A DNA stretch of 35,675 bases from Bryobacteraceae bacterium (GTDB taxonomy: Bacteria; Acidobacteriota; Terriglobia; Bryobacterales; Bryobacteraceae), in NCBI GenBank assembly GCA_025980435.1, contig JAICXK010000019.1:1-35675 (forward strand), given 5' to 3'. Position 1 is the stretch's first letter, and the number at the start of each line of letters is the position of its first letter. The position numbers and the translations under genes are program-made. Under the pieces are notes generated by a model that was not told the origin of the DNA, ran no database searches, and was given only the letters and a program-made list of their open reading frames with translations. Shown one piece after another: positions 1 through 35,675 of the stretch.

Positions 1-88
1 CAGCAGCGCGCCCATCTTCCATGAGGAACGCGGCACCGAGGGCTGCGGCGCCGGCTGCGACGAAATGGCGGCGGGAAACGTTCATCAT
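1..88 (-). CDS. 5' end of a Tat-signal secreted protein (partial)
   Basis: Only the first 29 codons are inside the window; the gene runs off the left edge. Reading from the ATG at 88, the translation begins with two Met residues, then a twin-arginine signal (SRRHFVAAGAAALG) followed by Ala-rich hydrophobic residues. This is the pattern of a Tat export signal. The gene starts 15 bases after the stop of the GH31 gene on the same strand, so the two are probably co-transcribed and the product is likely another exported, possibly cofactor-binding or carbohydrate-related, protein. The mature domain is not visible, so no function is assigned. A second ATG at 85 is an equally possible start. Confidence 0.6.
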   Translation of the reverse strand, partial: MMNVSRRHFVAAGAAALGAAFLMEDGRAA

Positions 89-103
89 TTTGAATTGTCG
101 GGT

Positions 104-120
104 TTAGCGTGTAACGCTAA
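104..120. repeat. Small hairpin at the GH31 stop codon
   Basis: A perfect 6-bp inverted repeat (TTAGCG and CGCTAA, loop of 5) sits exactly on the stop codon of the GH31 gene. No T-tract follows on the minus strand, so it is not a classical terminator. It may be an mRNA 3'-end structure or chance. Confidence 0.3.
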
Positions 121-2449
121 CTGATTTGCCATCATATTGCACAATCTTATCCGGCTCTCCGGTGATGTCGATGCCGTTCCCGTGTCCGGCACCTACGAAT
201 ACGATGTGAAAGCTGCGATGCTGCAGCATACCCGGATATTGACCCTTGCGATCGGAGATCGTCAGTCTGCGGTTGGCATCGCTCCAATGGATCGGAATCG
301 TGGAGTAAGCGCCCTTCTCATAATCGTAGGTCGTATTGTCGTCTTCATAAAGAGTGAAGTCGCCGTCGGCTCCGGGATAAATACGGAGTTCGATTGGATC
401 GGCGGGCTTCTGTTCGGCGTACTGAAGATCGGGGCCCATGGGAATGATGGAACCTGAGCGCACATACAGGGGAATGCGGCTGAGCGGCGCGGGCGCTTCG
501 AATTCCGCGCCGCCGTCTTTCCCTGCGCCGGTCCAGAAATCAAACCATTTCGCCCTAGGCAGATAGACGTGGCGGGTGACTGCTCCCTCTTCCGTTACAG
601 GATTGACCAGAATACCGGGGCCGAACAAGAACTCATCGCCTGTGTTTTGCGCTTTCACGTCATCGCGGAAGTCCATGACGAGCGGGCGCATCGGCGTGTA
701 ACCTTCGCTCGTGATCTTCCACGCAATCGAGTAAATATACGGCATGAGCCGGTAGCGCAAACGATCGAAGTTAGCAAGAATGGATTCAGCATCGGGTCCA
801 TAGGACCATAATTCATTCTCGCTCGGCGAGCGCGTGCCATGGGTTCGAAAGATCGGGCAGAACGTGCCGTACTGGAACCACCGGACAAACAATTCCCGGT
901 ATTTGGGATCATTCGGATGGCCCAGAATAAAACCGCCGATATCGGTCGTCCAGTAAGGAATGCCGGACAGCTCGAAGTTCAAACCCGCCGGAATCTGCCG
1001 TTTGTAGGTAAGCCAATCGGACAGTATGTCGCCTGACCATGCCGTGACGGCAAATCGCTGAATCCCCGCGTAAGCCGACCGGGACAGAATGAACACGCGC
1101 GCTTTGTTTGTGGCTGCCCGCTGGCCCTGGTAAACACCCATTGTTGTCATCAGCGGGTATAGATTTGCATAGCGCGCGCCATTACCGATGAAGACCTTGT
1201 GATCCAGCAGGATATTTTCCTGGCGGCCTTCGGTCTCCGGTTCCGTGGTGTCCATCCACCAGGCATCCGCGCCGATTTTGAATAATGCGCCATCGATCAG
1301 GTTCCAGTAGTATTTCCGCGCCGCCGGATTGAAGGCGTCGTACAGCGCGGCGCCCTTCGGATGAAATGCCCCTACCGCGGTCTTGGCGATAAAGTAGCCG
1401 CGCTTGTCCATATCGGCGTAGGTCTCTGAGCCGGGATCGAAGAAGGGCCATACCGAGATCATGAGATGAAAGTGGTCACGGTGAAGCTGATCAACCATCG
1501 CCTTGGGGTCCGGATATTTGTCGTTGAATTTGAATTCGCCGGTCCGCGTCCACCAGAACCAGTCCTGCACGATATTGTCGATGGGAACGTGCAGTTCACG
1601 GTATTTTTGAGCGACCCCCAGGATTTCCTGTTGCGAAGCGTACTTGTTCTTGCTCTGCCAAAAGCCGTAGGCCCACTTGCCGTACAGCGGAGCTGCGCCG
1701 GTCAGAGTGCGGTAATCGGCAATGATCCGATCGAAGTCCGGTCCGTAGAAGAAGTAGTAATCGATCGCATCGGCCACTTGAGAGCCAAGGAACAAATAAT
1801 GGATGAAGCGGTTGTTGAACGTGCTGACGGAGGTATTGTTCCAGAACACGCCATAACCTTTGCTTGAAAGGAACATGGGGACAGAAATGTTCGTGTTGTC
1901 CTGGGAGAGTTCGAGCGCCTCGCCGCGATAGTTCCAAACGCCCGCCTGGTGCTGGCCAAGTCCATAGAGCGCCTCCTCCGAGCCATACATCTTGATCACA
2001 TCTTCAGAATGATATGTGCGCTCGCCATTGACTACGGCGGGTGTCATCCGCTTGGGACCCTCGGTGAACAGACCTTTACCGCTCCGGTCGCTGTAGGTGA
2101 TCATCCCGTCAGCACGCGACAGGCTCACCTTAAGCCGGGCAGTGACGATGCTGACGTCCTTGTCCCCGGATTCCATGGTCCAGGAAGCCGGCGCCCAGTT
2201 ATTCTTCGTGACCACGTAGTTCTTGCGCTGCGGCGCGGGCCATACGGGGGCGTAGACAACGTGGATGATGGAATCTGTGCAGACCTGCAGCTTCAATTTG
2301 CCGGTCTGCATTGTGAAGAGAACGCCGTCGGCCTGTTTTTCAACCCGGGTTACTGGATTCGCCGGAATCCATTGGGCGTTCAGAAGAGTCGCGGCAAAAA
2401 GACAAAGCGAAATCGCGGCGAGCGAGAAGGAGCCGATGGAACGCATCAT
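104..2449 (-). CDS. Secreted glycoside hydrolase family 31 (alpha-xylosidase/alpha-glucosidase type)
   Basis: A 781-residue retaining alpha-glycosidase. Residues 1 to about 25 form a Sec signal peptide (charged start, hydrophobic core, cleavage near LLNA-Q). An N-terminal beta-sandwich precedes a TIM barrel from about residue 255. The GH31 catalytic nucleophile is Asp400 in AWWMDTTEPE, and the acid/base is Asp474 in TAWSGD after the RSAYAGIQR motif. The WMDTTEPE version of the nucleophile loop resembles xyloglucan-active alpha-xylosidases of the XylS/Xyl31A kind, so removal of alpha-xylosyl or alpha-glucosyl units from oligosaccharides is likely. It lacks the PA14 insertion of some relatives. 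It follows the BON lipoprotein gene by 104 bases and precedes a Tat-protein gene by 15 bases. The substrate is inferred, the family is secure. Confidence 0.93.
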   Translation of the reverse strand: MMRSIGSFSLAAISLCLFAATLLNAQWIPANPVTRVEKQADGVLFTMQTGKLKLQVCTDSIIHVVYAPVWPAPQRKNYVVTKNNWAPASWTMESGDKDVSIVTARLKVSLSRADGMITYSDRSGKGLFTEGPKRMTPAVVNGERTYHSEDVIKMYGSEEALYGLGQHQAGVWNYRGEALELSQDNTNISVPMFLSSKGYGVFWNNTSVSTFNNRFIHYLFLGSQVADAIDYYFFYGPDFDRIIADYRTLTGAAPLYGKWAYGFWQSKNKYASQQEILGVAQKYRELHVPIDNIVQDWFWWTRTGEFKFNDKYPDPKAMVDQLHRDHFHLMISVWPFFDPGSETYADMDKRGYFIAKTAVGAFHPKGAALYDAFNPAARKYYWNLIDGALFKIGADAWWMDTTEPETEGRQENILLDHKVFIGNGARYANLYPLMTTMGVYQGQRAATNKARVFILSRSAYAGIQRFAVTAWSGDILSDWLTYKRQIPAGLNFELSGIPYWTTDIGGFILGHPNDPKYRELFVRWFQYGTFCPIFRTHGTRSPSENELWSYGPDAESILANFDRLRYRLMPYIYSIAWKITSEGYTPMRPLVMDFRDDVKAQNTGDEFLFGPGILVNPVTEEGAVTRHVYLPRAKWFDFWTGAGKDGGAEFEAPAPLSRIPLYVRSGSIIPMGPDLQYAEQKPADPIELRIYPGADGDFTLYEDDNTTYDYEKGAYSTIPIHWSDANRRLTISDRKGQYPGMLQHRSFHIVFVGAGHGNGIDITGEPDKIVQYDGKSVSVTR

Positions 2450-2491
2450 GTGTGTGGGCGGTGCCGCCGCAATGATGCAGCGGCTTCAGGA

Positions 2492-2522
2492 ATTATATTG
2501 CGCGAGATCGACTCGGTACCAA
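2492..2522 (-). promoter_or_regulatory. Candidate sigma70-type promoter for the GH31 gene
   Basis: On the minus strand a perfect TATAAT (2497 to 2492) lies 19 bases downstream of TTGGTA (2522 to 2517), a four-of-six match to the -35 consensus. The predicted start of transcription is near 2485, giving a leader of about 36 bases. The 19-base spacer is on the long side. Confidence 0.35.
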
Positions 2523-2553
2523 CCTCGATGCGAGCGCATGGCCCAGAATGCGT

Positions 2554-3495
2554 TTACCGCCGCTCGATACTCAATGGCGACTGCAGTTGGAATGTGAGTA
2601 CGGTTTCCGAAGGGATCTTCACCTGTGGTCCGTGGGTCAGCGCGTTGATTCCGAATCCTGCGCCGCCGCCGGCGGCCGATCCGATCGCTGCGCCTTTTCC
2701 GCCTCCGGCGAGACCGCCGATGATCGCGCCCGCGGCTGCACCGATTCCGGTACGGATCGCAGTCTGTTTGCCGCGAGCCTTCCCCTGCTGCTCAACCACG
2801 CTGGTATCGGTCTGGTAAGTATGCCCGCGGTAGGAAATGCTTGTCAGGCGAACAGCCAATTCGCTGCGGCCCTTGATGCGGCCCGCTGAGGCGACATTTT
2901 CAAGAGATACCGTGCATGGTGTGCCGGCAGGGAGTACTACTCGGTCACCCGAAGTGACAGGCGCATCGAGCGATGCCTGAAACTCCTGCCCTGGGGTGTT
3001 CTTGGACGAATCGATGGCATCGGTCATCCGAACCGAGATCCGTTGGCCGGCAGGTACTGTCGCGGAAGCGGACGTTGCAGCCCGCTCGCGCCGGTCTGAA
3101 TCGGAAGTGGCGGGAGTAGGCGTGCTGGCAGCGGAGGCGGAGGACGCTGGCGGATACGAGCTTTGTGCCTGGGCGGGCGGAGGAGTTGATGCCGGATTGC
3201 TCGCGGCAGCGGCGTTCACTTTAAGCTGGTCGCTTACGCTCTTCACGCCGGCGGCCCCATTGGCAATCTTCATCGCTTCCAATTCGACGTCCGAGCTTGG
3301 AACATCGCCGCTCAGCGTTACAACGCCGTCTTTAACAGCGACGTTGATATTCGCGGGCTTCGTGGTTGCGTCCGCATAGAGCTTCGATTGAATATCCGTC
3401 GTCAACTGCTGGTCGTTCGGCGAATTCCCTCCGCAGCCGAGCGACAGACACGCGAGTGCGACAGGAATCAGAAGGGCGAGCCATTTTCGCAACAT
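2554..3495 (-). CDS. BON-domain lipoprotein with C-terminal glycine-zipper region
   Basis: A 313-residue envelope protein. The N-terminus is a signal peptide ending in a lipobox-like LSLGC with candidate lipid-carrying Cys21; the -3 position is Ser, so it is slightly atypical. Residues about 30-95 form a BON domain (DIQSKLYAD ... GVVTLSGDV ... VKSVSDQLKV), known in OsmY-like proteins that associate with membranes. A low-complexity Ala/Ser/Pro/Thr linker (about 97-145) leads to a beta-rich domain (about 148-235), then a Gly/Ala-rich zipper (IGAAAGAIIGGLAGG onward, about 245-285). An AGGAGAAG ribosome site precedes the ATG. The role is probably envelope integrity, inferred from the domains only. 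Confidence 0.75.
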   Translation of the reverse strand: MLRKWLALLIPVALACLSLGCGGNSPNDQQLTTDIQSKLYADATTKPANINVAVKDGVVTLSGDVPSSDVELEAMKIANGAAGVKSVSDQLKVNAAAASNPASTPPPAQAQSSYPPASSASAASTPTPATSDSDRRERAATSASATVPAGQRISVRMTDAIDSSKNTPGQEFQASLDAPVTSGDRVVLPAGTPCTVSLENVASAGRIKGRSELAVRLTSISYRGHTYQTDTSVVEQQGKARGKQTAIRTGIGAAAGAIIGGLAGGGKGAAIGSAAGGGAGFGINALTHGPQVKIPSETVLTFQLQSPLSIERR

Positions 3496-3576
3496 TAGTC
3501 TTCTCCTAGTCAGTAATCCTTATCACAAGCCTATCGCGAAGCGCAGGAAAACTAGATACATAACCAGGACAGTTCC

Positions 3577-5691
3577 CTAAAATCCCAGCAGGCGTTCGCC
3601 TTCGCGCACGATGTCCCCGACCTGGGGAAGAATCTCATCTTCCAATTGAGGATTGTAGGCCACCCAGGTATCCAGGGCCGCAACGCGCCCGACCGGTGCA
3701 TCCAATTCCGTAAAAAGCTCGCTGGAAATGCGCGCCGCGATCTCCCCTCCGTAGCCCCACGACAAGGTATCCTCATGCGCAATCAGCACCCGGCTGGTCT
3801 TGCGCACAGAGGACCGAATCGTTTCCCAATCGTAGGGAGAGAGGGTACGCAGATCGATTACTTCCACGGAGACACCGTGCCTGTGCTGTTCCAGTTGCAA
3901 GGCCGCCTGCAGCGACTTCTGCACGAGCGCGCCGTAAGTGATGATCGTCAGATTGTGCCCAAGCTTCACGGTTCTTGCCTTGCCAAAAGGGATGGTGAAA
4001 TCGGGACCGGGGTAAGGCGAGCGATTGTACGGCTCGCGGTAGAGCTTCTTGTGTTCGAGAAAGAGGACCGGGTCATCGCAGCGGATCGCGGTCCGCAGCA
4101 AACCGCATGCGTCGAGCGCATTCGATGGAAATACCACCCGCAAACCTGGCATGTGTGTAAAGATCACTTCGCCGCATTGGCTGTGGTAAATCGCTCCTCC
4201 TGTCAGATAACCGCCAATAGGGACGCGAATTACCATCGGGCTGGAGAAGCCGTTGTTGGATCTCCAGCGAAATGTGGCCAACTCATTACGTATCTGCATC
4301 GTAGCCGGCCAGATGTAATCGAAAAATTGAATTTCCGGAACAGGCTTTAGCCCGCGTACCGCGAGACCGATCGCGCGTCCGACGATACCCGCTTCCCCAA
4401 TCGGAGTATTAAAGCAACGCTGGCTTCCGAATTCGCGCTGCAGACGGTTGGTCGCCTTGAACACTCCCCCCTTCCCTTTCACCTCCGGCAAATATTGCTC
4501 GCGGCTGCAATCAGCGACATCTTCCCCAAACACAATCACTCGACTATCGCGGCGCATCTCATCGAATAGCGTTTGATTGATGGAATCCACCATGGTTCGC
4601 GGCTCGCCGCTTAGCTTCGGTTCGGCGCTAAAGGCATCCGACGTTGGATCGAGGTCGCTTGAGTAGAGATGAACAAATATAGAATCACGCGCGGGACCGG
4701 GTTCGTGCAGAACCCGCTGTGAGATTTCGGCGACTTCGTGATCGATCTCGCGCATAATGCGATCGATTCCGCCGCGGTCAAGAAGCCCTTCGCGAAGCAG
4801 CAAGTCAGGAAATGTCTTCAACGGGTCTCGCGCCGCTTCCTGATCACGCTCGATGCGGGGCTTATAGAGCCGCTCATCATCTGAAAGCGAATGCGAATAC
4901 GGGCGAATGACGGAAGCATGCACTAACGCGGGTCCATGGCCTGCGCGGCAATATGCAGACGCGTGTTTCAGAGCATGAAACGAATCGATGAAGTTTGTTC
5001 CATCCACCTCGATCCGCAACAGCCCGGGAAAGCCTTCCAGAAGACGTGAGATGCTTCCGCCGGCGGTTTGCTTCTCAACCGGAACCGAAATAGCGTATCC
5101 GTTGTCTTCAACCAGCGCAAGCAGGGGGAGCCCCTCCAGGCAAGCGATGTTCATGCATTCCCAAAACTCGCCTTCGCTTGTTGCGCCTTCCCCGGAGCAC
5201 ACCAGAGTGATCTCGTCCGAATCCGGATTGATGAAGCGTTTGCCTTCGGCGCAGCCGGCGGCATGCAGATATTGCGAACCCGTTGGCGAAGAGCCCGTCA
5301 GAACGTGCAGGGATGGCGAAGACCAGTGAGAGGGCATCTGCCTTCCGCCCGAACTCGGATCGCGGGCCGCGCCGACAGCCTGCAGCAGCATGTCCTCGGC
5401 GGTCATTCCCAAAGTGAGCATCAGGGCGCGGTCTCGATAGTAGGGCGCAATCCAGTCAAACCCGGGCTTCAGCACCATTCCAGCGGCAATTTGGACGGCT
5501 TCATGTCCAGCGCCGCTGATCTGAAAAAAAATCCTGTTCTGCCGCTTCAGCATGACCTCGCGGTCATCCAGACAGCGCGACAGGTACATGATCCGGAAGG
5601 TCCGGATCAGCGCCTCACGATCCAGTTCGACTGGAACAGAAGCGCCGCCGGACATCAGGTGTTGGGACACATGACTTTGGGACGTCACCAC
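3577..5691 (-). CDS. Branched-chain 2-oxoacid dehydrogenase E1, alpha and beta fused
   Basis: This 704-residue protein joins both E1 subunits of a 2-oxoacid dehydrogenase complex, most like the branched-chain (2-oxoisovalerate) type. It uses thiamine diphosphate to decarboxylate the keto acids of Val, Leu and Ile and acylate the E2 lipoyl domain. The alpha half (about 25-345) has YYRD (84-87) and a thiamine-diphosphate site beginning GEGATSEG (167-174) and ending DNGYA near 196. The beta half (about 365-704) has FGEDVA (388-393) and TPIGEAGI. E2 and E3 are not in the window. The start at 5691 is GTG followed by a second GTG with no clear Shine-Dalgarno; ATG at 5655 (Met13) is an alternative. 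A pyruvate or acetoin dehydrogenase role is less likely but not excluded. Confidence 0.9.
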
Positions 5692-5796
5692 TTTGCATTA
5701 TCTCGCGAGAACTCAAGATGATACTACCAACGCCGATCGCAAAGCCGCGCATAAGCAAGTTATATAGAATCAAAGCGGGAGAGATAAATAAAATTC
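5692..5796. promoter_or_regulatory. Divergent promoter region between E1 and citrate synthase
   Basis: These 105 bases separate two divergent genes and must hold both promoters. A perfect 10-bp palindrome, TCTCGCGAGA, lies at 5701-5710. Toward E1 a GATAAT -10-like box (5702 to 5697) ends only five bases before the GTG start, which would fit a leaderless message. Toward citrate synthase an AT-rich TATATAGAAT (5761-5770) could be a -10. No convincing -35 was found for either. Confidence 0.35.
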
Positions 5797-6924
5797 ATGG
5801 CGAGCGCAGGGGCAGGTCTCGAGAACGTTGTTGCGACATCGTCCCAAATCTGTTTCATCGACGGCGACAGAGGCATACTCAGCTACTTCGGATACAACAT
5901 CAACACACTGGCCGAAAATGCCACGTTTGAAGAAGTTATCTATCTCCTCTGGAATGGAAAGCTGCCGAATCGGAGCGAACTCGAAGGGCTGAAGCGTTCG
6001 CTGACGGCGGAGCGCGAACTGCCGAAGGAGGTCACATCTTTTTTGGGAGCCGTTCCGAAGGGAAGCCTTCCCATGGATGTGCTGCGCACGGCGGTTTCCA
6101 TGCTCAGCTTGTATGACCCGGAGGCGGCCGATAATTCTCAGGAAGCGAACAGCAGGAAAGCCATAAAGCTGATGGCCCGCGTTCCTACAATCGTTACCAG
6201 CTTCGACCGGCTTCGAAACGGGAAAGAGCTGATATCGGGCGACCCGAACCTGGGATACGCAGCCAATTTTCTGTACACGTTGAGCGGGAAAAAGCCGGAC
6301 GACCTCATGGAGCGCGTTTTTGACGTTGCGCTAATCCTGCACGCCGATCATGAATTGAACGCGTCAACCTTTGCCGGCCGGGTGACCGCTGCCACGTTGT
6401 CCGATATCTACTCCGCGGTGACATCCGCTATTGGCGCACTGAAAGGCCCACTGCACGGCGGCGCGAATGAGGCTGTCATCCAGATGCTGCTCTCCACAAA
6501 GTCTCCCGAGGACGCGGTAGCGAGAGTGAAAAGCGATCTGAACAAAAAGGTGAAAATTCCGGGCTTTGGCCACCGCGTATATCACGTGCTCGACCCTCGG
6601 GCCATTCATCTGAAAAAGATGAGCGCGGAACTTGGGAAACGAACCGGGCACACGGAGCTATATGAGAAATCCGCGCGCGTCGAGCAGACGGTTCACGATC
6701 TTAAGAATTTGAACGCGAATGTCGACTTCTACTCCGCTTCGACCTACTATTCGCTCGGTATTCCCGTCGACCTGTTCACGCCTATTTTTGCGGTGAGCAG
6801 GATGTCGGGCTGGACGGCGCACATTCTGGAGCAGTACCGCAATAACCGCTTGATCCGGCCCAGAGCCGAGTACACCGGCGCTCCTAACGGCCAGCCCTGG
6901 ATACCTATCGAGCAGCGTTCGTAG
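5797..6924 (+). CDS. gltA: Citrate synthase family protein
   Basis: A 375-residue cytoplasmic enzyme that condenses oxaloacetate with acetyl-CoA to form citrate. The catalytic set is visible: His220 in LHGGANE, His259 in GFGHRVY and Asp310 in VDFYSAS, with a further conserved His in LHADHELNAS (182-185). The length fits the short, non-allosteric form found in Bacillus and archaea rather than the longer E. coli hexameric type. That short subgroup also contains 2-methylcitrate synthases, so propionyl-CoA is a possible alternative substrate. No neighbouring PrpB or PrpD supports methylcitrate use. A purine-rich GGGAGAGA lies upstream of the ATG. serS follows 51 bases later on the same strand. 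Confidence 0.9.
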   Translation: MASAGAGLENVVATSSQICFIDGDRGILSYFGYNINTLAENATFEEVIYLLWNGKLPNRSELEGLKRSLTAERELPKEVTSFLGAVPKGSLPMDVLRTAVSMLSLYDPEAADNSQEANSRKAIKLMARVPTIVTSFDRLRNGKELISGDPNLGYAANFLYTLSGKKPDDLMERVFDVALILHADHELNASTFAGRVTAATLSDIYSAVTSAIGALKGPLHGGANEAVIQMLLSTKSPEDAVARVKSDLNKKVKIPGFGHRVYHVLDPRAIHLKKMSAELGKRTGHTELYEKSARVEQTVHDLKNLNANVDFYSASTYYSLGIPVDLFTPIFAVSRMSGWTAHILEQYRNNRLIRPRAEYTGAPNGQPWIPIEQRS

Positions 6925-6975
6925 ACTTCACTGCTTTTAGACGGAGCCGCGCGGGGTAGCAAGCCGGTTTGAGCC

Positions 6976-8262
6976 ATGTACGATCTCACTTTCTTTCGAA
7001 CCAACCTGGAAAAAATTCAGCAGCGCCTGGCTACGCGGGGTTTTACGCTTGACATCGAATCCTTTCAAGAGCTGGACCGGCAGCGCCGCCAGTGCGTGAC
7101 AGAAAGCGAGCAGCTCAAAGCAGAGCGAAATCACGCCAGCGCTGAAATCGCCAAACTGCGGAAAGCCGGCGAAGATACCTCCAAACGCCAGCAGGAGGTC
7201 CGCGCCATCGGCGAGCGTATTGCCGAGCTCGAGAACCACGTAGACAAATTCGATTCCGAGTTCCGGGATTTTCTAGCTCGAATTCCGAACCTTCCGGATG
7301 AAACGGTCCCCGTGGGTCGGGATGAGCGCGACAACCGGGAAGTCCGCCGTTGGGGAAAGCCGCCTGAATTTTCATTTGAGCCGAAAGCTCATTGGGACCT
7401 GGGCCCCGAATTAGGGATACTGGACCTCGAGCGGGCAGCCAAGGTCGCCGGCGCCCGCTTCGCCGTGTACTGGGGAATCGGCGCAAGACTCGAGCGGGCA
7501 CTGATCAACTTCATGCTCGATTTGCACACCCGAGAGCACGGCTATCAGGAAGTCCTGCCGCCTTTTCTCGTCAATTCAGCAAGCCTCTATGGCACAGGTC
7601 AGTTACCCAAATTCGCCGAGGACCTGTTTCGTTGCGAAGGACACGACCTTTGGCTGGCGCCAACCGCGGAAGTGCCCGTCACGAATCTGTTTCGTGATGA
7701 GACTCTAAACACCGATCATTTGCCAATCTCTTTGTGCGCCTATACTCCGTGTTTCCGCAGCGAAGCCGGATCTTACGGCCGCGACGTGCGCGGAATCATC
7801 CGGCAGCATCAGTTTCAGAAGGTCGAGCTGGTCAAATTCACGAAGCCGGAACAGAGCCGCCAGGAGCATGAGAAGCTCACTCGCGATGCCGAGGACGTGC
7901 TTCAGCGCCTGGAACTGCCATACCGAACCGTAGCGCTTTGCACCGCCGATCTCGGCTTCAGTTCGGCCAAAACGTACGATATCGAGGTCTGGTTGCCGGG
8001 CCAGAACGGCTACAAGGAAATTTCGTCCTGCTCGAACTTTGAAGCGTTCCAGGCCCGCCGCGCGCAAATTCGATCAAAGAGCGGCAAGGGCAAGGCCGAG
8101 TTCGTACACACGCTGAACGGGAGCGGACTGGCCGTGGGGCGCACCTGGGTGGCGATCGTGGAAAATTATCAGCAAGAGGACGGAAGCGTCGTGATACCGG
8201 CTGCGCTTCGGCCGTATTTAAACGCGGAGAGGATTGACCGTAGCGGCGGCAGGTTGTTGTAA
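6976..8262 (+). CDS. serS: Seryl-tRNA synthetase
   Basis: A 428-residue class II aminoacyl-tRNA synthetase that charges tRNA-Ser (and tRNA-Sec where present). Residues 1 to about 105 form the long antiparallel coiled-coil arm typical of SerRS, rich in Lys, Glu and Arg, which holds the long variable arm of tRNA-Ser. The catalytic core follows with motif 2 around Arg261 ([14 protein letters not shown]) and motif 3 around Arg389 ([16 protein letters not shown]). The length is normal for bacterial SerRS. It lies 51 bases after citrate synthase and ends 6 bases before the convergent cytochrome c gene. The identification is secure. Confidence 0.97.
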
Positions 8263-8268
8263 CCGGTT

Positions 8269-8778
8269 TCACTCCGGCTTCGCGGGCTTGTTGGGGGAAT
8301 TCGGAGATGATTGCTTTGGGAGCTGGCGCGTCACTAATACCAGCTTCCAGATTTCCTGGTCTTGGAAATCCCAGCCCGGCATGCCAGTAAACCGGATGCC
8401 ATTCCTGATGAGATAGAAAATCTCTCCGTCGGTAAGTTTTTGTACAGGTGTCGCGCGGAGATCTGGTACATCGGGTGATAAACCTTTCGCTGGGTTTGTC
8501 CTTCCCGCGCCATCGTTGCCGTGGCAAACCGCGCAGTTTTCTGAATAGTATTTGGTCCCCGATGCAAGTGCGTCCGGAGTTGCTTTGACAGGATTCTTTG
8601 CCTTCTTTGCGGCTCCGGGAATCGACAGGTTGAGAGCATAGTTTGCAACCGCGCGCTCGAATGTACCCGGTTTTTTACGAGCGCTGAGATCGCCCGACTT
8701 CAGGAGTGAATAGCAGATGACGACAATTGCGAGAAGCAGTGCGGTTACCGTAATTGCCACGATGCTGGCAGTTCGCAT
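8269..8778 (-). CDS. Membrane-anchored class I cytochrome c
   Basis: A 169-residue monohaem cytochrome. Residues 5-26 are an uncleaved hydrophobic anchor or signal. A linker of about 45 residues follows, then a small cytochrome c domain with the haem attachment motif CAVCH (Cys82, Cys85, His86) and the likely axial Met133 in FTGMPGW. The tail is rich in Pro, Ser and Lys. It would carry electrons on the periplasmic face of the membrane, perhaps to a terminal oxidase or from a dehydrogenase; no partner lies nearby. The gene converges on serS with a gap of only 6 bases and no room for separate terminators. Confidence 0.88.
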   Translation of the reverse strand: MRTASIVAITVTALLLAIVVICYSLLKSGDLSARKKPGTFERAVANYALNLSIPGAAKKAKNPVKATPDALASGTKYYSENCAVCHGNDGAGRTNPAKGLSPDVPDLRATPVQKLTDGEIFYLIRNGIRFTGMPGWDFQDQEIWKLVLVTRQLPKQSSPNSPNKPAKPE

Positions 8779-9011
8779 GGGAATACTCTTCCGTCTGAAG
8801 AAACGATTTGAGCCGCACCCGGGGGTTAGATCTTGCGAGCGAGAATTTGGTCGTAAACGTTCGGTGAAGATTTCGTGCCGGAACGGGTTGGCTGGACTCG
8901 ACTCGGCCTCAACCTTTCGATGGAGTTCGAAACCGATCTTTCGCCTGAAGACGAAGCGGCTTTGAACTGTTACGGTATAGCTAATCCCTTTAAACGCACT
9001 CTGGTGTGTTC

Positions 9012-9051
9012 GGAGCTGAGCCCCCTCTTAGACCCCAAGTGGCTCAGCTCC
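9012..9051. repeat. Perfect 11-bp inverted repeat (hairpin)
   Basis: GGAGCTGAGCC (9012-9022) is matched exactly by GGCTCAGCTCC (9041-9051) around an 18-base loop. It lies about 75 bases upstream of the mutase start, so it could be a leader structure in that mRNA. No T-tract follows on either strand. Confidence 0.75.
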
Positions 9052-9056
9052 ACCTA

Positions 9057-9090
9057 AAGCCGAACCGCTCTTCAAGCCGAACCGCTCTTC
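9057..9090. repeat. Tandem duplication of a 17-bp unit
   Basis: The 17-base unit AAGCCGAACCGCTCTTC occurs twice, head to tail and without mismatch, at 9057-9073 and 9074-9090. It begins five bases after the inverted repeat and ends 35 bases before the mutase ATG. It may be a recent slippage duplication or a doubled binding site. Confidence 0.8.
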
Positions 9091-9125
9091 GCACGTCCTA
9101 CGCTACGATACAAGCGGCAGGCGAA

Positions 9126-10718
9126 ATGAAGACCACCGAAGGTCCGTTTACGACCATCAGCGGAATACCGGTCGAGCCTCTATACGGTCCGGAGAACCTG
9201 AAGCATTTCGATCCCGGCCGCGAACTGGGCAACCCAGGGCAATATCCTTACACGCGCGGAATTCACCGCGACATGTATCGAGGCAGACTGTGGACAATGC
9301 GGCAGTTTTCCGGCTTCGCCACGCCGGAAGAAACGAACCGCCGTTACCGGTACCTATTAGAACAAGGACAAACGGGCCTTTCGGTCGCGTTTGATCTGCC
9401 GACCCTGATGGGCTACGATGCCGATCACTCGATGAGCCAGGGCGAGGTGGGCAAGTGCGGAGTGTCCATCTCTTCGCTGGAGGATATGGAGATCCTGTTC
9501 CGCGGCATCCCGCTTGGTGAGGTGACGGTCTCCATGACAATTAACTCGCCGGCGGCCGTGTTGTGGGCTATGTATCTTGCTGTCGCCGAGCAACAAGGCG
9601 TGGAATGGAAGCGTATTTCGGGCACGCTTCAGAATGACATTCTCAAGGAGTACATCGCTCAGAAGGAGTACATTTTTCCACCGCGCCCATCCATGCGGCT
9701 GGTGACCGATACCATTGAGTTCGGTTCGCGCTACACGCCGCGATTTAATCCCATTTCGATCAGCGGATACCATATCCGCGAGGCTGGATCGACGGCCCCG
9801 CAGGAACTCGCGTTCACCCTACGCGATGGCATCGAGTACGTCGAATGGGCGTTGCGGCGCGGTCTGGAGATCGACGATTTCGCCGGGCGGCTGAGCTTCT
9901 TTTTCAATGCTCATAACGATTTCTTCGAAGAGATTGCGAAATACCGGGCGGCGCGCAAGATCTGGGCACACGTGATGCGCGACCGGTATGGCGCCAAGGT
10001 CGAGCGCAACTGGAAGCTTCGTTTCCACGCCCAGACCGCGGGATGTTCGCTCACCTGGCAGCAGCCGTACAACAACGTTATGAGAACGGCGTGGCAGGCC
10101 ATGGCTGCTGTTTTAGGCGGCGCGCAATCCCTGCATACGAATTCGCTCGACGAAGCCTATGCCCTACCCAGCGAGCACGCCGTGACGCTTGCCCTGCGGA
10201 CACAGCAGATTCTGGCATATGAGACCGGAATAGTGAATACTCCAGACCCGCTAGGAGGTTCCTATTTCGTCGAGAGTCTCACGCTGCAAATGGAATCGGC
10301 CGCCAACGAGTATATTGAGCGGATCGACAAAATCGGCGGCATGATCGCCTCTATTGAATCCGGATTCCCCCAGCAGGAGATTGCGGCCGCCAGTTACCGG
10401 TACCAGCGCGAGATCGAACAAGGGGAGCGCGTCATCGTCGGCGCCAACCGGTTTCAATCGGACCAGGAACCAATTGACTTGCTGCAGGTCGATGAGGCGG
10501 CGGAAGACCACCAGGCAGCAAAGCTCGCTGCCTTACGCAAACGCCGTAGTAACGCGGGCGTCGAGCAATCGCTGGATGCCCTTCGCCGCGCGGCCGAAGG
10601 GACCGGGAATACCATGCCGCTCATCCTCGATGCGGTCCGTGCCTACGCGACCGTGGGAGAAATCTGCGATGCCCTGCGCCACGTATTTGGCACATACAGC
10701 GAAACTACCCGGGTTTGA
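9126..10718 (+). CDS. B12-dependent acyl-CoA mutase, large (substrate) subunit; isobutyryl-CoA mutase-like
   Basis: A 530-residue TIM-barrel subunit of the methylmalonyl-CoA mutase family without the C-terminal cobalamin domain, so it must pair with a separate B12-binding subunit not in this window. Family motifs are clear: [38 protein letters not shown] and HTNSLDEA. His216 aligns with catalytic His244 of the Propionibacterium mutase. The two residues that hold the methylmalonyl carboxylate, Tyr89 and Arg207, are here Phe61 and Gln179, at exactly the same spacing of 118. Phe/Gln is the pair known from isobutyryl-CoA mutase. The open frame extends upstream to 9006, but the family N-terminus starts at the ATG at 9126. 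Automated naming as methylmalonyl-CoA mutase would probably mislead. Confidence 0.9.
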
Positions 10719-10754
10719 ATTTGAGTCCATATTAAAGGAGGCTCGAATAGGCAT

Positions 10755-11057
10755 ATGAGAAATACTTCCAAAAACGGCGTTGTCGGGGCGGTTCTCATCG
10801 GTGTCGGATGCGGCTTGACGGTTGCCGGTTTGGTACTGGTGATCCCGGCGTGCGCGAACTGGTCGTTAAGCCTGACTGAGCAGGCATGGCGAAGAGGTCG
10901 CGAAAGTGTGGAGAACGCCGCAGCATCCCTGGGGGAGTTTGCGGGACGCACGCAGCAACGATTCGAAGACGCCGCAAAGACGGCAAAGTCCACCACATCG
11001 AAAGCCGCCGGGGCGGTAGAAACAGCGGCGCGCCACGTCCGCGAATATACTTCCTGA
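10755..11057 (+). CDS. Small membrane-anchored protein with helical tail, unknown function
   Basis: A 100-residue protein with no recognised family. Residues about 9-35 are one strongly hydrophobic segment containing a Gly-rich stretch (VGAVLIGVGCGLTVAGLVLV). The remainder is charged and Ala-rich with a helical pattern (ENAAASLGEFAGRTQQRFED and on), resembling apolipoprotein-like or YtxH-like stress proteins. An AAGGAGG sits upstream of the ATG with a spacer of about 13 bases. The gene is 36 bases after the mutase gene and 21 bases before the TPR gene on the same strand, so co-transcription is likely. The YtxH-like reading is a guess from composition. Confidence 0.6.
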   Translation: MRNTSKNGVVGAVLIGVGCGLTVAGLVLVIPACANWSLSLTEQAWRRGRESVENAAASLGEFAGRTQQRFEDAAKTAKSTTSKAAGAVETAARHVREYTS

Positions 11058-11078
11058 TCTGCTGCCAGAATGTAAGCG

Positions 11079-11396
11079 ATGGCAACCAATCGCCTGGACA
11101 TTCTCAAACAGATGGTAGACAGCGACCCGAGCAACGCATTCGCGCGTTATGGTCTGGCGATGGAGCACGCCAACCGCGGCGAATTGGAGCAGGCTACCGC
11201 CGAGTTTCGCTCGCTCATCCAGCAGGATGACAGCTATGCTGCCGCTTACTATCACGGCGGCCAGGTGTTAGCGAAACTCGGCCGCATCGAGGAAGCCCGG
11301 GATATGTATGAAAAGGGTATCGAAGCCAGTACCCGTAAGGGCGACCTGCATACACGTAGCGAGATTGAGGCGGCGTTGAGCCTGCTGCCGGCCTAA
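11079..11396 (+). CDS. Small tetratricopeptide-repeat protein
   Basis: A 105-residue soluble protein made almost wholly of TPR helices. Two repeats are readable: about residues 18-48 (ARYGLAMEHANRGELEQATA) and about 50-84 (AAAYYHGGQVLAKLGRIEEA), with the usual small and aromatic positions and a closing helix rich in Ala and Leu. TPR proteins act as protein-protein adaptors; the partner is unknown. It is the last gene of the mutase run on the plus strand. Its TAA stop overlaps the TAG stop of the convergent HTTM gene, so the two transcripts have complementary 3' ends. Confidence 0.75.
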   Translation: MATNRLDILKQMVDSDPSNAFARYGLAMEHANRGELEQATAEFRSLIQQDDSYAAAYYHGGQVLAKLGRIEEARDMYEKGIEASTRKGDLHTRSEIEAALSLLPA

Positions 11397-12328
11397 CCGC
11401 GGACTTTGACCGGGCGCACGGCCTTGAGGCGGTTTCGCGTGAAGCTCCAGGCACGTTCCAGATCTTTGGGACGGATGAAAAGAACATAAGCCGAAAGGAC
11501 TTCCCACTGGAACAGCGGGATATTCAGCCAGTAAGCGAGATAAATATGAAACAATGCTCCGATTGCCAGCAGCGGATACCGCAGTTCTTTGAACCAGATC
11601 AGGACGCCGAGGGAAAATTCAATCGCCAGGGTAAACCAGGTTTCTATCTTCAGCAGCAGGGGATTCTGGAGAACGGATGGGATTGGGAACCGTCGAAGTT
11701 CATCTAGATGAGCAATGTAGTACATCGCAGTACCGTTCACCCAAGGGGCCCCCGACGATTTCCAGCAGAACGTAACAAAGTAAAGTAGCGCCAACTCGAA
11801 TTGAATCATTCGCTGCGCCCAGGGCGGCTTCGGCTGAATGTCTTTACTGTCGCGGCCGCTTCTGACGCGGATCAAACGATCGAGCGACAGGGCGGCCCCG
11901 GCCGGCGCAAAAATCAGGAAGAACCCGGCTACTCGCAGAAACGTGTCTCCGCCGTGAAGAATGTATAGGTTTCTCTGGTGAATCGAAGTTAGACAAAGAA
12001 ATACAATCACGCTATTGATTCGCGTCAAAAATCCGGCGGTCAAAAGGAGCACACATGCCAGAAATACCCAGAACAGGCCTGTGATCCAGCGGTTATCGGC
12101 CGGGAGCACTGTAAACAGATTGAGCCGCACGCCCGGTTCCAGCTTCGCCATCGCCGGGATACTCACCCAGGCGTTTGTCCCGAACCAGGTCAACCAGTCC
12201 GGATAGAGCAGTACAAGGTTGGCAAGCGCCAGGCATCCATAGAGAATGCGAAATACTGCAATGGGAAGCGGTGACTGGGGCTCAAAGAAGAAGCGGTTCC
12301 AGGCTTCGAAGAGTATCCGGAGGCTCAC
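11393..12328 (-). CDS. HTTM-domain integral membrane protein
   Basis: A 311-residue protein with about six or seven membrane segments. The order of hydrophobic blocks and the motif HQRNLYILHGGDTFLR (about 117-132) match the HTTM family, related to the membrane domain of vitamin K-dependent gamma-glutamyl carboxylase. Whether bacterial HTTM proteins of this type carry out a carboxylase-like reaction is not settled. It starts with GTG, overlapping the stop of the preceding gene as GTGA, which implies translational coupling. That neighbour is the kind of single-pass partner often found beside HTTM genes. The family is fairly secure, the biochemical role unknown. Confidence 0.82.
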   Translation of the reverse strand: MSLRILFEAWNRFFFEPQSPLPIAVFRILYGCLALANLVLLYPDWLTWFGTNAWVSIPAMAKLEPGVRLNLFTVLPADNRWITGLFWVFLACVLLLTAGFLTRINSVIVFLCLTSIHQRNLYILHGGDTFLRVAGFFLIFAPAGAALSLDRLIRVRSGRDSKDIQPKPPWAQRMIQFELALLYFVTFCWKSSGAPWVNGTAMYYIAHLDELRRFPIPSVLQNPLLLKIETWFTLAIEFSLGVLIWFKELRYPLLAIGALFHIYLAYWLNIPLFQWEVLSAYVLFIRPKDLERAWSFTRNRLKAVRPVKVRG

Positions 12329-12846
12329 TTCAAATCCTCCGGCTTTACGTTGTACTCAAAAAAAATACGCGCGTGCTCCGGAACCTGTGAAGAGGTGGCC
12401 GCAGCAGGGACAATATCGGACCAGTAGCGGATTAGCATGACAACTTGCGGCGGGTCCGCCGGGTTATTGTTCGCGCGGGCAATGCGCCGGGCCACATCGG
12501 GCCAGATAAGCGCGTGCGAATCCTCCTGCAAGTTTTCAACGAATTTTCGATAGCGCTCCTTGTACGTCCGCGCCGCGAAACCAAGCTGCTCCATTCTCGG
12601 AAATTTCCACGTACTGATGCGGCCGCCTTTCAAAATGACGGCCGCTTCTACGTGGGCGTTCACCGATCGTGGCGTGGGAGAAAACATATCCCAGGCCTGG
12701 AAGAGTCCCGACCATAGCATGTAAGGGCGAATGGCGCCGCGAACCGACAGGATTAGCGCAGAGTTTAAAGGCACACACCAGCACGTTATTGCGACGAGGT
12801 GGAAAACTAAAAAGACATTAATGGCAATTGACTTTGCACGCCGCAT
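12325..12846 (-). CDS. Single-pass membrane partner of the HTTM protein
   Basis: A 173-residue protein with one N-terminal membrane segment (about 8-32) and a soluble domain containing QAWDMFSPTP at 51-60 and further conserved-looking aromatic and charged residues. The motif W-x-M-F-(S/A)-P is typical of proteins encoded directly next to HTTM genes; this association is recalled, not computed. The stop overlaps the GTG start of the HTTM gene by four bases. It follows the HtrA-like gene by 24 bases in the same direction. The two probably form a membrane complex, but no reaction can be assigned. Confidence 0.68.
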   Translation of the reverse strand: MRRAKSIAINVFLVFHLVAITCWCVPLNSALILSVRGAIRPYMLWSGLFQAWDMFSPTPRSVNAHVEAAVILKGGRISTWKFPRMEQLGFAARTYKERYRKFVENLQEDSHALIWPDVARRIARANNNPADPPQVVMLIRYWSDIVPAAATSSQVPEHARIFFEYNVKPEDLK

Positions 12847-12870
12847 ACTTCAGGTCGCCAGAGGGTAACT

Positions 12871-14016
12871 TCACCCCAGATCCGCGGGCGGGCGGAGCAA
12901 CTTCACCGGCAGTTTGATGGTGCGCCCGTTGCGGTAGATGGTCAAGACGATGGTATCGCCGACACGCTTTTCAGCGATAGCCTGCACGAGCGCATCTTCC
13001 CGGCGTACGGGCTGCCCATCGATGGCCGTTATGAGATCGCCGCCGATTCCGAGTTCGACGTTGCCAATATCCACTATTTGCCTGGCTCCGCGTACGCCCG
13101 CGGCGTCTTCCGAAGACCCGCGCTGCACACCCTGCACTAATAACCCTCCCTGCCTGGGCAGATCGAGAGCCTGCGCAAGATCGCCCGCCACATACTCCGT
13201 AGAGATCCCGACCTTGGGTCGTTCGGTGACGCGCCCCGCCTGATAATCCCTCAGAAGCGCCTTCGCTCGATTGATCGGCGAGGCGAAGCCAATACCGATA
13301 TTGGTCTGCCCCAGGATCGCCGTATTGATTCCTATGACGTTGCCGCTGGAATCGAGCAACGGGCCGCCACTGTTGCCGCCATTGATGGCCGCATCGGTCT
13401 GAATCATTCCCTGAAGCCTCTCCGACCGTTCTGCTCTAATCGAGCGCCCAATAGAGCTTACGACTCCAACCGTAAGCGTTCCCTCCAATCCAAATGGATT
13501 GCCTATGGCGAGAACCTTCTGGCCTACCTGTAAGTGATCCGAATCACCCAGGCGAAGATACTCCAGCTTGCGCTTTGGATCGATCTTGATCAGCGCCAGA
13601 TCGTCGGACCGATCCGGATCCAGTGCCGTCGCGTAGTACTGGCTTTGATCGGACAGGGTAACCTGAATGCGGCTACTACCTGAAATCACGTGGAAATTCG
13701 TCAGAATGAAACCGGCGTCATTGATCAAAAAGCCGGAGCCGAGGCTCTGTGAAGCAACGGGGCCATAAAAAAAATCGCGCCTTACGGCGGTGCTGGTGAT
13801 GTAAACGGTAGCAAGCCGCGCGGCCTTATAGATATCGATGTTATTCTGCTCTTCCGCGGTCAGGCCTGCTCCGTGTGCCTGGGCGGGCTCCGACCATTTC
13901 AGCGCGGTTCGAGATAATGGCGCCATGAGCCCGCGGATACTCCAATTCGCGCGGGAGGTCAGCCATATCAAGGCCAATGTGATCAGAAACGTAAAAAGGA
14001 AAATGCGAAGTTTCAT
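12871..14016 (-). CDS. HtrA/DegP-type trypsin-like serine protease with PDZ domain
   Basis: A 381-residue periplasmic quality-control protease. Residues about 4-20 are a membrane anchor or signal. The protease domain (about 65-240) shows the triad His109 (TNFHV), Asp139 (SDDLALIKI) and Ser216 (GGNSGGPL). A single PDZ domain occupies about 265-375 with a GGLLVQGV binding strand, as in DegS or short HtrA forms rather than two-PDZ DegP. The open frame extends upstream to 14226, but translation most likely starts at the ATG at 14016. That ATG overlaps the coaE stop as ATGA and places the hydrophobic segment at the N-terminus. Confidence 0.92.
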   Translation of the reverse strand: MKLRIFLFTFLITLALIWLTSRANWSIRGLMAPLSRTALKWSEPAQAHGAGLTAEEQNNIDIYKAARLATVYITSTAVRRDFFYGPVASQSLGSGFLINDAGFILTNFHVISGSSRIQVTLSDQSQYYATALDPDRSDDLALIKIDPKRKLEYLRLGDSDHLQVGQKVLAIGNPFGLEGTLTVGVVSSIGRSIRAERSERLQGMIQTDAAINGGNSGGPLLDSSGNVIGINTAILGQTNIGIGFASPINRAKALLRDYQAGRVTERPKVGISTEYVAGDLAQALDLPRQGGLLVQGVQRGSSEDAAGVRGARQIVDIGNVELGIGGDLITAIDGQPVRREDALVQAIAEKRVGDTIVLTIYRNGRTIKLPVKLLRPPADLG

Positions 14017-14627
14017 GCGTGATCTTCTGCAAACTGCTTCAAATCCCGATATACGGCTTCCACCTGCCGTGTGGTTGCCTCTTTTGCGCCATCCGTATCG
14101 ATGATGTAGTCGGCGTAGAGTTTCTTCTCCGCAAGCGGCATTTGTCTGCTGATCCTGGCCAAAACCTGTTCGCGAGTCATGCCATCGCGTTTCATACCTC
14201 GCGCAATCTGCGTTTCGGCGCCGCACGCGGTGAGAACCAGCCGATCGAGTGCTGCGTACCGACCGGTTTCTATCAGAATAGCGGCTTCCAGCATCGCGAT
14301 GCCGCGCGGATCTTCGGCTGCGAATCGCGCAAGCAGTTGCTCCTCCAACCGAAACACCGCCGGATGAACAAAGCCATTCAAACGCTCAAGCAGTTCGGGA
14401 GCGGCAAATACGATTGCCGCGAGCTTTTTGCGATCGATTCTTCCAACGGCATCTAATATGTCGCGTCCGAACGCTTCAACGGTGGGCACAAATGCGCCGC
14501 CATCCGGCTCCAATACCGCGTGTCCCAACCGGTCGGCATAAATCACATGGCAGCCCAGGCGCTCAAATTCAGCCGCCACAAACGATTTTCCGCTCGCATA
14601 GCCGCCCGTTAGGCCGACTTTGATCAT
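14013..14627 (-). CDS. coaE: Dephospho-CoA kinase
   Basis: A 204-residue cytoplasmic P-loop kinase that phosphorylates the 3'-hydroxyl of dephospho-CoA, the last step of coenzyme A synthesis. The Walker A motif GLTGGYASGKS starts at residue 5 with Lys14 and Ser15. The typical CoA-domain sequence HPAVF lies in the middle, and VLTACGAETQIARGMKRDG (LID region) follows with its conserved Arg residues. The length is normal. It overlaps folD upstream and the protease gene downstream by four bases each (ATGA), so the three genes are translationally coupled. The identification is secure. Confidence 0.95.
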   Translation of the reverse strand: MIKVGLTGGYASGKSFVAAEFERLGCHVIYADRLGHAVLEPDGGAFVPTVEAFGRDILDAVGRIDRKKLAAIVFAAPELLERLNGFVHPAVFRLEEQLLARFAAEDPRGIAMLEAAILIETGRYAALDRLVLTACGAETQIARGMKRDGMTREQVLARISRQMPLAEKKLYADYIIDTDGAKEATTRQVEAVYRDLKQFAEDHA

Positions 14628-15532
14628 CCCAGGTGCTGCTCTGCCAGGGCCACGGTGTTGGCCATCAGCATTGCAATCGTCAGCGGCCCAACTCCGCCGG
14701 GCACGGGAGTGTATGCCGATGCGATCTCGCGCATGGCCATGGGATCGACATCGCCCACCAGTGTATAGCCGTTCCTTGCAAAAGCGGCGAGACGCGCCTG
14801 CTCATGGGCGAAGAGCCGTACAACCTCGGCTTCGTTCGTAAGCCGGTTCATACCGACATCGATCACCACGGCTCCTGGCTTGATGAAATCGGCTGTGATC
14901 GCAGCCGCCCTTCCCATTGCAGCAACCAAAATGTCCGCGCGGCGGCATTCGTCGGCAAGATCCCTCGTACGCGAGTGACAAATGGTTACCGTCGCGTTCT
15001 CGTGGAGCAGCATGAACGCCATCGGCTTCCCGACAATATCGCTGCGCCCGACGATCACTGCCCGCCGACCGGCAATCGGGATCTGCGATCGTTTCAAAAG
15101 CTCCAGAATTCCGGCGGGCGTGCAAGCTCGCGGAGCAGGCCTGTTTGCGACCAGGTTGCCGACATTACATGGATGGAAGCCGTCGGCATCCTTGGCCGGA
15201 TCTACGGCCTGGAGCACTCGCTGCGTATCGACTTGCTTCGGAAGTGGCGTCTGCACCAGAATTCCATCGACTTCAGGGTTTCGATTAAAGTCTTCAATGA
15301 TCCGGAGAAGTTCACCGGTTGAGATGGTGTCAGGAGGAGTTGCGTCGAAACTCCGAATCCCCAAATCACGGCAGGCCCGGACCTTGTTCCTGACGTAGAT
15401 TTGAGAGGCGGGATTTTCTCCAACCAGAATGACCGCCAGTGCGGGCGCTCGCGACAGGCGCTCGATTCGCGGGCGCAGTTCATCTTGTATTTCCCGGCTT
15501 ACCTTCTTTCCATCGAGGATAGTCCCGCTCAT
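14624..15532 (-). CDS. folD: Bifunctional methylenetetrahydrofolate dehydrogenase/cyclohydrolase
   Basis: A 302-residue enzyme interconverting 5,10-methylene-, 5,10-methenyl- and 10-formyl-tetrahydrofolate with NADP, feeding purine and formyl-Met synthesis. Signatures include YVRNKVRAC with the catalytic Lys, VQTPLPKQ, and the nucleotide-binding GRSDIVGKPMAFMLL, with the C-terminal PVPGGVGPLTIAMLM also present. The open frame could be read from 15604, but homologues begin at MSGTILDGKKV, the ATG at 15532. It is the first gene of a five-gene minus-strand operon and diverges from the penicillin-acylase gene across 72 bases. Confidence 0.96.
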   Translation of the reverse strand: MSGTILDGKKVSREIQDELRPRIERLSRAPALAVILVGENPASQIYVRNKVRACRDLGIRSFDATPPDTISTGELLRIIEDFNRNPEVDGILVQTPLPKQVDTQRVLQAVDPAKDADGFHPCNVGNLVANRPAPRACTPAGILELLKRSQIPIAGRRAVIVGRSDIVGKPMAFMLLHENATVTICHSRTRDLADECRRADILVAAMGRAAAITADFIKPGAVVIDVGMNRLTNEAEVVRLFAHEQARLAAFARNGYTLVGDVDPMAMREIASAYTPVPGGVGPLTIAMLMANTVALAEQHLG

Positions 15533-15587
15533 GCACCCGTGAGGATAACAAAGGCGGCGGAGACAACTGCGAAAGGGCGGTTTCACG

Positions 15588-15595
15588 ATTATAAT
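15588..15595. promoter_or_regulatory. Symmetric ATTATAAT, candidate -10 for divergent promoters
   Basis: The 8-base palindrome contains TATAAT on both strands within the 72-base folD/acylase gap. On the plus strand it ends 9 bases before the acylase ATG at 15605, which itself lacks a Shine-Dalgarno, so a near-leaderless transcript is possible. On the minus strand it could serve folD with a leader of about 50 bases. No strong -35 was found for either direction. Confidence 0.35.
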
Positions 15596-15604
15596 TGGCC
15601 TCAC

Positions 15605-17827
15605 ATGCGAAAATCCCGGTTTCCGTGTGCTTTTCAGGTGCTTGCTGTTCTGGCGACATGCCTCGGGTCCGCAACCGCCGCCGGAGCCGCGGATCCCTTA
15701 GCTGGGAAGGTCACGATCTACCGCGACCACTTCGGAACGCCGCACATTGTAGGCGAGACCGAGGCAGCAACATTCTTTGGTTATGGATATGCCCAGGCGC
15801 AGGATCACCTTACGGAGATGATGCTGCAGTACCGGGATGCCCAGGGACGGCGCGCCGAAATTCAAGGGGAAAAGGCGCTAGGGGACGGATATCTGCACTT
15901 CATTCCCTATGAGTACCGGTGGGATGGCGATTACCTTCAGCGATTGCTCCGCACCAAGAAGTGCGTAGAGGAGCATCGCGATCAGATCGATCCTGACACA
16001 TACAAAATTCTGGATGGCTTCGCACGTGGCGTGAATGAATATATTGCGGAGAACCGCGGCCGCATCGAGAACTGGATCACGCCGATCACCGCTGAGGATG
16101 TTGAGGCGCTGGAACGAAGCGAGTACATGCGCTTCTATAGCATCCATGACGCGTTGATAAAACTCTCGGAGGGCGCTTCCAGTTTCCCTAACTTTGGGTC
16201 GAACCAATGGGCAATCCTGCCGTGGCGCTCGGAAAACGGCCACGTGATTCATGTGGAGCATACACACATGCCTTGGGCGAATCGGTTTCAGAACTACGAA
16301 GCCCATTTGATTACGCCGGGAAAGCTGGACGCCGCCGGAATCAGTTGGTTTGGCAGCCCGGTGTTTCTGGACGGGTGGAATGACAAAATCACCTGGTCAG
16401 CTACCTGGAACGAGCCGAATATTGCGGATGTGTATGAGGAACGCCTGAATCCGCGGAATCCGCTCGAATACCTGTACGGCGGGAAGTGGCGCGCCATAAA
16501 GGTAGAGCACGAGACGTTTCGCGTCAAGCGAGGCAATAGCTTTCGGACCGTCACCCTGCCGCTTTATTACACGCTCCACGGGCCGGTTGTGAAATATGAC
16601 CGCCGAAAGATGCGCGCCTATTCGGTAAAGCTGCCTAACTTCGATGGCGTGAATTATGCCACCGGGCTGTATTCGATCATGAAGGCCCGTAATCTGACCG
16701 AGTTCAAAGCAGCGCTTAGCCGCCAGCTCATGCCGCGCTGGAATCTGCTCTACTCCGATGACAAGAATATCTTTTGGGTTCACAACGGGAACGTCGCCCG
16801 GCGTGACCCATCCTATGACTGGAGCAAACCGGTCCCAGGGTGGACCTCCAGGACAGAATGGGGTCCCTATCTGCCGTTTAACGAGTATCCGCAAGTGCTG
16901 AATCCTGCTTCCGGCTTTTTGCAGAACTGCAATAATCCGCCCTGGGTCTGCACTCGAAATTCAGGTTTGAAGCCGCTGCAACCCACTTCCTATTATCTGC
17001 GAGTAAAGCCGCGCGCCGATGCTGGCGAAGAGGTTTTGAACACGCGCGGAGAACGGCTCTTTCAAGTGCTCACTCAAAACAGAAAATTCAGCGTCGAGGA
17101 GATGAAGCGCCTGGGTTTCGATACGTACATCATGCCGTCGGATGTGATCGTTCCGCTGCTTGCACGCGCCTATAGCGGCGAGAACGCATCGTCAAAAGAG
17201 GCCGCCCAGGCCCTCGATGAAATTCGCAGGTGGGACCGGCGCTCCAGTAAAGATTCGGTGGCATACACTTACATTCATTTCTGGGCGAAATCGTATCAAC
17301 AAATGTTCTCGCAGGCCTTGTTCGCTCGATTTCTGTCTTATGAACGAAAGAAGACGATCGATATCAATTCTTCCCAGGAGCAGCAACGGGCTCGCCGGGC
17401 ATTCGAGGATGCGCTTCAAACGATCAAGAGCCGGTATGGGAGTACCGCGGTGGCGTGGGGACGCATTAACGTTGTTGTTCGCGGAGGGACGTTTCCGCTG
17501 GGCGGCGAATCGATTTACGGGGTACTGCATCCGGACGAAGGGGTAGAGCAGCCCGACGGCGCCATTCACTGCAACGACGGATGGGGGCATCTGATGGTCG
17601 TGGTCGAAGGGAATCCGAAACAGATCTGGACGCTTCTGCCGTATGGAGAATCCCAGAACCCATCGTCAGCCCACTACAACGATCAAGCGCGTTTGCACAG
17701 CTTGCAGCAGGTAAAGCGTTTCCCCTACACGCCCGAGGAAATTCTTTCGAACACGGAATCCCTCTGGGGCGATCCAAATCGATTGAAATCTCTTACCGGA
17801 AGAGAAGACTCGGCCGAGGCGCAATGA
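15605..17827 (+). CDS. Secreted penicillin-acylase family Ntn amidohydrolase
   Basis: A 740-residue precursor exported to the periplasm (signal peptide 1 to about 29, cleavage near GAA-D). The family self-cleaves into alpha and beta chains. The new N-terminal nucleophile is Ser199 in NFG-SNQW, which places the alpha chain at about 30-198 and the beta chain at 199-740. The oxyanion and substrate-site region WSATWNEPN follows. Members hydrolyse amide bonds in penicillins, cephalosporins, acyl-homoserine lactones or aculeacin; the substrate cannot be told from sequence. The open frame extends to 15401, but the ATG at 15605 gives the signal peptide. It is followed 82 bases later by a methyltransferase gene with no obvious functional link. 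Confidence 0.9.
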   Translation: MRKSRFPCAFQVLAVLATCLGSATAAGAADPLAGKVTIYRDHFGTPHIVGETEAATFFGYGYAQAQDHLTEMMLQYRDAQGRRAEIQGEKALGDGYLHFIPYEYRWDGDYLQRLLRTKKCVEEHRDQIDPDTYKILDGFARGVNEYIAENRGRIENWITPITAEDVEALERSEYMRFYSIHDALIKLSEGASSFPNFGSNQWAILPWRSENGHVIHVEHTHMPWANRFQNYEAHLITPGKLDAAGISWFGSPVFLDGWNDKITWSATWNEPNIADVYEERLNPRNPLEYLYGGKWRAIKVEHETFRVKRGNSFRTVTLPLYYTLHGPVVKYDRRKMRAYSVKLPNFDGVNYATGLYSIMKARNLTEFKAALSRQLMPRWNLLYSDDKNIFWVHNGNVARRDPSYDWSKPVPGWTSRTEWGPYLPFNEYPQVLNPASGFLQNCNNPPWVCTRNSGLKPLQPTSYYLRVKPRADAGEEVLNTRGERLFQVLTQNRKFSVEEMKRLGFDTYIMPSDVIVPLLARAYSGENASSKEAAQALDEIRRWDRRSSKDSVAYTYIHFWAKSYQQMFSQALFARFLSYERKKTIDINSSQEQQRARRAFEDALQTIKSRYGSTAVAWGRINVVVRGGTFPLGGESIYGVLHPDEGVEQPDGAIHCNDGWGHLMVVVEGNPKQIWTLLPYGESQNPSSAHYNDQARLHSLQQVKRFPYTPEEILSNTESLWGDPNRLKSLTGREDSAEAQ

Positions 17828-17909
17828 GGCGATCTCTTCTCAAGGATCGCTCCCGGACGTAAGAGGTGCCGCCTCGCTTGCATTCAAGAACAGAAAGGAT
17901 GTTAACCCA

Positions 17910-18584
17910 ATGACGAGTGTTCGGAGAAGCTATCTTCCAGCCGCTGGGAAGGACTGGCTACTGCCGCTTTACGATCCGCTCGTGAAGCTAATCGGCGGCG
18001 ACCGAATACGGAAGGTACTTCTCGATCAGGCGGATCTGCGGCCTCACGACCGTGTTCTCGATGTCGGTTGTGGGACTGGGACACTCGGCTTGCTCATCAA
18101 GCGCCTTTACCCCGGCGTCGAGGCCGTCGGACTCGATCCCGACCCGAAGGCGCTCACCCGAGCAAGGCGTAAGGCGCGAAAAGCAGCAGTAGCTATCCAG
18201 TTCGACCAGGGCTTTTCAGATGACCTGCCATATCACGATTCGTCCTTCGACCGGGTCTTTTCTTCTTTCATGTTCCACCATCTTGCGCCGGAAGAAAAAG
18301 AGAAGACGATGCGCGAGGTCCAGCGCGTCCTGAAACCCGGCGGGACGTTACATCTGGTGGATTTCACGGAATCTGAATCCGACGTTCGCGGCTCCCTTGT
18401 CCGCGTGCCGCATTCAAGCGAGCGCATGAAAGATAACTCAGAAGAACGGATCCTCATCCTGCTCAGACAAGCCGGATTTTTGCGCGCCTCGAGACTGACA
18501 GGCGGGGCAATGCTCTTCGGACAACTTCAGGTCAGCTACTTTCAGGCTTCTGTAAACACCGGGCAGGCGGAAGGAGATCAGTAA
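17910..18584 (+). CDS. Class I SAM-dependent methyltransferase (UbiE/methyltransferase 11 type)
   Basis: A 224-residue soluble enzyme. The SAM-binding motif I, VLDVGCGTGTLG, lies at 49-60, the acidic motif II residue is in AVGLDPDP (73-80), and motif III with RVFSSFMFHHL and LKPGGTLHLVDF completes the Rossmann core. The substrate is unknown; sequences of this type methylate lipids, quinones or small metabolites. An AAAGGA precedes the ATG. The gene converges on kdpC and the two coding regions overlap by seven bases at their 3' ends. Confidence 0.87.
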   Translation: MTSVRRSYLPAAGKDWLLPLYDPLVKLIGGDRIRKVLLDQADLRPHDRVLDVGCGTGTLGLLIKRLYPGVEAVGLDPDPKALTRARRKARKAAVAIQFDQGFSDDLPYHDSSFDRVFSSFMFHHLAPEEKEKTMREVQRVLKPGGTLHLVDFTESESDVRGSLVRVPHSSERMKDNSEERILILLRQAGFLRASRLTGGAMLFGQLQVSYFQASVNTGQAEGDQ

Positions 18585-19159
18585 GCCGGGTAAAGCCGAT
18601 CCAAAGCCAGATTGAGCTTCAGCACATTGATCGCCGGTTCGCCGAGGAAACCAAGTCCGCGTCCATTGGTATTCTGCGATACAAGCGCCAGGATCCGATC
18701 GCGCGAGACCTTCCGAATCCGCGCGACGCGAGCAGCTTGAGCCTTGGCGTTTGCCACGCTTATGTCGGGATCCAAGCCACTGCCGGAAGCACTCAAAGCA
18801 TCCGCCGGAATGGAACCACGGTAGGCTGGGTTTTCGCTGCGAAACTGATCCGCAGCCGCCTTTGTGCGATCGAAGAGCTTGCGGCTTGTTGGGCCAAGGT
18901 TCGATCCGCCTGATGCCGACGCATCGTACCCGTAAATCCCCGCAGCGGACGGGCGCGGATGAAAGTACTTCGGCATCGTGAAATTCTGTCCGATCAGCGC
19001 GGAACCGATCACGCGGCCTCCGTTAGCGATCAGGCTTCCGTTGGCTTGATCGTGAAACAGGAGCTGGCACAGGCCTGTGACTGCGATCGGATAGATCAGC
19101 CCGGTCAAGACTGTCAGGAACAATGTCATTCGAAATGCGGGTCCAAGATGCTTGAGCAT
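18578..19159 (-). CDS. kdpC: Potassium-transporting ATPase subunit C
   Basis: A 193-residue periplasmic, single-span subunit of the KdpFABC potassium pump. The N-terminal membrane segment (about 10-32, FRMTLFLTVLTGLIYPIAVTG) is followed by the family signatures GSALIGQNF, FHPRPSA and SGSGLDPDIS. KdpC stabilises the complex and is proposed to help couple ATP use to ion binding. The ATG at 19159 matches the family start; an open frame continues upstream to 19252 inside kdpB but is not needed. The gene begins 13 bases after the kdpB stop and is the last gene of the kdp structural run. Confidence 0.97.
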   Translation of the reverse strand: MLKHLGPAFRMTLFLTVLTGLIYPIAVTGLCQLLFHDQANGSLIANGGRVIGSALIGQNFTMPKYFHPRPSAAGIYGYDASASGGSNLGPTSRKLFDRTKAAADQFRSENPAYRGSIPADALSASGSGLDPDISVANAKAQAARVARIRKVSRDRILALVSQNTNGRGLGFLGEPAINVLKLNLALDRLYPAY

Positions 19160-19172
19160 AAGCTTCCTTGTT

Positions 19173-21284
19173 TCACGCCAGGTGCAGCAGTACCAGAAGC
19201 TGATCAATCGCCCAAATTCCGGGGAACGGGACGAGAATGCCGCCGATGCCATAGATCAAAATATTGCGCCGGAGTAATGAAGCAGCGCCGATGGGCCGGT
19301 ACTTCACTCCGCGCAAAGCGAGGGGCACAAGCGCGATGATGATCAACGCATTGAAGATGACGGCGGCAAGCACCGCGCTTTGAGGAGTGTGCAGGCCCAT
19401 GATGTTGAATTTCGCCAGAGCCGGATAGGTCGCCATGAACATAGCCGGAATAATGGCGAAGTATTTTGCCACGTCATTCGCGATGGAAAACGTAGTCAAC
19501 GCGCCCCGCGTAATCAGCAGTTGTTTACCGATCGCCACAATTTCAATGAGCTTGGTGGGATTGCTGTCAAGGTCCACCATATTTCCGGCTTCCTTCGCCG
19601 CCATCGTTCCCGTATTCATGGCAAGACCTACGTCAGCCTGTGCCAGAGCCGGTGCGTCGTTTGTGCCGTCGCCTGTCATTGCAACCAGCCGCCCTTCGGC
19701 CTGTTCGCGCTTGATGTATGCGAGCTTGTCGGCGGGTGTCGCCTGAGCCAGAAAATCATCGACTCCGGCTTCCGAGGCAATTGCGGCAGCCGTGAGGGGG
19801 TTATCGCCTGTGACCATCACCGAGCGAATGCCCATGGCCCGGAGTTGCGCAATACGGTCCTTCATCCCGCCCTTGACGATATCTTTGAGATAAATAAGCC
19901 CGAGTAGCTGCGGCCCGTCCGCAACCCCCAGGGGCGTACCACCCAAGCGCGAGATGCGGTCCGACCATTCTGCGAACTCCTTCGGGACGAATCCCCCGAG
20001 CCTCCGAACGAAGTGTTCAAGCGCTTGTGTAGCGCCCTTACGGAGCTGGCGATCGCCGATATTCACACCGCTCATCCTGGTGTACGCCGAAAATGGTATG
20101 AATTGCGCTTCACGGTCGCCGATCTCGCGGCCACGCAGGCCGTGCTTCTCTTTCGCGAGTATCACGATCGACCGGCCTTCCGGTGTCTCATCCGCAAGGC
20201 TGGATAACTGCGCTGCATCGGCCAGTTCCCGTTCCTCCACGCCGGGAAGCGCGATAAACTCGACGGCCTGACGATTGCCCAGAGTAATTGTGCCCGTTTT
20301 ATCGAGCAAAAGCGTGTCGATGTCGCCCGATGCTTCGACTGCTTTGCCGCTCATCGCAAGGACGTTGTCCTGCATGACCCGATCCATTCCTGCGATGCCA
20401 ATCGCGGACAGCAGCCCTCCGATGGTCGTGGGAATGAGGCAGACGAGCAGTGAAACTAATACCGCGATCGCCGGAATCGATCCGGATCCTGCTGAAACAA
20501 CGGCGTAGGTCGCGAAAGGATCAAGGGTGGCAACCGCCAGCAGAAAGATGAGAGTCAGGCCCGCAATCAAAATGTTCAATGCGGTCTCATTGGGTGTCTT
20601 CTGCCGCTCCGCTCCTTCAACCAGTGCGATCATGCGATCAAGAAACGTCTCGCCCGGGTTTGAGGTAATGCGAATCCGAATCTGATCGGATAGGACCTTG
20701 GTTCCCCCTGTAACTGCGCTCCTGTCACCGCCGGACTCCCGGATGACTGGCGCACTTTCTCCCGTAATGACCGATTCGTCTATGGTCGCGATGCCGTCGA
20801 TTACTTCTCCATCGCCCGGTATCAAGTCGCCCGCTTCCGCGATAACGACATCTCCCGAACGGAGCTGCGCCGCCGGCAATAGATCGACGCTCCCATCGCC
20901 AAAGATGCGTTTTGCGATCACATCCCTTTTTGTTTTACGAAGCGTGTCGGCCTGGGCCTTGCCGCGCGCTTCGGCCATGGCCTCCGCAAAATTTGCAAAC
21001 AGAACCGTAAACCAGAGCCATAACGAAACCTGGAAACTAAAACCAATTTGCCCATTGCCGGCAATCGCGTCCCGCATGAGAAAGGTTGTTACGAGAAAGG
21101 CCCCGGCCTCGACGACGAACATCACCGGGTTCTTAATGAGCGTCCTGGGATTCAGCTTGACAAACGACTCCGCGATCGCCCGACGGATGATTTCCCAATC
21201 AAAGAGCGGTCTCGAACGACGGGGATTGGAGGGCAGCAGGGATTGTTGCTGAACGGGAATAGGAATTTGGGTGGTTGCCGCCAT
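19173..21284 (-). CDS. kdpB: Potassium-transporting P-type ATPase, catalytic subunit B
   Basis: A 703-residue P-type ATPase that hydrolyses ATP to drive K+ uptake through KdpA. The phosphorylated Asp328 is in [10 protein letters not shown], the actuator loop is SVITGES with Ser177 at the site matching the inhibitory phosphoserine of the E. coli enzyme, and the hinge is [18 protein letters not shown]. The N-terminal membrane segments and the Arg/Gln/Pro-rich cytoplasmic start are normal. It lies 11 bases after kdpA and 13 bases before kdpC, in the order A-B-C on the minus strand. Confidence 0.98.
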
Positions 21285-21295
21285 AATCGGAGCCT

Positions 21296-23116
21296 CTAGA
21301 AAGAAAAGAGCGCTAGCGAGAACAGCCTCCCCTGGTACATGAGAAAGTGTTCGACAATCGGCCCCAACGCCAGAGCGGGAAAGAAGGTGAGCGCGCCGAC
21401 CAGGATCACGGTGCCCACAACAAGCCCCACAAACATCGGACCATTCGTAGGCAGTGTTCCGGCTGATGGCGGAATCCTTTTCTTCTTCACCAAGCTGCCG
21501 GATACCGCAAGTAAGGGAATCACGAACAGAAAGCGGCCGATCAGCATCGCTAATCCGATGGTCAGGTCGTACCAGGGAGTATTCGCTGTTATACCGGCGA
21601 ACGCACTGCCGTTGTTGCCGGTCCCGCTGCTGTACGCGTACAGCATTTCGCTGAAACCGTGTGCTCCTGAATCGGCCACATTTGACGCGGCAGCTCCCGG
21701 CGGATTCCAGTAGCTGTGCACGGCAGGCTGTCCCTTCGCATCTTTAGTAGGTGGTGCAAATTTAATCACGGACGAGATTGCCGAGAACACGAGGATGCTG
21801 AAAGCCGTCGAGATGAGCGCAAGCATTGCCATCTTGACTTCCTTCTGCTCGATTTTCTTGCCGATATATTCCGGTGTCCGCCCGACCATCAGGCCCGCTA
21901 TGAAGACCGCCAGAACGGCATAGAGGAGAATACCGTACAGGCCGGCGCCGGCGCCCCCGAAAATGACTTCGCCGGTCTGAATGTTGAACAGCGGCACTAA
22001 CCCGCCGAGGGGTGTGTAGCTGTCATGCATGGAATTGACCGCGCCGCAACTGGCGTCCGTGGTGACCGTCGCAAAGAGGGTGGAAGCGGCGATACCGAAT
22101 CTCGTCTCCTTGCCTTCCATGTTGCCGCCGGGTTGGCCGGGCGTTGCGGCTGCTTCGATGCCAAATCTGGAAAGGAGCGGGTTCCCCTTTTGCTCGGCCC
22201 AGTAGCAGGTGAAGGCTCCAGCTAAAAACATGGCGCTGCAAGCCCCGAAGATCGCCCAGCCCTGCCGCCGATCCCCTATCATCACCCCGAACGTGTAGGT
22301 CAGCCCTGCCGGAATGAGGAAGATGAGAATCAACTGAACAAAGTTTGTGATGGGACTCGGGTTCTCAAATGGATGAGCGGAATTTGCGTTAAAAAACCCC
22401 CCGCCGTTTGTACCTAACATCTTGATGGCCTCCTGCGATGCCACAGGGCCCTGCGCGATCACCTGCCCCGCTCCTTCGAGCGTTTTTACGTGAGTATAGG
22501 AATTGAAGTTCTGAATCACTCCTTGGGAGCAAAAGAACAGTGCGGCGATAACAGCAATGGGAAGCAAGATATAGATCGTCGCTCGGGTCAGGTCCACCCA
22601 AAAATTGCCGATCGTGTTGGCCCGCTCGCGAGAAAACCCACGCACCAGGGCAATGGCCGCCGCAATACCGACAGCAGCGGATGCAAAGTTTTGAACGGTC
22701 AGCGCGGACATCTGCACGAAGTAACTTAGCGTCGATTCGCCGCTGTAAGCCTGCCAGTTTGTGTTTGTTACAAAGCTAACGGCCGTGTTGAAGGCAAGGT
22801 CCGGTGGAACATTGGATGCACTGAAGCCCTGCGGGTTTAAAGGCAGGAAGCCCTGTAGCCTTTGCAAAACATAGATCACCACGAAACTCGCTACGCTGAA
22901 CGCAATCAGCGCGAATGTGTACTGGGTCCACCGCTGTTCAACTTGCTCCTGAACGCCGCATATTCGATAGGTGAACGTTTCGACTCGCCGTAGAATCGGG
23001 TGAAGAAACGTGCGTTTTCCGTCGAAGAGCTTTGCCATAAACAGTCCCGTGGGCCTGGTCAGCAGCAGGATGATTGCAAAGTAGGCAAGTATTTGAAGTA
23101 CGCCGTTCGGTGTCAT
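21296..23116 (-). CDS. kdpA: Potassium-transporting ATPase, K+-channel subunit A
   Basis: A 606-residue integral membrane protein of the SKT superfamily that forms the K+-selective pore of KdpFABC. The four pore loops are recognisable, including [10 protein letters not shown] and [18 protein letters not shown], with further Gly-rich filter segments ([14 protein letters not shown] and GTGNNGSAF). About ten membrane segments are readable. It is preceded by kdpF, whose stop lies 15 bases upstream of its ATG. Size and motifs are typical. Confidence 0.98.
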
Positions 23117-23131
23117 AGAACCGCCTCTTCG

Positions 23132-23215
23132 TCAGAACTTCTCCGGTTTGAGAAGCGCGTAAATCAAATATCCGAACAGAAATAGCGCTGCGATTCCACC
23201 GATGATGTAGTCCAT
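23132..23215 (-). CDS. kdpF: Potassium-transporting ATPase subunit F (27 residues)
   Basis: A very small open frame between the upstream microprotein and kdpA. It encodes 27 residues beginning MDYIIGGIAALFLFGYLIYA and ending in a short Lys/Glu tail, which is the characteristic KdpF layout: one membrane helix with a Tyr/Leu-rich C-terminal part and a positively charged end. KdpF is a small stabilising subunit of the pump. A good AGAGGAG lies upstream of the ATG. The gene is in the expected place directly ahead of kdpA on the same strand. Confidence 0.9.
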   Translation of the reverse strand: MDYIIGGIAALFLFGYLIYALLKPEKF

Positions 23216-23225
23216 GTTGGCTCCT

Positions 23226-23309
23226 CTAAAGGCGGTTGCAGACCTTTGTAAATGCCCAACAGCCGATAAAGAAGATGAGTCCAACCGCTACGTAAAAAAT
23301 GTCAAGCAC
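23226..23309 (-). CDS. 27-residue membrane microprotein upstream of kdpF
   Basis: A GTG-started open frame of 27 codons, ending 10 bases before the kdpF ATG. It encodes a single hydrophobic helix (LDIFYVAVGLIFFIGCWAF) followed by a short basic end with Lys, Cys, Asn and Arg. Small proteins of this general pattern (acidic residue near the start, aromatic helix, Cys near the end) are recalled upstream of kdpF/kdpA in other genomes, usually unannotated. No clear Shine-Dalgarno precedes the GTG; TTG two codons later in another frame does not help. The size and position suggest a second small Kdp subunit or a leader peptide. Function is inferred from location only. Confidence 0.5.
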   Translation of the reverse strand: MLDIFYVAVGLIFFIGCWAFTKVCNRL

Positions 23310-23398
23310 TATCTAGAGAGTAAAGACAAAGCCATAAAAAAGGCATAAGAAGTCCGTAAGGATTCTCTAAATGTCGAGCGGCTTTTGACGTGAGCGTG
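23310..23398 (-). promoter_or_regulatory. AT-rich leader of the kdp structural genes
   Basis: These 89 bases between the kdpE hairpin and the first kdp structural frame are more AT-rich than the surroundings. On the minus strand they carry a run of seven T inside TGCCTTTTTTTATGGC and a later TCTTTAC. T-rich tracts are part of the KdpE-binding site in E. coli, so this is the likely KdpE target and promoter. No confident -35/-10 pair was identified. Confidence 0.35.
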
Positions 23399-23426
23399 CG
23401 ATCACGCGCTCTATTCGGCGTGATCG
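23399..23426 (-). terminator. Perfect 9-bp hairpin at the end of kdpE
   Basis: CGATCACGC and GCGTGATCG form a perfect 9-bp stem around a 10-base loop, overlapping the last four codons and the TAG of kdpE. No T-tract follows on the minus strand, so it would be a weak intrinsic terminator or an mRNA stabiliser. It separates the regulator genes from the pump genes. Confidence 0.5.
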
Positions 23427-24106
23427 GGAATTCGAAATCGGTAGCCATGCCACGGTTCGGTCAGAATGTACTTTGGCTTAGACGGATTCGGCTCGATCTT
23501 CTTGCGCAACTGGTTCACGAAAACGCGGAGATATTCTACTTCGTTGCCATAATCAGGCCCCCAGACGGCCTGGAGTAAGCGGCCGTGGGACAACGGTGTG
23601 TTCGCATTCGAGAGGAAATACTGCAGCAGATCGAACTGCTTTGGGGTCAATCGAATCTGGGTTCCCTGCACGACCACGCATCTTGCGCCGAGATCGATCT
23701 CAAAATCGGGAAGTTTGAGAATAGCCGTCGAACTCTCAGCTGCGCCTGGCACGCGACGGAGGGCGGCCCGAATCCTTGCTAGCAGCTCCGGCATACTGAA
23801 GGGCTTTGTCACATAGTCATCAGCTCCCGCATCGAGAGCGGCGACTTTATCGCGTTCAGTGTTCCGCACGGTCAGCATGATGATGGCGATTTCTGAATTG
23901 GCTCTCATCAGCCGGCAGGCTTGCATACCTCCGATACCTGGCATATTCACGTCCAGCAGCACGAGATCAAATCGCCGCGCGCGCACGCGCTCAAGCGCCT
24001 CTTCTCCTGTACGCGCATCCGCGACCTCGAAGCCCTCGCTGGTCAGCGAAGTGCGCATAACACGGCGTATTTGCGGATCGTCGTCAACCACGAGAACGCG
24101 TTGCAT
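23411..24106 (-). CDS. kdpE: KdpE-type response regulator (OmpR/PhoB family)
   Basis: A 231-residue two-component transcription factor. The receiver domain (1 to about 118) has the acidic pocket Asp8-Asp9 and the phosphorylated Asp52 in LLDVNMPG, with Lys in VTKPF. The C-terminal winged helix (about 130-228) shows LTPKQFDLLQYFLSN and VNQLRKKIEPNPSKPKYILT followed by GYRF. This matches KdpE, which activates kdpFABC when K+ is low. It overlaps the end of the kinase gene by 23 bases and lies about 100 bases upstream of the kdp structural genes, all in one direction. Confidence 0.93.
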   Translation of the reverse strand: MQRVLVVDDDPQIRRVMRTSLTSEGFEVADARTGEEALERVRARRFDLVLLDVNMPGIGGMQACRLMRANSEIAIIMLTVRNTERDKVAALDAGADDYVTKPFSMPELLARIRAALRRVPGAAESSTAILKLPDFEIDLGARCVVVQGTQIRLTPKQFDLLQYFLSNANTPLSHGRLLQAVWGPDYGNEVEYLRVFVNQLRKKIEPNPSKPKYILTEPWHGYRFRIPDHAE

Positions 24107-25583
24107 CGCTATCTCTTGCGATTCCGGCGCCGGCAGGAATCGTCAGTACGAATGTGGTCCCCTCTCCACTTCTGCTTTCGAGCCGGATATCTCCCCCGTG
24201 CGCCCGTGCAATTTCCCTCGCGACCGTCAGGCCCATTCCGGTTCCGGGTACTTGGGTTTCCCCGAGACCGCGGTAGAACTTCTCGAAGAGGCGGCCCTGC
24301 TCAGCTTCAGGGATACCTGCCCCTTCGTCGTGCACACGAATCACAACATTCGTATCCTGTCGAGAAGCGCTTACTGTGATGGTACTCAAGGGAGGTGAAT
24401 ACTTGAGCGCATTATCGAGCAGCAGTTTCAGTGTTAGGCTGAGCAGATCGGCATCGGCCGCGACGGTAGGAAGATTAGCGCCGAACTGCACGCCCAGCAA
24501 CCGCCCATCCCGGCGCCGCTCGAGATCATGCACAGTCCGAAGCATCAACTCATCTATTTTGCACAGCCCCTTTTTAGGGCTGAGGGAGCCCGCCTCGATC
24601 CGTGCCATTTGAACCGCATCGGTTACGAGACCGGTGAGACGGTCTGCCTCCTCATCGATCACAGTAACAAGTTCACGCACGGATTGAAACTCTGTTCCGG
24701 CCGTTGTGGGCAGCAACGAAGGGGATAGCAAGGATGTGGCCGCAACTTTGATCGAGGTCAGTGGTGTTTTAAATTCGTGAGCAATGGCATCGAGGAGGGT
24801 TGATTTGAGACGTTCGCTTTTGCGTTCGGCCTCCGCTTGAGTTGTCTCCTCACGATGCCGCTCCCGTTCGAGTGTGATCGCGATCAGATTCAGGACTGCC
24901 TGCTGCGCTCCATCCGAAAGGAATAGCCCTTGTGTCGCGAGGCTTCCGATGAAGTCGGCGCCCAGGCGTATCGGGGCAATCGCCAGAGTTTCCTCCTCGT
25001 CAGTGACTGCGATACCGCTACTGGCGGCCTTCTGTAGGAGATTCGCCAGTGACTCGGAGATTTCAAGGCTACCGCCAATATGCAGTGCGGAGGAATAACG
25101 GTCGAAAATAACGGCGCCCTCCAGGTCAAAGAGCCGCACAATGTGTCTGGCAATCTGGCTGGCCGCATTGACGTGATCTTCCAACAGCAAAATGGTTCGG
25201 CTCAGGGCGTAGAGCTTTTCCGTTTCGCGCTTGCTACGCCAGCTTTCCCTAGCTTGCCTCCTTGCATACGAAGAGAGCTGGCTACCGACAATTGCGGTTG
25301 CCAGAAACGTGAAGAGCGATACCCAATTTTGAGGATCGGCTATCGTGAAGGTCAGTACTGGCGGTAGGAAAAAGAAGTTGAAGCAAAGGACGGCGGAAAG
25401 TGCGGCGGTAATGGACTCGAGCAAACCCCAGAAGGCCGCAATCAGCAAGACAGCGAGCAAAAAAAACATGGCCGCTGTAGTTGCGTTAACCTGCAGCAGT
25501 TCATAACAAATGAGCGTGACCGCGACGGCGGCTAGAGCGCTTCCAAGCAGTCGCGCAATTTTTAAAATCATCTTCCGCGCCAT
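24084..25583 (-). CDS. Short KdpD-like sensor histidine kinase lacking the KdpD N-terminal domains
   Basis: A 499-residue membrane kinase. Residues about 10-105 hold the four-helix DUF4118 membrane module (with FFFLPP and the DPQNWVSL loop), then a GAF-like domain (about 130-240), HisKA with His269 in AIAHEFKTPLTS, and a HATPase domain (DNALKYSPP, DEGAGIP, GTGMGLTVA). Full KdpD has about 400 further N-terminal residues (KdpD/ATP-binding and Usp domains); these are absent. The open frame extends upstream to 25718, but that part translates a tRNA-Gly fragment, so the ATG at 25583 with a GTGAGG site is chosen. It overlaps kdpE by 23 bases. Signalling to KdpE is inferred from this arrangement. 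Confidence 0.85.
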   Translation of the reverse strand: MARKMILKIARLLGSALAAVAVTLICYELLQVNATTAAMFFLLAVLLIAAFWGLLESITAALSAVLCFNFFFLPPVLTFTIADPQNWVSLFTFLATAIVGSQLSSYARRQARESWRSKRETEKLYALSRTILLLEDHVNAASQIARHIVRLFDLEGAVIFDRYSSALHIGGSLEISESLANLLQKAASSGIAVTDEEETLAIAPIRLGADFIGSLATQGLFLSDGAQQAVLNLIAITLERERHREETTQAEAERKSERLKSTLLDAIAHEFKTPLTSIKVAATSLLSPSLLPTTAGTEFQSVRELVTVIDEEADRLTGLVTDAVQMARIEAGSLSPKKGLCKIDELMLRTVHDLERRRDGRLLGVQFGANLPTVAADADLLSLTLKLLLDNALKYSPPLSTITVSASRQDTNVVIRVHDEGAGIPEAEQGRLFEKFYRGLGETQVPGTGMGLTVAREIARAHGGDIRLESRSGEGTTFVLTIPAGAGIARDSDATRSRG

Positions 25584-25644
25584 CGCATCGGCCTCACTGG
25601 CAGAATAATTGTGCGACTCAGCGTCTTCTAGGCAGTTGAAGGGA

Positions 25645-25690
25645 TGGAGCGCGAGATGAGAGTCGAACTCGCAACCAACAGCTTGGAAAA
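25645..25690 (-). pseudogene. 3' half of a tRNA-Gly(UCC) gene
   Basis: Read on the minus strand, these 46 bases match a glycine tRNA from the anticodon loop to CCA. The loop TTTCCAA carries the UCC anticodon, then the 3' anticodon strand GCTGT, a short variable loop, a T-arm with TTCGA, the 3' acceptor strand CTCGCGC, a T discriminator and CCA. Upstream of the loop the sequence no longer looks like a tRNA: no D-arm and no GCGCGAG 5' acceptor strand. The T-stem has one C-A mismatch, suggesting decay. Such half tRNAs are typical leftovers at attachment sites of integrated elements. Confidence 0.7.
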
Positions 25691-25801
25691 TTGTAGCTAA
25701 ATTGAAAACAAAGGACAACGGCGTTTAACGGGGCTATACCGCACTCCCTATTCACGTACTTTGTAGCAGTGTGTGTTGCTTGGGACACGAGCAAACGCAA
25801 A

Positions 25802-28024
25802 TCATTCCGATACTGGTTCGATATTTCCTCGCAGCACAATAACTGACGCTTTCGGCAAACTGTACATCGTATCCGCGCCATGAGACTGGACAAGCGATTT
25901 GGATGGCGGTCCGTCCGGATCCGCGTGTCCGGTTATCCTGCCTGGCCGATCATCCTCACTTAAGATCGCGGCTTGTGATCCAGGGCCCGAATGCCACTGA
26001 TACTCCGCAGGACCGAACACGATCCGGTCCACACGGCCAACAAAATACCTATTGTGGCCGTTCGCCGCATCCGCAAAGGTCACTTTTACATCATGATCGC
26101 GATCCCGGTCTTTGTTCACAAGCATCACAGCCCACTGACCGTCAGGACGCTTCACCGTATACGCCGTGACGAGAACATTCCCTTCCTGGTCCCTTATGTC
26201 GCTCGACGTCTTGAAGAGCTTATGAACCGCGTCAACCGGCTGCACCCATTCCTTGGAAATCACTTCGGTCGCCAGGTACTGCGGCGGGTAATTCACGACG
26301 CGATTATTTTTATCGATGGTCAAAAAGCCGTCATGCGGAGTGGCAATGTAGTGAAAATAATAAGTGCCGCTCGCACCCGCTGTCATCATGGATCCCACAT
26401 AATCGGCGAGCCACAGCCCGCGCTTTACCGTTTCCGGACCACCGTCTTCGAGATCGTTACCTTCCGTCATATAGAAGGGCACGCTTGGGGGAAGCCCATT
26501 ATCTTTCCAGGCCTGGATCAAGTGATTCACGTAAGCGGGCTCCCAATAGAGGGAACTCCAGTCCTTGCAGATCTTCCCTTCTCCGCCTCCAGCTCCGCAC
26601 GGATAATGCTCGAAAGAAAAGAAGGCGAATTCTTGTAGTGCATCATGCGCTCTTAGATACTCTACAAAGCGGCCCAAAAAAGAGACCCTTCCATTCGCAT
26701 CCGCCCACGAATCGACATCTCCCTCGGTTCCCTCGAAGGATGGACCGCCCAGGCGCGCCTGCGGAACCAGCTTATGAATCGCGCTCGCAAACTGAATGTA
26801 AAGAGCCGCGTAGTCTTCGGGAAGGACGCGCTGCCCATCTGCCTCCTCGCCCATCTCGATCCCTAAGATCGGATATTTCCGCTTGTAAAGATAGGCAATC
26901 TCATTCGCGGCGTCCTCGGGATTGTTGTACAGAATGGCGATCGGAATCATCGCAGGAACGCCGCGAGTCACTCCGCAGTTGAAAAAGAAATCGAATCCAA
27001 TCTGGTCGCCTCGGCCGTAATCGAGGTCGGCCGCGGAATGCCACGGATCGACTGAAGAAGGCCACGTCACCGTCTGCTTCCGGCTGGCCACATGTTTCAC
27101 CACATCCGTAAAATGCCCGTCAGGCGCGATAGTCCCCACGTAGAGTTCGTTAATTGCGTACCCCAGGCAGTTCCGCTGATCTTCCGGGCCGTGCGTATCG
27201 CACGTATTCGACGAATGTCTCATCCAGATGCGCAAATAGCGGACAGGAGTCTGCCAGTTCATCAGCTTCAACGTCGGCGTCCCGCCGTTTCCGTCATCGA
27301 TCGCGCCCATCGGGAACGCCTGCCACGTCCCCTTATTGATGCCTTCGTAGAACGGTTCCAGTTCCCCCGTCCAGAACTGCACGACGTAGCGCGTCGCATA
27401 GGGATTGGCCCATGCAATCCTGATCGCATTCACATTGACCTTCGAACCTAGGTCGATCATCACCCACTGTGGATGTTTGGAATCGTCCTCACCCGTAAAC
27501 GGCCGCGCTAAATATGGATTACTTTTCCAATACGACTGAAGATTGCCGTCCGTCAGACGCGACCAGCCATTTCCATCGCCCAGCGTGGCTCCCCGATGCG
27601 GCAATGGATAGGCCCAGGAATGCATAATCTTCTGATCCGTAGGCTCGGGGCTGCCCACGAAATAGCCTTCCTGTTTAGCCGGCTTGCTCCATGTGCCGCG
27701 TGCGTTCCAATGCCAAGCCTCAATCATCAGCTCGGTATTCTGCCGGTACGTCACGGTCTGCCACCCCGCGCCGAGCATTTCGTTCAATACCGGGTTGGTC
27801 AGCAGTCGTTCCGTGTTCTTTACGTTGTCCTCTTTGGTCGGTCCGCCGCGCAACCGGTCGATTGCACCTCCGAGAGACGTTACCGGGCTAAACGAATTTA
27901 CGGCGTGGCTCGGTGCAGCGTCCACCACGATGTTCTGGGCGCTCAAAATTCCGCCCGGCAGAAAGAGAACGAAGATCCCAAGGCTCTTTCCGATAAACCG
28001 CCGAGGATTGCAGATGTGATTCAA
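25802..28024 (-). CDS. Secreted clan GH-A type glycosidase with discoidin-like domain
   Basis: A protein of about 740 residues starting at a TTG (28024) with a strong AAGGAG six bases upstream; a longer frame from TTG at 28093 lacks such a site. The first 30 residues form a signal peptide ending LSAQ-N. A discoidin/F5-8C-like beta domain lies at about 147-297 (GNGWSRLTDGNLQSYW, PQWVMIDLGS, VRYLRIWMR). A TIM-barrel glycosidase core follows, with candidate catalytic Glu393 in GIEMGEEADG and Glu521 in YMTEGN, spaced about 128 apart as in GH39/GH44/GH51-like clan A enzymes. A C-terminal beta domain ends the protein. The exact GH family is not recognised. It is the last gene before the tRNA fragment. 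Confidence 0.72.
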   Translation of the reverse strand: MNHICNPRRFIGKSLGIFVLFLPGGILSAQNIVVDAAPSHAVNSFSPVTSLGGAIDRLRGGPTKEDNVKNTERLLTNPVLNEMLGAGWQTVTYRQNTELMIEAWHWNARGTWSKPAKQEGYFVGSPEPTDQKIMHSWAYPLPHRGATLGDGNGWSRLTDGNLQSYWKSNPYLARPFTGEDDSKHPQWVMIDLGSKVNVNAIRIAWANPYATRYVVQFWTGELEPFYEGINKGTWQAFPMGAIDDGNGGTPTLKLMNWQTPVRYLRIWMRHSSNTCDTHGPEDQRNCLGYAINELYVGTIAPDGHFTDVVKHVASRKQTVTWPSSVDPWHSAADLDYGRGDQIGFDFFFNCGVTRGVPAMIPIAILYNNPEDAANEIAYLYKRKYPILGIEMGEEADGQRVLPEDYAALYIQFASAIHKLVPQARLGGPSFEGTEGDVDSWADANGRVSFLGRFVEYLRAHDALQEFAFFSFEHYPCGAGGGEGKICKDWSSLYWEPAYVNHLIQAWKDNGLPPSVPFYMTEGNDLEDGGPETVKRGLWLADYVGSMMTAGASGTYYFHYIATPHDGFLTIDKNNRVVNYPPQYLATEVISKEWVQPVDAVHKLFKTSSDIRDQEGNVLVTAYTVKRPDGQWAVMLVNKDRDRDHDVKVTFADAANGHNRYFVGRVDRIVFGPAEYQWHSGPGSQAAILSEDDRPGRITGHADPDGPPSKSLVQSHGADTMYSLPKASVIVLRGNIEPVSE

Positions 28025-28178
28025 CTCAGTCTCCTTAGTCGGCCGTTGCAAGGAAATAAAAGGCCGCACACGCCGAGACTGCGGAAAGAGCAAACCGCTT
28101 TATAATGTGAACCGAGTCGCGCCCTCCTCCTTCGGCCCAGAACCGGTCTTTCCCGCCGCGGAGCTCTAGAAGGGCCAT
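28025..28178. other. 154-base intergenic region
   Basis: This gap separates the SDR stop from the glycosidase start on the same strand. It contains the Shine-Dalgarno of the glycosidase. An AT-rich stretch around 28100 includes ATTATA on the minus strand, a possible -10 with no good -35. No gene is seen. Confidence 0.3.
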
Positions 28179-28955
28179 TTAAACATTTACTCCCGAAGCC
28201 AGAAAGCCGCCGTCAACCGCGATGCACTGGCCGGTGATAAAGCTGGCGGCATCGGACGCGAGGAAGATCGCCGTGCCCACAAGTTCCGCAATTCTTCCAA
28301 ATCGCTTCATGGGAGTTCGGGTCAGAAGTTCCCGGCCGCGCTCTGTGCCATCCAAAAGTTGGGAATTCAACTCGGTTCGGAAGACCCCGGGCGCAATCGC
28401 GTTCACGTTGATGCCCTTTTGAGCCCACTCGACGGCAAGGCTGCGGGTAAGCCCCAGAACTCCAGATTTCGAGGCGGCATAAGCCGTTACTTCGAAGAAG
28501 CTCACGAACGAATTCAGCGATGCGATATTCACGATTCTGCCGTGGCCGCTGGCAGCGAGCGACTCATAGAAACTCTGGCAACTGCGCAAAGTGCCTGTGA
28601 GATTTACGTCCATCAGGCTGTTCCATTCTGTTTCCGTGATGTTGACTGTCGGTTTGCGAAAAATTTGCCCCGCGGAGTTGACTAGAATATCGACCCTGCC
28701 GAAGCGATCGAGAACTGCCTTTCGAAATGCATCGACCGATTCTCTGCTCGAAGCATCCACAGTCGTTCGTATGGTTTTTCTGCCCGCGGCTTCGATCTCG
28801 TTTGAGACTTGCTCCACCAAGGCTTGACGGCGACCGGTAGCAACAACGTCCGCGCCGGATTCCGCGAGGCCAATGGCAATAGCACGGCCGATTCCGGACG
28901 TCCCGCCCATCACGACAGCTACTCGGTTTTTCAAATCAAATAGTTCCAGCGACAC
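28179..28955 (-). CDS. Short-chain dehydrogenase/reductase (KduD/gluconate dehydrogenase-like)
   Basis: A 258-residue NAD(P)-dependent oxidoreductase. The cofactor-binding glycine motif is MGGTSGIG (16-23), NSAG lies at 93-96, and the catalytic tetrad is Asn118, Ser146, Tyr159 and Lys163 (YAASK). The C-terminal part DGGFLASG is usual. Overall similarity in pattern is to gluconate 5-dehydrogenase and 2-keto-3-deoxygluconate dehydrogenase (KduD). It starts with GTG four bases after the uxaE stop, its GGAG lying within the last uxaE codons, so the two are translated as a unit. A hexuronate or keto-gluconate substrate is therefore likely, for example fructuronate reduction. Confidence 0.88.
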   Translation of the reverse strand: MSLELFDLKNRVAVVMGGTSGIGRAIAIGLAESGADVVATGRRQALVEQVSNEIEAAGRKTIRTTVDASSRESVDAFRKAVLDRFGRVDILVNSAGQIFRKPTVNITETEWNSLMDVNLTGTLRSCQSFYESLAASGHGRIVNIASLNSFVSFFEVTAYAASKSGVLGLTRSLAVEWAQKGINVNAIAPGVFRTELNSQLLDGTERGRELLTRTPMKRFGRIAELVGTAIFLASDAASFITGQCIAVDGGFLASGVNV

Positions 28956-28958
28956 TGT

Positions 28959-30221
28959 TTATGCTCCGATGAACAAAGGCTTAATATGCCTTTCAAAAAG
29001 GTTTTCCGTTACGTTCTTTGCGATTGTTTCCTTTGCCTCCGAGATGAGGTTCAGGTAGCGCGCGCCCATCTTCGCCGCTACTTTAAATCCGATATGAAGC
29101 AACTGCCGGAAATCGCTGTTGTACTCTGCGTTGCTCGGATCGTGGCGCAAGGCGGAAACGAATTGCCGGGATGACCATGCTTCCACCTCGGCCGGTTGAG
29201 GCAGTCTGATGGGATCGATTGCAATAACAGAGATGTACGGCCCGCAAAGTTCATCCCGGTGGGCGTAGGCTTCGGAGTAGATTTCCTTCGATGCTTCAAA
29301 TCCTTCGCCTCCTGCTTCGGCGAGGCCGATCAACTCTTCCAGCCATGTCGTACCAGCAGTTTTCAAGTGAACGCCTGCGCCGAACTTCTGAAGCGCTTCT
29401 CGCATGGGCCGGTAAATTGAAAACTTATCGCTGCCCGAATGAACGCTGAGCTTCAAATTCGCTGGAAGGCCGTACTGCTTAACGGCGAATGCCAAAACGG
29501 CGACATCGGCGGAAAACTCTCGAGTGAACTGATCGAGATTGCCTTCGTAGTCAACGCCCTTGTTAAACCGGCCGGTGAACTTGGGCGCGATTGTCTGTAT
29601 CGGAATTCCGTCATCGGCGATAGCAGCGAGGATAATCAGAAGCTCTAACGGGGTTTGGGGCGAATTGGTTTCATCCATCGAGACTTCCGCGATGAAGTTC
29701 CCCTTCCCCTTTTCATGTTCGATGTGCCGGTAAATACGGCCTGCCTCGTGCACGGCGGCAACATACTGCCTCGCAATTTGCGAAACCTCTTCACGAGTGC
29801 TCTTGAAAGAACCGTCGACACCAGGGATAGTCAAGGTACCGACCAATTCAGGATGCTTTTCAATAAATGTCCGGATTGCGGTTTCTTCAGCGGGCTGGCC
29901 AATCAGATCGGCAACATCGATCGTGAAGAAATCGCAGGGTTCGATGAACCGCTGCACTGTTTTCAGGTTGATGTGGTCGGCGTCAACGTGGTAGTCGTGT
30001 TTCCAGGCAAGTTCGCGGACAGCTTTATCGGCTGCTGCCCGCGCCGACTGCGGTTCGGAGCCGATGATCATGTGCTCGCGGTTCGATTTGTTCCAGACAG
30101 GCGTCACAGTGATGCCCGCATCGGCGGCTAGAATACAGGCCCTTAGCTGCGCTTTCGCCTCTTGCGCAAAGCGGTCACCCACGCCGACGGAGTATTTCGA
30201 AAGAGAAACTGAATGTGCCAT
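28959..30221 (-). CDS. uxaE: Tagaturonate epimerase (UxaE family)
   Basis: A 420-residue cytoplasmic enzyme of the UxaE family, first described in Thermotoga, which converts D-tagaturonate to D-fructuronate in galacturonate breakdown. Recognisable stretches include VDADHINLKTVQRFI, FIAEVSMDETNSPQTP, APKFTGRFNKGVDYEG, LSVHSGSDKFSIY and HLKTAGTTWLEELIG, with many His, Asp and Glu residues suited to metal binding. There is no signal peptide. The ATG at 30221 lacks an evident Shine-Dalgarno. The SDR gene follows by four bases. UxaC, a typical isomerase partner, is not in the window. Confidence 0.83.
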   Translation of the reverse strand: MAHSVSLSKYSVGVGDRFAQEAKAQLRACILAADAGITVTPVWNKSNREHMIIGSEPQSARAAADKAVRELAWKHDYHVDADHINLKTVQRFIEPCDFFTIDVADLIGQPAEETAIRTFIEKHPELVGTLTIPGVDGSFKSTREEVSQIARQYVAAVHEAGRIYRHIEHEKGKGNFIAEVSMDETNSPQTPLELLIILAAIADDGIPIQTIAPKFTGRFNKGVDYEGNLDQFTREFSADVAVLAFAVKQYGLPANLKLSVHSGSDKFSIYRPMREALQKFGAGVHLKTAGTTWLEELIGLAEAGGEGFEASKEIYSEAYAHRDELCGPYISVIAIDPIRLPQPAEVEAWSSRQFVSALRHDPSNAEYNSDFRQLLHIGFKVAAKMGARYLNLISEAKETIAKNVTENLFERHIKPLFIGA

Positions 30222-30285
30222 TCGTTATTGGGGGCGAACCTTGGATTCTCGCACTCCGCGAGCGCGTGAATCGAAATCGGTAACA

Positions 30286-30291
30286 ATTATA
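30286..30291 (-). promoter_or_regulatory. Perfect TATAAT upstream of uxaE
   Basis: On the minus strand TATAAT (30291 to 30286) lies 64 bases upstream of the uxaE ATG. The -35 position (GAAGCC) is poor. A 5-bp hairpin (CTCGC and GCGAG) lies in the would-be leader. It is a candidate promoter for the uxaE-SDR pair, possibly dependent on an activator. Confidence 0.3.
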
Positions 30292-30333
30292 ACGATCTCA
30301 CGCGGCCCGGCTTCACCTTTCGAAAGCTATGTC

Positions 30334-31287
30334 CTAAGCGACAGCGGTAGACATAACTCTCAGTACGCCTTCCAACGAGCGCCTGGTTGTTTCAAGATGG
30401 GTGAGTCCGGGAGCCTCAAACTCGCACTCGAGCGACATCGTTTCCTGATATCCGTCCCGGAGCAACTGCCTGAACTGGCCCAGCAGATCAACCTGGCCCT
30501 GGCCGGCGATGGTTTCCGAGCAGTTTTTGAGATTCGCGCGGCAGGTGATGCCCTTCAGGTGCATGTGCCAGATGCGCTTTTTATCCAGGGCATCGTAGCC
30601 ATCCGGAAATGAGGCTTCACCCTGCGAGTATCCATTCCCGACGTCCCAATTAGCTCCCAGATTTCGGGCCGGCGCCATTGCCAAGACGTTAGCGAGCTCG
30701 CGCCCTGTCGCCGCGTTGCACGACTCTTCATTTTCAATCACCAGCCGCATTCCGGCGCGGTTTGCAATTTCGGCGGCCTTTCCGAGCTCCTCTGCGATCC
30801 GCTCCGAAAGCTTTCCGGGCTCAGCAACGCGCCAGAAGGTAAACCCCCGGATCTTTTCTGCGCCGAGCGCGTGGGCACGATCGCACGCACGCTTCAGAAG
30901 GTCTGTTTGCTGTGCATAGCCGAAGGTGTCTTTTGCGCCTTTCACGGGGTCGGTGCCCGGCAAGGCGCACTTGTACAGAGCTGAATCAATGACAGACACC
31001 CGGAACGCGTATTTATCAAGCGCCTCTTTGATGTGTTGAACCTGCGCGGGGCTTGCTTCCGTGTTGTAGACTCCGAAGACGTTTCGAATCTCGACCCACG
31101 AAAGTCCGTAACCCTTCATGATTTCCAGAGCTTCGTCGAAATTCTGGGAAAAACCATCGCTAATTGCTCCCAATTTGAAACGGCTGAGCGGCGACACAGC
31201 CGTTGGGGCCATTGCCGCGAACCCGGCCGGAGATAAAGCCGATCCGCAAAACATTCCCAGCGATTTCAAGAATGCGCGTCTATCCAT
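30334..31287 (-). CDS. Tat-exported sugar isomerase/epimerase-like TIM-barrel protein
   Basis: A 317-residue protein of the xylose isomerase-like/AP-endonuclease-2 superfamily. Residues 1 to about 30 are a twin-arginine signal (MDRRAFLKSLGMFCGSAL). The barrel contains the expected metal ligands: Glu185 in LVIENEE, Asp215 in ANWDVGN, His241 in IWHMHLKG and Glu287 in MSLECEF. Related proteins include hydroxypyruvate isomerase, tagatose 3-epimerase and inosose dehydratase; the substrate is unknown. An open frame runs upstream to 31791 inside the divergent GH42 gene, but the ATG at 31287 has a strong GGGAGGAA and the Tat signal. It lies upstream of uxaE on the same strand, 112 bases away. Confidence 0.86.
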   Translation of the reverse strand: MDRRAFLKSLGMFCGSALSPAGFAAMAPTAVSPLSRFKLGAISDGFSQNFDEALEIMKGYGLSWVEIRNVFGVYNTEASPAQVQHIKEALDKYAFRVSVIDSALYKCALPGTDPVKGAKDTFGYAQQTDLLKRACDRAHALGAEKIRGFTFWRVAEPGKLSERIAEELGKAAEIANRAGMRLVIENEESCNAATGRELANVLAMAPARNLGANWDVGNGYSQGEASFPDGYDALDKKRIWHMHLKGITCRANLKNCSETIAGQGQVDLLGQFRQLLRDGYQETMSLECEFEAPGLTHLETTRRSLEGVLRVMSTAVA

Positions 31288-31313
31288 AATTCCTCCCGGT
31301 GAAATTTGACGAT

Positions 31314-31325
31314 AGCGAATTCGCT
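31314..31325. promoter_or_regulatory. Perfect 12-bp palindrome in a divergent gap, candidate operator
   Basis: AGCGAATTCGCT sits in the middle of the 57-base space between the Tat isomerase gene and the GH42-like gene. A symmetric site in such a short divergent promoter region suggests a dimeric repressor or activator controlling both genes. The regulator is not in the window. Confidence 0.38.
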
Positions 31326-31344
31326 CGTGATATGACATCAATCG

Positions 31345-34300
31345 ATGGCTCTGAGGAGACGTGAATTCCTGGGAACTCTTGCGACCGGCCTTGCCGCGAG
31401 CGGGGCAACCTCTTTCTGCAGCGAGGCGCAGGACGTTGGAATGGGGTCGAGAAACGGCAGCGCCAAAAGGTTTGAAGCCCCCTACACGCTTGAAGTGAAA
31501 ACTCCGCACGTGAGATGGGCAAACCCGCTGCCCGGCGGTCCGATTCACCTTCTCGCCGTGCCCACGGTCGGCGAGGGGCGCACCGTTGTGGAACTGGCAC
31601 AGCGACTGTCGCTCGATCTCACCACTGTGAGTATCGATCCTGATTGGGATGTGAACAAATGGACGATGTCGTTTGGCGCGGATTACGGAGCGCGTGCTGA
31701 GAAAGGCGACCTGAAGCTCGTTTATTCCTATCTTGAACAGGAGCTCACTAGTACAAAACACTTCGATGCCATTCTCCTGCCGCTCAATCATGGGTGGAAT
31801 ATGCTTACCAGCGCGTCGCGCGATGCGCTGGTTCGCCGCGTAAACGAAGGCTGTGGGCTTGTGTTGATCAGGCCCGGCGGCGAGATCTCTCCGCTATCAC
31901 CAGTGGACGCGAAGACTCCCACCGAGTCCGAATTTGAAGAACGGGAACCGGCAGAGCACACGGAGTCATCGCCCTGGCGCCGAACCGAAGATCACTACAT
32001 CTCGCGCGCAATACCTGTTGAGACATTCCCGTTTGGAGATGTTCAGAACTACATCTATCGCGCCGTACCGGACTCGACGGTGCTTATCCGAACGGAATCC
32101 GGGAATCCCGTGCTCGCTGTGCGTCAGTCGGAAAGGGGACGCGTGGTGGCCTTTGGTTATCGAAACCAGGGGTTGAGCTGGCGAATGCCGATGGCGGCGC
32201 GTGGACATTTCGTCGATGCTTCCTGGGAATATTTTTACTCACTGCTTGTGCGTGCGATCATCTACGCGGCGGCGCGGGAGCCCAGGTCCGTTTCGGATTT
32301 CACTGCCCGGAAGACAATCTGGCGGCTGCGTGATGAATACAACCAGGTACTGCAATCGGGCGAGGGCCGTGCTCCGCAATTCACCAATTTGGCGCCGGGG
32401 CGGTACTTTCTCGAACAACAGCTTCCGGCGGACTGGAAGATCACGTCTCTCGAAACAGGGCAGCCTGAAAAAATCGAGAATCTCAAAGCTGAACCGGAAG
32501 TGATCGCCGAAGGCGGGAGTGTAGAAGTCCGGTGGCAAGCGGGACGCCCGGCACGCATCGAACTGATTGACGGCTTCGGACGTGTGCTTGCCAGCGCGGA
32601 GGGAAGCGGCAGCGTCCGTCTCAACGCGCTGCGGCCGCTTACGCATTCCGGCTTCGTGCGCGCCGTAATCGGGGCCACCATTCAACAGGTACCGGTGCAC
32701 TTCGTCGCAGCCTCGCGCGAGTGGAACGATTACGAAGTCATTCTCCCCTGGTACGGTCCAAAGTCGTACCAGCCGTGGATTCCGGCTCTCGATGAGCAGT
32801 TCCGCCGCATCGGAATTTCGATTCTTGCCGATCCCGATCGCAATTTCAACATGATGGTCAGCGCGCACTTGCCCGGGTTCGGCATTTACTGGTACCGGCG
32901 CGATGCCTATCTTAAGCGCAAAGCCGATTACTTAAGGACGAAAGACACAAAATACCTGACCCGCGAAGTCACGCTCGAGTCTCCGGCATTCGAAACGGGC
33001 ATTCGCGCGCAGTTGGAAAAATCCGTGCGCCCGCTTGCGCCGCTCAAGCCGATGGCCTGTTATCTCGCAGACGAGTCTTCATTGACGTTCTATGCCGATG
33101 CGTTTGATGTAGACTGGGCGCCCGAATCGCTTGCGGGATTACGCCGGTGGCTGCACGAAGAATATGGCGATCTCGATGCGCTGAACGCTTCCTGGGGCAG
33201 CGCTTTCCGCGATTGGGACGCCGTGGAGCCCATGACCACGGAGCAGGCACAGAAACATGGCAATTACGCGCCGTGGGCCGACCACCGCGCCTATATGGAA
33301 ACAGTATTTGTGAATGCATTTCGAAAGGCCACCGATCTCGTTCACGAAATTGACCCCCAGCTTCGCGCCTCCATCTCGGGCAGCCAAGTTCCAACAGCAC
33401 ATAACGGATGTAACTGGTACCGGATCGATCAGGTGATCGATTATCTGCAGCCGTACTCGGGCGGCTGCCAGGATGCGATGCACTACCTGTTCCGCCCCGG
33501 ATTGACGATAACCGGATTCACGGGCTACGGTTTGGTTGGCGATCGAGCGCAACATGAGCAGTGGCGACGCCTGTTTTACGGCCACAGCGGAGCTTCCATC
33601 TTCTGGCAGTACACGCTGCTCAACCCGGATCTCAGTATGAGCGCTCAAGGCCACGCGCTGTCAGAGGCGTTTGGACATCTGCAATCAGGCGTTGCTCGCG
33701 TCTTCATGAATTCGACGGTTCATGAAGACGGGGTTGCCATCCATTTCTCGATGCCCAGCATCCGTGGTTCATGGATCACCGACGGAAAGATCATGGCGGG
33801 GGTCGGGGGTAGCGAAGGCAAATCGTCGGCAAACTTTGCGGAACTGGCAAAGCGCCGCAAGGCATGGGTAAAAGAACTCGAAACAGCCGGCGTGCAATTT
33901 CGATTTCTTCCCACCGCACAGATCGAATCCGGCATGCTCGACCGCTATCGGGTGCTGATTCTGCCGTATTCAATTGCCGTAACCGATAAGGAAGCGAAGG
34001 AGATCGAGCGTTTTATGGCCCGGGGCGGCGTGGTTTATGGCGATGAGCAGTCCGGCCGCATGGACGGACGGTGTCATTGGCGCAAACAGCCGCTGTGGGA
34101 TGAGCGGACAAAAGGCTTCATGCGAACCGGACCACGAAATGCCGGAGTGCAGCGCGACTTTGGAGGTCCGCACCTGGTAACGGTTCGCAAGTTTGGCGAT
34201 TCGGAGTTGATTGGCGTTTTGCCCGAGAAGCCGGCAACGATTCGTCTCCCCGAAACCAAAGCTTTCCGCCATGACCTGCTGCGTGGCGGGACTGCGGCCG

Positions 34301-34623
34301 CGGAGTTGGAAGCCGGACCCGATAAACCCGTCCTGATTGTGACGCGCAAATCGCGCATTTCAAAACTCGCGATCGACAAAAACCTGAAAATCACTCTGCG
34401 TGATGAACATGACGAGCCGGTGGACCTCTCGGTGGTGCGTGCCGAGGTCGTCGATCCCGATGGACATTTGATACGCCACTACGGTTCGAATCTGACTGTG
34501 CGGGATGGAGAGGCATCCTTCGAGATCCCCTTTGCGATTAGCGATACGAAAGGCGCGTGGCGAGTACAGGTGCGGGATGTCCTCAGCGGTCTGACTACCG
34601 CGACATCGATCGTGCGCGCATAA
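31345..34623 (+). CDS. Large Tat-exported GH42-like (beta-galactosidase clan) protein
   Basis: A 1092-residue exported protein with a Tat signal (LRRREFLGTLATGLAASG). Residues about 55-190 look like a ThuA or glutamine-amidotransferase-like fold. The central TIM barrel (about 465-790) carries the GH42 pattern: acid/base candidate Glu577 in YLADESS, then LRRWLHEEYGDLDALNASWG. A second amidotransferase-like domain (about 810-935, YRVLILPYSIAVTD ... MARGGVVYGDE) corresponds to the GH42 trimerisation domain, and a beta-sandwich ends the protein. The usual nucleophile motif is not evident. It starts 57 bases from the divergent Tat isomerase gene. No ribosome site precedes the ATG. Glycan hydrolysis is likely but unproven. 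Confidence 0.78.
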   Translation: MALRRREFLGTLATGLAASGATSFCSEAQDVGMGSRNGSAKRFEAPYTLEVKTPHVRWANPLPGGPIHLLAVPTVGEGRTVVELAQRLSLDLTTVSIDPDWDVNKWTMSFGADYGARAEKGDLKLVYSYLEQELTSTKHFDAILLPLNHGWNMLTSASRDALVRRVNEGCGLVLIRPGGEISPLSPVDAKTPTESEFEEREPAEHTESSPWRRTEDHYISRAIPVETFPFGDVQNYIYRAVPDSTVLIRTESGNPVLAVRQSERGRVVAFGYRNQGLSWRMPMAARGHFVDASWEYFYSLLVRAIIYAAAREPRSVSDFTARKTIWRLRDEYNQVLQSGEGRAPQFTNLAPGRYFLEQQLPADWKITSLETGQPEKIENLKAEPEVIAEGGSVEVRWQAGRPARIELIDGFGRVLASAEGSGSVRLNALRPLTHSGFVRAVIGATIQQVPVHFVAASREWNDYEVILPWYGPKSYQPWIPALDEQFRRIGISILADPDRNFNMMVSAHLPGFGIYWYRRDAYLKRKADYLRTKDTKYLTREVTLESPAFETGIRAQLEKSVRPLAPLKPMACYLADESSLTFYADAFDVDWAPESLAGLRRWLHEEYGDLDALNASWGSAFRDWDAVEPMTTEQAQKHGNYAPWADHRAYMETVFVNAFRKATDLVHEIDPQLRASISGSQVPTAHNGCNWYRIDQVIDYLQPYSGGCQDAMHYLFRPGLTITGFTGYGLVGDRAQHEQWRRLFYGHSGASIFWQYTLLNPDLSMSAQGHALSEAFGHLQSGVARVFMNSTVHEDGVAIHFSMPSIRGSWITDGKIMAGVGGSEGKSSANFAELAKRRKAWVKELETAGVQFRFLPTAQIESGMLDRYRVLILPYSIAVTDKEAKEIERFMARGGVVYGDEQSGRMDGRCHWRKQPLWDERTKGFMRTGPRNAGVQRDFGGPHLVTVRKFGDSELIGVLPEKPATIRLPETKAFRHDLLRGGTAAAELEAGPDKPVLIVTRKSRISKLAIDKNLKITLRDEHDEPVDLSVVRAEVVDPDGHLIRHYGSNLTVRDGEASFEIPFAISDTKGAWRVQVRDVLSGLTTATSIVRA

Positions 34624-34645
34624 CTCCGCTATTTGCTGACCGAAG

Positions 34646-34668
34646 CGTGCCATAAGTCATATGGCGCG
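34646..34668 (+). terminator. Hairpin 22 bases after the GH42-like gene
   Basis: CGTGCCATA and TATGGCGCG form a 9-bp stem with one G-T pair and a 5-base loop. No T-tract follows, so it is at best a weak intrinsic terminator. Confidence 0.35.
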
Positions 34669-34787
34669 GGAGGCAAGCGGCTGGAAACGCATGATCTGTC
34701 GCTTAAATACCGGCGCCTAAAATCGCCGCAGTATTGCCGCGCATAAAGCAGGGTTTCGTAAGCGCCTCGTGGCATACAATCGCCATC

Positions 34788-35642
34788 ATGGCAAAACTAC
34801 TGCCGTTGCTCCTGCCGGGCGTTGCCGCATTGCTGTTCGCGAATTCGAACAACTCTGGCGATTCAATTGTTCATCAGATTCGCTCGCATCACAAAGGCCT
34901 TGCGATCTGGTGGACTGGGAACGACGGCTGGCTCATCAAGTCCGGCGACCTCCTGATCGGTACGGATCTAACACTCGACAATGACGACAAGGTGCAACCG
35001 CCGCCGGTTACCGCTTCAGAGATTGCCGCCGACCTGGACGTGGTATTCGTCACGCACCATCATGGCGACCATTGCAATCCCGAAACACTGCGAATTCTGG
35101 CACAGCGCGGAAAATGCATATTCGTTCTGCCCAGCCCGTGCCTGAAGGAGCTGTCTGGTATTCATATACCTTCCAAGCGCCTGATAATACCCGAGCCGCT
35201 GCACCCGTTTACGGTGAGGGGAATTCGCGTTGAGCCGATCCACGCGATACACGGCAATCAGGAGTTCACTGTTCTTACGCGCGAGCCTGATTTCATCGAT
35301 AAGATCACTCACAATTGCGGCTACGTGCTTGAAATCAACGGCAAGCGGTTTCTCGAGCCCGGAGATTCGGTCTTAACGGAGGAGCATCTGTCACTGAAGA
35401 ATATAGATGTCCTCTTCGTCTCCCCAACTGTGCATAACATGTACATCGATCGCTCGACTATTCTTATAAACCACCTGGAGCCCGCGTACATCTTTCCTCA
35501 ACACTTTGGAACCTACAAGGAAAACGAGGAGGAATTGTTCTGGAAGCGCGGCTATCCGGACGAACTCAAACTTCGGCTCACGCCGGAACTCCAGCGGCGA
35601 TTTCACAAGCTGAGCCAGGGCCAGATGTTCGAGATTAAATAA
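34788..35642 (+). CDS. Secreted metallo-beta-lactamase-fold hydrolase
   Basis: A 284-residue protein with a short signal peptide or anchor (MAKLLPLLLPGVAALLFA). The zinc-binding motif HHHGDH at 90-95 fits HxHxDH, and further ligands are plausible in AIHGNQEF, LEPGDS and the late FPQHFG. The layout resembles UlaG-like and general MBL-fold hydrolases rather than true beta-lactamases. An open frame extends upstream to 34734, but the ATG at 34788 begins the signal peptide. It lies 164 bases downstream of the GH42-like gene on the same strand. The substrate is unknown. The remaining 33 bases to the window end hold no visible gene. Confidence 0.85.
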   Translation: MAKLLPLLLPGVAALLFANSNNSGDSIVHQIRSHHKGLAIWWTGNDGWLIKSGDLLIGTDLTLDNDDKVQPPPVTASEIAADLDVVFVTHHHGDHCNPETLRILAQRGKCIFVLPSPCLKELSGIHIPSKRLIIPEPLHPFTVRGIRVEPIHAIHGNQEFTVLTREPDFIDKITHNCGYVLEINGKRFLEPGDSVLTEEHLSLKNIDVLFVSPTVHNMYIDRSTILINHLEPAYIFPQHFGTYKENEEELFWKRGYPDELKLRLTPELQRRFHKLSQGQMFEIK

Positions 35643-35675
35643 CGTGGGTGCTACTCTGACTTTCGTCAGAGGCCG

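Follow-up and report, generated by a model that had tools for sequence, protein, structure and literature searches.

A probable isobutyryl-CoA mutase-type catalytic subunit and its separate candidate B12 carrier in a Bryobacteraceae genome

In methylmalonyl-CoA mutase (MCM), the carboxylate of the substrate is held by a Tyr/Arg pair. Two specificity sites in acyl-CoA mutases were highlighted by Jost et al. (2015), as related in an excerpt of PMC7238569 that uses Tyr/Arg to call an MCM and also mentions the isobutyryl-CoA mutase (ICM) of S. cinnamonensis. Related enzymes have been treated variously in the excerpts matched from other papers, with MCM, ICM and MeaA lumped as one group in PMC2667541, IcmF described as widely misannotated as MCM in PMC7764203, and isovaleryl- and pivalyl-CoA included among the substrates of IcmF in PMC10481361. 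The matched parts of PMC6759758 and PMC11599936 held nothing decisive on the enzyme considered here. None of the matches listed dealt with a Phe/Gln (F/Q) mutase in Acidobacteria or with a B12 subunit common to two mutases, and such literature may exist.

The gene described here lies in a window of 35,675 nucleotides, the whole stretch of DNA that was analysed, which is contig C389 of a Bryobacteraceae genome (G000) of 5.14 Mb in 416 contigs, 93.5% complete. Patterns of sequence, phylogeny and synteny suggest that its product is probably the catalytic subunit of an AdoCbl-dependent acyl-CoA mutase that is made of two parts and belongs to the isobutyryl-CoA mutase type. Classing by residue pair is already published, and the enzyme belongs to a known kind of mutase.

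Catalytic subunit, specificity residues and phylogeny

The gene occupies 9126..10718 on the + strand and codes for 530 aa when read from the ATG at 9126; upstream the open frame continues to a GTG at 9006, with the key residues unaffected. In Pfam the protein is PF01642 catalytic domain throughout (748 bits) and a B12-binding domain is absent. TIGR00641, "methylmalonyl-CoA mutase N-terminal domain", is the sole pass among four NCBIfam matches (753.3 bits vs a cut-off of 303.8), the equivalogs for MCM (636.7 vs 876 bits), IcmF (336.7 vs 1500 bits) and MutA (183.6 vs 617.25 bits) all being below theirs, so that the routine label would be "methylmalonyl-CoA mutase". Misassignment by routine annotation had been foreseen when the sequence was read by itself, and the TIGR00641 label is a case of it, of a sort already published for IcmF. 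The closest PDB sequence is 4R3U_A, from the 2-hydroxyisobutyryl-CoA mutase (HCM) subunit HcmA (540 bits), and roughly half of the residues are identical to the solved chains.

Residue correspondence was taken from phmmer comparisons with 1REQ, 2XIJ, 4R3U and 4XC6 and from a joint MAFFT alignment. Tyr89, Arg207 and His244 of P. shermanii MutB, in what we take to be its numbering (chain index + 1) and using a list of contact positions that we likewise assume, correspond in both to Phe61 (codon TTT, 9306..9308, + strand), Gln179 (CAG, 9660..9662, + strand) and His216 (CAT, 9771..9773, + strand), and the alignments confirm the spacings of 118 and 37 residues that the sequence-only reading had counted. 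Over 22 pocket and cofactor positions compared, the window protein is unlike MutB at 75, 89 and 207 only; position 75 is His in the window, Tyr in MCM and HCM, and Phe in IcmF. At window positions 47/61/88/179/216/257 the protein reads HFAQHS and HcmA reads YIDQHA, codon 88 (9387..9389, + strand) being Ala in the motif rows where HcmA has Asp; the Ile and Asp of HcmA at 61 and 88 are presumably its Ile90 and Asp117. IcmF of C. metallidurans (4XC6) has Phe and Gln at the specificity positions, chain residues 618 and 762 by hand count, which we take to be 598 and 742 in the published numbering. With Phe61 and Gln179 in place of the carboxylate-gripping Tyr/Arg, the pocket would be expected to take an uncharged acyl-CoA.

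The relatives considered are the best 80 of 213 confirmed loci from the genome_contigs scan, the nearest named ones being MAGs labelled Acidobacteriaceae, Terriglobia, Bryobacterales and Candidatus Solibacter, and identity to relatives in other genomes reaches 83%. At positions 61/88/179/216 these best 80 of 213 read F/A/Q/H in 77 and F/A/E/H in three (L052, L053 and L093), with Y/R in none, and homologues on Deinococcus and Haloterrigena plasmids are likewise F/Q. The genome itself holds two PF01642 proteins, the window mutase and a 499-aa protein on C242; the latter is Y/A/R/H, as are 20/20 fetched relatives of that paralogue. The window pair is not a matter of chance, being kept in relatives while the paralogue class has Y/R.

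Glu stands in place of Gln179 at L052:5980-7554 (GAG), L053:162-1718 (GAA) and L093:5953-7551 (GAG), and to our knowledge no described residue pair matches Glu at the Arg207 position of MCM. The L119 protein is the same as that of L052; the tree pairs L052 with L053 and sets L093 apart, the intervening branches being weak, and the B12 subunit is not adjacent to the mutase in any of the three. Two very divergent PF01642 relatives, L165 (G013:C206:1-3500) and L166 (G023:C5:706500-710500), match no known pair at the key positions in what is a rough alignment, and L165 additionally has B12-subunit-like and MeaB-like frames.

Phylogenetic placement was by a maximum-likelihood tree of 71 rows with the columns of residues 61, 88, 179 and 257 removed. 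Of the 78 rows in a first tree, seven were dropped (long branches L165, L166 and L156; duplicates L119 and L095; IcmF rows L157 and L148), the rows are without Streptomyces IcmA, and the root was set on IcmF via a very long branch. All 33/33 Y/R rows, human MUT and P. shermanii MutB among them, formed one clade (100/98 bootstrap/SH-aLRT) that excludes the window mutase, which falls instead within a clade of 30 F/Q and F/E rows drawn almost wholly from Acidobacteriota (93/84, narrowly short of the support that the tool stars). A place among proven MCM together with an alternative Arg, which the sequence-only reading held would count against it, is thus not what was found, no replacement Arg being present at the 22 compared positions. 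HcmA joined haloarchaeal F/Q enzymes (98/89) and not the window clade, IcmF was far outside on a long branch, and the deep F/Q branching order was poorly supported (83/65). IcmA was also sought in two Streptomyces plasmid records, and a stand-alone F/Q mutase was not seen among the rows read from them.

B12-binding partner, neighbouring genes and substrate

Among nine PF02310 matches in the genome, one is a short stand-alone frame, of 133 aa at G000:C363, with a DGHDRG motif and best PDB matches to 2YXB and 4R3U_C (the HcmA small subunit). A cobalamin-binding small subunit elsewhere in the genome, as anticipated beforehand, was thus located. The gene order on C363 is NYN, B12, adenosyltransferase (ATR), with the mutase missing. 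Within the best 80 of 213 relatives a B12-subunit frame occurs in the mutase locus in 61, mostly directly behind the mutase, and in three of the 19 others the locus stops <500 bases from the mutase; an NYN-domain-like gene comes next in 21/80 and an ATR gene stands divergent in front in 4/80, with L045 and L051 showing the full order ATR, mutase, B12, NYN. Given the C363 layout and this synteny, the usual partner very probably has its orthologue in the C363 protein, with the mutase lying elsewhere in the lineage of the window.

At the usual place of the B12 subunit the window has a 100-aa ORF with no Pfam match (10755..11057, + strand), followed by a 105-aa TPR protein (11079..11396, + strand), and the same arrangement of mutase, similar frame and TPR gene is found in L014, L015, L017 and L036. 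The NYN-domain-like gene adjoins the B12 subunit even away from a window-type mutase (e.g. L012:4468-5817; L180-L185), a link for which we know of no reason. On a plasmid of Deinococcus sp. KNUC1210 (NZ_CP092189.1) a B12-subunit frame at L124:7466-7831 lies between meaB and an F/Q mutase, and the PLSDB gene table, which is incomplete, shows no gene at the place of this frame.

There is one MeaB in the genome, on C346, between an acyl-CoA-dehydrogenase-like gene and a methylmalonyl-CoA epimerase, and the same triplet is present in G006. From these components we infer a complex in which the window protein would supply the substrate-binding barrel alone and the 133-aa protein would carry the cobalamin, with the ATR beside the C363 subunit gene and the MeaB at C346 loading and guarding the cofactor. 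The most likely reaction would be the interconversion of isobutyryl-CoA, derived from valine, and n-butyryl-CoA.

A role in branched-chain acyl-CoA breakdown fits the mutase, and the data point to no specific isobutyryl-CoA role. In six of the 80 relatives (L063, L066, L067, L075, L080 and L086) carboxyltransferase- and HMG-CoA-lyase-like frames come after the mutase and its B12 subunit, an enoyl-CoA-hydratase-like frame also being present in five of these six; neighbour families were named from NCBIfam for L080, L085 and L086 only and all matches are below curated cut-offs, so that to speak of a "leucine cluster" is a guess. The acyl group of leucine is isovaleryl-CoA, and it is possible, if unlikely, that the window mutase serves another neutral acyl-CoA such as isovaleryl/pivaloyl-CoA, 2-methylbutyryl-CoA or a hydroxyacyl-CoA. 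This would be consistent with IcmF, which has the same pair and also uses isovaleryl- and pivalyl-CoA (excerpt of PMC10481361), and with a 2-hydroxyisobutyryl-CoA mutase as the closest solved sequence. The computed data do not separate isobutyryl- from isovaleryl-CoA, but the residues of HCM are absent, with Phe for Ile, Ala for Asp and Ser for Ala, and HcmA sits with the haloarchaeal enzymes, away from the window clade.

A valine shunt would have gained support from a negative link to methylmalonate-semialdehyde dehydrogenase, through which valine carbon can otherwise pass. No such complementary pattern was found in the family genomes scanned below, where this dehydrogenase is over cut-off in 29/38 with the window-type mutase and 11/23 without, and so is commoner, not rarer, alongside it. 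In the window's own genome none is over cut-off (best 279.4 vs 448.5 bits, in an assembly 93.5% complete), and G045, a neighbour of the same genus, has one.

The window also encodes, at 3577-5691, a 704-aa fusion of 2-oxoacid dehydrogenase E1 alpha and beta, and a citrate synthase gene at 5797-6924 that runs divergently from it. This fused E1 was considered as a branched-chain link and dropped, its nearest NCBIfam family being pyruvate dehydrogenase E1, below cut-off, and E1-like frames occurring next to the mutase in 1/80 relatives (L059). A single minus-strand cluster at 18578-25718 comprises KdpC, a P-type ATPase at the place of KdpB, KdpA, a response regulator and a DUF4118-containing histidine kinase.

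Two mutases and one carrier in the family

Mutase, B12 subunit and epimerase were sought in 61 genomes of the family, each at least 85% complete. By identity bands entered by hand, the window-type mutase (63-83%) occurs in 38/61 genomes, a Y-type stand-alone mutase (57-61%) in 30/61 and a full-length MCM (47-49%) in 21/61, with residues read in 30/38 (29 F/Q, 1 F/E), 21/30 and 4/21 genomes, respectively. A strong stand-alone B12 subunit is present in 41/61, one per genome; the 61 genomes share ancestry, so these counts are not independent, and gaps in MAGs limit them too. Some matches are incomplete: the window-type mutase is a fragment in G042 and G056, the Y-type mutase is split in two in G027, and G054 has a B12 subunit cut to 61 residues. 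An over-cut-off epimerase accompanies the Y-type mutase in 28/30 genomes, the exceptions being G018 and G015, where a lower-scoring epimerase is found in the latter; G001 and G003 have an over-cut-off epimerase without a Y-type mutase. The lower-scoring epimerase accompanies full-length MCM in 20/21 genomes, and of the 49 genomes holding a Y-type mutase or a full-length MCM, 2 have both.

These counts bear on whether the window enzyme could itself be an MCM, as its sole NCBIfam pass would have it, holding the carboxylate by other residues. In G001 and G003 the window-type mutase is the only PF01642 protein found, yet methylmalonyl-CoA epimerase is over cut-off; either these assemblies have failed to capture an MCM or the window-type enzyme serves as one. 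An epimerase of either kind is present in 36/38 genomes with the window-type mutase vs 13/23 without, an excess that co-occurring MCM genes may explain but that would also agree with a link to methylmalonyl metabolism. G044, which has the window-type mutase only, has no over-cut-off epimerase. Such an MCM nevertheless appears quite improbable. First is the loss of Tyr89 and Arg207 with no new Arg at the compared positions, and the position outside the Y/R clade. Secondly, the genome has a Y/R enzyme of its own, of the class that tracks the over-cut-off epimerase, and an MCM of Y-type or full-length build accompanies the window-type mutase in 35/38 genomes, so that the window-type is not needed as MCM there. 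The MCM label was rejected on residues, clade and the separate Y/R paralogue, and the earlier claim of a neutral substrate, probably isobutyryl/butyryl-CoA, is strengthened by that paralogue and the epimerase. A non-functional leftover, parted from its small subunit, could account for the B12 subunit not being adjacent to the mutase, but is very improbable and was rejected given the full-length open frame, the catalytic positions kept, the identity of up to 83% to relatives in other genomes and the intact B12 subunit frame elsewhere.

The B12 subunit is present in 41/45 genomes that carry either stand-alone mutase (window-type or Y-type) and in 0/16 that carry neither. Where the two stand-alone mutases occur and full-length MCM is absent, 20/21 genomes have a single B12 subunit (truncated in G054), most simply read as one carrier used by both barrels. 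The remaining genome, G042 (89% complete), has no B12 subunit. In G006, an assembly of 6.7 Mb in 2 contigs, both mutases are present and the one B12 subunit is directly behind the window-type gene. Where the Y-type mutase occurs alone, the B12 subunit is found in 4/7 genomes (none in G018, G036 and G041), and in three fetched of those four it still precedes the NYN gene. On balance, though with less assurance than for the type of the window enzyme, we favor the reading that one B12 subunit, one MeaB and one ATR would serve both the window F/Q mutase and a stand-alone Y/R MCM acting on a different substrate. As part of the same reading, and on the same genome counts, in many members of the family the stand-alone Y/R MCM would seem to take the place of the full-length one that is usual, and the B12 subunit would plausibly be one that several genomes keep without an F/Q mutase. 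If a shared carrier is true, this is a modular B12 enzyme in which the reaction is set by whichever barrel docks. For these soil Acidobacteria, a pathway reconstruction based on labels would count two MCMs in place of what is probably a single MCM plus an isobutyryl-CoA mutase, and the link from valine-derived isobutyryl-CoA to butyryl-CoA would be overlooked.

Comparison with known systems

MCM (1REQ, 2XIJ) shares the catalytic domain family with the window mutase, and His244 and 18 further compared positions of MutB are identical to it; Tyr89/Arg207 are absent, however, and the clade is separate. HcmA (4R3U) is alike in its two-subunit build, in Gln at the Arg207 position and as the best PDB match, but its Ile, Asp and Ala correspond to Phe, Ala and Ser in the window mutase, and identity as HCM was rejected on these residues. 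IcmF (4XC6) shares Phe and Gln with the window mutase at the two specificity positions; it differs in being a single chain of B12 domain, G-protein and mutase, whereas the window mutase is unfused with a long branch between them, and identity as IcmF was rejected for the lack of fusion. IcmF is over cut-off in 45/199 genomes, the window's own not among them. Also close in kind is Streptomyces IcmA/IcmB, which we take to have separate catalytic and B12 subunits and a Phe/Gln pair; the phylum differs, and the window enzyme has, in the manner of IcmA/IcmB, the Phe/Gln pair and a barrel without B12 domain alongside a separate predicted B12 partner.
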